Assembly: GCA_029838195.1 (NCBI GenBank)
Contig: JALGVJ010000006.1
Location: forward strand, 1-64,000
Reading direction: 5' to 3'
Source of the DNA: Promethearchaeota archaeon
Lineage (GTDB): Archaea > Asgardarchaeota > Lokiarchaeia > Sigyniarchaeales > SOKP01
Length of the DNA: 64,000 nt
Shown: positions 1 to 64,000 of the stretch, piece by piece
Numbering within the stretch: the stretch's first letter is position 1
How the letters are laid out: every line of letters begins with the position of its first letter
Program-made: the position numbers and the translations under genes
The notes under the pieces: model-generated
Told to the model about the DNA's origin: nothing
What the model saw: the letters and a program-made list of their open reading frames with translations, nothing else
The model's database searches: none

Positions 1-90
1 AGACGGCCTTCCCTCTGGGCCCCAATATGGACTCCATTCCTCTAAAATTGAATTATCTCAAGCGGCTCCCAACATGGTCGGCCGTTGTAA
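1..90. other. GC-rich window-edge stretch, possibly the 5' end of a leftward gene
   Basis: This stretch is much richer in G and C than the AT-rich sequence after it. On the minus strand an ATG at 37 opens a frame that runs off the window edge (MESILGPRGKAV). A second minus-strand frame is also open at the edge (ILEEWSPYWGPEGRP) but has a TGA just upstream. The six bases at 3-8 can pair with those at 79-84, so the end of a structured RNA is another possibility. With so little sequence I cannot choose between these readings. Confidence 0.25.
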
Positions 91-278
91 TTTTTAACCC
101 CATTTTTAAATAAGGTAAATTAGATAATGAAGGGATGTGAAAAAAAAGAAGTTTTTAAAAGCTTGGAGGGATTAATCCTTCTCGTGCTGATCTAGATATC
201 CCGAATGGGCTTGAAAAAATTTTTATTTTTCCTGAAAATAATTAAAACATTAAAAAAGATTATCATGTTCATGGTATC

Positions 279-833
279 ATGAAAAGAAAAAAGGAAAATT
301 TTCGGGAGTTTTCTTCAAAATTGATTTTACCTTTCTTGGAAACTGATATGGATTGCATTACCAAAATATTTCAAGTGTTAGAACGGGAATTTGGCTTGAA
401 AAGGGGAAGTAGGCAAAAATTAATAGATTTAGGATCAGGAGATGGAAGGGTGGTCATTCATACGGCAATAAATCATGAGATCGAGGCGGTAGGGGTGGAA
501 TTGGATGAATATTATTATAATCTATCAAAAAAAATGGTAAAAAAAATGAAAAAAAAGGAGAAAAGGAAGAAAAAATCTTTGAAAAAAGTACGGTTTAAAA
601 AAGGGGATCTATTTGAATTTAATCTCAAGGAGCAAGATTTCATATATATTTATTCCTTTCCACCCATGCAGAATTATCTTAAACATGTTCTTAAAACGGC
701 TAAAAAAGGAGCCGTCATTATTTCGCATGGTTATGAATTGCAATCGTTTTCTGAAATTTTAAAATTGAAAAAAATGATCATGTGTACTAAGGGGAGCGGG
801 AAAATCGCTACTTATTTTTATGAAAGGAGCTGA
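279..833 (+). CDS. Class I SAM-dependent methyltransferase, FAM173-like
   Basis: A small (184 aa) Rossmann-fold methyltransferase. Residues 48-56 (LIDLGSGDG) are motif I, which binds S-adenosylmethionine. The acidic Glu74 in GVELD would hold the ribose, and the SFPP stretch near 126-129 sits where motif IV is expected. The shape resembles the FAM173/ATPSCKMT type of protein lysine methyltransferase, but the substrate cannot be read from sequence. An unusual lysine-rich stretch at about 84-108 follows motif II and may bind nucleic acid or an acidic partner. It stands alone, with no close co-directional neighbour. The ATG start is the only sensible one. Confidence 0.75.
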   Translation: MKRKKENFREFSSKLILPFLETDMDCITKIFQVLEREFGLKRGSRQKLIDLGSGDGRVVIHTAINHEIEAVGVELDEYYYNLSKKMVKKMKKKEKRKKKSLKKVRFKKGDLFEFNLKEQDFIYIYSFPPMQNYLKHVLKTAKKGAVIISHGYELQSFSEILKLKKMIMCTKGSGKIATYFYERS

Positions 834-1005
834 AAAATAAATGCGTGCATTAACATGAACGGGCCAAAAACAATGAAAATAATACTTTTCTGAACCAAAA
901 AAGAACTCATCTCTCTAACTAAAATTTACATGAAAAAATAAAACAAGGGAGAATCATCAAGAAAAAAGATAAATTAAATATATCAATGGATCTTGAGAGT
1001 AAATC

Positions 1006-2523
1006 ATGAATAAACGGTTTTCAATACTGAATTTTTTAAAAAATCGATTTCAAGAAATGAAAGATGGATGGAACTTTAACATGTTTGATCTATTTTTCAT
1101 AGCTTGTTATGTTTTTTTATCCCATGGCCCTAGTTTTTATTCATTTGATGGGTTGTATTATTTTGCTCAACTAATTTCTATTTTTGAAGATTTTGATTTG
1201 AACATTTATAATAATCTGAAAAACTTTCCTTTACCGATTCAAAAGAGGCCAAATCAATGGTCCGTAGGGCCTGCGATATTCTGGGCACCATTTTACATTA
1301 TAGGCCATTTTTTTTACTATATTCATAATCAAATCGCATTTTTTTTATTCGGTTGGACACCTCCTTACGTCAACGTGTTTTGGTTTAACATCTGCGTGGT
1401 GAATGTGGGAACAATATTTTATACATGGTTAGGTTTAAAGATTTTAGGAAAAAGCTTACAAAAATATTATTCTATAAACCCAATCTTGGTGCAAGTGGCC
1501 GTTTTTTCTTGCACCCCCCTATTCTTTTACGTTTTTAGCAGACCTTTAATGGCTCATGGGATTTCTTTTTTCATGGTATCCGTATTGTTGTATCTTTGGG
1601 TTAAATGGCACGATATTTTAAATACAAAACAATTATTTTTTTGTGCATTTATTTTAGGATTAGCTTCACTAGTGCGATGGCAAAATGTTCTATTTGCTGT
1701 TATTTTCATGCCACAACTCTATAAAACATTGTTAAATACATGTAAACATCATTCAATCATGAGAACAGCCGCAAAAATGGTATTAAATTTTTTTTTAATG
1801 ATAATGGGGTTTATTCTTGGGTTTTTACCTCAATTAATCGCATGGCAAGTACAGTTTGGTTCTCCTACACCCGGAGCCCAAGATCCCTCTCAATTTCACG
1901 TATTTAACCCTGATTTAAAAGAAGTATGGTTTGGACAGCACGGATTTTTTGTTTGGCATCCCCTTACGATCGTATTTCTCTTAGGATTCCTTTATTTTTT
2001 TCTAACAAGAGAATTAAAGAACACGGATGGACTCGTATTGTTGAGTGGTTTTTTTCTCCAGAGTTATTTATGGGCGATATGGTATGCACCAGCTGCCGGA
2101 TGTTCATTTGGCATGAGAGGATTAATTGGAACCTTACCCCTTCTTGCTTTTGGATTTTCAACGTATTTTCATGGTATAGTTAAAATGAGAAATCTTTATT
2201 ATCGAAGAGTTATCATTACTGGATTTTTCCTTATGATCTTCATTTTTTCTTTCCTGAATTTTTACCTGTATTTATTATTAGGCCATCACTTTGGGACGCC
2301 CATTCTCACCTGTATTTCTAAATTTCAGAAAGAATGGTTCGAAGAGATAAATTGGAATTTAATCAAACTTGCACTTGTTTATAATTTAAATTTTAACCAC
2401 CTAATAGAGAAAACGAGAACGCTCTTGGTTTTAATCTTTCTTATCATGATAGGAAACCTTCTGCAAGAAACGTGGCGCCAATCAGCATGGTCTATAAACC
2501 TAAATGAAAAAGTCTTGAATTGA
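1006..2523 (+). CDS. Polytopic membrane protein, GT-C/ArnT-like glycosyltransferase candidate
   Basis: A 505-residue protein with about ten hydrophobic segments. After the first segment there is a long loop (FYSFDGLYYFAQ, then RPNQWSVGPAIFWAP) of the kind seen in dolichyl-phosphate-mannose-type GT-C transferases, where acidic residues in loop 1 bind the lipid-linked sugar. SRPLMAHG and LVRWQN blocks in later helices fit that family. Such enzymes move sugar from a polyprenyl phosphate to protein or lipid on the outside of the cell. The assignment is by architecture and a few motifs only; a generic membrane protein remains possible. It stands alone, downstream of the methyltransferase. Confidence 0.55.
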   Translation: MNKRFSILNFLKNRFQEMKDGWNFNMFDLFFIACYVFLSHGPSFYSFDGLYYFAQLISIFEDFDLNIYNNLKNFPLPIQKRPNQWSVGPAIFWAPFYIIGHFFYYIHNQIAFFLFGWTPPYVNVFWFNICVVNVGTIFYTWLGLKILGKSLQKYYSINPILVQVAVFSCTPLFFYVFSRPLMAHGISFFMVSVLLYLWVKWHDILNTKQLFFCAFILGLASLVRWQNVLFAVIFMPQLYKTLLNTCKHHSIMRTAAKMVLNFFLMIMGFILGFLPQLIAWQVQFGSPTPGAQDPSQFHVFNPDLKEVWFGQHGFFVWHPLTIVFLLGFLYFFLTRELKNTDGLVLLSGFFLQSYLWAIWYAPAAGCSFGMRGLIGTLPLLAFGFSTYFHGIVKMRNLYYRRVIITGFFLMIFIFSFLNFYLYLLLGHHFGTPILTCISKFQKEWFEEINWNLIKLALVYNLNFNHLIEKTRTLLVLIFLIMIGNLLQETWRQSAWSINLNEKVLN

Positions 2524-2589
2524 AGATCGTGAGGACCTTTCCACACTTTCTTTTATTATAAAAATAAGAAAATGGGGAAGGATTCAAGG

Positions 2590-2905
2590 TCATGATTCAT
2601 TCCACTGAAGTAAACCGTAGTGCCTAATTCCTAACCATTGAAAAACTAATGAATAAATCATGCCTATGCTCATGAGAAAGGTTATTACACCAAGATCGGT
2701 CAGTGCATCAAGAGAGCTATAAAGAATAGATAAAATCAAAAAGAAGCGCTAAGGACACGGAAATTACGAGTATGAGCTTTTTCTGATGAGGCGCCATTAA
2801 TTCTGCTCCAAGATAGAGGCCAAATACCGTGATTGGGGCTACGAAGGCATGACTTAATACTCCATGTAGCCAATATGGTTCTAAATTATCGCTTACTATT
2901 AACAT
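2590..2905 (-). pseudogene. Small membrane protein gene broken by a one-base frameshift
   Basis: The first frame (62 aa from the ATG at 2905) stops at 2717. A shift of one base in the run of five A's at 2738-2742 (T's in the coding strand) restores an open frame that continues as ILYSSLDALTDLGVITFLM and ends GLLQWNES at a TGA at 2590. The joined product would be about 104 aa with three hydrophobic helices. The restored frame keeps membrane-protein composition to its end, so I read this as one gene with a recent frameshift or a homopolymer sequencing error, not a 62-residue gene. The family is not recognised. Confidence 0.6.
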
Positions 2906-3057
2906 GAGTGAAAAGTTAACAACTCAAGCGTAATTAGCTAAGATAAAATGGGTTCAAGCAAGGAAAAAAACGGACTTAAGGATTGAGGGGGTAGAAGTAA
3001 AAAAGAAAGGGAGAAAAATTAACGGAGAATCTCCTCATGAATTAACTTCGGGTAAAA

Positions 3058-3612
3058 TCATACTTCAGAACCACAATATTCGCAGAATCGAGCTCCTTGA
3101 TTTAACGGTTGGCCACAATAAATGCAATAATTCTTTTCCATAGGAGTAATTGAAGCAGATTTAGCTTTCCTCGTAGATACACGCTCTTCAACGGGTCTAT
3201 ATCGTGTGGATTCTCCTAAGATGATTTCCCCTGATTCAGAGTTGAAACGATATTTTATTAAGCCTTTTTCTCTTAGACTCATGAGAATTTGCAACACAAC
3301 CTTTGGCTCGAGTCCAACTTCTTGAGCAATTTTTTCGAGTTCATGAGTACCTTCCATGTTTCTATCCATTAATGTCGCTAAAAGGGCTTTTTTATATTGG
3401 TTATTAGTATATAACTGGCGAAAACCTCCAATAAAGATGAAAAAAGCGGGAATTAGCATCCAATAGCCCCAATGACGTAAGCTCAAAAAATCAATATTCA
3501 ATCTTAAAAAAATAAGGGATATAATACCGACAAAGGTAAATACAGAAGCCGTTGCGAACGTTCCTACTACGGGTTCATATTTTTCGTGTTCATAATATCT
3601 AACTTTTCTCAC
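3058..3612 (-). CDS. Membrane-anchored winged-helix protein with C-terminal zinc ribbon
   Basis: From the N-terminus the protein has two hydrophobic helices, a winged-helix segment (KALLATLMD to GLIKYRF), a basic linker and a C-terminal double-CxxC zinc ribbon (CIYCGQ and CEYCGS). This zinc-ribbon type is common in archaeal membrane-associated regulators. A longer frame reaches 3738, but I chose the GTG at 3612 because a perfect AGGAGG lies eight bases before it and the extra N-terminus looks like translated spacer. The 184-residue product may link a membrane signal to DNA or protein binding; that role is inference. Confidence 0.65.
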   Translation of the reverse strand: MRKVRYYEHEKYEPVVGTFATASVFTFVGIISLIFLRLNIDFLSLRHWGYWMLIPAFFIFIGGFRQLYTNNQYKKALLATLMDRNMEGTHELEKIAQEVGLEPKVVLQILMSLREKGLIKYRFNSESGEIILGESTRYRPVEERVSTRKAKSASITPMEKNYCIYCGQPLNQGARFCEYCGSEV

Positions 3613-3787
3613 TTTTAAAACCTCCTGTTTAAGAAGAATGAATTTCTCTAGATAAAAATAATATCTAACTAAAAAAATTATATATCTAAATTTTTTTCCA
3701 TTACTTGAATCTCGTTTGATTAAAAAAGAGTTTTTCAATTAAACAAGAGATCTAAATTAGAAAAACTAAAAAGGAGGGATAAATGTC

Positions 3788-4102
3788 GTGTCTATAGAGT
3801 GGAAGACAAGAAAAGAAAAGCTTCTGGAATGGTTTAGAGGAGTTCAAGGAAAATATCACTTAAAGGAAATCATGGACGCGTTATCTTATCCCAACCTTCA
3901 GTCTTTTATTGATGATTTCAATTTCATTGCGAGGAAAATTAAAAGAGAAGGAAAAAAGATTTCAATTCAACCGATTACCTGCTTGAAATGTGGATATCAG
4001 CAGCATTTTAATAGTGGTAAGTTAAAAATTCCTTCTAAATGCCCACAGTGTCACGAGGAACGCTTTACAACGCCCATGATCAAGATCAAAAATAAACTTT
4101 GA
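3788..4102 (+). CDS. HTH plus zinc-ribbon predicted transcriptional regulator
   Basis: A 104-residue protein with an N-terminal helix-turn-helix-like segment and a C-terminal zinc ribbon (CLKCGYQQ at about 66 and CPQCHEER near 85). The layout matches the archaeal family of small HTH/zinc-ribbon regulators (COG3357 type). It starts at GTG 3788, nine bases after a strong AAGGAGGG. An ATG at 3783 is out of frame and meets a stop at once, so it is not the start. It is divergent from the zinc-ribbon membrane protein, and the two share a short promoter region. Confidence 0.65.
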   Translation: MSIEWKTRKEKLLEWFRGVQGKYHLKEIMDALSYPNLQSFIDDFNFIARKIKREGKKISIQPITCLKCGYQQHFNSGKLKIPSKCPQCHEERFTTPMIKIKNKL

Positions 4103-4341
4103 AAACTTTCTCCCATTTTTTATTTTAATCATCCTTTTTATTCCATTTAATTTGAATTAATTTTTACTCAAGCGATTGAATCCATGTTCACATTATTAAA
4201 ACAATATTTGTTAATGATTGTAAACTTTGTTTTACTTGTTGAGTAATATTTTAATTTGCTACTAATGATAATCAGATGGGTCTACCCCTATAATTAATTC
4301 TCATTATTTAATCGAAAAAGATTTATTTTTTCATGATCATA

Positions 4342-4353
4342 ATATTTAAATAT
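4342..4353 (+). promoter_or_regulatory. TATA-box candidate for the PH-HTH gene
   Basis: ATATTTAAATAT is a good archaeal TATA box. Transcription would start about 25 bases downstream, close to 4373. That leaves a leader of about 40 bases ahead of the preferred ATG at 4416, or a nearly leaderless message if the TTG at 4374 is used. The rest of 4103-4341 shows nothing I can name. Confidence 0.45.
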
Positions 4354-4415
4354 GATGTAAGGTTCATTTAACATTGAAGAAATTTTTATTAAAAAGTAAA
4401 AAAATGAGGAAGAAC

Positions 4416-5240
4416 ATGAGCAATAAAGAACCATCTTTTACGGGAACGATTAGCTCAGATTTCAGAAAAAAAGTTTTACTCAAAACAGGAATAGTATTAT
4501 TAATTATTGACGCATTCTTGTTGCTTCTATACATTTTACTAATATTGTTCGAGCCGGACTTTACGCCTATCATTGCCATATGGGTGATCTTTTTTTCAAT
4601 CATACTCCCATTTATAATCATCATGATACCGACTTCACTTTATTTATCTGCTTATGTGCGGAGATTTTCATTCTCTATTTTTGAAAATGAAATCATTATA
4701 ATTCACGGTGTTTTTACTCGAACGAGGGCAACCATCCCTTATAGTCGAATTCAAAACATTAATATTACTAATGGAGTTTTTGATCGGGTCTATGGTTTAT
4801 ATACGGTGAAGATAGAAACTGCTGGTAGTGCTGCGGCAGCATCTGGTTCTCAAGGAGGCGTCATTCGACCAGAAGGATACATTCCCGGCTTAAAAGATCC
4901 CAACATTATTGAACAAAAGATCAAGGAACAAATAATTAAATATTCAGCCATTCCTAGTGGATTAGAAGATAAAATTTTTAAACCGGAAGAGCTTGCTTTT
5001 GATAATTTCATTTCATACATTTTATCGAAAATGCGAGAAGGAGAATTTCTCGAGACGAGGATAGCTGAATTAAGAGAACGAGCTAATTTATCCGTGGCTC
5101 AATTAGCAGAAAAAGTGGGAGTGCCGATTCAAACTATCAAGTATTTAGAAGAAGGTAGATATAATCCAAGTCTGACGCTTGCCTTGAAGATTGCTGAGGT
5201 CTTAAATTGCAAAATTGAAGATTTATTTAAATTAACGTGA
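4416..5240 (+). CDS. Membrane bPH2-domain protein fused to an XRE helix-turn-helix
   Basis: Two long hydrophobic helices are followed by a bacterial PH-like domain (bPH2, YdbS/YdbT type), with the family signature IPYSRIQNINI, the FDRVYGLYTVKIETAG stretch and a glycine/alanine loop. The last 60 residues are a classic XRE helix-turn-helix (LSVAQLAEKVGV, then YNPSLTLALKIAEVL). PH-domain membrane proteins rarely carry an HTH, so this may be a membrane-tethered transcription factor. The frame is open back to a TTG at 4374, but ATG 4416 has a GAGGAAG ribosome site five to six bases upstream. The next gene encodes a closely similar HTH, so the two may work together. Confidence 0.75.
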   Translation: MSNKEPSFTGTISSDFRKKVLLKTGIVLLIIDAFLLLLYILLILFEPDFTPIIAIWVIFFSIILPFIIIMIPTSLYLSAYVRRFSFSIFENEIIIIHGVFTRTRATIPYSRIQNINITNGVFDRVYGLYTVKIETAGSAAAASGSQGGVIRPEGYIPGLKDPNIIEQKIKEQIIKYSAIPSGLEDKIFKPEELAFDNFISYILSKMREGEFLETRIAELRERANLSVAQLAEKVGVPIQTIKYLEEGRYNPSLTLALKIAEVLNCKIEDLFKLT

Positions 5241-5361
5241 GGTTTTTTTATTTTTATTTTTTTATTTTTTTAATACCCGTATATTACCAGTTACTCGGTA
5301 CAAGCAAGTAAAAAATTAGGGGATCTGAGCAAATTCAAATATAGTATACTATAAAAAAAAA

Positions 5362-5784
5362 ATGGGAACGATAAAATTTAAAAAAAGATTGGTATCGAGA
5401 GTAAAAGAATTAAGAGAAGCTCAGAATTTATCCCAGCAAGAATTAGCGAATTTAGTAGGCGTGTCCCGGCAGACAATATATTTTTTAGAAAAAGGAGCAT
5501 ATAATCCATCATTAACTCTTTCTTTTAGATTGGCCGAAACGTTTAATAAAACCATCGAAGAAATTTTTTATTTTGAACCTGAAATTAAAAGCATTATTGG
5601 TAAATTAACATTGGATGATTCCGAAGAAATTTCAAGGAAAATAGGTATGGGGCTTCAAAAATTAATAAAGTTGAAAAATTTAAATGATGAGGAGCTCACT
5701 ACGTTATTTTCTAAAGAAGAATTATTAAGATTAACCGGAATTCTGGGCTTGAAATTTGATGATTATTTTATCGAGGATGAGTAA
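5362..5784 (+). CDS. XRE-family transcriptional regulator
   Basis: A 140-residue protein with an N-terminal XRE helix-turn-helix at about 11-66 (LSQQELANLVGVSRQTIYFLE, then YNPSLTLSFRLAE). The HTH is close in sequence to the one ending the upstream PH-HTH protein. The remaining 70 residues are an acidic helical tail with no family I know. It lies 121 bases downstream on the same strand. The pair may be a soluble and a membrane-bound regulator recognising related sites; that is inference from the shared HTH type. Confidence 0.8.
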   Translation: MGTIKFKKRLVSRVKELREAQNLSQQELANLVGVSRQTIYFLEKGAYNPSLTLSFRLAETFNKTIEEIFYFEPEIKSIIGKLTLDDSEEISRKIGMGLQKLIKLKNLNDEELTTLFSKEELLRLTGILGLKFDDYFIEDE

Positions 5785-5829
5785 GCAAATTTTAATATGA
5801 TCATTTTTAATTAAAATTGAGCGAAAATT

Positions 5830-6588
5830 TTAATACAATTCGCTCAACCAACTACGATCTTCTTTCAATCGTTCATATTCTTTTTTATCTCCAAAATCGC
5901 CTCTGAATTGAGAAGGAGCCATTTTAATTACACGGATTTTCCAATTTCGTTGCTTGATTCCTTGGGTTAATGCGTTTGGTATTTCAATTTCTCCTCTTTC
6001 AGAATATTCCAATGATTTTAGTACGTCAAAGATTTCACGCGAGAAGATGAAGATTCCGCAATTGTTTAAATTTGAGATCGTAGAATTTTTAGGAGGTTTT
6101 TCAACCATATTGATTACCCGATCATTTTCACAATAGATAGCGCATCCTTTATGAAGATTTTTCAAATAATTAGCTACGAGGATGAAATCTTCTTTCTCTT
6201 TTTCAAACACCTCTACAACTTGCTCGTAAATTTTATAGGGCACCAAGATATCTCCCCAAGTTAAAAAAAAATGATCTTCTTGGATTAAATGTTCACATGA
6301 TAATACAGCACCTCCCGTTCCATTCAAGGTTTCTTGAACAACATAATCGATCTTGATATTCCACTTGCTTCCATTTCCAAAATACCTGATGATTTGTTCT
6401 TTTTTATAACCTACTACGATTATTATTTTTTGAAAACCAGCCATGATTAATCCTTGAATAATATATTCTAATAAAGGTTTATCATGAATGGGGATCATGG
6501 TTTTTTGATAAACATCCGTATAGGGTTTCATTCGAACTCCTTTTCCCGCTGCTAGAATTATCGCTTTCATCTGATTCTTTTTCATCAT
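5830..6588 (-). CDS. Sugar-nucleotide-forming nucleotidyltransferase
   Basis: A nucleotidyl transferase of the glucose-1-phosphate thymidylyl/mannose-1-phosphate guanylyl type. The N-terminus MKAIILAAGKGVRMKPYT is the NTP-binding signature (GxGxRxxPxT). PLLEYIIQGL and the metal-binding TWGD near residue 110 are in place, and a VEKPP block follows near the middle. The product would be an NDP-sugar for glycan or archaeal N-glycan synthesis. At about 252 aa it lacks the left-handed beta-helix acyltransferase tail of bifunctional GlmU-type relatives. The true start may be the second ATG (MKAII), six codons in. Confidence 0.8.
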   Translation of the reverse strand: MMKKNQMKAIILAAGKGVRMKPYTDVYQKTMIPIHDKPLLEYIIQGLIMAGFQKIIIVVGYKKEQIIRYFGNGSKWNIKIDYVVQETLNGTGGAVLSCEHLIQEDHFFLTWGDILVPYKIYEQVVEVFEKEKEDFILVANYLKNLHKGCAIYCENDRVINMVEKPPKNSTISNLNNCGIFIFSREIFDVLKSLEYSERGEIEIPNALTQGIKQRNWKIRVIKMAPSQFRGDFGDKKEYERLKEDRSWLSELY

Positions 6589-6839
6589 GAGTTAACGAAA
6601 AAAAATAAATAATTTCTTTTGAAGTTTAAGAAAAGAGGAGATGAGGTTATTTTAATCATGATTTAAAGAAATTAATCTCTTATCAAGCGAGGAATAATTT
6701 TTAAATATATATTGGCATAATACATTTATTTTTTTTTTTTGAGCAATTTAAATAATTTGGATTCTTGAATATTACAATTCCTTTTTCTTTCCTTAGGAAT
6801 TTAAAGCTTTGAGATTTAGAATAAAGGTAATGATTTAAA

Positions 6840-7586
6840 ATGATAAAAGATGTGGTCATTATTAAAGATGGTGTTCCCCTTTATTCGAGATCGACTTCTC
6901 TGTCCTCTACTTCTCTTTTTTCTAATAAAAACAACCTTTTGCTTTTATCAGGATTTTTTTCTGCTTTAAATTCTTTCTCGGATCAATTTGAAAACCTCGG
7001 CTCTATTAAGCAATTAGAATTATCAAAAACCAATTTAAAATTATCCTTTTTCAAAGATAAAAGCATCCCCAATCTCGTTTTTCTGGCAACATATGACGAA
7101 ACGTCAAATGGTGCGAATGTTCAGAGGACCCTTAAGAGATTATCTCATACATTTTTAAAAATGTATAATCTTACTCAGATTCTTAAATGGAATGGCAGAA
7201 CTGAAATGTTTAAATCTTTTGAAGAAATCGTAAAAAAACACGTAGAAGAAGAACAAAAGGAGGAAGAACAAGAGTTTAAAGGAAAAGTTATCAAATTATT
7301 CAATGAGATTAAAGAAAAAATCGAGCCTACCGGGGAATTAGGACAAGAAACTGCTTTTTTAGAACAAGAATTCAATAATTTAATACCGAAAATAAAAGGG
7401 AAAAAATTAATGAATCCTAATATTTACATGAGCGATAAAGAGGCTTCTAAAATATTTAAACACATGGATGGAAAGCGGACAATTGCTCAAATTTCGAAAG
7501 ATTTAAAGATAAATTCAAGGAAAGTGTTTAATTGCTGTAAAAGTTTATTAAAACTGAATTTTATCACGCTTGAAAAAAATCAATAA
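6840..7586 (+). CDS. Longin-like domain protein with C-terminal winged-helix segment
   Basis: The first 125 residues look like a longin/Mon1-FUZ-type domain: a strand pair (DVVIIKDGVPLYSRS), a helix (LLLLSGFFSALNSFSDQF), three strands and a helix beginning RTLKRLSHTFLKMY. A charged, coiled-coil-prone linker (EEEQKEEEQEFKG) leads to a C-terminal helical segment (GKRTIAQISKDLKINSRKVF) like the winged helix found at the end of DUF4388- or PqqD-type proteins. Longin and roadblock domains in Asgard archaea are platforms for small GTPases, and two GTPases lie in this window. The fold call rests on pattern, not on a search. It is transcribed alone. Confidence 0.5.
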   Translation: MIKDVVIIKDGVPLYSRSTSLSSTSLFSNKNNLLLLSGFFSALNSFSDQFENLGSIKQLELSKTNLKLSFFKDKSIPNLVFLATYDETSNGANVQRTLKRLSHTFLKMYNLTQILKWNGRTEMFKSFEEIVKKHVEEEQKEEEQEFKGKVIKLFNEIKEKIEPTGELGQETAFLEQEFNNLIPKIKGKKLMNPNIYMSDKEASKIFKHMDGKRTIAQISKDLKINSRKVFNCCKSLLKLNFITLEKNQ

Positions 7587-7656
7587 AAAATATTTCCCTA
7601 AAAATGGACGAACGAATAAACCAGTTAAAAATTTTTAATGTAAAAATCGAAAAATT

Positions 7657-8601
7657 TTAATATCTAAAAATGTTAAATATCCAAGCTCTTCCTCCCGCTT
7701 TTTCTATAGCTCTTGCAACTTCTTTTTGGTTATTTGGACAGAGCGCCAGCATGCAGCCTCCACCTCCTGCACCCATTTGCTTAGCACCAAGCGCTCCAGC
7801 ATCTTTAGCGACGGAACATAATTTTAAGATCTTGTCCGTGTGAGCATTTAAGATAATTTCTTGCTCTTGTTGGAGATCCATTAATTTACCAAGTTTCTTA
7901 AAATCTCCTTTTAATAATGCTTCTTTTCCTTCCAGCACGCAACGTTCAATCACTTTAAATGCATTTAATGTGGTTGGATCTTTCTCCAAGATTTGTTTCT
8001 TTATGCGATTTAATACAGAAGCCGCTTTCCTCTCTTCCAAAGAATCTCCAACAACAATGGGCAATTCTTCCACGTTTAAATATTCTACCCGAGGATTTTC
8101 ATCTGTATGAATGAATGTAACGCCTCCAAACGCAATGGAATATTGATCCATGCGTCCGCATTGAATTCCTAAATCATGATTTTCTCCTAAATAGGCCAGC
8201 TCAGCAATTTCTTTAGTTGTCAAGTTAAGATTAAAACCTTGATTTAAAACTTTTAAAAATCCCACGGATACAGCGGCAGACGTTGATAATCCACATCCTA
8301 TTGGTATATCAGATTTAACTTCTACTCTAAAACCTTTATTAATTTTCGGGCGAAGTCTCTCGAATAACACGCTCCAATAGGCAAGATCAATAGCGAGGGG
8401 AGGTTTTTCATTTAAAGCGAATGTAACATGCTCATTAGTGTCATGACTATAAAATTCTACCATGCCATCGGGATTTTCTTCATATTGAATTTCCATCATG
8501 AGGGTAATTGCCATTGCGATGACAGGCTTCTTGAGTAGATCAACTTTATCACCCAAAATGCAAATTCTTCCGGGAATTTTAACCTTGATTTTATTTTTCA
8601 T
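7657..8601 (-). CDS. GHMP-family small-molecule kinase, mevalonate/sugar kinase type
   Basis: A 314-residue GHMP kinase. It shows the N-terminal PGRICILGDKVDL block, the ATP-loop signature PIGCGLSTSAA at residues 100-110 and the C-terminal glycine-rich GAGGGGCML motif. CGRMDQ at 148-153 contains the Asp-Gln pair typical of galactokinase-, arabinokinase- and glucuronokinase-like members, while the N-terminal block resembles mevalonate kinase. It phosphorylates either mevalonate (isoprenoid lipid pathway) or a sugar at C1. I cannot settle the substrate, and the neighbours do not help. Confidence 0.75.
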   Translation of the reverse strand: MKNKIKVKIPGRICILGDKVDLLKKPVIAMAITLMMEIQYEENPDGMVEFYSHDTNEHVTFALNEKPPLAIDLAYWSVLFERLRPKINKGFRVEVKSDIPIGCGLSTSAAVSVGFLKVLNQGFNLNLTTKEIAELAYLGENHDLGIQCGRMDQYSIAFGGVTFIHTDENPRVEYLNVEELPIVVGDSLEERKAASVLNRIKKQILEKDPTTLNAFKVIERCVLEGKEALLKGDFKKLGKLMDLQQEQEIILNAHTDKILKLCSVAKDAGALGAKQMGAGGGGCMLALCPNNQKEVARAIEKAGGRAWIFNIFRY

Positions 8602-8674
8602 GATAAAATCTTATCCTTAAGAAAATTTCATTCTGGTATGAAAATATAGATGAATTTAAAAAAAGGTAAAAACC

Positions 8675-8980
8675 TTATTTACGTTTTTGTTTTTGTTTTT
8701 GTTTCTTTTTCATGGCCCTGTCATTTTTTATTTCTTCTTCCAATTCGGTTAAATTTTTATCATCCCGTCCTTCAAATTTAAATGTTCCCGCAATCTTACT
8801 TTCCTCTCGAACTCCTGTTTTAGAAATTTTTTCAAAATAAAGGGTAACGGGATTTCCTTGATTTAAGGCAAGATTGATAAAATTAATGAACCCCAAATGC
8901 TTGCTCGGAGCAATATTAAATTTAATCATGACTTCTTTGTTCTTTTTCGTCGTTGTTTTTAATACTAATCGTAATTTCAT
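8675..8980 (-). CDS. Conserved-looking hypothetical protein with lysine-rich tail
   Basis: A 101-residue protein from the ATG at 8980 (MKLRLVLKTTTKK). The frame extends to 9034, but those extra 18 codons look like translated spacer. The body has beta strands and a KHLGFINFINLALNQG helix, then an acidic helix and a strongly basic QK-repeat end. I do not recognise the family. It lies between the GHMP kinase and the divergent CDP-alcohol transferase. Confidence 0.5.
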   Translation of the reverse strand: MKLRLVLKTTTKKNKEVMIKFNIAPSKHLGFINFINLALNQGNPVTLYFEKISKTGVREESKIAGTFKFEGRDDKNLTELEEEIKNDRAMKKKQKQKQKRK

Positions 8981-9086
8981 GTTCCTTTTTTTTCTATAGT
9001 TTACATTATTAAATCTATAAAACAAATAAAACATTATACATTTATAGTATTACCATTAAAAGAAATGAGGGTACATAAAAAAGATC

Positions 9087-9743
9087 ATGCCTTCAAAATT
9101 TCGCTTGAGAATAATTTTCAAGCCTCTCATCACGGGCTTGGCAAGAATCTTATCCTTTATAGGAGTTACTCCTAATATAGCGACCTTTTTAATGCTCATT
9201 TTTTCATTTTTAAGTTACATCTTTTTGGTTTTTTTTAGAAATTTATTAATTTCCGCTATTTTCATTTTTCTAACTGGAGTGTTTGACGGGGTTGATGGCA
9301 CCTTAGCCCGAATAAGCAAAAAAACCTCCAAATTCGGCTCATTTTTAGACTCTACTTTAGATAGATTCTCTGAATTTTTAATATTTTTAGCTCTTTTATT
9401 GTATTGTTGGGATTTCATTTTATGGGGCGTTATTGACATGAAATTAGTCATATTTTTCTCTCTATTTTCATCTCTGATGATAAGTTATAGTCGGGCACGG
9501 GCGGAAACGATTTTCAAGGGAGATTTTGATTTTGGACTCATGGCTCGTTCGGAACGCTTATTTTATTTGGTTGTCAGTCAAATTTTAGGATATTTTATTG
9601 GATATTTATTAGAGCTCCTATTCTTATTCATGTTTTTAGTAATTGGAACCGCAATCTTTAGATTTTTTAGAATCAACACCCTAATTAAAAAGAATGATTC
9701 TCAGGCTGAAGAATCACGGGAAAAGGAAGAAAACTTAGAATAG
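9087..9743 (+). CDS. CDP-alcohol phosphatidyltransferase
   Basis: An integral membrane enzyme of the CDP-alcohol phosphatidyltransferase family. The full catalytic signature is present: Asp67-Gly-Val-Asp70-Gly71, Ala74-Arg75, Gly84, Asp88 and Asp92. The aspartates bind two metal ions and the CDP group. About six hydrophobic helices surround it. In archaea this family joins CDP-archaeol to inositol phosphate, serine or glycerol phosphate; archaetidylinositol phosphate synthase is the most likely role at this length (218 aa), but the acceptor cannot be fixed from motifs. The C-terminus is a short acidic tail. Confidence 0.85.
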   Translation: MPSKFRLRIIFKPLITGLARILSFIGVTPNIATFLMLIFSFLSYIFLVFFRNLLISAIFIFLTGVFDGVDGTLARISKKTSKFGSFLDSTLDRFSEFLIFLALLLYCWDFILWGVIDMKLVIFFSLFSSLMISYSRARAETIFKGDFDFGLMARSERLFYLVVSQILGYFIGYLLELLFLFMFLVIGTAIFRFFRINTLIKKNDSQAEESREKEENLE

Positions 9744-9805
9744 TAATTATATTTCTTTATCTTAATCTTTATTTTTTATTTTTTTTCAAAAAGCGAAAAA
9801 TGTTC

Positions 9806-10546
9806 TTAATAATTTTTCGATAATTCTCCTGGATTATTTAATGTTAAGATTACTTTATCACCGTTTTTTAATTTGAAACGGTCTCGTAAATAAGGTTCTG
9901 CCAGGATTTCAATAATATTTTTTTCGTGATGAGTGCGTTCAATATCCAAGATAGCTGCTTTTACTTCATCTTTTCTATCATGGAAAGGAGATATGATGAC
10001 GTCATAACATAAAACGGGGCCATATTCTCGACTTTGATCTTTGAATCCTTCTATCACGACAGGATTGATTGTTTTCATCTTCTCACTAAGGATTTCTTTA
10101 TCCATATCGTTCAATTTTAAATTAAGGGTACCCTTATAAGGTTTAAATCCCAATTTTTCTACGAATTGATCATAATAGCCTTTAATAGCTACGTAATAAC
10201 CTCCTTCTTTCATGCCTTCCGTTACCTCTCCGACGATAAAAATAGATTCTAAAAGTTTTCTCAAATTTTTATACGTGGAAAGCATTAAATTCGCACCTTT
10301 TTCCGTGATTACGATTTTCTGAATTTTGCCGATTTTTTTCCGCTTAATCCAATTCAAATCCACTAAATCATTTATTCTTCGAGAGGCGGTTTGTTGAGAA
10401 ATTTTCATGAGGCGTCCAAGTTCTTTACTGGTGATCTCAATTGTTCTTCGATTTCCTAATAATTGGCAGAGATGATATAGCGTAAACCAATTATGATAAT
10501 TCTCCGGGGTGAGACTCTCAATTTCATTATTATTTTTTTCGCTCAT
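9806..10546 (-). CDS. ribK: CTP-dependent riboflavin kinase with N-terminal winged helix
   Basis: Residues 1-100 are a MarR-like winged helix (ISQQTASRRINDLVDLNWIKR). The rest is the archaeal CTP-dependent riboflavin kinase, a cradle-loop barrel, recognisable by GEVTEGMKEGGYYV, GFKPYKGTLNLKL and the C-terminal LRDRFKLKNGDKV. It makes FMN from riboflavin using CTP. The fused DNA-binding domain suggests that it also represses flavin genes, as proposed for other archaeal HTH-RibK proteins. Its ATG follows the stop of the FAD synthase gene with no gap, so both steps from riboflavin to FAD are encoded together. Confidence 0.9.
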   Translation of the reverse strand: MSEKNNNEIESLTPENYHNWFTLYHLCQLLGNRRTIEITSKELGRLMKISQQTASRRINDLVDLNWIKRKKIGKIQKIVITEKGANLMLSTYKNLRKLLESIFIVGEVTEGMKEGGYYVAIKGYYDQFVEKLGFKPYKGTLNLKLNDMDKEILSEKMKTINPVVIEGFKDQSREYGPVLCYDVIISPFHDRKDEVKAAILDIERTHHEKNIIEILAEPYLRDRFKLKNGDKVILTLNNPGELSKNY

Positions 10547-11002
10547 TTAAACCCGAATATTTCCTTTTTTATATTCTTCTATGATTTTTTTCTTAATTTT
10601 AGTAGAACTTGTAAATTCATAGGCGTCATAATAGCGCTCTAGGCGCTTAACTTCAATGTGTCCCAATCCCATGGCATTCAATCCTTGTTTAAGCTCTTCA
10701 ATGCTATATTTCTGATTGGGCCCCAATAAGATGATATCGGGATTGATTTCTTGGACTGTTTTTAGCGTGTTATTATCCCTACGTCCCAACCGAGCGCTCT
10801 TTACATTTTTTAGATGTTTTACCACTTCTAATCGCTGAAGCTCATTAATAATGGGTTTTTCTCCAGAATAAATTTTTCTGTTCTTATCGGTGGCTACGAT
10901 TACATGAACTTCTCCCAATTTTGCCGCCTTATTAATGAGAAAAATATGTCCCGGATGGATGAGGTCAAAGGTTCCGGCAATTAGAACTTTCTTTTTTTTC
11001 AT
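10547..11002 (-). CDS. ribL: Archaeal FAD synthase
   Basis: A 151-residue cytidylyltransferase-fold protein. GTFDLIHPGHIFL at 10-22 carries the HxGH motif (His16, His19) that binds ATP, and the C-terminal TSSTKIKKKI replaces the ISSTxI motif of the superfamily. LLGPNQKY is typical of RibL. It adenylates FMN to FAD. It sits between SepRS (22 bases upstream) and ribK (zero gap), in a four-gene leftward operon. A glycerol-3-phosphate cytidylyltransferase is the alternative, but the pairing with ribK argues for RibL. Confidence 0.9.
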   Translation of the reverse strand: MKKKKVLIAGTFDLIHPGHIFLINKAAKLGEVHVIVATDKNRKIYSGEKPIINELQRLEVVKHLKNVKSARLGRRDNNTLKTVQEINPDIILLGPNQKYSIEELKQGLNAMGLGHIEVKRLERYYDAYEFTSSTKIKKKIIEEYKKGNIRV

Positions 11003-11024
11003 CTCTTTACCTTTGAAATTTATT

Positions 11025-12587
11025 CTATTCCATTACTTTAAAAGAGAGGCCCATGAATACGGGACCTCTAATATCTACTTTCTTTTGTTTAGAGTGGATG
11101 TATTCTAAAATAATATCATCCACTTCAACATTAATTTCAGAGGCTCGATAACACATTTTTATTCTATGGTTATATTGAGTGATTCCTTGGTCGAGTAATA
11201 CTTCGATGTTATAAGCCATTTCATTAGCAATTCCTTCAATATAAGTTTTTCCCGTGTCAACGCCCTTTTCTGGATTTTTTTCGGGAGCTAAGCCTAAAAT
11301 GTTTCCATCTTTAACCCAGATTTTATTAAACGTTGCTGGTCCCAAGAGCCGAACTCCTTCATCTTTTTCCCATAGGGTGACCATGATTTTTTTATTTTTC
11401 ACGATCCCCTCCCATGCGATGATTTCACAAGGCGACATCTCATCTTTTTTTTCCCTGGCAACCTTCATTATAGCTTCTTTAATTTCAATACCCTTATCAG
11501 TCATGGGAACATGTTTATATTTCACGCCTTTACTTATTTCTCTATCTGAAAAAGCAGTTTCCTCGTAAAAATAAGGATATACTAATTTACGAATGTCTTC
11601 GACTTCACTTTTTATCATACAAATTCTTTCTACTCCAAAACCGATATTGAATGTGGGATGTGAAATATTATATCGTGCTAGACTTACAGGACTGTAGAAT
11701 CCTCCATCGCCAATTTCAATCCATTCTTTAGTACGGGGATGTTCTACGAATATTTCAAATTCAGTCTGAGGTGCATAATATTTGGAAGTGGCTTTTTTAA
11801 TTTCCGTTCGGCTGTTTTTAAATCCTAACCGTTCACAAATCGTGTGCGCAATTCGTTGACAATCCTCTAAGGAAATTTTTTCAGCCACGATGACAAGAGA
11901 AAGGGTATTAGAACAATATAAATGAGTAGCATCGATTTTTTGTTCACGTCGAAATTTAGGTGCTATAGTGAAAAATTGAAGGGGTAATTGTCTTTTTTTG
12001 ATTAATTCCTTCAATACTTTAAACCACAAGGCCGTAGTATGGCTCCTGAGTGTCAGCTTTGTCGGAATGGGCTTCAACAATTTCAATTCAGGAAAGACCT
12101 TATCTAAAATTTCTGAAGCTTGATTTTCCTTTAATCCTAATTCTTCTACAAAAATTTCAATTAAATCATCGGATTCTATTTCTCCTTTTTTATATCTTCT
12201 AAAAATGGATTTCAGTTTCTCTTCTTTGTCAAAATTGATGACTCGTTTTTTAATTTCTGATATTTTTTCTCTTGAAATTCCTATATCAGGTCGGGGCAAG
12301 CCCGCTAAATAAAATAATCTATCTAAGATTAAAGCAGCCTCCGGCCCATATTGTTTATACACGTGCTCTTCCTCAACAAACATGGGAAGGATCAATTCTT
12401 CAAATCCTAAATTGATTATTTCTTTTCTTGCATTGCAGATGAATTCATTCACCACGTGAGGAATTCCTTTTAGTTTCCGGAGCGTAAAAAGATTTCCTTT
12501 CAAATCGAGTAAATCCTTGGTCGCTAACCATGCTTTTTCGTAATCTTCTTTTGCTTGCTTCTTTATCTTTTCAATATCGAATGGCAT
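11025..12587 (-). CDS. sepS: O-phosphoseryl-tRNA(Cys) synthetase (SepRS)
   Basis: A 520-residue class II synthetase. VYKQYGPEAALILDRLFYL followed by AGLPRPDIG is close to the diagnostic block of methanogen SepRS. Motif 2 (FRREQ), the LTLRSHTTALWF region and motif 3 (GFGVERICMI) are all present, and the C-terminal DIRGPVFMGL ends the protein as in SepRS. It charges tRNA(Cys) with phosphoserine, which SepCysS then converts to cysteine. Neither SepCysS nor SepCysE lies in this window. PheRS alpha is a relative but lacks the YKQYGPEA block. The gene is in an operon with translin, ribL and ribK. Confidence 0.9.
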   Translation of the reverse strand: MPFDIEKIKKQAKEDYEKAWLATKDLLDLKGNLFTLRKLKGIPHVVNEFICNARKEIINLGFEELILPMFVEEEHVYKQYGPEAALILDRLFYLAGLPRPDIGISREKISEIKKRVINFDKEEKLKSIFRRYKKGEIESDDLIEIFVEELGLKENQASEILDKVFPELKLLKPIPTKLTLRSHTTALWFKVLKELIKKRQLPLQFFTIAPKFRREQKIDATHLYCSNTLSLVIVAEKISLEDCQRIAHTICERLGFKNSRTEIKKATSKYYAPQTEFEIFVEHPRTKEWIEIGDGGFYSPVSLARYNISHPTFNIGFGVERICMIKSEVEDIRKLVYPYFYEETAFSDREISKGVKYKHVPMTDKGIEIKEAIMKVAREKKDEMSPCEIIAWEGIVKNKKIMVTLWEKDEGVRLLGPATFNKIWVKDGNILGLAPEKNPEKGVDTGKTYIEGIANEMAYNIEVLLDQGITQYNHRIKMCYRASEINVEVDDIILEYIHSKQKKVDIRGPVFMGLSFKVME

Positions 12588-12611
12588 TCTATTCCCTCAT
12601 GATGTTCTTCA

Positions 12612-13244
12612 TTATATTGGATCAGAGGAGGGTTTAAATGCTTGTTTTATCTCGTGAGGCTGTTTATGTAGTAATAGAGCTAAAGTAACCTCTCCTCTCG
12701 TTTTTTCAATTAAATTTCTAGCAACATCAGTTTTATGACGCAATTCTTGAGTGATACCCTTTGGATAATCCAAGGAAAATAAATAGGTATAAATTTCGTC
12801 CATTTCGCTTAAAAGCGTCTCGATATTTTCCATATTTCCTTTCCGCATGTTATCCAAGATATATCTTCTTAATTCACCAATCACGTCCGCTAAGCCCAAG
12901 GAAAAGTTGATTTCATCAATTTTTAATTCACTCGGAGCAGGAATTTCTTGATTATTAATAATGGAAAATAGGCATAAAGCTTCAGTGAATTCTTGCTCGG
13001 CTGTTTTCAAGTATTTTCCAAAATATAAAGGATGTGTATTTACAAGCCGAGTTAATTCTTCATGCATAGAACTCAATTCAGCTATTTCTTGATGATATTT
13101 TTCATTCTCCTTTCTATGAATGGATTTTATCGCAATACTGCAATTTCGAATCATTTCTCGAGACAAGCGTAAAATTTTTTCCCTTTCTTCTTCCATGTCG
13201 TCAAGCTTTTTCGTAATTTCTGCGAAAATCTTTTTAAGATTCAT
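12612..13244 (-). CDS. Translin-family RNA-binding protein
   Basis: A 210-residue all-helical protein of the archaeal translin family (COG2178 type). Signatures are the EFTEALCLFSII helix, the GLADVIGELRR helix and YPKGITQELRHKTDVARNL, the most conserved translin stretch, followed by TRGEVTLAL. Translins form ring-shaped multimers that bind single-stranded RNA or DNA; archaeal members are linked to RNA processing. The gene leads a leftward operon and ends 24 bases before sepS, which suggests co-expression with tRNA(Cys) charging. Confidence 0.85.
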   Translation of the reverse strand: MNLKKIFAEITKKLDDMEEEREKILRLSREMIRNCSIAIKSIHRKENEKYHQEIAELSSMHEELTRLVNTHPLYFGKYLKTAEQEFTEALCLFSIINNQEIPAPSELKIDEINFSLGLADVIGELRRYILDNMRKGNMENIETLLSEMDEIYTYLFSLDYPKGITQELRHKTDVARNLIEKTRGEVTLALLLHKQPHEIKQAFKPSSDPI

Positions 13245-13335
13245 TCTTTTTACAAATATATATTCATTCTTTTAACAATTAAATTAACAAAATTAACGAT
13301 TTTATTAGAATTTTTGCGAACGGGAAAGAAATTTT

Positions 13336-15396
13336 ATGAAAATCTTGATGATTCACTCGGAAAATGTTGAAGTCGTTAAAAATAGCAAGGCGACTTCTAA
13401 TCCCCAAGAATTTGAAGGGGATATCATCGATTTAAAGGGATTAATCTTAGTCGCTTTCGTGTCCGTGGAAGATCAAGATACCTACGATACCGATTTAATA
13501 GCTAAGCAAGCAGCCGACGTGATTGAGGAGGCCATCTATTTAATTTCTGGGTTTCCTGAAAAAATCAACAAAAAAAATGAAGAGATCCGGGAATATAATC
13601 GAAAAATTGAGAAAGGAGAAATTAAAGGCAAACCCCGCGATCATGTGGAATTATGCAAGGATCGGAGCAAGTATCAAGTGGATAAGGTGTTGGTGTATCC
13701 TTGGGCGCATTTGAGTAAGTTTTTAAGCAAAAAACCGGAAGCCAAGGATGTCTGTCCGAAAATCGCAAGAAATCTGGAAGAAAAGGGGATTGAAGCTTAT
13801 TTTTCTCCGTTTGGTTGGTATAAATCGTTTAAAATAAATTGTATCGGGCATGAAGTTGCTGAGATGTACCGGGACGTAAAGCTCTACATTCAGCCAGAAG
13901 AACACGTTATAAATTCAGAATTCAAGGTCATCACGCCCCAAGGAAAAGAAGTTTCACTAAAATTTGATGAAAATAATGAAGTAATCCCCATAAAAGGCGT
14001 TGGAGATGAGGATTTTTACGCCTTTTTGAATTCTGAATTGAAAGCCAGACGGGAAGATAAAGGAGTGGAACCTGCTCACATCAAGATAATGAAAGAATTT
14101 GAACTGGTAGATTTTGATGAAAATACTGATGCCGGCAACTTGCGATGGTATACAAAAGGAGTGATCATGAAGAATCTAATTAAAAATTACATCGAAGATC
14201 GCATCATTGATTTTGGTGCCGTGTTAATCGATACACCCTTAATGTATACCGTGAAAAACGATAAACTTACGGCTCAAACGGCCCGATTTCCCGCCAGAAC
14301 TTATTGGGTAGAATCGGGCAGTGATAGATACTTGCTTCGATTTGCTTCAGATTTCTTATTATTTGATATGGTGAGCCATATGAATCTCAAACCGCGTTAC
14401 TTTCCATTACGGCTTTATGAATGGGAGCAATACGATTTTAGAAGAGAACAAGAAGGGGAATTAACGGGCTTGAGAAGGTTGCGTGGATTCATCATGCCCG
14501 ACATGCATACGATCTGCAAAGATCTCGAATCCTCTATTGAAGAATTTAAACTCCAATATGACCTTATCAAAAAACTACTTGAAGATCTTGGCATTCCTAC
14601 TCACATAATTTTTCGAACTACGAAAGATTTTTATAAGGAAAATAAAAAGTGGATTATTGAATTAATTCAAAAAGAGAACATGCCTGCTCTCTTAGAACTA
14701 TGGGAAGATCGATATTATTATTTCATATTAAAATTCGAGAGACCCGTGCTTTCAGCTCAAAATAAAAGTGCAACTCTTTCCACTAATCAGATTGATGTAG
14801 AAAGCTCTTTAGAATACATGATCGATAATGAAGGGAAACGGCGTCAAAAATACAACATTTCATTCATTGATGAAGATGGACGGAAACAACATCCCATCAT
14901 TTTACATAATTCCCCCACCGGGGGTTTAGAGCGAATTTTATGGGGATTAATTGAAACTGCCGTGAGGAATAAAGATAAACTCGTCCCTGGTTTCAAGACA
15001 TGGCTCTCTCCTATTCAAATTCGAATAGTAACCATCGGACCTGAACAAAAGGAGTACGCAGAAACCATCCTAGAAAAGCTCAATAAACTAAAATATAGAG
15101 CAGATTTTGATGATCGAGAAGAAACCATCAGTAAGAAAATTCGCCAAGCGGAAATTGAATGGATTCCCTACGTCGTCGTTATTGGAAAGAAAGAAGTAGA
15201 AAATAACACGATTTCCATTAGAAAACGACTCATTGGACGACCTTATGGGCCAAAAAAACGTACCTTCGAACAATTTAACGATGTGTCCTTAGAAAAACTA
15301 TTAGAAATGCTTGAAACCGACACCAAGGACTTTCCTAAATATAAATTGCCCATCCCTTATAGAAGAATGAGTACTAAAATCTATTATAGAAAATAA
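13336..15396 (+). CDS. thrS: Threonyl-tRNA synthetase, archaeal type with DTD-like editing domain
   Basis: Residues 1-150 are the archaeal N-terminal editing domain (MKILMIHSENVEV, then VYPWAHLSKFL and SPFGWYKSF), which removes mischarged serine from tRNA(Thr). The class II catalytic core follows, with motif 2 at YDFRREQEGELTGL and RRLRGFIMPD, and motif 3 at GGLERILWGL. The C-terminal hundred residues are the anticodon-binding domain. At 686 aa it is somewhat longer than many archaeal ThrRS. Loose zinc-site candidates are spread through the core. It is divergent from the translin-SepRS operon, and a HAD gene follows 27 bases downstream. Confidence 0.93.
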   Translation: MKILMIHSENVEVVKNSKATSNPQEFEGDIIDLKGLILVAFVSVEDQDTYDTDLIAKQAADVIEEAIYLISGFPEKINKKNEEIREYNRKIEKGEIKGKPRDHVELCKDRSKYQVDKVLVYPWAHLSKFLSKKPEAKDVCPKIARNLEEKGIEAYFSPFGWYKSFKINCIGHEVAEMYRDVKLYIQPEEHVINSEFKVITPQGKEVSLKFDENNEVIPIKGVGDEDFYAFLNSELKARREDKGVEPAHIKIMKEFELVDFDENTDAGNLRWYTKGVIMKNLIKNYIEDRIIDFGAVLIDTPLMYTVKNDKLTAQTARFPARTYWVESGSDRYLLRFASDFLLFDMVSHMNLKPRYFPLRLYEWEQYDFRREQEGELTGLRRLRGFIMPDMHTICKDLESSIEEFKLQYDLIKKLLEDLGIPTHIIFRTTKDFYKENKKWIIELIQKENMPALLELWEDRYYYFILKFERPVLSAQNKSATLSTNQIDVESSLEYMIDNEGKRRQKYNISFIDEDGRKQHPIILHNSPTGGLERILWGLIETAVRNKDKLVPGFKTWLSPIQIRIVTIGPEQKEYAETILEKLNKLKYRADFDDREETISKKIRQAEIEWIPYVVVIGKKEVENNTISIRKRLIGRPYGPKKRTFEQFNDVSLEKLLEMLETDTKDFPKYKLPIPYRRMSTKIYYRK

Positions 15397-15423
15397 CAGG
15401 CAAATCTAGAAAAAGAGGTTTTC

Positions 15424-16047
15424 ATGACCCAAATAAAAGCATTTATTTTTGATTTAGGCGGAGTATTAGTCGAGTTCGAATTCGAGAAATTTTTTAATGA
15501 CGTCATCAAGATCTCCCCCATAAAAAAACCGGGTAGCTTTCTTCTTTTAGAATTTTGGAGACAGTCCGATACCTATCACCAAGGCCTCATCTCGGATGAA
15601 GAATTTTATCATCAAGCCTGTGAATTATTACAGATATGTGCTTTAACCCAAGAACAATTTTTTGCTTCCTTTAATTCAGTTCTGGCTAAATCGAATGAAG
15701 AAATGATTTCCTTGCTGAAAAAATTAAGAGAAAAAGGCTCTTATAAATTAATTTGTTTATCAAATATTAATAGAAGCCATTGGGAATACTTGAATTCAAA
15801 ATTATGGAATGTCAATCATATTTTTGATGAATTAATCTTATCTTTTCAAGTACATCTAACGAAACCCGACCCGAAAATATTTGAATTAGCAATTCAGAAA
15901 GCCGGATGCAAGCCGGAAGAAATTATTTATATTGATGATGGCTTGAATAACGTGCGAGCCGCCTCTAATTTAAAAATTAATGCAATAACATTTACTACTC
16001 ATGAGCAGCTAATCGAAAAATTAAAAAAATTTAATATCGAGATTTAA
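15424..16047 (+). CDS. HAD-superfamily phosphatase, YihX-like
   Basis: A 207-residue HAD hydrolase. Motif I is FDLGGVLVEF: the nucleophile Asp is present, and the second Asp of DxD is replaced by Gly, as in YihX-type enzymes. Motif II is CLSNIN, motif III is in TKPDPKIFELA, and motif IV is IYIDDGLNNVRAA. A helical cap lies between residues 20 and 95. Relatives dephosphorylate sugar phosphates or FMN; the substrate here is unknown. It follows thrS closely and is probably cotranscribed. Confidence 0.8.
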   Translation: MTQIKAFIFDLGGVLVEFEFEKFFNDVIKISPIKKPGSFLLLEFWRQSDTYHQGLISDEEFYHQACELLQICALTQEQFFASFNSVLAKSNEEMISLLKKLREKGSYKLICLSNINRSHWEYLNSKLWNVNHIFDELILSFQVHLTKPDPKIFELAIQKAGCKPEEIIYIDDGLNNVRAASNLKINAITFTTHEQLIEKLKKFNIEI

Positions 16048-16119
16048 AATACAGAGAACATCATTTCTTTTAAAAAAAGTTAAAATAAAAAATACAGCCT
16101 TGTTTTCTCCAAAAACTTG

Positions 16120-16650
16120 CTATTCCTCTATTTTGTGAACTTCTAAGCATTTGTGGGCAATCCTTTCAAACATTTCAGCCACATTTTCCCCCGTCTTCGC
16201 TGAAGTTTCGATATAATCTGCATTTAATTTTTTCGCAAGAGCTTCGGCTTCAGAACTATCTACTTTCCTCTCTAAATCAATCTTATTGCCTATAATAATT
16301 ATCGGAATTTGCTTTTTCACGCTTTTTTTTATGGAAGCAATCCATCCAGGGAGTTTAAGCAAGGATTGAGTAGAATCCACGGCATAGACACCCAGAGCCG
16401 CATTACTCCCTTTAAAATAAAGTGTTCTAATGATTTGGAAGCGCTCATCACCCCCAATATCCCAAAGGAGCAACCTTACTTTTTTATTATCTATTTCCAA
16501 GTCTTTAATTAAAAAATTAGTACCAATCGTCTTTTTTAAGTCTTCCGTAAAGGAATTCTCGATGTACCGTATTAATAAAGAAGTTTTTCCCGCTCCAGGG
16601 GGGCCAAATAATGTTATTTTAAATTTATAAAAAAAGCTCTCCTCGATTAT
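16120..16650 (-). CDS. Ras/Arf-like small GTPase lacking a canonical start codon
   Basis: All G motifs are present: P-loop GPPGAGKTS (residues 16-24), switch I TIGTNF, WDIGG (63-67), NKID (122-125) and ETSAK (148-152), in about 176 aa with no C-terminal prenylation Cys. The first canonical start in frame is a TTG at 16500, after the P-loop, which would give a dead protein. The frame is open back to a TAA upstream, and a perfect AAGGAGG sits five bases before an ATA at 16650 and eight before an ATC at 16647. I take one of these as the start. The residue after WDIGG is Asp instead of catalytic Gln, so hydrolysis may depend on a partner. Confidence 0.8.
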   Translation of the reverse strand: MIEESFFYKFKITLFGPPGAGKTSLLIRYIENSFTEDLKKTIGTNFLIKDLEIDNKKVRLLLWDIGGDERFQIIRTLYFKGSNAALGVYAVDSTQSLLKLPGWIASIKKSVKKQIPIIIIGNKIDLERKVDSSEAEALAKKLNADYIETSAKTGENVAEMFERIAHKCLEVHKIEE

Positions 16651-16655
16651 GAAAA

Positions 16656-16662
16656 CCTCCTT
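16656..16662 (-). promoter_or_regulatory. Shine-Dalgarno site that places the GTPase start at ATA or ATC
   Basis: AAGGAGG on the minus strand, five bases upstream of the ATA codon at 16650 and eight upstream of the ATC at 16647. It is a strong ribosome site in exactly the right place for a full-length GTPase, and no ATG, GTG or TTG lies nearby in frame. Confidence 0.6.
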
Positions 16663-16786
16663 CTCAATTTTAATTTAGAGAAAATTGAAATTTCCCTTTT
16701 TCCATATAATTAATCATTAATCATCAAGATATTTAAATACTCACTTTTGAAAATATATTAAATCAATTGATCCCTTGAAGTTTCTT

Positions 16787-18178
16787 TCAAGGATCGTGAG
16801 GTGTTTCTTTTGGTTTTAATAAACGTTTTAATTCTTCCTTTTCTTTTTTGATGATTTCCTCTGTCTTCATGATACCCTTTTTGGTGACTTCAATGGCAAA
16901 TTTTGCTTCTTTTGTCACGACTTCTTCCGTTTTTTGTCCAATTCTCCCTAATTGAATCATGATCCATTCAGGGCTTCCCACGCCATTGAAATATTCAAAC
17001 CAAATATAAAAGATTAATCCCAGGAACCCGACATAGGATAAAAATACCGGGATAAAGGTAATGAGTTCTAATTCCCGATAATATAATGTTATAAAAATGT
17101 AATGGATCAAGAAGAGACTCAAGCTGGTTTTTCCATAATAAAATAGCATGCTGGAAAAGAGATTATCCTTCCATTTTTTAATATCGATGATGTAAAAACA
17201 AATGGCAACAACTAATAAAGCCCATCCCAAGTTATACCACATGTTTGCGAATTTCCCTCGTATTAAGAACACCCACATGCCGGGATAATATATATAATCT
17301 TGCATATTTGCAATTTCTAATAATCTAAAATGAGGATATTCCGATAATGGTACAGAACCGGGAGGCATGGATTGTAAACCCGTGAGGACTCCAAATACTA
17401 TTAAAATAACACCCCAGATAAAATTAACATGGAAAAAATGATAATATGCTTCTTTTGTCCCCTTGATCATGGCATCATGGAGATATTCTCCAAAAATAGT
17501 AGTGATAAAACAGATGGATAAAAAGGGTAAAAGAGGGGTTGTAGGCTCCGGGGACGTGATAATGTAATGAGCAATCCAGACTAAGAAATCTTCATCCTTT
17601 CCTAAATATAACGCATTCCTGATGGGTTCTGAAATGAAAATGAGGAATGTCCCGATTACAGCTCGCATTTTTCTCCTCACTTTTAGAGCATAAAATGAGA
17701 AAATCTGGGAAAACCCTATGAACATGATGATGTTCCAGCCCCAAAGATTAAGAGGGAAAGGATACAATGTTGTATCGACGGAGCCAAGGTTGATGAGTAC
17801 CCCGATGAAAATAATCATTCCAGCCCTACTAAACACTCGGGCTCTAATGACTTTATCCGACATTTTTCCTTTCTTTTTTCTCACGCTGAAGACCACGCTT
17901 AATGCGGATAGAAAAATGAAAAGAGAGGGTCCTAAGATGTCCAGAATTGCAAAAGCAAATCCATGCAAGAACAGCCAGTCCTCATTGAACCAAGAGTAGG
18001 AGATATGAGCAAGCATTATCATGATAATGGCGAATCCTTTTACGAAATCAATGGATTCAATTCGTTCCGGTGAGGAATAATCACGTATTTCTTCAATGGG
18101 AATCTCTTCTTTTAAGTAATTAAATAAAGGGGGAGATTCCGTTTCTTCTTTTGGTACATTTTCATTATTCATGATCAT
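16787..18178 (-). CDS. DUF1624/HGSNAT-like acyltransferase membrane protein
   Basis: A 463-residue membrane protein with about ten helices. The conserved opening RIESIDFVKGFAIIMIMLAH, then GPSLFIFLSALSVVFS, is the DUF1624/heparan-alpha-glucosaminide N-acetyltransferase pattern; the His in the first helix is the expected acyl-carrying residue. Relatives move acetyl groups from cytosolic acetyl-CoA to sugars across the membrane. The last 70 residues form a charged amphipathic tail (KTEEVVTKEAKFAIEVT) that the family normally lacks and that may be a coiled coil. It is transcribed alone. Confidence 0.65.
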   Translation of the reverse strand: MIMNNENVPKEETESPPLFNYLKEEIPIEEIRDYSSPERIESIDFVKGFAIIMIMLAHISYSWFNEDWLFLHGFAFAILDILGPSLFIFLSALSVVFSVRKKKGKMSDKVIRARVFSRAGMIIFIGVLINLGSVDTTLYPFPLNLWGWNIIMFIGFSQIFSFYALKVRRKMRAVIGTFLIFISEPIRNALYLGKDEDFLVWIAHYIITSPEPTTPLLPFLSICFITTIFGEYLHDAMIKGTKEAYYHFFHVNFIWGVILIVFGVLTGLQSMPPGSVPLSEYPHFRLLEIANMQDYIYYPGMWVFLIRGKFANMWYNLGWALLVVAICFYIIDIKKWKDNLFSSMLFYYGKTSLSLFLIHYIFITLYYRELELITFIPVFLSYVGFLGLIFYIWFEYFNGVGSPEWIMIQLGRIGQKTEEVVTKEAKFAIEVTKKGIMKTEEIIKKEKEELKRLLKPKETPHDP

Positions 18179-18306
18179 TCAATTATCAAGCATATTCAAA
18201 TAAAAATCTTTTCTTAATTTTGATTAATGATTTGTAGTTAAGAATACTAGCATGGCTCTCGTTTTCCCTCTTTTTTTTATTCTTCATGGGATTCATGTAA
18301 AGATTG

Positions 18307-19647
18307 CTAGGGGAATAAAAATTTTTTCATGTATTGGGAGCTCATGATTGGGGCGAGCCCTAGATCCTTGAATTTCCGAAAGATTTCTTGAATTTTCTCA
18401 TGAGAGCTTTTTTTATTTCTTGTTTTAGTTGCTATAAACATTGAATAAGGAGAAAAATGATTGGAATTAAGAGATGATTGAAGTTGGATGGGAGGGGTAA
18501 TTATTTCCGGAATTTCTTTCAAGAGGGCGGGAAGGATCGATTCATGAAACCTTGAATCATTGAACTCTTTCAAGTTTTTTAATTCTACTCTCAAGAATGT
18601 AGAATGATAGCGGTGTTCAACATCAAAAGGAGGGGGTTCTTGCAATAATTTGGATTGAACAACTAATTCTGCGGGATTAACATTGAGGATATTTCTTACT
18701 CCAACGTAGGAAGTCGTCAATCGAGGATTTATTTCAATGAAATGAATTCGATTATTTTTCTCTAAAATAAAATCAATACCGTAATATCCTAAAAACATAG
18801 TTTCATCCAGGGAAGGGAGATATTTAGATAGTTCTTGTTTAATTGCTTTCATATTATCCGTGGGAGTTTCTCCGCCGAAATACTCGGAATTGGGCTCATT
18901 TTTTTCGAGCGAGATGAATTGTGAATTTACGCTCAATATTAGAGGCTTTTCTTTAGGATACCCGATAAGCGAGCAACTTAAATCTCTACCGGTCATGAAT
19001 TCTTGCACGACATGATTTCGGGTATCATCCACTTTTTCCATGAAGGACTTGAAGTTTTGCTCGAATTCTAAAGGAGAAGTGTAATAAAAGAGAGATTCAG
19101 CACCGACGCCGTCTTCCGGTTTAATGAGGAGGGGGCCTTTAATCTTACAAACGTTTTCAAGAATTTGAATTTTATTTAATTTCAATTCCTTAAAAGGTAA
19201 TAAATACGTTGAGGGCGTGTTCACCCCCTTTTTCTTGAAAAAGAGATAGGTTTGAAATTTTGAAGTTCCTAGTTCAATTCCTTTTAGTTCCGTGCTTAAT
19301 ACTATTGAAGAATTTTTTATCGCTAAGCGCGTTAATTCATATAATATATTTGAAAATTCTGGAGCGATGATAAAACTATAAGTGGTTTCTTGTAATTGTT
19401 CTTTAAATTTAATTAAAAAATTATCATCTTTATTTACTTGAACAATTCTATGTGCTGGAAGAAATTCAGAAAGATGATTAATGCGATAATCCAATAATGC
19501 GTGGATGTCAAACTCTAATGCATTGAAATCTTCAATTAGAGTTTTTAACATCGCAAAACCTTCGCAGAATAAGGAAGAGGGAATTTCAGACTGATTAAAT
19601 CCGCCTCCGGAAATAAATTCAAAAACAAAAAGCTTATTGTTTTTCAT
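18307..19647 (-). CDS. ATP-grasp ligase, MfnD-like
   Basis: A 446-residue ATP-grasp protein. It opens KLFVFEFISGGGFNQ and has FCEGFAMLKTLIEDF, a block found in COG2232-type carboligases such as tyramine-glutamate ligase MfnD of methanofuran synthesis. The ATP-grasp core shows GPLLIKPEDGVGAES for the nucleotide and FIEINPRLTTSYVG, with Glu and Asn for metal binding. It joins a carboxylate to an amine through an acyl phosphate. Whether the product is methanofuran-like is unknown, as no partner genes are near. The C-terminal 110 residues are outside the core. Confidence 0.7.
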   Translation of the reverse strand: MKNNKLFVFEFISGGGFNQSEIPSSLFCEGFAMLKTLIEDFNALEFDIHALLDYRINHLSEFLPAHRIVQVNKDDNFLIKFKEQLQETTYSFIIAPEFSNILYELTRLAIKNSSIVLSTELKGIELGTSKFQTYLFFKKKGVNTPSTYLLPFKELKLNKIQILENVCKIKGPLLIKPEDGVGAESLFYYTSPLEFEQNFKSFMEKVDDTRNHVVQEFMTGRDLSCSLIGYPKEKPLILSVNSQFISLEKNEPNSEYFGGETPTDNMKAIKQELSKYLPSLDETMFLGYYGIDFILEKNNRIHFIEINPRLTTSYVGVRNILNVNPAELVVQSKLLQEPPPFDVEHRYHSTFLRVELKNLKEFNDSRFHESILPALLKEIPEIITPPIQLQSSLNSNHFSPYSMFIATKTRNKKSSHEKIQEIFRKFKDLGLAPIMSSQYMKKFLFP

Positions 19648-19748
19648 GTAAGATTAATTTATAATAAGAAGAATAATTTTTATTCTTTTAGAACCTTTAT
19701 TCATGTAACTTAAAATTTACTATAAAATTAAAGTGCTTGTTAAAACCC

Positions 19749-20984
19749 ATGTTCTTTACAGAAGAGCAAATGCAAAGAATCCGTTTCTTGCATTTTAAAA
19801 TTAAACATCTTGAAACTGCCTTGGAAAAACCCGAGGAAACCTTTAGCCTTGACGATTTGAACCTCATTTTAGAATATACCATGATTTTAAATATAAATTA
19901 CCAAAATCACAGTCATAAACAAATATTAAAAGAATTGAATATTACTTCTCATTTTCATGATCCCGTGGAGAATAAAGATATAGAGATCTCGGACTTAATT
20001 TTTGAATGTGCACGAGTCTTATGGGTCTTGGCAAGAGCTTATTCTCAACTTTCCGAACAATATGAGGAACAAGAAGAATGGGATAATGCTATCATTGCAT
20101 TAGTAGAGGCGAGCAAGTATTTAAAAACTGCGGCATATTTCAGTGCGGCAGCAATATACCAAACGGAAAAAGGAAATGTCTTAAATCCTGAAGAACTAGA
20201 ATTAAGTTCTGAACAAGCAAGAATAGATGCGCAAGGAATGGCCGCTCTAAAAGAAGAATCCTTGGATAATTCTAAATATTTCGCGTCAAAATTATATGCG
20301 GGATTGAGCGCTTTATCTAAGCGCCTATTTTATTTAAGAAAGCATGAAGAGAAAAAAAAACAACAAATCAGAGCCCAATTTCACTATGATATGGGAAAAG
20401 CGTGTTATTTGAAAGCTAAAGCATCCATTGAATCTTCTATCATTAATATTAACAAGGAAAAAGTAGAAAAGCTACAAAATAAAGCTCATTGGTATTTTAA
20501 TAAGGCAAGAGAAATCTGGAGTTCCATGCTGACCAATTTAAAGGAGCTAACAGAGGAGGAGAAAGAAATCATTCAACATAATCTTGAAATCGTGGAAGAG
20601 ATAATAGAACAATACAACAAGCCCGTACTAGAATATGAGGAAATCAAAAAAATTCAAGATCCCGAACCCATTATCATCGTTCCTGAAAATTTGGCTCCTT
20701 TTGTCCCAAAATCGACGGTCTATCTCACGAAATTCGTGCCAAAAGATTTAAATATTAAACGGTTTAAGAAATTTCAATCAAAAAAACTTGAGAAAAAAAT
20801 ACCCTATAGTAAAAAAGAAAAACTATTGGATAAAAAAGCAGCAATCGTGAGGACCATTAATGAAATAAAAGCATTAAAGGAAAACAATGAAATAGATCTT
20901 CAAAAATTTGCTCAAATGATGGAAAAATATTCCACTAAACTACAAATGATCGATACGGCGTTAGAGAAACTCAGTAAAGAATGA
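19749..20984 (+). CDS. BRO1-domain-like helical protein
   Basis: About 411 aa, nearly all helix. The central part (about 85-245) has the pattern of the BRO1 domain of ALIX/Bro1: tetratricopeptide-like helices (VLWVLARAYSQLSEQYEE), an AQGMAALKEESLDNSKYFA helix where BRO1 has its LAQAQE block, a following SKLYAGLSALSKRL helix and an FHYDMGKACYLKAKA helix where BRO1 has its A-x-YY stretch. A proline-rich linker (EPIIIVPENLAPFVPK) and a C-terminal coiled coil follow, as in ALIX. In eukaryotes BRO1 binds ESCRT-III. The alternative is a plain TPR protein. The frame also allows a TTG at 19737. No ESCRT gene is in view. Confidence 0.5.
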   Translation: MFFTEEQMQRIRFLHFKIKHLETALEKPEETFSLDDLNLILEYTMILNINYQNHSHKQILKELNITSHFHDPVENKDIEISDLIFECARVLWVLARAYSQLSEQYEEQEEWDNAIIALVEASKYLKTAAYFSAAAIYQTEKGNVLNPEELELSSEQARIDAQGMAALKEESLDNSKYFASKLYAGLSALSKRLFYLRKHEEKKKQQIRAQFHYDMGKACYLKAKASIESSIININKEKVEKLQNKAHWYFNKAREIWSSMLTNLKELTEEEKEIIQHNLEIVEEIIEQYNKPVLEYEEIKKIQDPEPIIIVPENLAPFVPKSTVYLTKFVPKDLNIKRFKKFQSKKLEKKIPYSKKEKLLDKKAAIVRTINEIKALKENNEIDLQKFAQMMEKYSTKLQMIDTALEKLSKE

Positions 20985-21004
20985 AAGGTCCAAAGAATGA
21001 AGTG

Positions 21005-21544
21005 TCATTGATATAAATCTTCTCTTTTTGCTTTCCCATATCTCTGACGATTTTTTTCCAGCTCGTATTTTCTTTCTTGTTCTTCTTGAAAAACGAGATC
21101 ATGGACTTCTTTAAAAACCAACCCTAAAAGGGAGATCTCCATGATAATGATGAGTGCGAGCATCATTTTTTCAAGCTCATGTAATTGGCGAAAAAATAAT
21201 AAGAATAAAAAAACCACGTGAGGTAAATAAATGCAAGATACAATACCTATCCTTTTTCCATACCTAATGAGATGCTTATCCTCCAAAACAAATATATTCT
21301 TAAAAATTCTTGCTTCCATGATATAATATGCGCAAAAGATTAAATTAATGGAACAAAGAATGAGAATGAAGGTCAAATCTTCCGGTTCTAATGCAATATA
21401 TGGCTTTATGATGTACGATCCGAGCATGAAGGTTAAGGAAAAAACAAAAAGTACAAAACTAAGAGAAATCAATCCTTGATAATAATCTCGAAAATCCACC
21501 ATGACGAGTTTGAAAAAATACGGGGTAATTATTTCTAATTCCAA
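21005..21544 (-). CDS. Hypothetical four-helix membrane protein
   Basis: A 179-residue protein with four clear hydrophobic helices (beginning near LISLSFVLFVF, ALEPEDLTFILIL, GIVSCIYLPHVVF and MLALIIIMEISL) and a basic, charged C-terminal tail (QEEQERKYELEKNRQRYGK). The glutamate before helix 2 and the regular loop lengths suggest a compact bundle. I do not recognise it. It is convergent with the BRO1-like gene and ends 20 bases from it. Confidence 0.55.
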   Translation of the reverse strand: MELEIITPYFFKLVMVDFRDYYQGLISLSFVLFVFSLTFMLGSYIIKPYIALEPEDLTFILILCSINLIFCAYYIMEARIFKNIFVLEDKHLIRYGKRIGIVSCIYLPHVVFLFLLFFRQLHELEKMMLALIIIMEISLLGLVFKEVHDLVFQEEQERKYELEKNRQRYGKAKREDLYQ

Positions 21545-21700
21545 TTAATAAATATAGTAATTTTCTTAATTAATATACTTTAATTTTTCTTTTAAAGAAT
21601 AATGCGAGATATTTTTAATCTTTCATGATGGGAAGCCAAGGATTAAATTCTTGGAAAAATTAAATTTACTTAAAAGGTCGCAAAAATTAAGGTAAATATT

Positions 21701-21964
21701 ATGAGTGAAACTCTACCATTGTTGATGTATATTAAAAACATGTTAGCAGATCTCATCTATATAAATTCGGTCATTGCGCTGGAATTACTTAAAATCACGG
21801 AGAACACGGCGGCCTTGAGAAGAGGAGAAGACTTTTTTAATAATAGTGCTTGTAAATCAGAGCATGAAGAAATTACCACGAGGATCATGGAACTATTAAA
21901 AAAATATAAAAATCAAACTCAAGAATATCAATCTTTAAAACATCATTTTATTAACCACGAGTAA
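21701..21964 (+). CDS. Small helical hypothetical protein
   Basis: An 87-residue, all-helical product starting at ATG 21701 (MSETLPLLMYIKNMLADL). It has two predicted helices, the second charged and coil-like (EEITTRIMELLKKYKNQ), and two Asn-Asn turns. No family is recognised. An AAGG 13 bases before the ATG is a weak ribosome site. Composition is similar to real genes nearby, but a chance frame cannot be excluded. Confidence 0.4.
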   Translation: MSETLPLLMYIKNMLADLIYINSVIALELLKITENTAALRRGEDFFNNSACKSEHEEITTRIMELLKKYKNQTQEYQSLKHHFINHE

Positions 21965-22080
21965 TTCATGATGTTTTATTTGAAAAAGAAAGAACATATC
22001 TTTTTATTATTTTTCATGAATGAGTTCATTTTCATACTCGCTCTCTAAATATTTAATATAATGATCACGTGAAAAATAAG

Positions 22081-22443
22081 ATGAAGGAAGAAAATAGTGA
22101 AAAAAAAATAGATGAACTTGTAAAGCAATTAAAAAAGAAAATAATTGAAAAAGAAATTGAAGATTTTAACGAGTATATCGTAAATTTATATCATGAGCCC
22201 ATAAATTGGGGGTCATTGGAAGGAGAAGACCTAACGGTGAAATAAACTTGTAAAAATTCTCGAGGGAATTTCATAATCTATTATTTAAAAATTGAGAATG
22301 ATGTGATAAAAAAAGCCAGGTTCATTACTGATGGATGTGGTGCGATGATAGCCGTTGCAAGTCAGACCATTATGATGATTGAAGGAAAAACCATAAAAGA
22401 ATCTGAAATTTTAACAGCTGATCAACCTTTCTTAATTTTATAA
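22081..22443 (+). pseudogene. Decayed IscU-like gene, relic of a duplication
   Basis: The frame from ATG 22081 matches the intact IscU-like protein at 22959: EKEIEDFNEYIVNLYHEP against AKEIEDYNEYIVKLYHDP, then KKARFITDGCGA against KKARFTTDGCGA. A TAA at 22243 splits it. The first cysteine (GPCGD in the intact copy) has become NSRGN, and the last third, with the third cysteine, is replaced by a short unrelated end. The middle cysteine survives. It is clearly a dead copy. It ends overlapping the start of a relic of the downstream hydrolase. Confidence 0.85.
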
Positions 22444-22502
22444 TGGCAGGGATTCAAAAAGAAAATCATGATATTCCCATTCTCGAAGATAATTACGTTT
22501 GA
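22443..22502 (+). pseudogene. Relic of the alpha/beta hydrolase N-terminus
   Basis: A 19-residue frame, MAGIQKENHDIPILEDN and so on, matches the start of the intact hydrolase at 23430 (MEAIQKEDHDIPIPEDN) almost residue for residue, then hits a TGA. Its ATG overlaps the stop of the IscU relic (TAATG), so the gene order of the intact pair is preserved. It shows that the IscU and hydrolase genes were duplicated together. Confidence 0.8.
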
Positions 22503-22958
22503 ACAATTGAAAGACATCATCAAGGCAGGATACGTTTCCATCGGTGATTATATTTATCCCGGATATAAATCTTTCAGAATTCAGAGGACATTAAATATTA
22601 ATTCTACACTACAGACCATTTTCAAGCCATTTCAATTGAATTTTGATTATTTTGATATAACCCTTCTACCCACAAGTGAAAATAAAAACTAAGGACGAAA
22701 TTAATGAAGAGATGGAATTAAAGAAAAAAACGGAGGATGGATAAAAAAGAATTTAATACGGTTCAAATCTTCATAACGGGGTTGTAAATTTGAGCAAAAA
22801 TTTAAATCTAAACCTCAATTATATTTATCAACTTTCGAAGTTGAGTTTATAATAAATTTACAAATTGAGAATTAACAAATTAATCATTTGTTTTATTTTG
22901 AATAATAAATTTTTGTCAGATATACTCTAAACTTTACTTTGATTCATTAAAAAAAGAT
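22503..22958 (+). other. Decayed or non-coding region after the duplication relic
   Basis: Up to about 22745 two short frames have gene-like composition: one covering 22468-22692 (FEQLKDIIKAGYVSIGDYI, ending TLLPTSENKN) and one shifted by one base that ends EINEEMELKKKTEDG at a TAA. They could be one broken gene of unknown family. The remaining AT-rich 210 bases before the intact IscU-like gene presumably hold its promoter; nothing else is visible. Confidence 0.35.
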
Positions 22959-23411
22959 GTGTTAACCTTGTCGGAAGAAAATTTTGATAAAAAATTTGAT
23001 GAATTCGTACAAAATTTACAAAATGAAATCTTAGCTAAAGAAATCGAAGATTATAATGAGTATATTGTTAAATTGTATCATGACCCAAAATATTGGGGTA
23101 CTATTGAAAATGATTTCGTAATAAAAGAGGCTTATAGGGGGCCTTGCGGCGATCAAATGACTTATTTTTTACAAATTGAGGATAATATGATTAAGAAGGC
23201 AAGATTTACTACAGATGGCTGTGGAGCTACGGTGGCTGCAGGTAATCAAACAATGATGATGATAGAGGGGAAATCGATAAATGAAGCGGAAAAATTAACT
23301 GCTGAGGATATTGATACTGCTTTACGCGGATTACCCGCAAGTCATAAACATTGTGCGGAACTTGCAATTTGTACTTTAAAAAGGGCAATTGAAAAGTATA
23401 AAAAGAAATAA
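22959..23411 (+). CDS. IscU/SufU-like iron-sulfur cluster scaffold
   Basis: A 150-residue scaffold protein on which iron-sulfur clusters are built before transfer to client proteins. All three cluster cysteines are in standard context: Cys63 in GPCGDQM with its Asp65, Cys88 in TDGCGAT, and Cys132 in SHKHCAELA. The N-terminal 30 residues are an added helix. It starts at GTG 22959, with a TTG at 22968 as an alternative; neither has a clear ribosome site. No IscS or SufBC is near; instead an alpha/beta hydrolase gene follows 18 bases later, and a decayed copy of both genes lies upstream. Confidence 0.85.
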   Translation: MLTLSEENFDKKFDEFVQNLQNEILAKEIEDYNEYIVKLYHDPKYWGTIENDFVIKEAYRGPCGDQMTYFLQIEDNMIKKARFTTDGCGATVAAGNQTMMMIEGKSINEAEKLTAEDIDTALRGLPASHKHCAELAICTLKRAIEKYKKK

Positions 23412-23429
23412 ACGTTTCATTTTTTTATC

Positions 23430-24149
23430 ATGGAGGCCATTCAAAAAGAAGATCATGATATTCCCATTCCCGAAGACAACATTCAACTTAAAAGCTCGAT
23501 TTATTATACGAGTACTACTCCTTCTAAAACACCTTTCATCATTAACATGGCAGGATTGTTAGATCATCGAGAAAGTTATTTTGTTAAATATTACACCGAA
23601 AAATTCGTAGATGCTGGGTATCATGTTTTAGCGTATGATTATCGCGCTCATGGAGAAACTAAAAAGCAAACAGGATCCCGATGGGATAAAATGGTTACTA
23701 AAATCTTTTCAGATATCCACGTGGTCATCGATTGGCTTCTTGAAACCCAAAAATATCGACTTTTAGAGGATAAAATTGCTTTATTTGGACGAAGCTTGGG
23801 GGGGGCCATCATTCTAACGGAGGGATTCATCGATGAGAGGATTAAAAAATTGATTGCTTTATGCACGCGTTACGATTATCATACGACTCAAGTTAAATTT
23901 GCTGAGGAGGTTATAGAAAAAATAAGTCCAAAATATTTCATCAAGAATAAACCGGAGAATAACAAGAGAATATTCATAGCTCATTGTAAAGACGATCCAA
24001 GAATTCCTTATAGCAATTTTGTTCAGATAAAAGAACACTTGGGCTTAAATGATGAAAATGCGATTACGTTTGAAACGGGAGGGCATTCTTTTAAGGGGCA
24101 TCGAGATGAATTATTTGAAAAGGTTTTAGAGTTTTTAAAAGATTTTTGA
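23430..24149 (+). CDS. Alpha/beta hydrolase
   Basis: A 239-residue serine hydrolase. The nucleophile elbow is GRSLGG (Ser122), the acid is probably Asp in HCKDDPRIPY, and the catalytic His is in GGHSFKGH near the end. The YDYRAHGET oxyanion region is typical. The fold is close to small esterases and acyl-hydrolases, but the substrate is unknown. It is the second gene of the pair with the IscU-like scaffold. That the same pair was duplicated upstream suggests the two genes move and act together. Confidence 0.85.
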   Translation: MEAIQKEDHDIPIPEDNIQLKSSIYYTSTTPSKTPFIINMAGLLDHRESYFVKYYTEKFVDAGYHVLAYDYRAHGETKKQTGSRWDKMVTKIFSDIHVVIDWLLETQKYRLLEDKIALFGRSLGGAIILTEGFIDERIKKLIALCTRYDYHTTQVKFAEEVIEKISPKYFIKNKPENNKRIFIAHCKDDPRIPYSNFVQIKEHLGLNDENAITFETGGHSFKGHRDELFEKVLEFLKDF

Positions 24150-24200
24150 AATCAATTAAAGATTCTGTTTTATCTAAAAGAATAATATAGAGGGGCTTTT

Positions 24201-25106
24201 ATGGAAAAAATAATTATTGTGGGACCGGCTTCTCAAATTTTAGGAGTACGAATTGCTCAAGAATTAGGTATAAAAAGCATTAATACAGAAACAAAATCAT
24301 TTCCCGATGGAGAAACCTATCTTAGAATAAATATTGAAGACGAAACTTTAATTCAAGATAAGGAAATAATTATTGTTCAATCAACCGGTCCTGAAGCTAA
24401 TAGCAATCAAAATGCTCGCTTATTCGAATTATTCATGATGATTAATGCGGTAAAACGCATGGGAGCATCAAAAATCAGTGTTATCATCCCCTATCTTGCA
24501 TATGCTCGGCAAGATAAAATTTTTCGCCCAGGTGAGTCCAAGTTCGCAGAAGTTCTTTTAGGATTCATTGATGCTTTGGGAATTGATGAGTTATACGTGG
24601 TGGATTTACATGCACCCCAGGTGTTAGAGTCATTGCAATGTAGTAAGGTGATCAATATCGACTCGATGAAAATTTTAGCCGATTATCTTCTATCCTTGGG
24701 TTTAGAGGACATAGTAGTAGTAGCGCCTGATAAGGGCGCAATTGAAAGATCTGCGATGTTTGCGAGACATTTTGGAGAGGACGTGCCCGTAGAGGTCTTC
24801 GAGAAACATCGTGATGTTAAAACAGGAGAGATCACCATGTCGGGGAAATTGAGTTTAAAAAATAAAGATGTGGTGATTGCGGATGATATCATAGCTACTG
24901 GCGGTACCATGGCAAATGCCATAAAGTTGGTTAAGGACAGCGGGGCCAGAAAGATTTATGCCGTGGCAACACATGGATTATTATTACAACAAGCTAAATA
25001 TCGTATCTTGAATGCTGGAGCCGATGATATAATCACTACGGATTCCCTCAATAATGAAACAAGTAAAGTTAGCTTGGTAAAAGCGATTATAGATTATCTA
25101 AAATGA
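24201..25106 (+). CDS. prs: Ribose-phosphate pyrophosphokinase (PRPP synthetase)
   Basis: A 301-residue enzyme that makes PRPP from ribose 5-phosphate and ATP for nucleotide, histidine and cofactor synthesis. Visible signatures are FPDGETYLR near the N-terminus, ARQDKIFRPGE in the flexible loop, VVDLHAPQ for metal binding, VVAPDKGAIERS, and the PRPP-binding loop VVIADDIIATGGTMANA. The length fits the short archaeal class. It starts at ATG 24201 with a GAGGGG ribosome site eight bases upstream, and is convergent with the UPF0200 kinase gene. Confidence 0.95.
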   Translation: MEKIIIVGPASQILGVRIAQELGIKSINTETKSFPDGETYLRINIEDETLIQDKEIIIVQSTGPEANSNQNARLFELFMMINAVKRMGASKISVIIPYLAYARQDKIFRPGESKFAEVLLGFIDALGIDELYVVDLHAPQVLESLQCSKVINIDSMKILADYLLSLGLEDIVVVAPDKGAIERSAMFARHFGEDVPVEVFEKHRDVKTGEITMSGKLSLKNKDVVIADDIIATGGTMANAIKLVKDSGARKIYAVATHGLLLQQAKYRILNAGADDIITTDSLNNETSKVSLVKAIIDYLK

Positions 25107-25138
25107 AAAATACGTTCATTTAGGATAAAAAATGAGAT

Positions 25139-25681
25139 TTAATAATTCTTTATTATTGTTATTACAAGTTTGCGTGTTTTTTTTTTTAATTCTTCAATAG
25201 TAGAATTATTATAGATTTTATAATCCGAATTTTCAATTACTTCTTTTAAACCAAATCCAATCTCTCTTCTATCCCTAATTTTTAATTCTTCCAGAGATTT
25301 TGGATCATCATCACGTTCTCTTTCCATCAACCTCTTGAGGCGTAATTTCTCATCAGCAATGATGGCAATGATGGGAAATTTCCAAAATTGTCGGAATATC
25401 TTAACTTCAGAGAGGGAACGTATTCCATCTACAAAGATGATTTCTACTTCTTGCTTTTTAATGAGTTCCACGCATTTCCTTGCAATAATATCATGTCCGT
25501 GTTTTATTCTCAATTCTCTAGCGATTTTTCCCAGATTTTCCGCAGTAGGCGGGAGATTTCGTTTTTTGGCTTCATTTCGTATTACATCTCCCATTGTAAT
25601 GATTAATCCTAAGTCCTTCACTGCTTCGATTGCCGTTGACTTTCCTGCACCAGGTAATCCACAAAGAGAGAGCACCTTCAT
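25139..25681 (-). CDS. UPF0200-family P-loop nucleotide kinase-like protein
   Basis: A 180-residue P-loop protein. The Walker A is GLPGAGKST near the N-terminus, followed by ITMGDVIRNEAKKRNLPPT and LGKIARELR, the UPF0200 signature found across archaea (MJ1399-like). A DGIRSLSEV loop and the RERDDDPKSLEEL lid region complete a dephospho-CoA/adenylate-kinase-like fold. The substrate is not established for the family. It is convergent with prs, 32 bases apart. Confidence 0.8.
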   Translation of the reverse strand: MKVLSLCGLPGAGKSTAIEAVKDLGLIITMGDVIRNEAKKRNLPPTAENLGKIARELRIKHGHDIIARKCVELIKKQEVEIIFVDGIRSLSEVKIFRQFWKFPIIAIIADEKLRLKRLMERERDDDPKSLEELKIRDRREIGFGLKEVIENSDYKIYNNSTIEELKKKTRKLVITIIKNY

Positions 25682-25907
25682 GCTAATTCCTCATCAGAAA
25701 AACTTTTTATTTTAAATAATTGATATTTGCTGTTTAATTTGTAAAAAAGAGATTAGAATTTATTTTTTATTTTATGAAGAACTAAAGTTTAATTACCATC
25801 ATAAATTAATGACATATAAAGATTTCTTCAAATAATTTAAATTGAAAGAATAATATTTATTCAATTAACACTAATCTTCTTTTAATTAAATTTCGGGAGA
25901 CTCCTCC

Positions 25908-26216
25908 ATGACTAACCAACATACACTATATATTAAAGATCGGAGAGATAAAGAAAGAATTATAAAAGATGCGATTTTTTCTTTAACGGGCGCTAAAAAG
26001 AGCGTGTTAATTAAGGGAGAAGGAAAAGAGATTTCCACTGCCGTTGAAGTGGCAGAAATATTAAAACATCGCATGTATCCGAGCATTGAAATTGCAAATA
26101 TTACTCTTGGAAGCCGCCCTTTCTATGAATACAATAGGAGAAACCGTAATAAACAAAAAAATCATAAAAATATTATTTCTAAAATTGAGATTACTTTAAG
26201 AACAAAAACCATATAA
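25908..26216 (+). CDS. Alba-family nucleic-acid-binding protein
   Basis: A 102-residue Alba-fold protein. KSVLIKGEGKEISTAVEVAEIL is the conserved helix region after strand 2, and IEIANITLGSRP is the strand before the DNA-binding hairpin, followed by a very basic loop (EYNRRNRNKQKNHKN). Alba dimers coat DNA and also bind RNA. The canonical acetylation lysine pair near residue 16 is not obvious, so this is a divergent member. A 56-residue zinc protein gene follows seven bases later and is probably cotranscribed. Confidence 0.8.
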   Translation: MTNQHTLYIKDRRDKERIIKDAIFSLTGAKKSVLIKGEGKEISTAVEVAEILKHRMYPSIEIANITLGSRPFYEYNRRNRNKQKNHKNIISKIEITLRTKTI

Positions 26217-26223
26217 TGAAAAC

Positions 26224-26394
26224 ATGTCAATTAATTTTCCAAATTTAGGACCTTTATTAGGAGAACAGAGAACTCCCGCAGTATGCGAAGCATGTGGATC
26301 TTACATTTGGAAGCAAATATATTATTGCAAAGAAAAGCCAGAAAAGCAAAAAGTAGTATTCGTATGTAAAACTTGTTTACAGAATAAGAAATAA
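26224..26394 (+). CDS. 56-residue double-CxxC zinc-ribbon protein
   Basis: A short gene directly after alba, starting at ATG 26224 (MSINFPNLGPLLGEQRTPAV) and ending in CLQNKK at the TAA at 26392. Two knuckles, CEACG and CKTC, lie 27 residues apart and would hold one zinc. The N-terminal half is neutral. Its spacing from alba argues for a shared message. No family name is recognised; small zinc ribbons of this kind are often nucleic-acid or ribosome partners. Confidence 0.65.
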   Translation: MSINFPNLGPLLGEQRTPAVCEACGSYIWKQIYYCKEKPEKQKVVFVCKTCLQNKK

Positions 26395-26455
26395 CTTTAC
26401 TGCTGGAGTCATATTTCAACGATTTTTAGTAATTTTAGAAGCGTGAGGTATCATC

Positions 26456-26483
26456 TCAATTCAATTTTTATTAATTGAATTGA
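26456..26483. repeat. Perfect inverted repeat, 10-bp arms with 8-base loop
   Basis: TCAATTCAAT at 26456-26465 is matched by ATTGAATTGA at 26474-26483. It lies 110 bases before a tiny open frame with a strong ribosome site and 62 bases after the Alba/zinc-protein unit. It could be an operator for the downstream gene or a transcript-end hairpin for the upstream one. Confidence 0.45.
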
Positions 26484-26593
26484 TGAAAATCTCAATTTTT
26501 TTTTATTTCATGAATCAAATTGGAATATAGAGAATCTCATTATTTAGCCTCATACCCGAGAAGATCTTTACCTCTAATCTAAGGAGGAAAAAA

Positions 26594-26671
26594 ATGCTTG
26601 AAAAATTGCCTTGTATCACGTATTATGATCTTGGTTTTATCATTTTAACTATTTCCTTGATTCTTCTTTAG
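26594..26671 (+). CDS. 25-residue hydrophobic peptide with a strong ribosome site
   Basis: ATG 26594 follows a perfect AAGGAGG seven bases upstream. The product is MLEKLPCITYYDLGFI and a hydrophobic tail ending ISLILL, enough for one short membrane helix. Few other sites in the window match the ribosome consensus so well, which makes a real small membrane peptide plausible. The inverted repeat upstream could control it. Confidence is limited by length. Confidence 0.4.
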   Translation: MLEKLPCITYYDLGFIILTISLILL

Positions 26672-26725
26672 AAATCCATTAAATAATTCCAAGATGGTGA
26701 ACCCTTCCCTCATGAAATTATAATT

Positions 26726-27550
26726 TTATTCTTCCTTATTCAAGCCTTTTTTCTCCATCCGTTCTTTGATATATTCATTCCAATTAAATGCCATGATAAA
26801 AAACATCACGGTGAGGGTAATCAAAATTAAGAGAGCTTCTAAAATGATACTGGAAGTATCATCCATGATTAATCCCTCTAATTGAAAGCCTAGATAGATG
26901 AAAATGGGCCAGCAAAGATAAAAAATAATGGTCATGGTTTTTCCCAACCATCCAGGAATAAGGCATTTCCAAAAGGGGTATTTAATTAAGCCTAATGGGA
27001 TGAACAATAAATCGTCAGGAAGGGGAGTTAAGGCAAATAAAAAGACATAGAGAGGAATTCTTTTCTGATGGTTTAATATTAATTTTCCAAACCCATCTAA
27101 ATTAAGAAAAAGGTCTGAACTTGTTCTTTCAATGATTTTCTTTCCTCCAAATCCCATTAAATAACCTGAAATCTCTCCTAAAGCACTTCCCATCCCTCCC
27201 ACAAAAGATAAAATTAATATCTCGGCCCAAAATTGAGGATTTTCAATAATTTCAGTGAATAAAAATCCTCTATTCAGAAATTTAAAAATAATCGAATTAG
27301 ATAGCGTGAATAATACGACAGGAAAAGGAATGGGGAATCCAATGCTGGCGCTTCCGAGAAAACAAATTATGAAAGTGATGAAAAGGGCCCACCAATAATA
27401 ACTTGGCTTTTCAAGAGTAGAAATCAAGCTTGCGCGCGTGGAAAGAATAAATTGATTCACTGAGGGTACATATAAAAAAAGCAGTAAATAAAGGATGGTG
27501 AGGGAATAAAAGATTAGAAAGGCGAGAACTAGATTTTTTTGTATGGACAT
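26726..27550 (-). CDS. VTT/DedA-like membrane protein
   Basis: A 274-residue membrane protein of the VTT (SNARE-associated, DedA/TMEM41) type. The conserved block GGMGSALGEISGYLMGFGG is the glycine/Glu motif of the family's re-entrant helix, and FALTPLPDDLLFIPLGLIKYPF is the second re-entrant motif with the Pro-Asp pair. The family includes bacterial undecaprenyl-phosphate flippases and eukaryotic lipid scramblases; a role in moving polyprenyl phosphate or archaeal lipid across the membrane is inferred. It follows the cyclophilin-like gene by 16 bases. Confidence 0.75.
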   Translation of the reverse strand: MSIQKNLVLAFLIFYSLTILYLLLFLYVPSVNQFILSTRASLISTLEKPSYYWWALFITFIICFLGSASIGFPIPFPVVLFTLSNSIIFKFLNRGFLFTEIIENPQFWAEILILSFVGGMGSALGEISGYLMGFGGKKIIERTSSDLFLNLDGFGKLILNHQKRIPLYVFLFALTPLPDDLLFIPLGLIKYPFWKCLIPGWLGKTMTIIFYLCWPIFIYLGFQLEGLIMDDTSSIILEALLILITLTVMFFIMAFNWNEYIKERMEKKGLNKEE

Positions 27551-27566
27551 TAATTATAACCTAATA

Positions 27567-27959
27567 TTATTTATCTAATGAAATCTTGGTATTGAGTCCA
27601 TTGATAGCTTTTAAGAACAGCGAGAGATCATCTTGGATTTTTCCAATAATATTAACTTTATCTGGCATTTTTGAAGCTTCAATGCAAAAAATGAGCTCAT
27701 CAGACTTGGGGTAATAGACAATTTCACCGGCCTTCACTTGCGTTCTAGCAGTTTTGGAATTTAATCCCTTGCGAATTCCAATACCCGGCAGGCTCCAATA
27801 TTTTTTAGAGCCAAAACTAAATCGGCCCCGAAGTACCAAGGGTAAACGGTTTAATAAGGCATCAGCAGAAAGGGGGGCGAGATGTCGGATCACGTGCCCT
27901 TTTAGAGTACCAATTCCAAATAAGGTGATTAAAATTGGGATTTTTCCTTTATCTTCCAT
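27567..27959 (-). CDS. Cyclophilin-like fold protein (COG2164/DUF369 type)
   Basis: A 130-residue beta-barrel protein. The pattern GRFSFGSKKYWSLPGIGI, then AGEIVYYPKSDELIFCIEAS, matches the archaeal/Thermotoga cyclophilin-like family (TM1367 type). Active-site residues of true prolyl isomerases are not conserved in that family, so enzymatic function is unclear. It heads a two-gene leftward unit with the VTT membrane protein. Confidence 0.65.
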   Translation of the reverse strand: MEDKGKIPILITLFGIGTLKGHVIRHLAPLSADALLNRLPLVLRGRFSFGSKKYWSLPGIGIRKGLNSKTARTQVKAGEIVYYPKSDELIFCIEASKMPDKVNIIGKIQDDLSLFLKAINGLNTKISLDK

Positions 27960-28593
27960 TTTTTAAATAAGTTCTATTTTCCATCAAGTATATATTAATA
28001 AAGATAACGATGTTAAATAATTTGTCAAATGGAATTAAAAGGTTATAAAATCACACGAGATTTTGGGTTCTTTTATCGTTAATAATTCATGATCCTAAGA
28101 TTTAAATAGGCATTTTTCCATATTAAGAATGGAGAATAGTGTTTAATCATTGGTTTTGATTTCATTAATCGTTCAATTAATTCGGGTTTGCCTGGATGAT
28201 TTCAAACATGTTTTATTATTCGTGTTTGCATTCCTTTTTTTGCCATTTCCGACCTTAACTCCTCATCATGATAGTTTCAGTTTCTTAGAAAAAAAGATGG
28301 AGATAACCCATAATACCCGACAATTTAAAAATTCCACGGTACGTGAAATATATTTCCATTTTTTTCTCCCACCTCAGCTATAGATCTTGGATCGGGTTTG
28401 ATACGCAGTATTCCTGTTCAGGTAAGGTTTATCTTGGTTAATGGTGAGTTCGATGAGTAATTAAAAGTGCTTATGGTATAATGTAATTGAGCTATTGACC
28501 CGAGCCGAATATCTTTAAAATTGCTTTTTGCTTCCATCGATTTTTATAAATCGTGGAACTCCATGAGGACAAAGCTTTTTCTTTTAAATACCA
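27960..28593. other. Long intergenic region with a possible decayed gene
   Basis: No intact gene is visible. On the plus strand a frame from TTG 28150 runs 77 codons to 28383. Near its end a second frame, shifted by two bases, is open and reads AIDLGSGLIRSIPVQVRFI, ending VNGEFDE at a TAA near 28470. The second piece has good coding composition, so a broken gene is possible. The remainder is AT-rich with TATA-like TTTAAATA near 28103. No tRNA or box C/D RNA could be made out. Confidence 0.3.
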
Positions 28594-29520
28594 CTATTCT
28601 CCACTATTTTTATCCTTTTTCATCTTATTTATATACTCTTTTTCAACCAAGTCAACGTCAACGGAAGAATCAATATCGTGAAAATTGAGGGAATGATCTA
28701 CTTTTTTTAAGATAAACCGTGCATTTTTTGTCTGTATCAAGAAATTCAACAGGTCTTTCAATGTATTTTTCTTAAAATGCTCACGTAATGCGGAAATTTG
28801 ATTTAGGAATTGGGAACCGAAAACAATTATTGGGATTAATTGATAAATATTTTGTTCGGAGGAATATTTCATGAGTTCTTGAGGATGCATGGTATTTATT
28901 TTCTTTAGAAATTCAAGATTCCTTTCCCTTGTTATTTCAATGATAGAAATTGTTTTTGATGAACTAATATCCTCCGAAATGAAAGCTTGATGATTTATTG
29001 GAAGGGAAATTTGTCTATAAAACAGTAGTGGATACTTCTTCAATATTTCGTTCTCCCTCTTAATAATATTCATGACGTGTTCAATCAATGCCCGATCAAA
29101 AATCGTATCTCCCGGAATGAGAATATAATTAGCATCTTTTTTAATAGAGCTTGATCGAGTGAAAATTGAATAAAAAGAATAGAGAGGGCCTTTTTTATAA
29201 AATGGGCTCGCATCAATTATCGTAATTTTTTCTTTCAAGAATCGTTTTTTTGAAATAAAAGCATCGATAAAATGAGTGATTTCATGCCCAAGATACCCAA
29301 TAATGATGATAAAACTCTCAATTCCTTGTTCATAGAAGGATTCAATTAAAACTTGAAGAATGGGACGGTTTCCAAGAGCCTTTAATTTTAAAAGCGTTTT
29401 TGGTAATTTTCCAGAAAGTTGAGCAAAACGTTTTCCTTCTCCTGCAGAGAGAATGATTAAAGTAAAGGTTTTTAAAACAGATTTATTGCGTAGTGACAAT
29501 AGTATTTCCATCCTTGTCAA
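28594..29520 (-). CDS. Nucleotidyltransferase-fold protein (MobA/IPCT-like)
   Basis: A 308-residue NTP-transferase. LIILSAGEGKRFAQL is the NTP loop, LPKTLLKL follows it, and GYLGHEI and ILIPGDTIF (metal Asp) occupy the usual places. The family joins CTP, GTP or UTP to a phosphorylated sugar or inositol, or to molybdopterin; the inositol-phosphate cytidylyltransferase group is closest by eye. Its first 38 bases overlap the end of the methionine aminopeptidase gene, so the two are translationally linked; ATG 29511 is an alternative start with a shorter overlap. Confidence 0.65.
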   Translation of the reverse strand: MTRMEILLSLRNKSVLKTFTLIILSAGEGKRFAQLSGKLPKTLLKLKALGNRPILQVLIESFYEQGIESFIIIIGYLGHEITHFIDAFISKKRFLKEKITIIDASPFYKKGPLYSFYSIFTRSSSIKKDANYILIPGDTIFDRALIEHVMNIIKRENEILKKYPLLFYRQISLPINHQAFISEDISSSKTISIIEITRERNLEFLKKINTMHPQELMKYSSEQNIYQLIPIIVFGSQFLNQISALREHFKKNTLKDLLNFLIQTKNARFILKKVDHSLNFHDIDSSVDVDLVEKEYINKMKKDKNSGE

Positions 29521-30397
29521 TAATTATCGTGTGCTCTTCCTGAGCAACATGAGCTCTATCATACTCAATTAAAATGGGATAATAATCAAGGATATTTTTC
29601 CTCACAAACGTGTTGATGATTTGGTTGACTTTTTCTGGAGGAATGATTTTTTTTTTAAGTAATAAACGGGGAGAAAAGGGTAATTTCTTCGTTTCTTTTT
29701 CAATTTTATTCATGTATCCCATTTCTTCATAAGTAAGGTTTTTTTTTAATTTTTTTTTTAACCGGTAAATAAAAGCATTTTTTCCATTAATTACAAATCC
29801 CTTTCCGGCGGTAACAAATGGTTCACAGGCAAACGCATCTCCCGGTTTTAATATTTGATCATGGCGTTTATCTTTAAAATTGGGAATAAAAAGGCCTGCG
29901 TGAAGATTATATTGTTTTAATTCGTGTCCTCCTAAATTTTTTATGGGATTTAATCCGTAAGAGGTAATTACTTTAGAGATTTGCTCTCCTAATTCATAAA
30001 GCCGGACACCGGGGGCAAAGATTTCAATTGCGGCCTCTAATGCTTCTTTAGCAGCATCCACATGGATTTGCATTCCCGGATCTTCATCGATATTGATCGT
30101 TATTGCTGAATCCGCAATGTAACCATCATAATGAGCACCTAAATCAATCTTTAATAACCCTTTTTCAGGAATTACGGTTGTATCACCTATTGGTGGGCTA
30201 TAATGCGCAGCAATTTCATTTAATGACATGTTAATGGGAAAGGCTAATTCACAGCCTACTTCAAGGATTTTCTCCTCACATTGAGTACCTATTTCTAAGA
30301 AAGGTATCCCTGGTTTCACGAGTTTCCTTGCCAATTCTTTTGCAGCTACGACCGCTTTTCCAGCTTTTAAATATTTTTCAACTATATTATCTTCCAT
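29483..30397 (-). CDS. map: Methionine aminopeptidase, type 2
   Basis: A 304-residue archaeal type-2 methionine aminopeptidase, which removes the initiator methionine from new proteins. The metal ligands are in KIDLGAHYDGYIADSA (two Asp), GGHELKQYNLHAG (His), FACEPF (Glu) and AQEEHTIII (final Glu). The helical insertion of about 60 residues that marks type 2 lies between the third and fifth ligands. It sits between aspS and the nucleotidyltransferase on the same strand. Confidence 0.92.
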   Translation of the reverse strand: MEDNIVEKYLKAGKAVVAAKELARKLVKPGIPFLEIGTQCEEKILEVGCELAFPINMSLNEIAAHYSPPIGDTTVIPEKGLLKIDLGAHYDGYIADSAITINIDEDPGMQIHVDAAKEALEAAIEIFAPGVRLYELGEQISKVITSYGLNPIKNLGGHELKQYNLHAGLFIPNFKDKRHDQILKPGDAFACEPFVTAGKGFVINGKNAFIYRLKKKLKKNLTYEEMGYMNKIEKETKKLPFSPRLLLKKKIIPPEKVNQIINTFVRKNILDYYPILIEYDRAHVAQEEHTIIIDKDGNTIVTTQ

Positions 30398-30460
30398 GAT
30401 AGAGTTAAAACTTGAATGATTTGAATATTTAAAAAAAATTTTTAGAAAAAAAACTTGAGA

Positions 30461-31786
30461 TTAAGGAATTAAACGTTCGGGCGTTCTCGGATACATGACC
30501 GCTTCTCTGATATCATCTAATCCACATAGGATTGTTAGCCAGCGAGCGATTCCCAATCCAAATCCCGCGTGAGGAGGCATGCCGAAATCAAACACGCGCG
30601 TGTGAGGGTCAAAAGACTCTGGATTGAGCCCCTTTTCTTTAAGAGCGTTGATTAATTGTTCTTTATTGTGGACTCTTGTCCCTCCTGAAGTTAATTCTAA
30701 CCATCCTTTTTGAAGGTCAAAAGATTCACTATATTTAGAGTCTTTAGAAGGTTGGATGTAAAAGGGTTTTAATGACATTGGCCAGTGGGTAATATAATAA
30801 TACCCGGGTAATATTTGGTCTAATTTCCTATAGGCTTCCGTCGGAATGTCTTCTCCAAATTCAATTTTAATATCCAATTTTTTTTCTATGATATCTAAAA
30901 TTTCCTCATACGTATATCGAGGAAATGGTACTTCAGGTAATACTGTAACATTTTCCATTTTAAGGAATTTCAAAGCCTCAAATTGATTTTCTCGGATTCT
31001 TTTTATAGCGTGATATACTAAATTCTCTAAGAGTTTAAGGACATCGTGCATATCAGCGAACGCCATTTCCACATCCAATACATAAATTTCGCATAAATGT
31101 CTTTTAGTATGACTTTTTTCAGCTCTATAACAATGACTTATCTCGTATACTCGTTCATAAACGCCGCTGAGTTGTTCTTTATATAATTGAGCAGATTGGG
31201 TCAAAAATGCTTCTCTATCAAAATACATGATAGGAAAGAGTTCCGTTCCTCCCTCTGTAGCAGATCCTATAATTTTAGGAGTGGTTATTTCAGTAAAATC
31301 GTGTTCATGCAAGAATTCTCTAATGGCTTTAAGTAATTCCCCTCTAATTCTAAAGATTGCTTGATTTCTCAAGGACCGCAAGTCTAACGCTCTGTTATTT
31401 AACCTTAAATCTAATTCCGATATGGTTTCTCCGGTCATATCAATAGGAAGCTTGTTAGGAGTGACATTCAGGGTCTTAATCTTATCAGGAATTATTTCCA
31501 CGCCACCGGGTGCTTTCTTGAATATTTTAACCTTCCCCTTTATCATGATACAATATTGATACCCCATTTTCACGTTTTCAAAAAGTTGGTCGGAAACAAC
31601 CCCTTTTTTTATCGTAATTTGCCGCTCTCCATATTTATCTTGAAGTATGATGAATTTTAATCCTCCTAAATCCCGATAATTACGGATCCAGCCTCCCAGA
31701 ATAACTTCTTGCCCCTCTAGATCTGAAGTCACATCCTTGGTATAATGGGTTTTTCTCCAATTCCCCATATCATCTAACATTTTCAT
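30461..31786 (-). CDS. aspS: Aspartyl-tRNA synthetase, archaeal type
   Basis: A 441-residue class IIb synthetase. Residues 15-125 form the OB-fold anticodon domain (VILGGWIRNYRDLGGLKFI). The catalytic core shows FLTQSAQLYKEQLS, motif 2 in YRAEKSHTKRHL, and motif 3 in GFGLGIARWLTIL. The archaeal layout has no bacterial GAD insertion. Whether it charges only tRNA(Asp) or also tRNA(Asn) cannot be told; no GatCAB or AsnRS is in the window. The start may be the internal ATG (MGNWRKTHY). The map gene follows 63 bases downstream. Confidence 0.92.
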   Translation of the reverse strand: MKMLDDMGNWRKTHYTKDVTSDLEGQEVILGGWIRNYRDLGGLKFIILQDKYGERQITIKKGVVSDQLFENVKMGYQYCIMIKGKVKIFKKAPGGVEIIPDKIKTLNVTPNKLPIDMTGETISELDLRLNNRALDLRSLRNQAIFRIRGELLKAIREFLHEHDFTEITTPKIIGSATEGGTELFPIMYFDREAFLTQSAQLYKEQLSGVYERVYEISHCYRAEKSHTKRHLCEIYVLDVEMAFADMHDVLKLLENLVYHAIKRIRENQFEALKFLKMENVTVLPEVPFPRYTYEEILDIIEKKLDIKIEFGEDIPTEAYRKLDQILPGYYYITHWPMSLKPFYIQPSKDSKYSESFDLQKGWLELTSGGTRVHNKEQLINALKEKGLNPESFDPHTRVFDFGMPPHAGFGLGIARWLTILCGLDDIREAVMYPRTPERLIP

Positions 31787-31856
31787 TTTAACTTTTATTT
31801 TTTCCTAAATTATATGAGTTAAACGTGTAAAAAAATTAAATTTTTTGTAAATCCGT

Positions 31857-33455
31857 GTGATTTTCTTGGTCGATCTAACTTGGATGAAAAAGAACGCAGT
31901 TCAAGAAGAAATTAAAAAATTACTCGAGAGGAAAAGCGAAAATTTTATAGATTGGGAAAAAAATGAATACCCTCTTCTCAAGGAGGATGAAATACTATAT
32001 CGAGAGGAGGAGGAAAGGAAGGAAATCCGAGGGCTGTCCGTAGATGAAAAAAAAGAGGTATCAACATTTTATAACTTGCTTATTTTAGGAGATAATTTAG
32101 CCACCATGAGATGGCTTTTAGAACATTTTAAAGAAAAAATTACCTTGATTTACATCGATCCTCCCTTTGGAACAGGCACGGCCTTTAATCTCAAAATAAA
32201 AATCGGAGAAGGCAAATATTCCACTGATTCTAAATATTGGATTCGAGAACCGGCTTATAAAGATTCTTGGTTGGGAGGATTAGATTCTTACTTGGAGTTC
32301 ATGTATCCCCGATTATTTTTGATGAAAAAATTATTAGCATCCCATGGAAGCATGTATGTACATTTAGATTGGCATGTAGTCCACCCGATTAAACTTTTGT
32401 TAGATGAGATTTTTGGTAAAGAAAATTTCCGGAATCAAATCATATGGTATTATCCTGCTGCTTCCGCGCAGACAAAGAAATTCTTCATGCGTTCTCATGA
32501 CGTGATTTTATTTTATTCTAAATCTAAAAATTATATTTTCAATGATGATGCTCAAATCTACATGGAATATTCCTCGAGGGTGAAAGATAATCTGAAACGG
32601 GATGAGAAGGGCGTCTATTATTATAGAGGAGGAAGTCATAATGGATTGAAATTAAAAAGAAAAGTATATATTGATGGTAAGGGCATTTTTCCTCGTGATG
32701 TGTGGTTAGATGTTCCTTATGTGAGAGCAAATACCTTGGAATATCAAGGATTTTCTACTCAAAAGCCAGAATTATTGTTAAAGCGCATCATATTGGCATC
32801 TTCAAATGAAAAAGATTTAATAGCAGACTTTTTCTGCGGAACAGGCACGTGTTTAGCCGTGGCAGAAAAATTAGGGCGAAGATGGATTGGATGTGATATC
32901 AGCAAGCATGCCGTTCATATCAGCAGAAAACGAATCCTTGATATTCATGAAGGCCGGGATTTAAACAATGGGAAGAAAAAACATGCTAAAAAAGCTACGC
33001 CTTTTAAAATTATGGTTCAAGAAGATAAAATTCACGATAAATCCTTTTTAAAGAGTTATTTAAAACCGGATCAAAACCATGAGGAGGGTTTATTTCAAGA
33101 TTTTAAAGAGCCCGAGATCGAGCTCAAGATTCTTGAAAAATACAATTCATGCATGAAAATTGAACTCGTGAATTATTCAATCCCCTTCGAGGAAAAAATA
33201 AAGAAATCAATAACCAATAAAATTAATAAGTGGTCTGATTGGATTGATTTCTTTGCGGTGGATTTTAATCCTTCGCAAGGAGTTTTTAATACATCTTGGG
33301 CATCTTATAGAACTCAAAAACAAAGAGAGATTTCTTTAGAATCATGTGGGTGGAATCATGAATTAAAAAAGATTCATTCTATTCAAGTAAAAGTAATTGA
33401 TATTCTTGGAAATGAAACAATTAAAACCATTAAATTAAACAATATTAAAATTTGA
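31857..33455 (+). CDS. Orphan beta-class DNA methyltransferase (Mod-like)
   Basis: An amino-methyltransferase of the type III Mod/N4-N6 kind. The order is beta-class: catalytic motif IV (IDPPFGTG, residues about 100-107) precedes the SAM motif (DFFCGTGTCLAVAEKLGRR, near 323-341). A helical target-recognition part lies between them, and the last 130 residues form an extra domain (WIDFFAVDFNPSQGV). No restriction gene is adjacent: aspS is divergent and truD convergent. It may be a solitary epigenetic methylase. The GTG at 31857 and the ATG at 31884 are both possible starts; neither has a good ribosome site. Confidence 0.85.
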   Translation: MIFLVDLTWMKKNAVQEEIKKLLERKSENFIDWEKNEYPLLKEDEILYREEEERKEIRGLSVDEKKEVSTFYNLLILGDNLATMRWLLEHFKEKITLIYIDPPFGTGTAFNLKIKIGEGKYSTDSKYWIREPAYKDSWLGGLDSYLEFMYPRLFLMKKLLASHGSMYVHLDWHVVHPIKLLLDEIFGKENFRNQIIWYYPAASAQTKKFFMRSHDVILFYSKSKNYIFNDDAQIYMEYSSRVKDNLKRDEKGVYYYRGGSHNGLKLKRKVYIDGKGIFPRDVWLDVPYVRANTLEYQGFSTQKPELLLKRIILASSNEKDLIADFFCGTGTCLAVAEKLGRRWIGCDISKHAVHISRKRILDIHEGRDLNNGKKKHAKKATPFKIMVQEDKIHDKSFLKSYLKPDQNHEEGLFQDFKEPEIELKILEKYNSCMKIELVNYSIPFEEKIKKSITNKINKWSDWIDFFAVDFNPSQGVFNTSWASYRTQKQREISLESCGWNHELKKIHSIQVKVIDILGNETIKTIKLNNIKI

Positions 33456-33476
33456 ATCAAGAAATTTAACACGATT

Positions 33477-34859
33477 TCATTTAATTATTTCTCGTAACAT
33501 CATGGTGGCATAGCATCCTTTAGGTAAACTGAATTCAAATTTTATTTTTTGATAATTAGGATGAATTTCATCTTCCCCAAATTCTAAGAGATTCAATCCA
33601 ATTGGTTTTACCAATAGCGTTCGTATTGTCCCTTTTAAATCGAAATTAATAAATGACTCGTCATAAAACATGTCTAGGCGGATTTGTTCTTCCTTGCAGA
33701 TTTCTTGAAATATCCGGCTCATTAAGGGGAAATCTTCTAAGTTAATTCCATGTCCTATGATTGGACACACGATTGCAGCCCGATCTCTTTCTATTGCTTT
33801 TAAGAGCCCCTCATCATAATGACTTCCAAAAATATATTTTACTGGGGTTGGTGAGCCATTAGTTTGCTCTAAAATGGAAATAACATCTCCTTCCTGGGGA
33901 GTAAAGAATGGAATACCTTTTTTATGTCTTAGAGATAACATTTTATTAAATAGGTATGATTGATAAGAACTGATAATTAATTTTTTCAAATCTGGAGGAA
34001 GGACTTCAAAGACTCCCTCGTAATCTCCGGGATGTTCCATCATGTAGGCGAGCATGTTTCTTTCATATTGAAGAGATTTCGGAAATAATGATAGTGCACC
34101 CTTGTAATCTCCCGTTTCTTTTAAATACGTTCTCGCCTTTTTAGATTTGGTAGATTCTGGAGGATAAGTGGAAATAACAAACTCATTAAAAGCTTCTTCA
34201 TATTTTCTCTCAATGAGGTATCTGCCCACTATATGAGAATTAGGCCGAAAAGTCCCGAATCTTTGTAGCCCATAATAGTTTGGAAATCCATGAGTTGTTA
34301 ATTTTTTAAATAGAAGCTCGATATCTTGTTTCAAATTTTCTCTATTCGGAATTTTTCTAATGGTAATCACGAAGAAATTACCCCAATGACTTCCCAATTT
34401 TACGGGTTTCTTGGTAGGATGAATATTTCTTATAAACAAATCTTTAATTCTTAATCGTTTTAATTGATCGATATAATTTCCCTTGATCGACATCTTTTGC
34501 ACCGTTATAGCGAGCTTATCTTTTAATCCCGAATAAGAAATCAAGGAAGGAGAAATTTTTAATTGATTGCTAAGTAAATCTACAGCCTCAAAAGTATCCT
34601 TATTTACTTTAATCAAATTAAAGGTGGTATATTTATCATTACCATCTTCTGGAAAAAAATGTTCCGTAAAATCTTCCCGTATTTCTAAAACTTCGCCCGT
34701 TTCAGAAATTTCTTTTACAATAAAATCTTTATAGCCATGTTTATAGATGCCTTTTATTCCTTGGATTTCGGAGGTGCTAAAAAATTTAATTTCAACAAAT
34801 TTTTCGATTTCTCGTTCAATCTTTTGAAAATTTATACTATTTTCCTCATTTTCATGCAA
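33477..34859 (-). CDS. truD: tRNA pseudouridine synthase TruD
   Basis: A 460-residue enzyme that makes pseudouridine 13 in tRNA. The catalytic Asp is in YSGLKDKLAITVQ, and NYYGLQRFG is the second family signature; a C-terminal SSYQSYLFNKMLS helix and the TRUD insertion domain are present. Length is at the high end for archaea. It is the last gene of a three-gene translation operon: zinc-ribbon/KH protein, pth2, truD, with 15 bases between pth2 and truD. Confidence 0.93.
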   Translation of the reverse strand: MHENEENSINFQKIEREIEKFVEIKFFSTSEIQGIKGIYKHGYKDFIVKEISETGEVLEIREDFTEHFFPEDGNDKYTTFNLIKVNKDTFEAVDLLSNQLKISPSLISYSGLKDKLAITVQKMSIKGNYIDQLKRLRIKDLFIRNIHPTKKPVKLGSHWGNFFVITIRKIPNRENLKQDIELLFKKLTTHGFPNYYGLQRFGTFRPNSHIVGRYLIERKYEEAFNEFVISTYPPESTKSKKARTYLKETGDYKGALSLFPKSLQYERNMLAYMMEHPGDYEGVFEVLPPDLKKLIISSYQSYLFNKMLSLRHKKGIPFFTPQEGDVISILEQTNGSPTPVKYIFGSHYDEGLLKAIERDRAAIVCPIIGHGINLEDFPLMSRIFQEICKEEQIRLDMFYDESFINFDLKGTIRTLLVKPIGLNLLEFGEDEIHPNYQKIKFEFSLPKGCYATMMLREIIK

Positions 34860-34874
34860 TTTTCATTCCCATGG

Positions 34875-35231
34875 TCATAGTAGTTCTAAATTTCCCGTGA
34901 TTTTATCCAGTTCTGATGAGGGATGAGGTCCTATTCCTAAAGCGGTAATGGTGCCGGGAGCTAATTGGGTTAAACCGGCATCCTTGACTAAAAAATGAGG
35001 GATTTTTTGTTTTTCAAGCTCTTTTAAAATATCTTGTAGCATTTCCAAGCTTTTTGCTTTCAAGACTATTTTTTTCTGTCCCGTATTTTTCCAATTCTTC
35101 CAATTCTTTTTATTTTTAGTTCTAACTAAATCAGATGCAGATACGGAAGCATGACATGCTTGAGCACATTTCTTGCCTGTACTCATTTTTAAATCTGTCC
35201 TAATTAAAATTACTTGTTTTATTTCGTCCAT
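34875..35231 (-). CDS. pth2: Peptidyl-tRNA hydrolase 2
   Basis: A 118-residue Pth2, which frees tRNA from stalled peptidyl-tRNA. The signature [19 protein letters not shown] is complete, with the catalytic lysines, and the C-terminal [19 protein letters not shown] is the second conserved block. It is archaeal/eukaryotic in type, unrelated to bacterial Pth. It lies between the zinc-ribbon/KH protein gene and truD. Confidence 0.95.
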
Positions 35232-35290
35232 GGTTTTATAACCTTTAGAAAACGGCGTGCTTCTTGGAGCCTGTATTACTAATATACTAG

Positions 35291-35803
35291 TTATTGAAAT
35301 TCTATTCTCGTTGTCTGATTCGTGAGTTCAAAAATGAGCTCTTCTAATTCTTCTTTTGTAAAGGGAATTTGATCTTGATCTTCCTTTCGAATGACGGCTT
35401 TAAATTCGATATCCCCGGTTGCTAAAAAAATTTCATTCAATGAAATTAATTTGCTGGGATAAATCAAGCTCTCAACGACAGGACGGGGCTTTTTACTATT
35501 TTCTACTAAAATTATATTATCAATTTCATAGGTTTCTTTAATCATATCGATTAATTCTGAAGTAATCTTGAGTTTATCTCCCCGCCCTATTAGAAGTATG
35601 ACCAAATCGCCATAATCTATCGCTTTGTAAAAGGATACATCCTTTAAATAATTAAATCGGGAATCATTCTCTTCCAGCTCTAAAAAGAATTTCGCCAAAT
35701 CTATTTCAAAATCTGTTAAAATGCCTTCGTCATATTTCTCTTGGCAACTCGTACAGAGAAACTCCGATGAGATACATGTTCTGCAAGCTGGTAATACCCG
35801 AAT
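35291..35803 (-). CDS. Zinc-ribbon/KH-like RNA-binding protein, apparent ATT start
   Basis: The part from the TTG at 35698 is the KH-like half (DDLVILL-type strands, GRGDKLKI, then [10 protein letters not shown]). The same frame continues 35 codons upstream and encodes a zinc ribbon, CRTC with [11 protein letters not shown], exactly as in the archaeal zinc-ribbon/KH family, whose members start just before the first CxxC. Upstream of the ribbon the frame has no ATG, GTG or TTG before a TAA at 35812. The best-placed start is ATT at 35803 (reading [10 protein letters not shown]). A one-base sequencing error joining an out-of-frame ATG at 35811 is the alternative. It is in an operon with pth2 and truD. 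Confidence 0.75.
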
Positions 35804-36265
35804 CTTCCATTACACCAACTATTTCTCAATAAAAATCGAAATACATGTAGATAAATCTAAAATATAATAAAAATTGAATCCTTCTTTTGAGAAAATATTA
35901 TCAATACTTTAAAAATTTTTTTATAATAAACTAAACCCAAAACTGAATAAATTGCTCAAGTTTTTTTAAAAATATCATATCATTAATTATCTTTACATTA
36001 AGATGAAGAAATTTTTTAAAGGTTCATGATAATAAGATTTTCATGAATATCATGAATCATTTTAAAAATCATTGAGAAGTAAGAATGAGGATTATAATTA
36101 TTTTAAAGTGATATTGACGATGATTTGGAATTTTTTAATTTTTATTTATTGTCTCTCATTAATAATTACTTAATATAATGCTTCTCCGAGATATTCTCAA
36201 ATATAATTAACTCTTAAATCTTGAATTTATTTTAAGATAAGAAAATATGGAACCATCAAGAAGGG
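35804..36265. other. AT-rich intergenic region
   Basis: About 460 very AT-rich bases without a believable frame on either strand. Near 36029-36058 the palindrome TCATGA occurs three times within 32 bases. It lies between eL38 and the RNA-binding protein operon, both leftward, so it should hold a promoter for the latter; no single TATA box stands out. Confidence 0.4.
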
Positions 36266-36460
36266 TTATAATTCGATTATATCGCAATTTAAATTAGATA
36301 ATAATCTTTCTGCTGTAGGAGGATCGACTTTATAAGTATAAAGAGTTTTTTTTGTTCGCAATTTCAGTTTTACCACATCTTTTAATCTTTTTACGCGACA
36401 ATGGATCGCTCGCTCTGATAGTTCAATAAATTGTTTTTCATCAAAAATTTCTTTAGGCAT
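36266..36460 (-). CDS. rpl38e: Ribosomal protein eL38
   Basis: A 64-residue large-subunit protein otherwise known from eukaryotes and some archaea. MPKEIFDEKQFIELSERA, then VVKLKLRTKKTLYTYKV and the ending NCDIIEL line up with the eukaryotic L38 pattern (PxxIxxIKxFL, VKFKVR, LYTL, VKEL). It is divergent from the eL40 gene, with 164 bases between their starts. Confidence 0.88.
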   Translation of the reverse strand: MPKEIFDEKQFIELSERAIHCRVKRLKDVVKLKLRTKKTLYTYKVDPPTAERLLSNLNCDIIEL

Positions 36461-36554
36461 GGCGTTTATTCCCGCTTTACACGATTAATTCCTTTTTACT
36501 TATGATTCTGTATTTTCCATCTAATTTTAATTTTATGATGGACCCTTCATAATG

Positions 36555-36574
36555 CGAAAATTTTTTAATTTTCG
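36555..36574. repeat. Hairpin between eL38 and eL40
   Basis: CGAAAATT (36555-36562) and AATTTTCG (36567-36574) form an 8-bp perfect inverted repeat with a four-base loop, midway between two divergent ribosomal protein genes. It is symmetric on both strands, so one DNA-binding protein could act on both promoters. Function is inferred. Confidence 0.4.
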
Positions 36575-36624
36575 TGCTTTTTACCACCTATCTTTACTTG
36601 ATTAAACATATTATCTGAAAAATC

Positions 36625-36786
36625 ATGCCGATTGATGATCCCTTTAAGAGGAAAATTGCTCGCTACCACTTGCTGGAAAAAAGCGTGTGCCGTCGTTGTG
36701 GGGCTTTAAATCCCGTTAAGGCAAAAAAATGCAGGCGTTGTCGAGGGAAAGATTTAAGATTAAAGAGCAGGGAAACTTCCAAATAA
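36625..36786 (+). CDS. rpl40e: Ribosomal protein eL40
   Basis: A 53-residue protein: MPIDDPFKRKIARYHLLEK, then a zinc knuckle CRRCGALNPVKAKKCRRC and a basic tail. This is the eL40 pattern (zinc-binding CxxC with a second CxxC after 10-11 residues, rich in Arg and Lys). In eukaryotes eL40 is made as a ubiquitin fusion; here it is free. It starts at ATG 36625 without a clear ribosome site. Confidence 0.9.
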   Translation: MPIDDPFKRKIARYHLLEKSVCRRCGALNPVKAKKCRRCRGKDLRLKSRETSK

Positions 36787-36956
36787 ACCCGCAATTTCTT
36801 TTTCTCTTTTACGTAAACTGACTTGCATCATTTTCCATGGTTCTTTTATTTTAGGGAAAGAGTTTTTTCCTCGATTTACTTCTTTTTATTTTTAGAAAAT
36901 TTTTTAAATTCTATTTTTCACTATGTTTTTAAAATTATTTAAAGGAAGGAAAGCTC

Positions 36957-37994
36957 ATGGTGGATATCAGAGGAGGTTTAAATTTTGCTTTTTCTACGCA
37001 TTTTTCCCCCAAACAAGATTTTAATCTTGATGATCTTAAGTTAGATTTACGATTTTTTCCGGGTCTTCAAGAACAAATACGTGAGTCCCTAGAAAAAGAG
37101 GATGAGGAGGAGATAAGAAAAATTATAGAATTTTTAAAAGAGAAAAGGAAAAAATTGAAAAAGAAACGTCTGAAATTACTGGGAAAAGACACCAATCCTT
37201 CAAAATTATTAATAGATGAAGAACTACCGCCAAAAATTATCAACTACATTAAAGAAAAAACGTCGATAAATAGTTTAGGGGATTTTCTAACACTGATTAA
37301 TAATGATGCTCAAGGCTTATCAAATAAAATACGCATCATGAATAGCACGCAATTAAAACGATGCTTAGAAATTGGAAGACAATCTTTTAAAGATTTAAGA
37401 GAAACCTCCAAAAATCCCTCACTTGCTGTAAAAAAAGCAATTTATCAATGTTTTGAATTATTCCAAATCCCAAGGGAAGAAATTAAAGAGTATGTTAGCA
37501 ATGATGAGGAAACATTAATCATTAATAATTCACGAGAGTTCTCCATTAGTTATATCAAGAACGACCATCTGAAAGAACTGCAGTTTTTAGATGAACAAGA
37601 TCCCGAAAAAACACATGGATATGAAGTAAGATGGGTGCATTTTAATGTTTCCCGCACTCGATGGGAAGAAATTTTAAAAAAAATAGCCACCACCCTTACT
37701 AGTTCTATTATTAAATTTATTGCCCCTAGAATCGGTAATTCTCTCACATCTCTACTTAAAATGGTCCTTGAGTCCAAAAATGATGAGTTGCTCATTAAGG
37801 CATGTAATTTCAATTTAAAATTGATTTTTCATGAACTTTTACGAACAAATATAGCCATTAAAAGCGTGAAATTCCAGAATTTTGAAGGAGAGTTGTGGAA
37901 TGATGAAGAAAAGAAGAAAAAATTAGTGAAATTCGGAAAAGAATTAATAAAATCCACGAGCATCCAAAATATTCTTGATTCAAGAAATAATTAA
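36957..37994 (+). CDS. Hypothetical protein
   Basis: A 345-residue protein with a strong ribosome site (GGAAGGAAAG) just before ATG 36957. The first 75 residues include an acidic helix followed by a lysine-rich helix (KEKRKKLKKKRLKLLG). The middle is helical. At about 160-240 there are strands around ETLIINNSREFSISYI and RWVHFNVSRTRWEEI, and the end is helical again. No transmembrane helix, metal site or known family is visible. It lies between eL40 and the thermosome and may be lineage-specific. Confidence 0.6.
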   Translation: MVDIRGGLNFAFSTHFSPKQDFNLDDLKLDLRFFPGLQEQIRESLEKEDEEEIRKIIEFLKEKRKKLKKKRLKLLGKDTNPSKLLIDEELPPKIINYIKEKTSINSLGDFLTLINNDAQGLSNKIRIMNSTQLKRCLEIGRQSFKDLRETSKNPSLAVKKAIYQCFELFQIPREEIKEYVSNDEETLIINNSREFSISYIKNDHLKELQFLDEQDPEKTHGYEVRWVHFNVSRTRWEEILKKIATTLTSSIIKFIAPRIGNSLTSLLKMVLESKNDELLIKACNFNLKLIFHELLRTNIAIKSVKFQNFEGELWNDEEKKKKLVKFGKELIKSTSIQNILDSRNN

Positions 37995-38418
37995 TGAATC
38001 CCCGAAAAATTTATTCTTGCTTCCTAATTTGAACTACCGTCGCCGATTAGTCCATCTTGCTTAATTTTTTTAATTTTTTCCCTTTATCGGAACTCACGCA
38101 TCAATGTGAATATAAAATCGAGGAATGAAGAGAATTTATCATTCATTTGAAAATTTTCAAGCATAGAATTTTTTTTTACTTTTTTTATGACCATTATAAT
38201 CTCTTTATAATCATGGTTTTACCCCAAATTAAAACTTCGTCTTGCTTTTTGTTATTAGACTAAAAATTTCTTTTACTTCTTTAATCAATAATAAAATAGA
38301 AATTGTTTCCTTTTTCTCGATTGGAAAATCTCTCTAACCTTTTTCATTTATTTCATTTCTATTCCTTAAAAATTTGCGAAAAACGGGAATTTCCTAAAAT
38401 TTCAACATGTGGATAAAC
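37995..38418. other. Intergenic region upstream of the thermosome
   Basis: AT-rich and non-coding as far as I can see. TATA-like ATTATAATCTCTTTATAATC lies at about 38191-38210. A GC-richer patch (ACTACCGTCGCCGATTAGTC) sits near 38033-38052 without an obvious fold. No RNA gene is recognisable. Confidence 0.35.
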
Positions 38419-38434
38419 TTTAAATTATATAAAG
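38419..38434 (+). promoter_or_regulatory. TATA box of the thermosome gene
   Basis: TTTAAATTATATAAAG is the best TATA element upstream of the chaperonin start. Transcription would begin near 38452, giving a leader of about 75 bases, with GGTG ten bases before the ATG as ribosome site. Chaperonin promoters in archaea are often heat-regulated; a specific heat-shock operator is not visible. Confidence 0.5.
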
Positions 38435-38527
38435 ATCTCTATATCATAAAAAATATGATCTTAATCTAATAATCTAAATTAAAATATACCTAAACAAAAA
38501 AGAACAAAATTAAGGTGAAAAATACAC

Positions 38528-40210
38528 ATGGCTCAATTAGGAGGTCAACCCATTTTAATAATGAAAGAAGGAACTGAACGAACAAGGGGAAAAGATGCTA
38601 TGGAAAATAATATCGCCGCCGCTATCGTAATTGCTGAAGCGGTGCGCACGTCTCTCGGACCACGTGGTATGGACAAAATGCTCGTCGATCAATTCGGAGA
38701 TGTTGTTATTACTAACGATGGGGCTACGATCTTGAAGGAAATAGATGTTCAACACCCTGCGGCAAAGATGATGGTTGAAGTAGCCAAAACACAAGACAGC
38801 GAAGTCGGCGATGGAACGACCACGAGCGTAATTCTTGCTGGAGAGTTATTGAAGCGTGCCAAGAAATTATTGGAGCAAAAGATTCATCCTACCGTCATTA
38901 CTGAAGGTTTCAGGAAAGCGGCGGAAAAAGCTATTGAAATTTTAGAGAGCATGTCGATAAAAAGCGGCATCGATGACTATAAATCATTGAAAGACGCTGC
39001 CATGACTTGCATGCAGTCGAAAATTGTTTCGGAATCCAAGGAGAAATTGGCTGATTTATGCATTAACGCTATTAAATCCATCGCTGAAAAAGATGAAAAT
39101 GGTAAATGGGTTGCTGACATTGATAAGGTTCAAATTCAGAAAAAGGAAGGAGAAAGTATTGATGATACTAAATTAATCCGAGGGATTATCTTAGATAAAG
39201 AAGTAGTCAGTGCGGGCATGCCGAAAAGAGTAGAAAATGCTAAGATTCTTTTACTTCAATCTGCTGTTGAGATTGAGAAAACGGAATTTGACAGTAAATT
39301 ACAAATTACCAGTCCGGAACAAATTCAACAATTTTTAGATGAAGAGGAGAAAATGCTTCGGAACATGGTGGAAAAGATAAAGAATTCCGGAGCAAACGTG
39401 CTAATCTGTCAGAAGGGAATTGATGACATGGCTCAACATTTCTTAACGAGGGAAAATATTTTAGCCGTGCGACGGGTGAAAAAATCAGATTTAGAAAAAC
39501 TTTCGAAAGCAACGGGAGGCAAGATCTTAAATGATCTCAATGATGCGAAGCCAGATGTCTTAGGTAAGGCGGGTTTGGTCGAAGAACGGAAAATAATGAA
39601 TGATTCTTGGATTTTCATAGAAGATTGTGAAGATCCTAAATCCGTCTCCATTTTAATCCGGGGAGGAACTGAATTAATTGTTGACGAGGTCGATAGGGCC
39701 ATTCATGATGCCCTCTGCGTCGTGAGAGATATCGTGGAAGATGAGAAGATTGTTGGAGGTGGCGGGGCTCCTGAATTAGAAACAGCGATTCAACTGAGAG
39801 ATTTCGCTCAAAGCCTTGGAGGGCGAGAACAACTCGCTGTAGAAATTTTTGCTGATAGCCTCGACATCATTCCAAAAACCCTGGCTGAGAATGCTGGTTT
39901 AGACCAAATCGATGTGTTAATGAAATTAAGAGCTTCTCATCAAAAAGGCAATAAATTTGCGGGATTAAATTTAGAAACGGGAGAAGTAATTGATAACATG
40001 ATGGAAGTCGGAATTATAGAACCGACTGTAGTAAAAATTCAAGCAATTAAAAGTTCCGTCGAGGCAGCATCAATGTTGTTAAGGATAGATGACGTCATAG
40101 CTAGTGCGAAGACGAAAATGCCTGCAGGTCCGCCCGGAGGTCCTGGCGGCATGGGTGGCATGCCAGGTGGACCCGGAGGAATGGGAGGCATGCCTCCGGG
40201 CATGTATTAA
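38528..40210 (+). CDS. thsA: Thermosome (group II chaperonin) subunit
   Basis: A 560-residue subunit of the ATP-driven, lidded folding chamber. Signatures: [27 protein letters not shown] near the N-terminus, [14 protein letters not shown] (nucleotide phosphate loop) at about residue 97, and GGGAPELE near 415 in the lower domain. The C-terminus is a glycine-methionine repeat ([12 protein letters not shown]) facing the cavity, as in other archaeal thermosomes. It starts at ATG 38528. No second subunit gene is adjacent. Confidence 0.96.
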
Positions 40211-40330
40211 AAGAATAAATTAACTTTTTTAATTTTAGTTTTCTTTTTTTTCTTTTGTTTAAGTTCATTGTTATAAATTTTCATATTTTTTACTCATGAG
40301 GTACAAACTTTAGAGATTTTGTTTAGTCAT

Positions 40331-40480
40331 GTAGTTCTATTAATTTTAAAAAAAAATTACAAGGGAAACAGGGAAACCTTTCATGGATTAATAGAAGTGG
40401 TCGAACGACCTTAATTTCTTCATATTACCTAATCTTTTTAAGCCTTTTCTATTCTATTAATTTAATATCGGTTCAATTGA
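40331..40480. repeat. Imperfect direct repeat, copy 1
   Basis: About 130-150 bases resembling 42306-42455 in the same orientation. The best-matching parts are CTATTAATTTTAAAAA, GGGAAACCTTTCATGGATTA (17 of 20 bases shared) and AATCTTTTTAAGCC. Inside it, GGTCGAACGACC (40399-40410) is a tight hairpin. It lies directly beyond the stop of a TnpB-like remnant, where an IS605-type right end and its guide RNA would be. The link to the transposon is inference. Confidence 0.5.
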
Positions 40481-40518
40481 TTTCTAAAATCGCACGCAAT
40501 AACTCGTTCAAAAAGGAC

Positions 40519-40668
40519 TTATTTTAAAAGCTTTCCAAAAATGCAATGCGCTAGTATCTTTGCTTTTTCATCGATTCTTATTACTTTTTTACCTGTCTTT
40601 TCGGCTATATAGGTCAAGAATTCGACGAATCGGGAAATGAATCCTTTATTCATTTTCGATTTCTCTTT
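40519..40668 (-). pseudogene. TnpB (IS200/IS605-type) C-terminal remnant
   Basis: A minus-strand frame begins after a TAA near 40669 and reads KEKSKMNKGFISRFVEFL, then TYIAEKTGKKVIRIDEK and an ending CIFGKLLK. This matches the stretch of TnpB/OrfB proteins just before the zinc finger (FxxxLxYKAEkxGKkVIrIDE, then TSxxCxxCG); here only one Cys and the final Gly-Lys remain. The last catalytic Asp and the rest of the RuvC domain are missing. It is a relic of an RNA-guided nuclease of the IS605 group. Confidence 0.65.
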
Positions 40669-40843
40669 TTATTGAGGATAAGAGGAGTAAAATGATTTAA
40701 AAGAGAGAGCTCGCTTTCGCTAACCATTCTTTTGAAAAAGAAAGACTTATCCCGACGGTTAAATATACGTGATTTTCTAACCATAGCGCTATAATTCAAT
40801 AGAGAAGAAAAATTTGAGATTTACCTCGCTTGTCATCCTTTTT

Positions 40844-42061
40844 CTAAGTCACGTCAACATGGGATTCTATGCGAGCGATCATTCTTTCTACCCCACCTTC
40901 CTCGATGGAAAGAGTTATCGCTCCAGTTGGGCACGCCTTCTCGCATCTCCCGCAACCCGTGCAGAAATCCTTGCCCTCCCGATCAATCACGGCTACGTTT
41001 TCAATGATCTCTATTGCACCAAAAATGCAAGCGTCGAGACAAAGTCTGCAGCCGTTGCAAAGATCAGGATTGACCGTTACAGACAAGCCCTCCATCTTCT
41101 GATGCCATTTTCTTAGATATCTCGGCAACTCCTTGATTCCCGCCTCGACACAACAACACTCACAACAGAAACAAATATGCATCAGATCTCCCTTTTCAGG
41201 CAGAGCTCTATAGACGATCGTATCAGATTTGACTCTTCCCAGAGAGGGCAGGAGACCAGCGGCAACGGCTCGTCTTGCACGTTCTAATGCCTCTTCTTTG
41301 GTACCGATTTTCCCAAAGGTTTTCATCCTCAGAACCCCCTTACCCAAGGCTATGCATCCGATAGATTGATCATAATTTTGACAGTTGGCGAGCGTTCGAC
41401 ACGGGCAAAATGGAAAGAGATAGACGTGACTTGCCTTTTTTATGAAGTATTCAAGAACTGCGAGAGGTATCAGCTGATTCTCGTAGGTTCCCAAGGACTC
41501 ATTTATTGGAATGCGCACGTCGTTCGAGTTCTCTGGGTCTGAGGTTCTCTCCATGATCGGTCGAAATGCGGGAATTCTCATCAGACGGTAAGTCAAGCTT
41601 TTTTCTTTAACATGGGCATTTTCTTTAGGGGCACTAAGCGTAGGGGCATTGCCGGGGGAAAAACCGATCAACTTTCCAATTTTTTTTTCCACCCATTTCC
41701 CATCGGGGCGCTTAAAGCCAACCATAAATTTCGTCCCCATAAAGGCCGGCCAATGAGGGATTTCATCGTTGAGGAACTTATAAGCCAGATCAAGATCAGT
41801 GCACCCCAATACTAAGGTTGGGTTTTCAGCCTCCTCATCGATCTTGTATGAATACTCTGTTTCATTGAATACTTGATATCCCCTAATAGGGCCGAATTTC
41901 CATTGCACTACCTCGTGGAAATCTTTCATATCTTCTTCGTAGAACTTCTCCCATACTGCATATTTTGCTGCATCTTCTAGCATTTTCACGAAGAGTTCTC
42001 GAACTCTGGCCTCCTTCTCTTCCATGGTTATTCCACTCTTCTCTTCTGATTTCTCTGGCAT
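40844..42061 (-). CDS. Cysteine-rich iron-sulfur protein with two C-terminal 4Fe-4S clusters
   Basis: A 405-residue protein. The N-terminal 130 residues include an SCP2-like sterol-carrier pattern (PTLVLGCTDLDLAYKFL). The middle has FCPCRTLANC (Cys219, 221, 227) with Cys236, and a dense CFCCECCC run at 297-304. The end is an 8Fe ferredoxin domain, CNGCRLCLDAC (335-345) and CTGCGRCEKAC (367-377). It is probably a redox or electron-transfer protein for an organic substrate. Its base composition is visibly less AT-rich than its neighbours, and imperfect direct repeats flank it, which suggests lateral arrival. Confidence 0.7.
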   Translation of the reverse strand: MPEKSEEKSGITMEEKEARVRELFVKMLEDAAKYAVWEKFYEEDMKDFHEVVQWKFGPIRGYQVFNETEYSYKIDEEAENPTLVLGCTDLDLAYKFLNDEIPHWPAFMGTKFMVGFKRPDGKWVEKKIGKLIGFSPGNAPTLSAPKENAHVKEKSLTYRLMRIPAFRPIMERTSDPENSNDVRIPINESLGTYENQLIPLAVLEYFIKKASHVYLFPFCPCRTLANCQNYDQSIGCIALGKGVLRMKTFGKIGTKEEALERARRAVAAGLLPSLGRVKSDTIVYRALPEKGDLMHICFCCECCCVEAGIKELPRYLRKWHQKMEGLSVTVNPDLCNGCRLCLDACIFGAIEIIENVAVIDREGKDFCTGCGRCEKACPTGAITLSIEEGGVERMIARIESHVDVT

Positions 42062-42305
42062 TTTTAATGCCTCTTTTCAGTAATTCCAATTTTTATTGTA
42101 ATTTCATTCATTAGATTATCCCAATTTCTTGATTTTTAAATAGTTTAATTTAACAATTATAAAAGAAATTTTATTTTTTAAATTTTATCGATAAGGACTT
42201 ATTTCTCATTGTATTACACGTGCAATTTCTTGTCAAATGTATACGGTACTTTTAATTCGGGAATTTGAATGAAACCATCCTTAATTTATAATGTTTTAAG
42301 GTTAT

Positions 42306-42455
42306 TTATTTCTATTAGATTAGAAAAAAATTTAGTGAGGTTAACAAGTTAACCAGGAAAACTTTTATGGATTAAAAGATGATTTTACTGAACATCAATT
42401 TATTCGCATTCCCAAATCTCTTTAAGCTTTTTTTATAAAATAATATTTTAATGCC
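42306..42455. repeat. Imperfect direct repeat, copy 2
   Basis: The partner of 40331-40480, about 70 percent similar over the better half by hand alignment. Shared blocks are CTATTAGATTAGAAAAA, AGGAAAACTTTTATGGATTA and AAATCTCTTTAAGCT. Between the blocks, GATG...CATC takes the place of the hairpin in copy 1. It lies between two divergent genes, so it could instead be promoter sequence. The 240 bases from 42062 to 42305 show only a TATA-like element on the minus strand near 42140. Confidence 0.45.
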
Positions 42456-42602
42456 TTCTTTAAACCGTGAAGTTGGAATTGAAAGTAGTCATGTGAAGTT
42501 GAACTTTTCCTTTTCAATTTAAATTTTAAAAATTATTTTTACTTAATAGAGATCATGACTAAAATAGAGAAAATTATTTCTTCTTAAAAAAATCGTGATA
42601 CT

Positions 42603-44072
42603 ATGAATCTAATTCTTAAAAATAAAGTAATCCTAATTTTTTATTCCATGACCACTATTTTTCTCTTGTTTTGGGCTATTTTTATTACATGGTTGATAAA
42701 AAAGGATGTGACTTGGAATCCCGTTCAATTTTTCATCGTGTTCGTTCCCTTGATTTTTTTAGCCTTTATTCCAAGTGTTTATTTAATTAAATTTGTCAAC
42801 AAATTGAGGAAGAATATTCACATCTCCTTTTCCATTTCAAAAAAATTTCTCGGTGCTTCCTTATTCATTGCTTTTTTAACGTGGTCTTTATCAATTTTTG
42901 CATTTACGATCTATTTTTTTCCCGCAGCCTCCATTAATTCTGAAGATAATGGTCCGTATCTGATTTGGAATGATGATCCTCGAACGACCATGGCTATTAC
43001 ATGGCTAACAGAAACACCAAAAACAACGAAATTAGATTACGGACCCTCGATTGAAGAGATGGTAGAATGGAATAATAACATTTTAACTCGAAAACATGTA
43101 GCGGAACTCAGGAATCTTCAACCGGGAACGTTTTATTATTATCGAATAGCAGATTTTCCTAATAAGCTATATAATTTCACAACGGCACCATCAGAACTTA
43201 CATCTCCTTTTAATTTCATTGCCTTAAGCGATACGCATGCTGCCTCCAGTTCGAGCAAGTTTGAAGCCATTTTAAACACCATGAACTCGTGGAAATATGA
43301 TTTTATCGTTCATGCGGGAGATGTAGCGGGCCAAGAAGGAGAAGACATTTCAGGATGGCAAGAGTTTTTTAGCATCATGGACCGACACGGTATTAATAAA
43401 CCTCTCATGATTGCTGCGGGAAATCATGAATATGGCGTGGATCTCTTCGGAAGAAATTTCAAGTATTATTTCTCTTATGATTATGTTGAATTATGGGGGC
43501 ATTATTATAGTTTTGATTATTTAAATGCTCACTTTGTAATGTTAGATGTTTTCCAAAATCAATTGGACTGGGGGGGCTTTCTTTTAGAGTCTCAAGAAGC
43601 TTGGCTCAAGAAAACGTTAGCAGAGAATCAAGATAAATGGCTCATCGTGGTCATGCACGCTCCTCTGTACAGTACGGGCGATTATAACATGAATAAAAAA
43701 TTAATTGCGCAATTGGCACCCATATTTTATCAATACCACGTGGATGTTGTTCTTTCCGGACACGACCATCATTACGAGGTTTTCTGGACTAATCGCTCGG
43801 AAGCGTGGGGCGGAACTTATTATTTCGTGATAGGTGGGGGTGGAGGCAGCCTCGATACTTCTATCATGAGGCGAGAAGAGAATCCGTGGAAAGAAAAATC
43901 TCATGAAGCCCCGATTTTGCCCTACCAATACGATTACGTCACGCTTAATGATCAAATTTACGGAGAGCTTGCCCACCATTTCCTTCACGTCGAAGTATAT
44001 CAGAACTTTTTACACATTCGGACAGTGCGACTCAATGGAACCATCATTCAGGAATTTGTAATTAGAAAATAA
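42603..44072 (+). CDS. Membrane-anchored metallophosphoesterase, purple-acid-phosphatase-like
   Basis: A 489-residue protein. Three N-terminal hydrophobic helices anchor it, the third ending near residue 115. A fibronectin-like domain follows (TWLTETPKTTKLDYG, LQPGTFYYYRI), as in purple acid phosphatases. The calcineurin-type active site is complete: SDTHAA, HAGDVAGQ, AAGNHEYG, VMHAPLY and SGHDHHYE, giving the two-metal site. It should face outside and hydrolyse phosphomonoesters or phosphodiesters. GGGGG after FVIGG is a flexible loop. It is transcribed alone. Confidence 0.85.
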   Translation: MNLILKNKVILIFYSMTTIFLLFWAIFITWLIKKDVTWNPVQFFIVFVPLIFLAFIPSVYLIKFVNKLRKNIHISFSISKKFLGASLFIAFLTWSLSIFAFTIYFFPAASINSEDNGPYLIWNDDPRTTMAITWLTETPKTTKLDYGPSIEEMVEWNNNILTRKHVAELRNLQPGTFYYYRIADFPNKLYNFTTAPSELTSPFNFIALSDTHAASSSSKFEAILNTMNSWKYDFIVHAGDVAGQEGEDISGWQEFFSIMDRHGINKPLMIAAGNHEYGVDLFGRNFKYYFSYDYVELWGHYYSFDYLNAHFVMLDVFQNQLDWGGFLLESQEAWLKKTLAENQDKWLIVVMHAPLYSTGDYNMNKKLIAQLAPIFYQYHVDVVLSGHDHHYEVFWTNRSEAWGGTYYFVIGGGGGSLDTSIMRREENPWKEKSHEAPILPYQYDYVTLNDQIYGELAHHFLHVEVYQNFLHIRTVRLNGTIIQEFVIRK

Positions 44073-44191
44073 AAAAACCAGTCATTTTAGCTTGTTTCTT
44101 TTTTTTATTTCATGATCATGCTTAACGATAATAATAAATTGTATATCCTCTTTATTTTCACAATTCGAAAACAAAAAAGAGAATAATTCTC

Positions 44192-45061
44192 ATGATAAAG
44201 ATTGATTTTCATTGCCATTTATTCTCAGATTTAGACATAGAACAATTAAAATCGCGCGTTTTTAAAGATTTTAAGGGATATGGTTTTCATGACAGATTAA
44301 TGCAAAATTTAGAACACATTCCTTCTATAAACACCTATAACATGATTGAAAAGACATTATATCACGCTAAAAAAGCAGGACTTGATAAAATCGTGTTATT
44401 ACCCTTGAGCAAGAAAGAAAATGAACTAGTAAAGGAATGGTGCAGGGTTGAACCACGTGTTTTTATTCCCTTTTATAATCCTCCGGAAAAAGCTACTCCA
44501 AATGAAACTATAGAAGACATCTTGCTGGCTGATTTTCATGAAATTCAATTTAAAGGCTATAAAATCATGTTATCCTTTCGTGAAAAGAATTTGGATGATA
44601 AGATAATATACCCTGCATTGGAATTGGCTCAAGAGCAAGATCTCGTGGTCTTATTTCATGCGGGTTATCCTCCTCCCGGCACGTTTAAAAAAGTCTTGAG
44701 TCATGCAAATCCCATTCATCTCGAAAACATCATCCATTCCTTTCCAAAATTGAAAATCGTGATTGCGCATATGGGCTTTCCTTGGACGGACTTGACACTT
44801 GCTTTAGCGGTTCAATATCCAAACGTGCATGTGGATATTAGTAACATGACGTACATGATGCCCACTCACTTGAAACACTTGCTCCTTCAGGCGAAAGAAT
44901 TGATCGGCACGGATAAAATCTTATTCGGTTCAGATGGTTTCGTTCCTGAAATGTTGGAGCTGACCGTGAATTCTTTTAACAATATCAATGTTCTTTCCAA
45001 TGAGGAAAAAGAAAAAATCCTCGGAGGAAATGCAGCCAAGCTATTAAAACTCAAGGCATGA
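44192..45061 (+). CDS. Amidohydrolase-family metal-dependent hydrolase
   Basis: A 289-residue TIM-barrel hydrolase of the COG2159 type. The metal ligands are in IDFHCHLFSD (HxH), VLFHAGYPPPG (His), VIAHMGFPW (His) and LFGSDGFVPEM (Asp). YPNVHVDISNM precedes the last strand, as in amidohydrolase-2 and related decarboxylases. The substrate is unknown. It follows the metallophosphoesterase by 120 bases on the same strand but appears to have its own promoter region. Confidence 0.8.
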   Translation: MIKIDFHCHLFSDLDIEQLKSRVFKDFKGYGFHDRLMQNLEHIPSINTYNMIEKTLYHAKKAGLDKIVLLPLSKKENELVKEWCRVEPRVFIPFYNPPEKATPNETIEDILLADFHEIQFKGYKIMLSFREKNLDDKIIYPALELAQEQDLVVLFHAGYPPPGTFKKVLSHANPIHLENIIHSFPKLKIVIAHMGFPWTDLTLALAVQYPNVHVDISNMTYMMPTHLKHLLLQAKELIGTDKILFGSDGFVPEMLELTVNSFNNINVLSNEEKEKILGGNAAKLLKLKA

Positions 45062-45133
45062 CCTAACAGAATCTTTTAAGTAAAATCAATTTAAAATCGT
45101 TTCATGCGAATATCATTAAAATTTGAAAAATTA

Positions 45134-45874
45134 CTACCACCATGCTAATAACTGAGCAATGTACCATACTTGTCCGTTAATGAGCGTCCAAGCGAGCATG
45201 GGCCCAAGGGAATTTCTCGTGTATTTAAAAATTATTCCTAAGATAAGAAAAATAGAACCCGTATAAACAGCATTAAAAATGCTCCCCGTGGTAAATACAT
45301 GAGCCATTCCAAAAAGGAGCGTGGTAATCATCAAACCATTAGAAAAGAGAGAATTTTTAGAGTGGTAGATCAAATCCGTTTCATAAATGAGCCAAGTAAA
45401 AAAGAACACTTCTAATGGGCCCCAGCAAAAAATTCCAAAAATTCCATAATAAATATTTAGGGGAAAGGGGGCAGAAATGCTTTGGCGGGTATCTGACATG
45501 AGGGTTCCCTGAAGCAAGTATCCGACAATAAAGAAAATCGTTGTTAAAAGTAAAGAAAATAATAGGGACTGGAGTAGAGCTTTTTTTTTAAAATTTACTC
45601 CGTAATAGAACGGGTCATTTTCATGGAAAATGGTAAAACATAAGGGTATTAGCCCTACTCCTACAAATTCAACGTACACCATTAAATATGGTTCATTATT
45701 TATTTTACTGGTTAATTTTTCAATATTGAATTCGAACAGGAGGAAAAAGGAAAGAAATACGAGTAAGGATCCGATGATAAAGAAGACCCAAGTAAAAATT
45801 ACCCGAAATTTAGGGTTTTCAATTATTCGATCCTTTTTATTTTCCTTCATCGCGAAACGGAATGAACTTGCCAT
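45134..45874 (-). CDS. CPBP-like membrane protein with degenerate active site
   Basis: A membrane protein with about seven helices and the layout of the CPBP (Abi/Rce1-like) family. The family's motifs appear in altered form: GPLEVFFFTWLIYE where EExxxR should be (one Glu, no pair), FGMAHVF (FxxxH kept), and SLGPMLAWTLING where HxxxN should be (His lost, Asn kept). It therefore may not be a protease. Rce1 relatives cleave prenylated proteins; the GTPases in this window lack prenylation boxes. The frame runs to a TTG at 45895, but I prefer ATG 45874. Confidence 0.55.
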   Translation of the reverse strand: MASSFRFAMKENKKDRIIENPKFRVIFTWVFFIIGSLLVFLSFFLLFEFNIEKLTSKINNEPYLMVYVEFVGVGLIPLCFTIFHENDPFYYGVNFKKKALLQSLLFSLLLTTIFFIVGYLLQGTLMSDTRQSISAPFPLNIYYGIFGIFCWGPLEVFFFTWLIYETDLIYHSKNSLFSNGLMITTLLFGMAHVFTTGSIFNAVYTGSIFLILGIIFKYTRNSLGPMLAWTLINGQVWYIAQLLAWW

Positions 45875-46167
45875 TAAAAAGTATTTGGAGTCCAATTCTT
45901 AGAAGAGAGGAATAACACCTCATTTTCAATTATTACCTTTTAGATTAAAATGAATACTATAAAGAATTGCAAACTTAATTGAATGCCACAAATTAAGAAA
46001 AACGGGAAAAAGAAGAGAAACTGAGTTATTTTTCAATTTAAATTAGGACTCATGAAATTAAAAAAAAGAAGTGATTAATAGATTAAAACCAAAAGATATA
46101 TTAAATAAGAAAAGTAGAGATTTCTCATCCCCTCGTAATTGAAACTGAACATCATAAGGCCATGATC

Positions 46168-46872
46168 ATGAAAATTCACTATTTACAACACGTTTTTTTT
46201 GAAGATTTAGCAAACATCAAAGAATGGGCACTTCAGAGAGATCATTCGATTTCAAGAACTTTTCTTCCAGTTAATGAGCCTTTTCCCACCCTCAAAAACT
46301 TCGAGTGGCTCATTATTATGGGAGGGAGCATGAATGTGAATGAAGAACAAGAGTTTCCGTGGCTCAAGAGGGAAAAAAAATTCATTAAAAAAGCAATTGA
46401 CGGTGAAAAAGTAGTGCTGGGAATTTGCTTGGGAGCCCAACTCATTGCTAATGTTTTAGGAGCAACTATTTATAAAAATAAACATACTGAAATAGGATGG
46501 TTTCCTATCACTTTAACGAAAGAAGCATTGCCACTAGTAAATGCTTCCATTTTCCGAGGGTTTCCCGAGAACTTTTTAACATTTCACTGGCATGAAGACA
46601 CGTTTTCCCTTCCTAACAATGCTAAACGATTGGCAAGGAGTGAAGCTTGTGAAAATCAAGCTTTTCAATTCAAAGATAAAGTAATCGGAGTACAATTTCA
46701 TTTAGAATCTTCACTTGCTTCCATTTCCCGCTTAATTAAAAATTGTCCCGAAGATCTTAGAGAAGGAAACTACATTCAAAAAGATAAAGACCTCTTGTTG
46801 AATCCCTCTAACGTGGCTCGACTAACACCTCTCATGGAACTTTTTCTAAATAATGTGGAACAACTATATTAA
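46168..46872 (+). CDS. Class I glutamine amidotransferase-like protein
   Basis: A 234-residue GATase1 domain of the GMP-synthase-like (COG0518) stand-alone type. The nucleophile is in LGICLGAQLIANVLGA. The catalytic His and Glu are in VIGVQFHLESS. MGGSMNV near 55 builds the oxyanion hole, and WHEDTFSLP is the family's substrate-side block. It may form gamma-glutamyl or ammonia-dependent products; some relatives are gamma-glutamyl peptidases. ATG 46168 is preferred over ATG 46162 because AAGG then lies eight bases upstream. Confidence 0.8.
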   Translation: MKIHYLQHVFFEDLANIKEWALQRDHSISRTFLPVNEPFPTLKNFEWLIIMGGSMNVNEEQEFPWLKREKKFIKKAIDGEKVVLGICLGAQLIANVLGATIYKNKHTEIGWFPITLTKEALPLVNASIFRGFPENFLTFHWHEDTFSLPNNAKRLARSEACENQAFQFKDKVIGVQFHLESSLASISRLIKNCPEDLREGNYIQKDKDLLLNPSNVARLTPLMELFLNNVEQLY

Positions 46873-46952
46873 TGATAGTGTATTTTCTTCGGTTCCTTTA
46901 TTTCCATATAGAGAAGGAAAAATAAATTTCATAATGCGAATAAGAAATAGAC

Positions 46953-47010
46953 AAGGTGAAGGTTTCTTATATTTAATATTTCATGATCGAATGATCACCT
47001 TCTCAAACCT
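46953..47010 (+). promoter_or_regulatory. Folded element upstream of the cyclase gene
   Basis: AAGGTGA (46953-46959) is complementary to TCACCTT (46995-47001). AGGTTT (46960-46965) is complementary to AAACCT (47005-47010). The pairings cross, so they would be alternatives or a pseudoknot. TGATCGAATGATCA (46984-46997) is a further small hairpin. This lies about 110-170 bases before the start of the cyclase gene and may be an RNA or protein-bound control site. Confidence 0.3.
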
Positions 47011-47120
47011 TTTAATATGAGTTTTTTTATATTCGTGCTCGTGTTTCTTTAAATTTATCGATTTCTGGAGTTTCTTATAATGGATAAAGTTTTAATAGGA
47101 ATTAGTCCCTTTGAATATTC

Positions 47121-47924
47121 ATGAAGTTTATAGATTTAAGCATTCCAATAATTAATCCCGAAGAAGCCGTGTTCGACCCTCCTCTCACGCAGCCTAAAAT
47201 CGAATATACTTCTCATGATGAGGGCGCCGAACAAATGGGATTTGTCTTTCCACGATTAAAACCCGAAAAACACTTGCCTGATGGAAAAGGTTGGGCAGTG
47301 GAAACAATAACCCTTGGAACACACTCGGGAACTCACATGGATGCGCCATGGCATTTTGCTCCCGTTCAAGATAAGGAAAAAGGAGAGAAAAAAGCCCTCA
47401 CTATCGATGAATTTCCATTAGAATGGGGAATAGGACCCCTAATCGTTTTGGATTGCACGGATTATGAAGAAGGATACGTGTTGACTTCGGAAGATGTGGA
47501 TTCCAAGTTGGAACAGATTGGACACGAGCTCCAAGAGGGAGATATTTTATGCGTTCACACCAATGCTCCAAAACATTATGGAACTAAAGATTACATTAAT
47601 TACGGCGTTGGAATGGGGAAGGAGGCCACGCTACACATCGTGCGGCAGGGAGTTCACGTGGTAGGAATAGATGCATGGAGTTGGGATGCACCTTTCTCTA
47701 TCACTGCCCAGAAGTGGAAGAAATCCCTTAAGGAAAAAAAGCCGGATACTTCTTTAATTTGGGAGGGACATTTTGCCGGGATCGAGCTCGGATATTTTCA
47801 AATGGAAAAAATGTACAATTTGGATAAAGTTCCTCCCGTTGGAGCTACAATATACTGTTTTCCCATAAAAATTGCGAGAGCCAGCGCAGGTTGGGTGAGA
47901 GCCGTTGCTACGATTCCGGAATAA
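47121..47924 (+). CDS. Cyclase/kynurenine-formamidase-family metal hydrolase
   Basis: A 267-residue member of the cyclase family (COG1878). The metal-binding signature HSGTHMDAPWHF at 68-79 has the two His and the Asp, followed by another His. PHVVGIDAWSWD-type sequence in the second half is usual for the family. Members hydrolyse cyclic amides, N-formylkynurenine or isatin; the substrate here is unknown. It is preceded by a folded element, and an HDAC-fold gene follows after about 180 bases. Confidence 0.8.
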   Translation: MKFIDLSIPIINPEEAVFDPPLTQPKIEYTSHDEGAEQMGFVFPRLKPEKHLPDGKGWAVETITLGTHSGTHMDAPWHFAPVQDKEKGEKKALTIDEFPLEWGIGPLIVLDCTDYEEGYVLTSEDVDSKLEQIGHELQEGDILCVHTNAPKHYGTKDYINYGVGMGKEATLHIVRQGVHVVGIDAWSWDAPFSITAQKWKKSLKEKKPDTSLIWEGHFAGIELGYFQMEKMYNLDKVPPVGATIYCFPIKIARASAGWVRAVATIPE

Positions 47925-48102
47925 GCAGGGATTGTTGAGTAAAAACCTTCTTATCGATAATTTTTAATTTCTCTTTTTTTATTTCAATGAAAAGTTATTT
48001 TGTTGAAATTATTTTTAGAGAATACCAAACCATTTTCTATTTTTCTTTTGCCTATTTTTTAAAAAGAAGATTTAATTTTGTTGAACATTTTCTTTTCTTG
48101 CC

Positions 48103-49197
48103 ATGATAAAAAAAAATAAAATTGGAATCGTTTCTCATGAAAATTTCACTTACATGCATGCACCTCTTTATCCTCGTCCTTTATTTACTTCTCATGAAAA
48201 TCCTCTCAGGGTCAAATCGATTTTAGATTATTTTAACAGAATTGATTTATTTTCGAATGAACAAATTGTTAAACTTATTCCGCAACTAGTTACTAAAAAG
48301 ATTTTATATTTAACTCATTCAGCATATCACGTGAACTTGATAAGGAGATTATCTCGACAAGGAGGAGGATTATTAGGAGACGAGGTTTTCATCACGCACG
48401 ATACCTTTAAGCTGGCAAGGCTTGCAGCGGGAGGTGCTATTGAAGCCATGAAGAGCGTGATTCAAGGAGGAGTTAATCAATCTTTTGCCCTCGTGCGACC
48501 TCCTGGCCATCATGCAATGCGTGATAACGCTTCTGGATTGTGCATCTTTAATAATATCGTGGTTGCGATTAATTTTTTGAGAAATGAGCCGCAATTTAAG
48601 AAAAAAATTGCTATTATTGATATTGATAGCCATTTTGGGGATGGCATCGCTCAATTTTTCTATGAAGATCCTTCAATATTATATTTCTCCATTCATGAAC
48701 ATGATTTCATAGAAGGGGAAAAAGGTTTCATCACAGAATTAGGAGAAGGGGACGGACTTGGCACGAACATAAATGTTCCCGTTCCTCTTGGCCTCACGGA
48801 CTCCGATTTCTTGGATTGCTTGTCAATCTTACCTTCTATATTGAATCAATTTCAGCCCAAATTGATCGTGGTGGCATGCGGTTTCGATTTTCATTTTTCG
48901 GACCCCATTGGAAATGGTTTTTTGACGAGTTTATCCTATTATAATTTTGCCCGCCTTCTCATGGAGCTTGCCACGGAACTTTGTGAGGGAAAAATTTGTT
49001 TCATATTAGAAGGAGGATATAGCATCACAGCTTTACCATTTTGCGTCCATGCCATCATAAAGGCTATTTTAAATTCAGACTATAAGCGTCCTCCTTTTGA
49101 ATTTTTAGATTTCTCTCCATTTTCTAAAAAAGAAGAGATAACAAAAATAAATTCTATCTTAAAACAAAAACTAATGCAGTATTGGTCTCTGGACTAA
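48103..49197 (+). CDS. Histone-deacetylase-fold deacetylase
   Basis: A 364-residue protein of the arginase/HDAC superfamily. The charge-relay pair is His136-His137 in RPPGHHAMRDNASG. The zinc ligands are Asp175 and His177 in IDIDSHFGDG and Asp262 in CGFDFHFSDP. The catalytic Tyr306 is in LEGGYS, and the entrance loop SHENPLR is also present. All residues needed for zinc-dependent deacetylation are intact. Relatives act on acetylated lysine, polyamines or small acetyl compounds; DNA-binding proteins such as Alba could be substrates, which is inference only. Confidence 0.88.
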   Translation: MIKKNKIGIVSHENFTYMHAPLYPRPLFTSHENPLRVKSILDYFNRIDLFSNEQIVKLIPQLVTKKILYLTHSAYHVNLIRRLSRQGGGLLGDEVFITHDTFKLARLAAGGAIEAMKSVIQGGVNQSFALVRPPGHHAMRDNASGLCIFNNIVVAINFLRNEPQFKKKIAIIDIDSHFGDGIAQFFYEDPSILYFSIHEHDFIEGEKGFITELGEGDGLGTNINVPVPLGLTDSDFLDCLSILPSILNQFQPKLIVVACGFDFHFSDPIGNGFLTSLSYYNFARLLMELATELCEGKICFILEGGYSITALPFCVHAIIKAILNSDYKRPPFEFLDFSPFSKKEEITKINSILKQKLMQYWSLD

Positions 49198-49269
49198 CCA
49201 CGAAGATCTTTTCCCCTTGATTTATCCTTGAACCCGAGAAGTAGTAGAAATTCTGACAAGATGACGCCT

Positions 49270-49665
49270 TCACACGAAATTCGTGAATTTTTTAGCGTAT
49301 TCTTGAACGGTAAATAGGACATCCCTGGGGCCCACGGCGGGGTTCACGTAACAAATTAACGCTCCTGTACCTCCTACGGGAATGGGACAAATGATCACGT
49401 GTCCTTTTCCGGCAACATTTGTTCCGATTTTTCTTTCGGGCGTGTTTTCCACGATCATGTACTTGATCCCTTGAAGAGTAATGCTTCCGATACCCCTCTC
49501 CGATTTGATCAACTCGTTGATGCCTCCCTCTTTATGGAGATCTGCCGAAAGATCCCAATTTTCAGTTTGCGTGAGCATGGTTCCATCTTTCTTCACGAGG
49601 GCCACGCCATAAATATCGGGTTCTTGATTTAATAATTCATCAATAAGAGTTTCGAAAGTTGACAT
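49270..49665 (-). CDS. Asgard-type profilin
   Basis: A 131-residue protein with profilin layout: N-terminal helix (TLIDELLNQ), a strand pair (GVALVKKDGTMLTQTENWD), a helix, then strands SITLQGIKYMIVENTPERK, GTNVAGKGHVIICPI and GALICYV, and a C-terminal helix (VLFTVQEYAKKF). In profilins G-x-KY, the following G-x-G turn and the final helix form the actin-binding face. The central loop (DLSADLHKEGGINEL) is in the place of the lineage-specific loop of Asgard profilins. Roadblock is a possible confusion, but the IKYMIVENTPER stretch is not roadblock-like. It is convergent with the HDAC-fold gene. Confidence 0.8.
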   Translation of the reverse strand: MSTFETLIDELLNQEPDIYGVALVKKDGTMLTQTENWDLSADLHKEGGINELIKSERGIGSITLQGIKYMIVENTPERKIGTNVAGKGHVIICPIPVGGTGALICYVNPAVGPRDVLFTVQEYAKKFTNFV

Positions 49666-49781
49666 TTTACAAAAAAATGTGTAAATAAATATTAGTTATT
49701 GTTATTATTAATATTAGTAATATAATGCTTTAATTTAAAAATATTGGAAAGACCATAAAAAAAATTCATTTGGTGAAATAA

Positions 49782-50327
49782 ATGGCTTTTAGACTATGGA
49801 GAAAAGCAATCCTCATGACCTTAAGAGAGAAGCGCATGTTCATCATTTTCACGCTCATTTATACCGCACTCATATTTTTAACGAGTTTCTTCATCCACAC
49901 GACCTTTTCTACTCAAGGAAATACATTGAGCACGTATTTTGTACTGATATTTTTTCTCGTGAGTCTGTTTCTATCCTTACTTTATGCATGGATAATCGTC
50001 GCTCGAAATAGACGGACGTGGGCAACATTAAAGTGCATTGGCTATACAAATAGGGATATTAATACTTTAGTTTCGGGAATCATCCTTTTTACCATGATTA
50101 TTGGTTTTTTCATCGTGGTGGAAGTATTATTTCATTATGCAGCGGTTTTTACCTATGCGCAATCCGTTGGATTACTCACTACCTTACCTTCGATTTTAAT
50201 CAATTTATTACCCGTTGTCTTGACATTCTTGATGTTTCTCGGTGTCCAGCTCATTGCTATATTATTAGCGAATAGAAAAATACTGAAAGTTCGCCCAATC
50301 ATTGCATTAAAAAAACCGGGTGAATAA
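49782..50327 (+). CDS. Minimal FtsX-type ABC permease
   Basis: A 181-residue membrane protein with four helices in the FtsX order: one at the N-terminus, then three grouped (YFVLIFFLVSLFLSLL, LVSGIILFTMIIGFF, LINLLPVVLTFLMFL). Between helices 2 and 3 is NRRTWATLKCIGYTNRDI, the coupling helix of the family that meets the ATPase. The large external MacB domain is missing. It ends KVRPIIALKKPGE, typical of FtsX subunits. Its ATPase gene follows 18 bases downstream. Confidence 0.75.
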   Translation: MAFRLWRKAILMTLREKRMFIIFTLIYTALIFLTSFFIHTTFSTQGNTLSTYFVLIFFLVSLFLSLLYAWIIVARNRRTWATLKCIGYTNRDINTLVSGIILFTMIIGFFIVVEVLFHYAAVFTYAQSVGLLTTLPSILINLLPVVLTFLMFLGVQLIAILLANRKILKVRPIIALKKPGE

Positions 50328-50345
50328 TAAAGAGGTGATTGAAAA

Positions 50346-51041
50346 ATGCCAATAGATAAAGATGTCATGATTGAAGCGATTAATGTGAATAAAGAATATC
50401 GCCGTGCGGGTGCTATTATCCGAGCACTTGCGGATATTAATCTGACCATCAAATCGGGAGAATTCGTCATGATTCAAGGACCCACCGGCTGCGGAAAATC
50501 AACTCTGCTAAATGTATTATCAGGATTAGATTATCCTGACTCGGGAAGGATAATTTTTGATGGAGAAAACATCGCACGTGCCACTGAGGATAGGTTAAGT
50601 AGAATTCGACGGCAAAAAGTAGGTTTTGTGTTTCAAGATTTCAATTTAATTAACACTTTAACTGCTATGGAAAATGTAGAAGCCTTATTATGGCCAACAG
50701 TACTGCGGTCTAAAGAAATAGAAGATAGAGCAATCGCTGCTCTTAGGGATGTCGATATGCTCCATCGAAAAGATCATTTTCCTTCACAGATGAGTGGAGG
50801 AGAAAAGCAGCGAGTTGCATTAGCCAGGGCTTTAGTTGGAAAACCCCGCGTGATTTTTGGAGATGAAATAACCGGAAATTTGGATCCTGAATCGGAAAAG
50901 CAAATCATGGAGTTATTGAAAAAAATTAACACGGATTATGAAACGACCATCATCGTAGTCACCCATCGTGAAACGGTCGCTAAATATGGCGATAGAGTCA
51001 TCCGCATGGATAAGGGTACTATCGTGTCGGGAGGAAAATAA
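50346..51041 (+). CDS. LolD/MacB-type ABC transporter ATPase
   Basis: A 231-residue ABC ATPase. Walker A is GPTGCGKSTLLNVLSGL, the Q loop is FVFQDFNLI, the signature is MSGGEKQRVALARAL, Walker B is RVIFGDEITGN (the catalytic Glu present), and the H loop is VVTHRE. It pairs with the minimal FtsX gene just upstream. The family does mechanotransmission, extracting lipoproteins or exporting peptides, rather than import. The pair is probably a two-gene operon. Confidence 0.88.
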   Translation: MPIDKDVMIEAINVNKEYRRAGAIIRALADINLTIKSGEFVMIQGPTGCGKSTLLNVLSGLDYPDSGRIIFDGENIARATEDRLSRIRRQKVGFVFQDFNLINTLTAMENVEALLWPTVLRSKEIEDRAIAALRDVDMLHRKDHFPSQMSGGEKQRVALARALVGKPRVIFGDEITGNLDPESEKQIMELLKKINTDYETTIIVVTHRETVAKYGDRVIRMDKGTIVSGGK

Positions 51042-51170
51042 AGAAAAAATTGATTAAAAAATTTCATGTTCGATTTTTTCTATTCACTTTTTAACCAGTT
51101 CTCATTCCTTTTTTCTTATTTCTTTTTCGCCTTATTTTTTCTCTCAAAACATCTTTCTTTTTCAACCAGT

Positions 51171-51190
51171 TTTCTTTAGAAGTAAAGAAA
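51171..51190. terminator. Hairpin between convergent genes
   Basis: TTTCTTTA (51171-51178), loop GAAG, then TAAAGAAA (51183-51190): an 8-bp perfect stem-loop. A run of T's follows at about 51211-51220. It sits between the ABC ATPase gene and the oppositely oriented membrane protein gene and may end the rightward transcript. In archaea the T run itself may suffice. Confidence 0.4.
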
Positions 51191-51278
51191 GCAAGAATGA
51201 GGGAGGAAAACTTTTTTTTTTTGGGAAACCGTGTTAAAAAAAGAAAAATAGGAAAATAAATTAAAAATAAAGTTATCA

Positions 51279-52307
51279 TTAATCTTCCAAGGTGAGAAAG
51301 GTATAGAAAAAGATGGCGATGAAAATGGTTGCTAATGCCACCAAGCTCCATAAGCTAATGGCCTCCGAGACCTCGGGATTGAAAAGAAAAAAGTTCGATC
51401 CCATGAAAATCGCTGCTAAAATATAGCCAAAAACATGTCCTTTAAATTTCTTCATCCTGGCCTTTCCCGAGAAAAAATTCACGATAGACACGAGGACCAC
51501 TATAAAAAATCCCAGGTAATAAAAAAAATCCACCACCGCAAAATCCAATAGTGCTAAAATGAAAAGAAAGATAAAAAAGAGGAATTCAAAGATTTTAACG
51601 TGCATCATGCTTTTCGATTCTGATGGCGTTGCAAATAATTGTTCATACTCCGAGACCCCTCGATTTGCCAAGAGCACCAAGAAAGATCCGATTGCTAAGG
51701 CGGTACAGAGAGCATAGCTAAATGTATAGACATATTCCGTTAAAGGAATCCATACTGTATTCCATAAGAACAAGGGCAAGTCCAAATAATCAGGAATGAT
51801 GCATATCGTGCAAAAAATAGGCAAGAGTGAGAAGAGTACAATCGTAAATTTTGTTAAAAAAGAGGGCCCCGTGTCGTCCCACATTTCTTTCTTGAACGTA
51901 GTCAAGCGCCATGCTAATGAAGCAAAACTTAAAATGGATATCAACGGCGTGATAAGCGGAAACACGAAGATGAATAAAATGAAAAGAGCATTGATTCCAT
52001 AAAAAATCTTCAATCGTAAAGGAATGATTCCTACCGTTTTATCCATCGAATCGATCGTTTCAGCAAATCTATTTGCAAAAAGGATCAAAAAAAATAGCCA
52101 ACTCACGCTAAACACAAATGGGCACAAAACCCGTATGAGCCAAAAATCTAACACGGGATCATCGGAAAACCATAGAGTGAATCCTACAATATTAAAAATC
52201 AAAAAAATAATGATCGGAACCAAAATAATGGAAATGAGGATGACTAACCGGCTCAAAAGAACACCTTTTAATTGCCGGCCGCCTCCTTCCTTGATCGTGC
52301 TTGACAT
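51279..52307 (-). CDS. Hypothetical polytopic membrane protein
   Basis: A 342-residue protein with about nine to ten hydrophobic helices and short loops. There are few charged residues in the helices: Glu-Thr-Ile-Asp after helix 2 and KMKKFKGH before the last two. No motif of a known transporter or enzyme is visible. It starts at ATG 52307 with AAGAGGAA nine bases upstream. It is divergent from the acyl-CoA ligase and convergent with the ABC pair. Confidence 0.6.
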   Translation of the reverse strand: MSSTIKEGGGRQLKGVLLSRLVILISIILVPIIIFLIFNIVGFTLWFSDDPVLDFWLIRVLCPFVFSVSWLFFLILFANRFAETIDSMDKTVGIIPLRLKIFYGINALFILFIFVFPLITPLISILSFASLAWRLTTFKKEMWDDTGPSFLTKFTIVLFSLLPIFCTICIIPDYLDLPLFLWNTVWIPLTEYVYTFSYALCTALAIGSFLVLLANRGVSEYEQLFATPSESKSMMHVKIFEFLFFIFLFILALLDFAVVDFFYYLGFFIVVLVSIVNFFSGKARMKKFKGHVFGYILAAIFMGSNFFLFNPEVSEAISLWSLVALATIFIAIFFYTFLTLED

Positions 52308-52572
52308 GACATTTTTCCTCTTAATTATTTATTTTTTCTTAATAAACATAAAAAAATTGAGATTATTTAATCTTTAGCCCCCTTAAAAATTTTATTCAGT
52401 ATATTGAATGCTGATCTCCTAAAAATTCCCCGCTTCCTCCATTTTTTTTCTTTTTCATCTCCCCATCCTACATATTTATTACGTATTCTTAATTACTACT
52501 AACGAATTATTGCATTTTTAAAAATTTTTACTTAAAAATAAATGTAAACTAAAAAATTGAGGTTTTAAAACA

Positions 52573-54363
52573 TTGCCTGTTAAATTGGAGGATAAATATC
52601 AAGTAGATGAAAACAAAATTTGGTTTAAAAAATGGTGGCCCGAAAACGTCCCTAAAAACTATGACTTCCCGGAAAAAACCGTAAACCAATTCCTTGATGA
52701 GCAAGTAGAAAAGCATGCTGACCGATACATCATGTGGTTCCTCGACACGTGGATGACCTATAAGGAATTCCAGGACCATGTCAAGGCCCTAGCGACCGCT
52801 TTATCCCAACTCGGCATTAAAAAAGGAGATGTCGTGGCCATGCATCTGGGAAATTGCTTCCAATATGTCATCGGCTATTACGCCATTACCAGAATCGGTG
52901 CCATTGCTTCCGGCATTAACCCGACTTATCAGCCCATGGAAATACTCCACCAATTCGATATCATCAAGCCTAAAGCTCTCATCGCTCTAGATGCCTTGTA
53001 CGAACCCTATATTAAACCCATCATCGATAAATCTAGCGTGGAAATCGTGATCTATACCAATATTGCTGATTTAGCACATGGATTGGGCTTCAAGCGCACG
53101 CTTGGAAAGTTGCTCAAAAAAATCCCAACCGGAAAAGTTGATTTTCCCGGCGCTTTAAAATTCATGGATCTGCTGAAAACACCCCCAAATGTTCCAGAAG
53201 TCAAGATAGACGTAAAAACTCATCCCTCTACATATATTATGACAGGTGGCACAACTGGATTGCCAAAAGCAGCAGTTTTAACGCATTTTAACGTGGTTTC
53301 GAATGCTCTCCAATGCGCGTTATGGCTTGGAGGCGAGAAGCCAGGTATTGGAAGTGTAGGGGTCTTACCCCTATTTCACTCCTTCGCACACACGGTTGTC
53401 ATGAACGCAAGCATTGCATTGGGAGGCTGGATGATGTTATTTCCCCGCCCTCCCTCTCAAGACGAATTATGTGCCACGATTGAAAAATTGCCATGTCCGG
53501 AAGGATTAATATATGCGGGAGCTGAAATTTTATTCAAACGGCTTGCTGAATTTGAAGGATTGAAGAATTATCCGGGTGTAATGGGCAAGCTAATGCTATG
53601 CATTTCTGGGGCTGGTCCCTTGCATCGACCCGTTCGAGATGCTTTCGTAAAAAATACGGGCGGCAATATCGTGGAGGGATATGGTCTCACGGAGTCAACT
53701 CCTGTCGTTAGTGCCGGTAATCTTTTTGGAGAAAGCCCAATTGGCGTTATCGGCCTTCCTGTCACGGGCACGGAATGGGGAATTTGGCCCTCGGAGGATT
53801 TTGATAAAGGGCCCATTTGTTTAGGGAATCCTGACGATACTAATTTTGGCGAAGAGCACACGGGAGAGATTTGCGTTCATGGACCGCAAGTCATGCTTGA
53901 ATATCTTAACAAGCCCGATGAAACAGCTGAAACCATTAAGGAATATGATGGTAAATTATGGCTCCTAACGGGAGATATAGGCTTTATGAATTCCGATGGA
54001 ACAATTGAAATCAGGGACCGAAAGAAACAGCTCATCAAATATAAAGGCTATAGCGTGTATCCGAAAGAGGTTGAAGAATTACTCATGAAGCATCCCGAGA
54101 TTTCGGAAGCTGCGGTGGCAGGCATTCCTCACGACGAATTTGGGGAGGCGGTCAAGGCTTGGGTGCAGTTAACTCCGGGTTCCACGCTAACGCCTGAGGA
54201 GATTAAGAAATGGGCAGAAGAAAACATGACACATTACAAGAGACCGTATTATGTGGAAATCTTGGATGAAATTCCGAAGAATTTAATTGGAAAAGTTCAG
54301 CGGCGGATCTTGCAGATTAACGATCCGTTATATAAGGCAAAATACGGCGAGCCAAAAGAATAG
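52573..54363 (+). CDS. Acyl-CoA ligase (AMP-forming)
   Basis: A 596-residue member of the acyl-adenylate-forming superfamily. The phosphate-binding loop is YIMTGGTTGLPKAAVLTH, the A5 motif is GYGLTEST, A7 is LTGDIG, A8 is DRKKQLIKYKGYSVYPKEVEELL, and the A10 lysine is in NLIGKVQRR. It activates a carboxylic acid with ATP and CoA; medium- or long-chain fatty acids fit the sequence. The start is the TTG at 52573 with GAGG 11 bases upstream; no other start is near. It stands just before a GTPase gene and may feed the catabolic island downstream. Confidence 0.88.
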   Translation: MPVKLEDKYQVDENKIWFKKWWPENVPKNYDFPEKTVNQFLDEQVEKHADRYIMWFLDTWMTYKEFQDHVKALATALSQLGIKKGDVVAMHLGNCFQYVIGYYAITRIGAIASGINPTYQPMEILHQFDIIKPKALIALDALYEPYIKPIIDKSSVEIVIYTNIADLAHGLGFKRTLGKLLKKIPTGKVDFPGALKFMDLLKTPPNVPEVKIDVKTHPSTYIMTGGTTGLPKAAVLTHFNVVSNALQCALWLGGEKPGIGSVGVLPLFHSFAHTVVMNASIALGGWMMLFPRPPSQDELCATIEKLPCPEGLIYAGAEILFKRLAEFEGLKNYPGVMGKLMLCISGAGPLHRPVRDAFVKNTGGNIVEGYGLTESTPVVSAGNLFGESPIGVIGLPVTGTEWGIWPSEDFDKGPICLGNPDDTNFGEEHTGEICVHGPQVMLEYLNKPDETAETIKEYDGKLWLLTGDIGFMNSDGTIEIRDRKKQLIKYKGYSVYPKEVEELLMKHPEISEAAVAGIPHDEFGEAVKAWVQLTPGSTLTPEEIKKWAEENMTHYKRPYYVEILDEIPKNLIGKVQRRILQINDPLYKAKYGEPKE

Positions 54364-54520
54364 ATTGTTTAATTTAATCAAGAATTAGCTTAAAAAATTC
54401 AAGGAGCATTCCGTGTTTTATTTTTTAATATATTTTATATTGTTTTTTTTTATTCTTTTTCTCAGTTCGAGCATGACTTTTTATCTTGAATCAACACGAG
54501 TTTTATTCCTTGAGGGAGAA

Positions 54521-55063
54521 TTAAATTAAATTGCTATTTTGTAGCATTAATCTTGTTAGCATTTGAAACGTTTCTTCTACATTCGTGCCTGTTTTAGAAC
54601 TAGTTTCGAGAAACCCATCGAGGCCTCGTTTTTTCACGATTTTAAGCGCATCACTGCTCTTCACTTCTCGTTCATCTTCTAAATCTAATTTACTGCCCAC
54701 TACTAGTATCGGAAATGGCGAAAAATTGTTAGGGGATTTAGCTTGTTGATTTTTAATGACTTCGAGCCAGTCATCGATGTGCAACAGAGAGGCTTCATTG
54801 GTGATATCATACAAGAAAATACCACCATTTGCACCCCTTACATAGGTTGGGAGGAGGAATCTGAAGCGTTCTTCTCCTCCAAAATCCCATATTTGCAATT
54901 TAACTTTCTTTTTTTCGACGTTAAGCGTTTTAATTTGAAAATCAACACCGATAGTCATTTTAGAGTCCGATACGAACACGTTAGTGAGAAATCTGTGTGT
55001 AAGAGTGGTTTTACCTGTTCCTGCATCACCAAAAATTACAATCTTGAAAGTAGCTTGATACAA
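54521..55063 (-). CDS. Ras/Rab-like small GTPase
   Basis: A 180-residue small GTPase. P-loop GDAGTGKT (12-19), switch I MTIGVDF, WDFGG (59-63), a G4 box SKLD (124-127) instead of NKxD, and ETSSK (153-157). The residue after WDFGG is Glu, so the catalytic Gln of Ras is missing, as in the other GTPase of this window. No C-terminal Cys for prenylation. It starts at TTG 55063, with GAGG 11 bases upstream. Alone on its strand. Confidence 0.88.
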   Translation of the reverse strand: MYQATFKIVIFGDAGTGKTTLTHRFLTNVFVSDSKMTIGVDFQIKTLNVEKKKVKLQIWDFGGEERFRFLLPTYVRGANGGIFLYDITNEASLLHIDDWLEVIKNQQAKSPNNFSPFPILVVGSKLDLEDEREVKSSDALKIVKKRGLDGFLETSSKTGTNVEETFQMLTRLMLQNSNLI

Positions 55064-55165
55064 ATCCTTTTACCTCTTTTTTTTTAATAATTAAATCTAC
55101 ATAATATCATATCTAAAGTTGAGAAATTTTTAATGAATTTAATTTATTTTTTTATAAAATAAAAA

Positions 55166-55348
55166 ATGAAGAGAGGCAATTCGACTGATGATGGAAAGGG
55201 TGATGATTCGTTTTTGACTCATATATATAATATTTTTTCGAAGGAATATTTAAAGATTTGTTTAATTATTACATGCATGAAACTTGATGTAAATTGGAAT
55301 GGTAGCAATAACAAGAACTACATCATGAGAGATGAGAATAAGAAATGA
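55166..55348 (+). CDS. Possible 60-residue leader protein
   Basis: ATG 55166 opens a 60-residue frame (MKRGNSTDDGKGDDSFLTH) whose TGA overlaps the start of the next gene (ATGA at 55345). The overlap suggests translational coupling, and the frame contains GAGATGAG ahead of the next start. No ribosome site precedes it and no family is recognised, so it could be a chance frame. Confidence 0.3.
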   Translation: MKRGNSTDDGKGDDSFLTHIYNIFSKEYLKICLIITCMKLDVNWNGSNNKNYIMRDENKK

Positions 55349-56535
55349 TATGCGAGGCAACGTATGATGAGGTAAAGCCATTAGTAGAAGACAAGAAAGT
55401 TCCCATGGTCATTTGTGATTTGGATGCATTTAATCACAATTTAGAACTTGTAGGAAAGTATTTGAGAGAAACGGGCAAGAAATTGCGACTCTGTACTAAA
55501 TCGGTGCGCGTGCCGGAATTGATAACCAGAGTTAATAAGCAAGATTTTGTTAGCGGCGTGTTCACTTATAATTCCGCAGAAACCCTTTTTTTGGCAGAAA
55601 AACACGGGATTAAAGACATCTTGATGGGCTATCCCACAACTTCAAGAGTTGATGTTCAAGAAGCATGTCAAGCAGCGAAGATAAAGGGAACCCGAATCTC
55701 GGTCATGGCGGATTCTATTTTTCATTTAGACTTGCTGGAAGAGGGCGCCAGTTCTCATGATGTCGAATTAAACGTGTTGCTGGAAGTGGACGTGGCGGAC
55801 CATTTTTTTGGCATTAATGTGGGTGTTTTAAGAAGCCCTCTGAGAGAACCCGAACAGGTGGTGAAAATGGCACGAGAAATTCAAAAGCGAAAACATCTTC
55901 GATTTTCTGGAATAATGGGCTATGAAGCTCAGAACGCCTCTATAGGGGATGATAAATTTTTATATCGATATCTTAAAAAACGGTCGAGGCCAAAAGTTAA
56001 TGCTCGGCGAGCGGCCGTGATGAAAGCATTAAAAGAGAACGGACTAATCGGAGAGGATTTCATCATGAATGGGGGAGGCTCGGGTTGTTTTCAAGAAACG
56101 GCCGCAGATCCTACCATTACAGAAATTGGAATTGGTTCCCTGCTATTCAAATCTCACGTGTTTGATCCCATTGAATCTTTAAATGAATTCGTTCCTTCCT
56201 TATATTTCGTGCTTCAAATCGTTCGCAAACCCCGTGAAAACTACGTTACGGCATTCTCAGGTGGATACGTGAGTTCAGGCGTTCGGGCAAATCCTCAAGT
56301 CTTTTTGCCCAAGGGACTAACCGTGACGAAACGTGAGGGATTCGGGGAAGTACAAACGCCTTTTCAATATGATCCAAAAAAATTGACCTTGAATTTAGGC
56401 GACCCCATTTTTTGCAGGTTTGGAAAAGCCGGAGAGCCCTTGACACGCTTCAATGAAGTTTACGTGTATTCGGATGAAAAACTGATAGGAGATACCTATT
56501 TAACATATCGTGGATTTGGAAAGCAATTTTCTTGA
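55345..56535 (+). CDS. Fold-III PLP enzyme, D-threonine aldolase/DSD1-like
   Basis: A 396-residue enzyme with an alanine-racemase-type barrel and a C-terminal beta domain. The PLP lysine is Lys52 in LCTKSVRVPEL, and the phosphate-holding glycine stretch is NGGGSGCFQ near residue 233. Relatives are D-threonine aldolase and D-serine dehydratase, which break down D-amino acids; the metal ligands (His/Cys) near the C-terminus of those enzymes are not obvious. It leads a rightward pair with a glycosidase-like TIM barrel. Confidence 0.75.
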   Translation: MICEATYDEVKPLVEDKKVPMVICDLDAFNHNLELVGKYLRETGKKLRLCTKSVRVPELITRVNKQDFVSGVFTYNSAETLFLAEKHGIKDILMGYPTTSRVDVQEACQAAKIKGTRISVMADSIFHLDLLEEGASSHDVELNVLLEVDVADHFFGINVGVLRSPLREPEQVVKMAREIQKRKHLRFSGIMGYEAQNASIGDDKFLYRYLKKRSRPKVNARRAAVMKALKENGLIGEDFIMNGGGSGCFQETAADPTITEIGIGSLLFKSHVFDPIESLNEFVPSLYFVLQIVRKPRENYVTAFSGGYVSSGVRANPQVFLPKGLTVTKREGFGEVQTPFQYDPKKLTLNLGDPIFCRFGKAGEPLTRFNEVYVYSDEKLIGDTYLTYRGFGKQFS

Positions 56536-56700
56536 AAAGGTTCTTTTCTCACGGGTATTTTAATCAAGAGAGGCCCATTCTTATTTACCATTTTATTATT
56601 CTTCCTTATTTATTTTTTAACTCGTGTCCAAGGTATCATTTATTAATAGCCGTGATCTACTATTATTATTGAAAACACATTCATTCATGAGGCAAGTTAA

Positions 56701-58011
56701 ATGGTAAGAGATGTAATTAATTGGTCTAAATATTTTTCCATTGACCCGCAAAAAATTGAGGCCGTGAAAAAAAAATTTGGCGCCGAAAAAATATTTGCCA
56801 TGGGACTCATGCCCGTGAGAGGCCCAATTGGTTTTCGGAAATTAGATTATGATTTTGCAGAAAAAGAATTGAACGTGAAAGAAATCATGGATAAACTTGA
56901 AGAGTGCCATTTTAACATCTTAGGATTAGTCATAAAGGATACGGATGGAGCATGCATATGGGACACGAAAGCAGGATGGAATCCAACAAATCGGGACATA
57001 TTAGGGGAGTTTTGCGATGCTGCGCAAGAGAGGAATATGGGATTAATTGTTTCTTTTACTTCCATGAACGATGCTTATCAGGGAGCGATTCATCCGGAAC
57101 GCGTGAGTGTTCACGGCCGAGAAGTGAAACATTCGGGAAAGATATATAAAATAGGAGAGATATCCACCCACGAAGAAGGAGAAATGAGAGTAGACTTACC
57201 TCCTGGCGTATCCTTGGAGGTGTATAAAGAAAAAATCCCATTTTTAACAGATAAGCGGGATGAAAAGATAGGCAAATCCCGAGGGGCAAGGGGTAAAGGC
57301 TATATCCCTCTAACGAGCTTCATGTGCCCCAATTCTGAGCATGTAGATTATCTCTTAGATTTGGCAAGAGAAGTCGTGAAAAATTATCCTATAAAAGGAT
57401 TTTTTGCGGATTATATTAGATATGATGGAGATTTCACGGATTTATGCGCATGTTCTCGATGCGTGAGTGCATTTCGGGAAAAATACGGTGAGAAACCGAA
57501 AATATTGTCCAGTAAAGAATGGTTGGACTTTAGAGAAGACACGATTGCCGATTATGCACGTAAATTGCATGACGTTATCAAGAAGGAGAATGCAGATTGC
57601 ATTTCAGGTTGGTTTTGCCTTCCCGGTCCGAAGAAATTATTTACGAGAAAGCGCATAGCACAAGACTGGGTGAAATTATCTTCTATACTGGACGTGTGCA
57701 GCCCGATGGAGTACCCTTACCTCATGGGGACTCGAGATGATGGCTGGTATTGGGGAAAAGTCGGCGATTTTTCCTTTTGGTATTTTGTTCGAAACATGAA
57801 AAAGCGAGCTCGTGAGATTAAAAGTCCTGCTTTAGCCGTGGTGAATTCAGTGGAATGCAATACGCCTGAAATGTTTCGGCAAGTGAGAGCATTTGATTTT
57901 GGATTAGGAATTGCGGTATTTAAATATTTTGGAACGAAAGAGGAGCAATGGAAAGCATTAAAAAAATATGCAGAAGAGGTATATGGCGTGGACGCATTAA
58001 AAATCAAATAA
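56701..58011 (+). CDS. Glycoside-hydrolase-like TIM-barrel protein (GHL10/alpha-amylase-like)
   Basis: A 436-residue barrel. KGFFADYIRYDGDFTDLCAC with CxRC just after is the conserved strand-4 region of the GHL10-type family (DxxRYP-like, with downstream CxxC). NILGLVIKDTDGACIW and LIVSFTSMNDA are earlier barrel strands, and CSPMEYPYLMG is a later one. Whether a full catalytic acid pair is present is unclear. It follows the PLP enzyme by 165 bases on the same strand and is convergent with the FixX/FixC pair. Confidence 0.65.
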   Translation: MVRDVINWSKYFSIDPQKIEAVKKKFGAEKIFAMGLMPVRGPIGFRKLDYDFAEKELNVKEIMDKLEECHFNILGLVIKDTDGACIWDTKAGWNPTNRDILGEFCDAAQERNMGLIVSFTSMNDAYQGAIHPERVSVHGREVKHSGKIYKIGEISTHEEGEMRVDLPPGVSLEVYKEKIPFLTDKRDEKIGKSRGARGKGYIPLTSFMCPNSEHVDYLLDLAREVVKNYPIKGFFADYIRYDGDFTDLCACSRCVSAFREKYGEKPKILSSKEWLDFREDTIADYARKLHDVIKKENADCISGWFCLPGPKKLFTRKRIAQDWVKLSSILDVCSPMEYPYLMGTRDDGWYWGKVGDFSFWYFVRNMKKRAREIKSPALAVVNSVECNTPEMFRQVRAFDFGLGIAVFKYFGTKEEQWKALKKYAEEVYGVDALKIK

Positions 58012-58087
58012 TTAAAAAATAATTAGTTACCATTTGAAAAAAAGAGTGTAGCGTTAAGAAAAATAAAGCGAGGGGATTTAACACGGG

Positions 58088-58357
58088 CTAACCCCATTCA
58101 CTCTTGTAGCCCGTGCCTCCTTTAGGCCAATTGAAAATGATGGCATCCGCTTCACAAATGTAGGAGCAGCACATGCATTCCATGCAATTTTGTAGGCTTT
58201 TAATTCTTGCTTTCTTGTTTTTTATTTCGAAACATCCTCCCAAGCAAATTTTTACGCAATTTGCGCATCCGGTACATTTAGCTTCATTGATTTGGATGAA
58301 TTGGCCGGTTCCATTAATCCATTCTACACCAGGAAACTCGGGATTAGTTCTAACCAT
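58088..58357 (-). CDS. fixX: FixX-like two-cluster ferredoxin
   Basis: An 89-residue ferredoxin. The first cluster site is CTGCANCVKIC (28-38), with an extra Cys42; the second is CMECMCCSYIC (58-68). The product should hold two 4Fe-4S clusters. A GGAGGTGA ribosome site stands seven bases upstream of ATG 58357. Its start lies eight bases inside the end of the flavoprotein gene upstream, as fixX follows fixC in many genomes. It likely passes electrons to or from that flavoprotein. Confidence 0.85.
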   Translation of the reverse strand: MVRTNPEFPGVEWINGTGQFIQINEAKCTGCANCVKICLGGCFEIKNKKARIKSLQNCMECMCCSYICEADAIIFNWPKGGTGYKSEWG

Positions 58358-60071
58358 GATGACTCACCTCCATAATGGGTTGCTCTTCAAATAATAACGG
58401 ATGGGCATTGACAACAAACGTGGTAATTTTCTTGCTTAATTTTTCGGATATCGGATTCATGAGCCTTAACATGGCGATATAAATAGGCTCCAATATAGGT
58501 AACATGAGTTTCGTCATCTGATTTGCAGAATTTGCAAGGCTCCAGGTAAAATATTTAATCCATTTTGGAGAATGCCTGCGCATCCATGTCATGGTATTGT
58601 CCAGAATTTTCATGACCGTTTCAAAAATCTTTTCAGCTCGTGAAAAGCGGATAGCTTCTTTCTTTAGTGTTGGCTGAGTACCCGTGGATTTAGATGTGAA
58701 ATCAAAACGCTCATGGGCCCAATTATAGTAATAACGGCAATACATTTTAATCCATTTGGTCAAAAGGAATGGGTCATTGTTTAAACTTGAAAGGACCATT
58801 TTCATCAACGGCGTTGCAACGTGCGTCATCGCAGCAATTCCCCACCCCGCATGAACGTATTTTCTCAAGAGCTTTAGATCGTGCTTTTCTTGAGCATAAC
58901 GCAAATTATATCGATTGGTCCCTGAAATTGACCATTGAATTAAAGGATGGCTTTTAATAAGAGTATCATATTTTTTCAAAAATTTTTCCGATACATCCTT
59001 TTTTTTAATGGCTTCAATAGCAACGCTTGCGGCGATTTCAGCTGAGAACCATGCGGCCGGCACGCCATCGCAGAGTTCTGTACTTTCTAGCCCTGCTGCG
59101 TCGCCAATTAACAAAATTCCATTCCCATGATTTTTCATCTTTCGCAAGCGGGGATTAAGCCCCACAAAAATTTCAAAGCCTTCCCACATTCGTGCTCGAA
59201 GTTTCACGTGAGGTGCAACAAGGTTTTTCCACCAGGGCAATTTTGTCGTGATGTTTTCATGATATAAATCAAACGTTTTGCGCATGTTAGGGACGATATT
59301 TCCTTTAAGTTTCAGGCATTGGTCTTGCATAAAGTGTAAGCTCCTCCGATATGGCCAAAGCATCAAACCATTTCCAAATCCCAAGGGAGGAGTTAATTTT
59401 AGCTCGTCCCACGCCCAGCAAAACCAGACAGAATGGCCAAATATCTTATCTATGAGCGGTTTTGGCATTTCATAATCATAAGTATCTGCTAAAGAGATGG
59501 TTTCGGGGGGATATTTCTCCCGGATGCTTGCTTTTATTGCTAATAATCCTTGAGAGCCTTCAGCATCAATGATGATCTTGGATTTAATTCGCTCGCCCTT
59601 GGCCGTAATGACGCCGATGATTTGATCTCCCTCCTTGATCAATTCCGTGACTGTGGTAGATGTTCGTAGGATGACACCCGCTTCTATTGCTTTTCTTGCT
59701 TCCCACTCGCAAAACGGTTTGCAATAAGCATTAAACCCAAAAGCTATTACCGGTGAGAGAGGTTTTGGGATTTTTAAAGTGTCATCTATTTCGATATCTT
59801 CCTTGTCAATATCTTTAATGATATAATTCACGATACCATCCACCGGTCTTTCAATAGGAGGGTTTCCCTCTCTGATAAAAGCAGGACCAAATAAGAAACC
59901 GTATAATGGAATGGTGAGACCTGATATGACTTTCTCTCCCACGTTTTCTGAGCGTTCAAGCATGAGCGTTTTCAAACCCGCTAAGGCACATTTTCTTGCT
60001 GCCACGGGTCCTCCGAAGCCAGCTCCTACAACGATTACATCATATTCCTCTGTAAAAGATTCTTCGCTCAT
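58350..60071 (-). CDS. fixC: FixC/geranylgeranyl-reductase-family flavoprotein
   Basis: A 573-residue FAD protein. The N-terminal Rossmann motif is VIVVGAGFGGPVAARKCA with the LERSENVGEKV turn. IIIDAEGSQGLLA and NGILLIGDAAGLESTELCDG are the middle and late FAD contacts. The family joins FixC and ETF-quinone oxidoreductase with geranylgeranyl reductase. After about residue 390, 180 further residues form amphipathic helices, longer than usual, which may anchor it to the membrane. It overlaps fixX, so the pair is expressed together. Either lipid saturation or electron transfer to quinone is possible. Confidence 0.8.
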   Translation of the reverse strand: MSEESFTEEYDVIVVGAGFGGPVAARKCALAGLKTLMLERSENVGEKVISGLTIPLYGFLFGPAFIREGNPPIERPVDGIVNYIIKDIDKEDIEIDDTLKIPKPLSPVIAFGFNAYCKPFCEWEARKAIEAGVILRTSTTVTELIKEGDQIIGVITAKGERIKSKIIIDAEGSQGLLAIKASIREKYPPETISLADTYDYEMPKPLIDKIFGHSVWFCWAWDELKLTPPLGFGNGLMLWPYRRSLHFMQDQCLKLKGNIVPNMRKTFDLYHENITTKLPWWKNLVAPHVKLRARMWEGFEIFVGLNPRLRKMKNHGNGILLIGDAAGLESTELCDGVPAAWFSAEIAASVAIEAIKKKDVSEKFLKKYDTLIKSHPLIQWSISGTNRYNLRYAQEKHDLKLLRKYVHAGWGIAAMTHVATPLMKMVLSSLNNDPFLLTKWIKMYCRYYYNWAHERFDFTSKSTGTQPTLKKEAIRFSRAEKIFETVMKILDNTMTWMRRHSPKWIKYFTWSLANSANQMTKLMLPILEPIYIAMLRLMNPISEKLSKKITTFVVNAHPLLFEEQPIMEVSHHG

Positions 60072-60214
60072 TTTTCCTTATATTTTTTCTACTATAAATT
60101 TTCTAAATTGAATTGTTTATCTTTAATTTAGTTTTTTACATAAATAAGATTATTTTTTTTTACCTCATGAAAAAAATTCATGGAATTAATAAAAATTAAA
60201 AAAAAGGAAGAAAA

Positions 60215-60592
60215 TTAGGGCATGTCGATTAAAACGGTGACAGCAGCGCAACACATGATCATTTGATCGGATTTATCTCCTAGTTCGGGAATTTTTACTC
60301 CTTGCGCTACCATCCCTCCTTTGACGACTTCGAGAGTTTTTTGGCCGAATGGGATGGCTTTTAATACTTTTTTCTCATTAATTGTATCGGGATAAGGAGC
60401 TCCAATTTTCACGTGAACTTTCATTCGCACGAGATCTTCCGGCGTATTAAGATCACAAATTTCAGATAATCCAATCAAGCAATTATTGGAAATTGCATTT
60501 TTTATCGCTTTAATAGCCGCATTAGAGCAATCATTATCATGACCGTGCTGATCAACGCCGTAGCCTAATTGGACGATAAATTTTTTTTCCAT
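60215..60592 (-). CDS. Lin0512-family protein
   Basis: A 125-residue protein of the Lin0512 family. QLGYGVDQHGHDNDCSNAAIKAIKNAIS is its signature N-terminal block, and MMVHVKIGAPYPD-like sequence with KGGMVAQGV follows. Function is unknown; the alpha/beta dimer fold may bind a small ligand. It lies 143 bases upstream of the fixC start on the same strand. AAGAGGA eight bases before ATG 60592 is a good ribosome site. Confidence 0.75.
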   Translation of the reverse strand: MEKKFIVQLGYGVDQHGHDNDCSNAAIKAIKNAISNNCLIGLSEICDLNTPEDLVRMKVHVKIGAPYPDTINEKKVLKAIPFGQKTLEVVKGGMVAQGVKIPELGDKSDQMIMCCAAVTVLIDMP

Positions 60593-60727
60593 GACGTTTT
60601 TCCTCTTGATTTTCTTTAAATAATTGATACATCCATACTTCTTAAAAATATACCGCTAATTTTTTATTTTGGTAATATTGATAAAATTAGGAGGAAGGAT
60701 ACCTATTTATTTGAGAAATTATTAAGG

Positions 60728-60991
60728 TTGAGGATATCCGATTTTAAAGGGAGCTTTTCGCAATATAATTTTACGGTTAAAAAACTCAAGAAAATGGTCG
60801 AAGCGAGTCTCTTGCAATTCGCGGAGGTGAGAGGAAAACTGATATTTGTAAATTTTATCCCACGGGAGGAGATTAATGAGAGGCTTTCTGATGAGCGAGT
60901 TAATAATGAGATGCTGAAATTAGAAATGATGTTCAATGAAGAACCGTCCATGGTGGGAGCTAGCGCACGCCTTCAAGTAATAGGGAAATAG
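60728..60991 (+). CDS. Small hypothetical protein, start uncertain
   Basis: An 87-residue frame from TTG 60728 (RISDFKGSFSQYNFTV), ending GASARLQVIGK. The frame is open back to 60620 with no ATG, GTG or TTG. A strong AGGAGGAAGG lies at 60689-60698, but no canonical start follows it in frame. The upstream part (DTYLFEKLLRLRIS) looks coding, so the true start may be missed or unusual. The family is unknown. It lies 100 bases before the Gfo/Idh/MocA gene on the same strand. Confidence 0.4.
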   Translation: MRISDFKGSFSQYNFTVKKLKKMVEASLLQFAEVRGKLIFVNFIPREEINERLSDERVNNEMLKLEMMFNEEPSMVGASARLQVIGK

Positions 60992-61098
60992 CCCAGTTCG
61001 TGAAGGTAGTTTCATAGTTAACCGCGAGGGGGAATGGTGATAAAATATAAGATGATAAAAAATTTAATGATCATTATGGTATAAAATAGGGGATGAGA

Positions 61099-62145
61099 AT
61101 GGAAAAAATTAGAGTTGGGATCATTGGTTCGGGCTTCATAGCAGAGCATCATGTTTATTCTTATTCGCTCTTGCCGAACGTGGAGATTGTTGGTATCGCC
61201 TCCCTTAAAACCGAGGAAGCTAAAGGTTTAATGAAAAAGTATAATATTCCGGGAGAACCTTATAAAAATTACGAGGATCTTCTGAAATTGGATTGTGAGG
61301 TGATATCCGCATGCGTGCCAAATTTTTTACATGAAAAAACATGTGTTGATGCATTAAATGCGGGCAAGCATGTATTAGTGGAGAAACCATTAGCTAGAAA
61401 CGTCGAAGAAGGGTTGAGAATGATTGACACGGAAAAAGCGTCCAATAGAAAAATTTTCTACTGTGAAAACAACATGTATGCGCCTTCTTTTTCCAAGGTA
61501 AAAGAAATCATTGAAGAAGGAGCTGTGGGGAAGATTTATATGGGGAGAGGAAAAGAGCAACATTCGGGGCCTCATTCTGAATGGTTTTACAAAAAAGAAG
61601 CTGGCGGAGGAGCACTTTTGGATTTGGGGATTCATGATATTGCTTGTCTCACGTGGTATTTGGATTGTGATGTTGTAAACGTTTTTTGTCAGACCAGGAC
61701 GATTTTACCGGACCGGGGAGAATTTGGTCGCTGTGAAGTAGAAGACAATGCGGTCGGGATTTTGTATTATGAAAATGAGGCCCAAGTCGTAATTGAAGAA
61801 TCTTGGACTGCTCCCGGAGGATATGACATGCGATTTGAATTATTCGGAACGGACGGGCAGATAAAAGTTGCGCCCACCTTTAGTAATTTAATTAGCGTGT
61901 ATAGTGAAAAAGGCTATGGATATGCGGTTGAGAAGGCAGGAACAACAAAAGGGTGGACTTTTCCCGTTCCGGAAGAAGCATGGAGCTTTGGATATCCTCA
62001 AGAGATAAAACATTTCATGGACTGCATCCTTACCAATAAAAAACCCTTAACGGATGGCATGTATGGATTAAAAATCTTGAATATCGTGGAAACCATGTAT
62101 AAAAGTGCCCTGTCAGGCAAGCTGGAAGAAGTTAAATCCCTTTAG
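61099..62145 (+). CDS. Gfo/Idh/MocA-family oxidoreductase
   Basis: A 348-residue NAD(P)-dependent oxidoreductase. The Rossmann motif is VGIIGSGFIAEHH, the catalytic EKP is in VLVEKPLARN near residue 96, and GGALLDLGIHD near 175 carries the second active-site His and Asp. The C-terminal sheet domain follows. Substrates are usually sugars, inositols or their derivatives. ATG 61099 is preferred over ATG 61093 because GGGG then lies six bases upstream. It is the last enzyme of the redox/catabolic island. Confidence 0.85.
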   Translation: MEKIRVGIIGSGFIAEHHVYSYSLLPNVEIVGIASLKTEEAKGLMKKYNIPGEPYKNYEDLLKLDCEVISACVPNFLHEKTCVDALNAGKHVLVEKPLARNVEEGLRMIDTEKASNRKIFYCENNMYAPSFSKVKEIIEEGAVGKIYMGRGKEQHSGPHSEWFYKKEAGGGALLDLGIHDIACLTWYLDCDVVNVFCQTRTILPDRGEFGRCEVEDNAVGILYYENEAQVVIEESWTAPGGYDMRFELFGTDGQIKVAPTFSNLISVYSEKGYGYAVEKAGTTKGWTFPVPEEAWSFGYPQEIKHFMDCILTNKKPLTDGMYGLKILNIVETMYKSALSGKLEEVKSL

Positions 62146-62265
62146 TTCCGTAATTTTCCTTTTTTCTTATCAATTCTTAGTTTTTTTCTTTTCATTTTTA
62201 CTTGAGGTTAAAGAGAATGAAGCCATTCAGCTCTGATTGGATAATGTTTCTTTATGGGCTAAAAT

Positions 62266-62389
62266 TTTCAACGATTAGAAAAAATTTAATATGATTCAGA
62301 ATCGTATTTAAGGTTTAACTTTTATTATTTCAACGATTAGAAAAAATTTAATATGATTCAGAATCGTATTTAAGGTTTAACTTTTATTA
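62266..62389. repeat. Perfect tandem duplication of 62 bp containing a palindrome
   Basis: Two adjacent identical 62-bp copies, 62266-62327 and 62328-62389. Each holds a TATA-like AAAATTTAATAT and then the perfect palindrome GATTCAGAATC, ending GGTTTAACTTTTATTA. The array ends 63 bases before the start of a membrane protein gene. It looks like a duplicated promoter with an operator in each copy. The 120 bases before it show nothing I can name. Confidence 0.75.
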
Positions 62390-62452
62390 AAGAATGTTCA
62401 TTCTAAAAAGGAAGGAATACATGCTCAAGTTTTAAGGAGAAAAGTAATAAAA

Positions 62453-63253
62453 ATGGAATCTTTCGACTTCAGCTCTTTTAAAGAAGCACGAAGGAATTTT
62501 CAATATGATTACATCTTTATCGATGCGATTTTTTATGTTTTGTGGGTAATTACTCTTATAAAGAATAGAAAGTGGAAGGCGCTCAAGGCTGGATTAGTCT
62601 CGGGATTTATCGTATATTTCATTGATGCTATTTGGTGGTGGAACATGCCTGCCGGAAAGAATTACCCCGTGGGGACGTATGTTCGAGAATACTGGATAGG
62701 GGGCATTCAGATGCCGCATCCTCTGGGATCCTATTTTTGGCTAAAATTTTGGGCGGATTTCATGATGTGTTTTTCTTATTCCATGTTCATGTTCGCATGG
62801 TTATGGATCGTGCTTGATAATTACAAGGAGAAAAATTTAAAATCTTCTCTGTTCTACAGCTTTTTCCTATTTGGAGCATGGTTGGTCACGCCGTTTCTAT
62901 CCCAACTTTTACCTCTTGATGATACGGTTGTTAATACCGTGCGACACATGGACACCCAATTTACTACATGGATCGTAAATGTTATTATAGGCTATAGTAT
63001 ATTGAGTATCCTGTATGTAGGAGGCATTAAGGTTTCCAGAGAGCCCCGTATTTTGGGCTTGGTTTTTCTCGTGGGGTGTTTGGGTTCTTTTTTCATGGAA
63101 TTTCCTCTCTTCTTATCGGGAATCCGTCCAACAGGAATATCATTTTTACTTTTTGAAGTGGTCTTTTTATTTAACCAAGGAGCGCCCTATTTGTACCTTC
63201 TTCACGATAAAATTTTACCTTTCTTGGGAAAGAAACTTGGATCAAGGGGATGA
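62453..63253 (+). CDS. Hypothetical seven-helix membrane protein
   Basis: A 266-residue protein with about seven hydrophobic helices. A loop rich in aromatic residues (DAIWWWNMPAGKNYPVGTYV) follows helix 2, and HPLGSYFWLKFWADFMM begins helix 3. No family is recognised. AAGGAGAAAAG 9-19 bases before ATG 62453 is a good ribosome site. Its promoter region is the 62-bp tandem duplication, which suggests that its expression is under special control. Confidence 0.6.
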   Translation: MESFDFSSFKEARRNFQYDYIFIDAIFYVLWVITLIKNRKWKALKAGLVSGFIVYFIDAIWWWNMPAGKNYPVGTYVREYWIGGIQMPHPLGSYFWLKFWADFMMCFSYSMFMFAWLWIVLDNYKEKNLKSSLFYSFFLFGAWLVTPFLSQLLPLDDTVVNTVRHMDTQFTTWIVNVIIGYSILSILYVGGIKVSREPRILGLVFLVGCLGSFFMEFPLFLSGIRPTGISFLLFEVVFLFNQGAPYLYLLHDKILPFLGKKLGSRG

Positions 63254-63279
63254 GTCATCAAGACCGTTTTAGACACACC

Positions 63280-64000
63280 TTATTTTTTCATTGATTCGAT
63301 GAATTGAGCAACCCAATCCAGCTTATCCTTGGACGTTAAAAGCATTTCTTGAGGAAATTCAACGCTTCGTGAGTAAATATCCGATACAACCGGAAAATTA
63401 GCATCATTGCTTTTTGAACCGCCCCAGTTTGCGGAGCTATAGTCAATCCCCTTGCGCAAATCCACATTTTTGAAACAATCCAATCCATGGAGGGGGGGAT
63501 AGCAATCATCCGTGGGAATGCCATTATCATTTAATGTCTTGTAAAATTGCTCTTTAGTAATGTTGCCAAATTTTTCGGGTTCGAAAACAAAGGGATAAAC
63601 GTACCAGCCTAATTCGGTCGTTCCTGGTGTTGGTTTCATTGTCCGAATTCCATTAATAGCATTGAGTTTTTGAGAAAGATATCTGGCATTCTGATTTCTC
63701 AGCTCATGTTGTTGTGGGAATCTTTTTAATTGAACATTTAACACGGCCGCCTGATATTCGCTCATTCTAAAATTAGAACCGTATCTAAAATGTTTATAAA
63801 AATATTCATTCTTGTTTCTGCCACAGTCAGAAATGGAATAGATTAAATCAGCCAATTCATCATCGTTAGTTATTATAGCACCACCCTCTCCAGCAGTTAA
63901 TACTTTTGAAGCTTGGAAACTAAAAGTCCCAGCGTGGCCCCACGTGCCCGCCCTTTTTCCCTTATATCTTGAGCCGTGAGCATGAGAACAATCTTCTACG
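63280..64000 (-). CDS. DegT/DnrJ/EryC1-family aminotransferase, 5' end outside the window
   Basis: The frame is open from the window end to the stop at 63280; the TTG at 63855 is internal. EDCSHAHGSRYKGKRAG, then FSFQASKVLTAGEGG carries the PLP lysine, and NFRMSEYQAAVLNVQL and DDCYPPLHGLDCF follow. These are the family marks of sugar aminotransferases that make amino sugars for surface glycans. About 240 residues are visible, so roughly the first 170 are missing. Convergent with the membrane protein gene, 26 bases apart. Confidence 0.88.
   Translation of the reverse strand, partial: VEDCSHAHGSRYKGKRAGTWGHAGTFSFQASKVLTAGEGGAIITNDDELADLIYSISDCGRNKNEYFYKHFRYGSNFRMSEYQAAVLNVQLKRFPQQHELRNQNARYLSQKLNAINGIRTMKPTPGTTELGWYVYPFVFEPEKFGNITKEQFYKTLNDNGIPTDDCYPPLHGLDCFKNVDLRKGIDYSSANWGGSKSNDANFPVVSDIYSRSVEFPQEMLLTSKDKLDWVAQFIESMKK

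Follow-up and report, generated by a model that had tools for sequence, protein, structure and literature searches.

In eukaryotes, cargo and deubiquitinases are coupled to ESCRT-III by BRO1 proteins, among them the membrane-cutting adaptors ALIX and yeast Bro1, and a single lokiarchaeal open reading frame raises the question whether this part of the sorting machinery is also present in archaea. The frame lies within the window analyzed in this work (i.e., the whole stretch of 64,000 nucleotides), and a preliminary description had read its product as a BRO1/ALIX-like protein. On this issue the literature is split: a Bro1 homolog, a claim which coincides with the one considered here, was mentioned among the ESCRT-III regulators of Asgard archaea by Eme et al. 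2023 (PMC10307638), whose main text gives it without sequence or lineage and whose homolog may belong to the family described below, whereas in a 2024 paper (PMC10936438) Bro1 was regarded as not identifiable in these archaea. Our literature search returned neither a description of an Asgard BRO1 family by sequence nor a description of a JAMM-BRO1 fusion.

Localization and conservation of the gene

The coding sequence of the BRO1-like protein (19749..20984, + strand; ORF call supported by homologs) begins with ATG at position 19749 and ends, stop included, at 20984, which gives a frame of 411 aa. This ATG is a likelier start than the TTG at 19737, since the homologous proteins begin at the same FF-x-EE residues. 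Homologs with 64–72% identity over the whole length, one gene per record, were found in 28 named Lokiarchaeial records, and all related loci in named records (n = 29) belong to Candidatus Lokiarchaeota or Lokiarchaeia. With the domain profile, the BRO1-like gene was detected in 58 of the 65 genomes of the host family (f1). Moreover, the flanking genes are syntenic in up to 24–25 of the 29 loci, and this conservation, together with the full-length identity, indicates that the ORF is a gene under selection rather than a frame that arose by chance.

The neighborhood comprises an ATP-grasp protein gene located upstream on the opposite strand, genes for a NifU-like protein and an alpha/beta hydrolase (all three assigned with Pfam), as well as a gene for a PRPP synthetase-like protein, which was read from the sequence. 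Two small ORFs without an assigned family, one encoding a small membrane protein (21005-21544, − strand; read from the sequence) convergent with the BRO1-like gene and the other following it (21674-21961, + strand), are each kept in 23–24 of the 29 loci. Elsewhere in the window, genes of eukaryotic flavor encode a Translin-family protein (12612-13244, − strand) and a histone deacetylase-family protein (48103-49197, + strand). There is also a Ras-family GTPase gene (16120-16500, − strand), in which, counted in the frame started at ATG/GTG/TTG, the profile match does not begin before position 41; this gene probably starts upstream, as the stop-to-stop frame reaches 16674.

In the synteny comparison of the lokiarchaeal loci, no ESCRT gene was found among the neighbors of the BRO1-like gene. 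Adjacency to ESCRT-III, Vps4, or ESCRT-I/II genes was likewise absent, and the ESCRT-III genes of the host are placed on other contigs. The host genome carries two of them, at C22:138579 and C87:81207, one beside a Vps4-type ATPase (identified by eye); at this locus (L150) the AAA ATPase gene (2-1114, − strand) adjoins the ESCRT-III gene (1420-2049, + strand). At the end of the tail, both host ESCRT-III proteins (L149 and L150) have a short stretch that is helix-like, charged, and leucine-bearing. The co-occurrence of the domain with ESCRT-III, which had been proposed as a check, turned out to be true (74 of the 76 genomes with the domain), and yet it is uninformative, because ESCRT-III is present in 213 of the 228 Asgard genomes searched (139 of the 152 genomes without the domain) and none of the ESCRT genes is adjacent.

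Direct sequence searches and enlargement of the family

Searches with the query alone against Pfam, NCBIfam, and PDB sequences gave no usable match and none to BRO1, and therefore a sequence-only annotation would describe the protein as hypothetical. Sub-threshold Pfam matches of the query to DUF5375, profilin, and TPR_2 were judged to be due to chance. Reciprocally, screening of 228 Asgard genomes with the BRO1 profile (PF03097) yielded only sub-threshold matches and none above the cut-off; the Pfam gathering score was not reached, the best E-values of family relatives being 0.0005–0.0018. A profile built exclusively of lokiarchaeal sequences was too narrow, as it scored 6.8% against BRO1 and did not reach beyond family f1.

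Among the sub-threshold PF03097 matches there was a 520-aa protein of family f27 (L074; genomes G176, G178, and G179), for which BRO1 is the best Pfam family (E-value 0.0018). Used as a phmmer query, it recovered the lokiarchaeal family over the whole domain, with E-values up to 1e-12, and also proteins of four further genomes (G051–G054; 6e-15 to 2e-8) and of the f20 genomes. Two weak N-terminal matches, in genomes G129 and G168, were kept out of the argument.

Predicted fold of the protein

The full-length AlphaFold model, built on 29 lokiarchaeal sequences, is of moderate confidence (pLDDT 75, pTM 0.50), and the predicted secondary structure is entirely helical with the exception of a single beta-hairpin. 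Helices a1–a3 (residues 5-62; 19761..19934, + strand) form an N-terminal bundle that resembles the wide end in BRO1 domains, which agrees with the alignment to the BRO1 profile. They are followed by the two-stranded hairpin FHDPVENKDIEI (residues 68-79, strands 68-71 and 76-79; 19950..19985, + strand), which, in both the model and the profile alignment, lies immediately ahead of helix a4, as does the hairpin of BRO1 domains described in PMC3230590. Helices a4–a9 (residues 83-263; 19995..20537, + strand) make up three TPR-like helical hairpins corresponding to the BRO1 core, as indicated by AlphaFold, Foldseek, and the profile alignment, and after them come one further helix and a long loop, with a helical hairpin at the C-terminus of the model. 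In the published order of the BRO1 domain (PMC3230590), the a1–3 helical bundle, the b1-b2 hairpin, and the three TPR-like hairpins a4–9 are accompanied by an extended loop on the concave face, and the moderate-confidence model presents the same elements in the same order, in line with the helix order noticed previously.

A proline-containing linker is present at residues 301-352, and within it the lokiarchaeal alignment contains the near-invariant stretch IQDPEPIIIxPENLAPFVPK. In the window protein, the near-invariant segment IQDPEPIIIVPENLAPFVP (residues 303-320; 20655..20708, + strand) is placed by the alignments where BRO1 domains have their extended loop, and a P-E-P or P-Q-P form recurs in distant relatives. 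The C-terminal part is a charged helical hairpin or coiled coil in the AlphaFold model (residues 355-410; 20811..20978, + strand), and neither a V domain nor a C-terminal proline-rich domain (PRD) was found, the approximately 100 residues after the BRO1-like domain being a loop and the 56-residue helical hairpin. Thus, of the features listed in the preliminary description, the linker is present but "proline-rich" was an overstatement (7 Pro in 52 residues), the C-terminal coiled coil exists but is far too short for the V domain of ALIX, and the likeness to ALIX holds for its BRO1 domain and does not extend to the whole protein.

As reference structures, the BRO1 domains of ALIX (PDCD6IP; 2oew), HD-PTP (5cru), BROX (3uly and 3zxp), and yeast Bro1 (1zb1) were considered. 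In the Foldseek search of the PDB with the full-length model, ranks 1–14 were all occupied by BRO1 domains (ALIX, HD-PTP, and BROX; ALIX 2oew being first) with probabilities of 0.99–1.00 over approximately 300–395 columns, and the next match reached 0.38. The E-values for BRO1 were borderline (1e-3 to 2e-2) and the TM-scores low (approximately 0.2–0.35), which is expected, as the global arrangement of the model is uncertain. The outcome named beforehand as speaking against a BRO1 protein, i.e., a generic TPR or 14-3-3-like bundle as the best structural match, did not appear, and 14-3-3 was found in the list only at an E-value of about 1. A domain-only model (residues 1-313) had a higher pTM (0.64) and a lower pLDDT than the full-length one and placed the BRO1 domains of ALIX and HD-PTP at ranks 1–4; designed helical repeats were interleaved with BRO1 in this search, and the separation was no better than for the full-length model.

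Profile-profile comparison with BRO1 domains

After enlargement of the family, a 19-row Asgard domain alignment was set against four BRO1 domains with sequences checked against the PDB chains (ALIX, HD-PTP, yeast Bro1, and BROX). HHalign gave a probability of 90.6% and an E-value of 1.3e-6 over 281 columns, colinear from end to end, with query residues 15-312 aligned to approximately 43-348 of ALIX, a span wider than the residues 85-245 that had been predicted. Reversed-alignment controls scored 0.2–0.3%, the best of 180 decoys made by block-permuting the BRO1 alignment reached 41% (score of 38.2 vs. 54.4 for the real alignment), and eighteen neighbor families used as controls did not exceed 0.6%. 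When any one subfamily was dropped, 36–80% remained. An hmmsearch of PDB sequences with the 19-row profile placed the HD-PTP BRO1 domain at an E-value of 0.11, behind short repeat proteins, a match which we take as suggestive but not as proof.

It should be considered whether the protein is a generic TPR-like helical scaffold, the BRO1 likeness of which arose by convergence of the TPR core. A TPR-like Asgard family scores 86% against the TPR core of the query, and therefore part of the BRO1 signal could be generic; indeed, the core taken alone prefers this family (84%) over BRO1 (2%). The low TM-scores point in the same direction, and a TPR-like protein of family f15 (L066) likewise obtains a sub-threshold BRO1 match in Pfam (E-value 6e-8), with TPR_2 being better. 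However, the hairpin-a4-a5-a6 part alone (residues 50-170) scores 65% (E-value of 6e-5) with BRO1 and no more than 1.6% with TPR controls; as this split puts the BRO1 match in the non-TPR part, the signal found there is not generic. The 14 best PDB matches, the colinear profile match with its permutation and reversal controls, and the hairpin, a1–3 bundle, and concave loop modeled in BRO1 order also speak against mere convergence, which we consider very improbable. BRO1 homology beyond a generic TPR signal is well supported, and the lokiarchaeal 411-aa protein very probably adopts the BRO1 fold.

The f15 proteins themselves (L066, 1456-2685, − strand; L072, 502-1764) were rejected as BRO1 relatives, since TPR models score equally or better; these TPR-like helical proteins could be either ordinary TPR proteins or a further BRO1-like family at a greater distance.

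The alignment also located the LAQAQE-like block, the presence of which had been anticipated, at residues 158-165 (RIDAQGMA; 20220..20243, + strand), with a family consensus of R-I-L-A-Q-S-I-A and A-E-A-Q in the f27 relatives. Its Q162 aligns with Q196 of the ALIX LAQAQE motif, a glutamine that all four solved BRO1 domains share and that is kept in 15 of the 19 Asgard rows (the f20 rows are gapped), and E86 pairs with ALIX E119. Hence, the family shares with BRO1 domains these two residues, the order of secondary structures including the hairpin before a4, the TPR-like core, and the concave loop. In contrast, identity is only about 13–15%, below the Pfam cut-off, the N-terminus is approximately 30 residues shorter, the BRO1-invariant ALIX residues N126 and P324 are not kept in the Asgard alignment, and the lokiarchaeal protein lacks the Phe105 loop and the CAAX tail, as well as the V domain and PRD.

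Diversity of the Asgard relatives

The proteins recovered from G051–G054, members of three other families in the same class as the host, consist of an N-terminal JAB domain (Pfam E-values of about 1e-15 to 1e-14) fused to a BRO1-like domain (L139, 4577-6337; L140, 579-2312; L141, 4791-6590; L142, 4915-6744). The JAMM residues H-S-H-P...S-x2-D are present as judged by eye, which makes these relatives similar to deubiquitinases of the AMSH/Rpn11 type, unlike the window protein, which itself has no JAB domain. To our knowledge, eukaryotic JAMM enzymes are never fused to a BRO1 domain, so we know of no eukaryotic counterpart of the JAMM-BRO1 fusion. At three of the four loci (L140–L142), the fusion is followed downstream, within about 2 kb, by a gene for an AAA ATPase that bears a PRS2 N-terminal domain, and this neighbor could indicate a degradative or proteasome-like role. 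Four lokiarchaeal JAB proteins (L180, L181, L185, and L189) were rejected as BRO1 carriers, as they appear to have other C-terminal regions, read by eye as TPR.

The copies of family f20 have a zinc-ribbon-like C-terminal tail; genes nearby encode an actin-like protein and a small GTPase, and a separate JAB gene is located 4–5 kb away. At L143 (1-10999), and also at L144–L147, the cluster comprises Ras-like and Arf-like GTPases, the actin-like protein, JAB, the BRO1-like protein with its zinc-ribbon-like tail, and additionally a DEAD-box helicase-like protein of approximately 1350 aa.

Lokiarchaeal genomes also carry BRO1-like paralogs with N-terminal HhH motifs (L060, 5979-7979; L064, 5600-7600; L061, 2903-4894), sometimes as tandem pairs (e.g., G158:C15 and G152:C26). 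Immediately downstream of the HhH-BRO1 gene, a membrane protein of approximately 175 aa is encoded in a frame that overlaps or abuts this gene, which suggests translational coupling to a membrane partner.

Putative ESCRT-III-contact surface and proposed function

The positions which we take to be CHMP4 contacts of ALIX are F199, I212, and L216. L216 corresponds to L182 and is hydrophobic in all rows, I212 corresponds to F178 and is hydrophobic mainly in the lokiarchaeal rows and polar in other subfamilies, whereas F199 corresponds to A165, a small residue, and this contact is not kept. Of these, I212 was confirmed as a CHMP4 contact by the I212D mutation of ALIX (PMC3230590). As judged from the alignment, the ESCRT-III-binding surface is only partly conserved, and because the CHMP4-binding positions are kept in part, ESCRT-III binding by the BRO1-like protein is plausible.

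It is probable, in our opinion, that the window gene encodes an Asgard BRO1-domain protein with putative ESCRT-III docking and a role in the ubiquitin-ESCRT pathway, presumably that of an adaptor. The N-terminal bundle, the hairpin, the three TPR-like hairpins, and the loop on the concave surface, with a short coiled-coil hairpin after them, would form a curved domain that probably serves as a docking platform for a short helix of a partner. By analogy with ALIX, Bro1, and BROX, this partner would most likely be an ESCRT-III tail. Such docking may connect ESCRT filaments with cargo tagged by ubiquitin or with the removal of ubiquitin, and the C-terminal hairpin may dimerize the protein or bind on the cargo side, which in ALIX is the task of the V domain. 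Yeast Bro1 recruits the deubiquitinase Doa4, and since the JAMM fusion of the sister families parallels this pairing, the protein may be placed at the ubiquitin-ESCRT interface. By this analogy, the strongest clue to function comes from the JAMM fusion, which supports a tie of the domain to ubiquitin removal.

The same fusion loci allow for another explanation, i.e., that the BRO1 fold has a non-ESCRT role in a ubiquitin-proteasome-like or AAA-unfoldase pathway, as a scaffold for substrates or partners by which the JAMM deubiquitinase would be brought together with an AAA ATPase of the PRS2/Rpt-like type. The downstream PRS2-type gene in three of the four JAB-BRO1 genomes fits it, as do the partial retention of the ESCRT-III-contact positions and the lack of an ESCRT neighbor at the lokiarchaeal gene. 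Nevertheless, the gene adjacency need not reflect a functional link, the examined lokiarchaeal, f20, and f27 copies are not located beside that AAA gene, and the BRO1 domains known to date act mainly with ESCRT, so that we regard this explanation as rather unlikely and prefer the ESCRT-linked adaptor.

More tentatively, and with slightly less than even expectation, the stand-alone coiled-coil, HhH-BRO1, BRO1-zinc-ribbon, and JAMM-BRO1 forms may be seen as a diversified Asgard BRO1 family, in which the fusion would unite in one protein the pairing of Bro1 and deubiquitinase known from eukaryotes, and the coupling of ubiquitin removal to ESCRT through BRO1 would predate eukaryotes.

The family delimited here, widespread in Lokiarchaeia and defined by sequence, fold, and fusion evidence, makes BRO1-ESCRT-III binding in Asgard archaea directly testable, and archaea appear to possess a component of the eukaryotic sorting machinery that they were once thought to lack.
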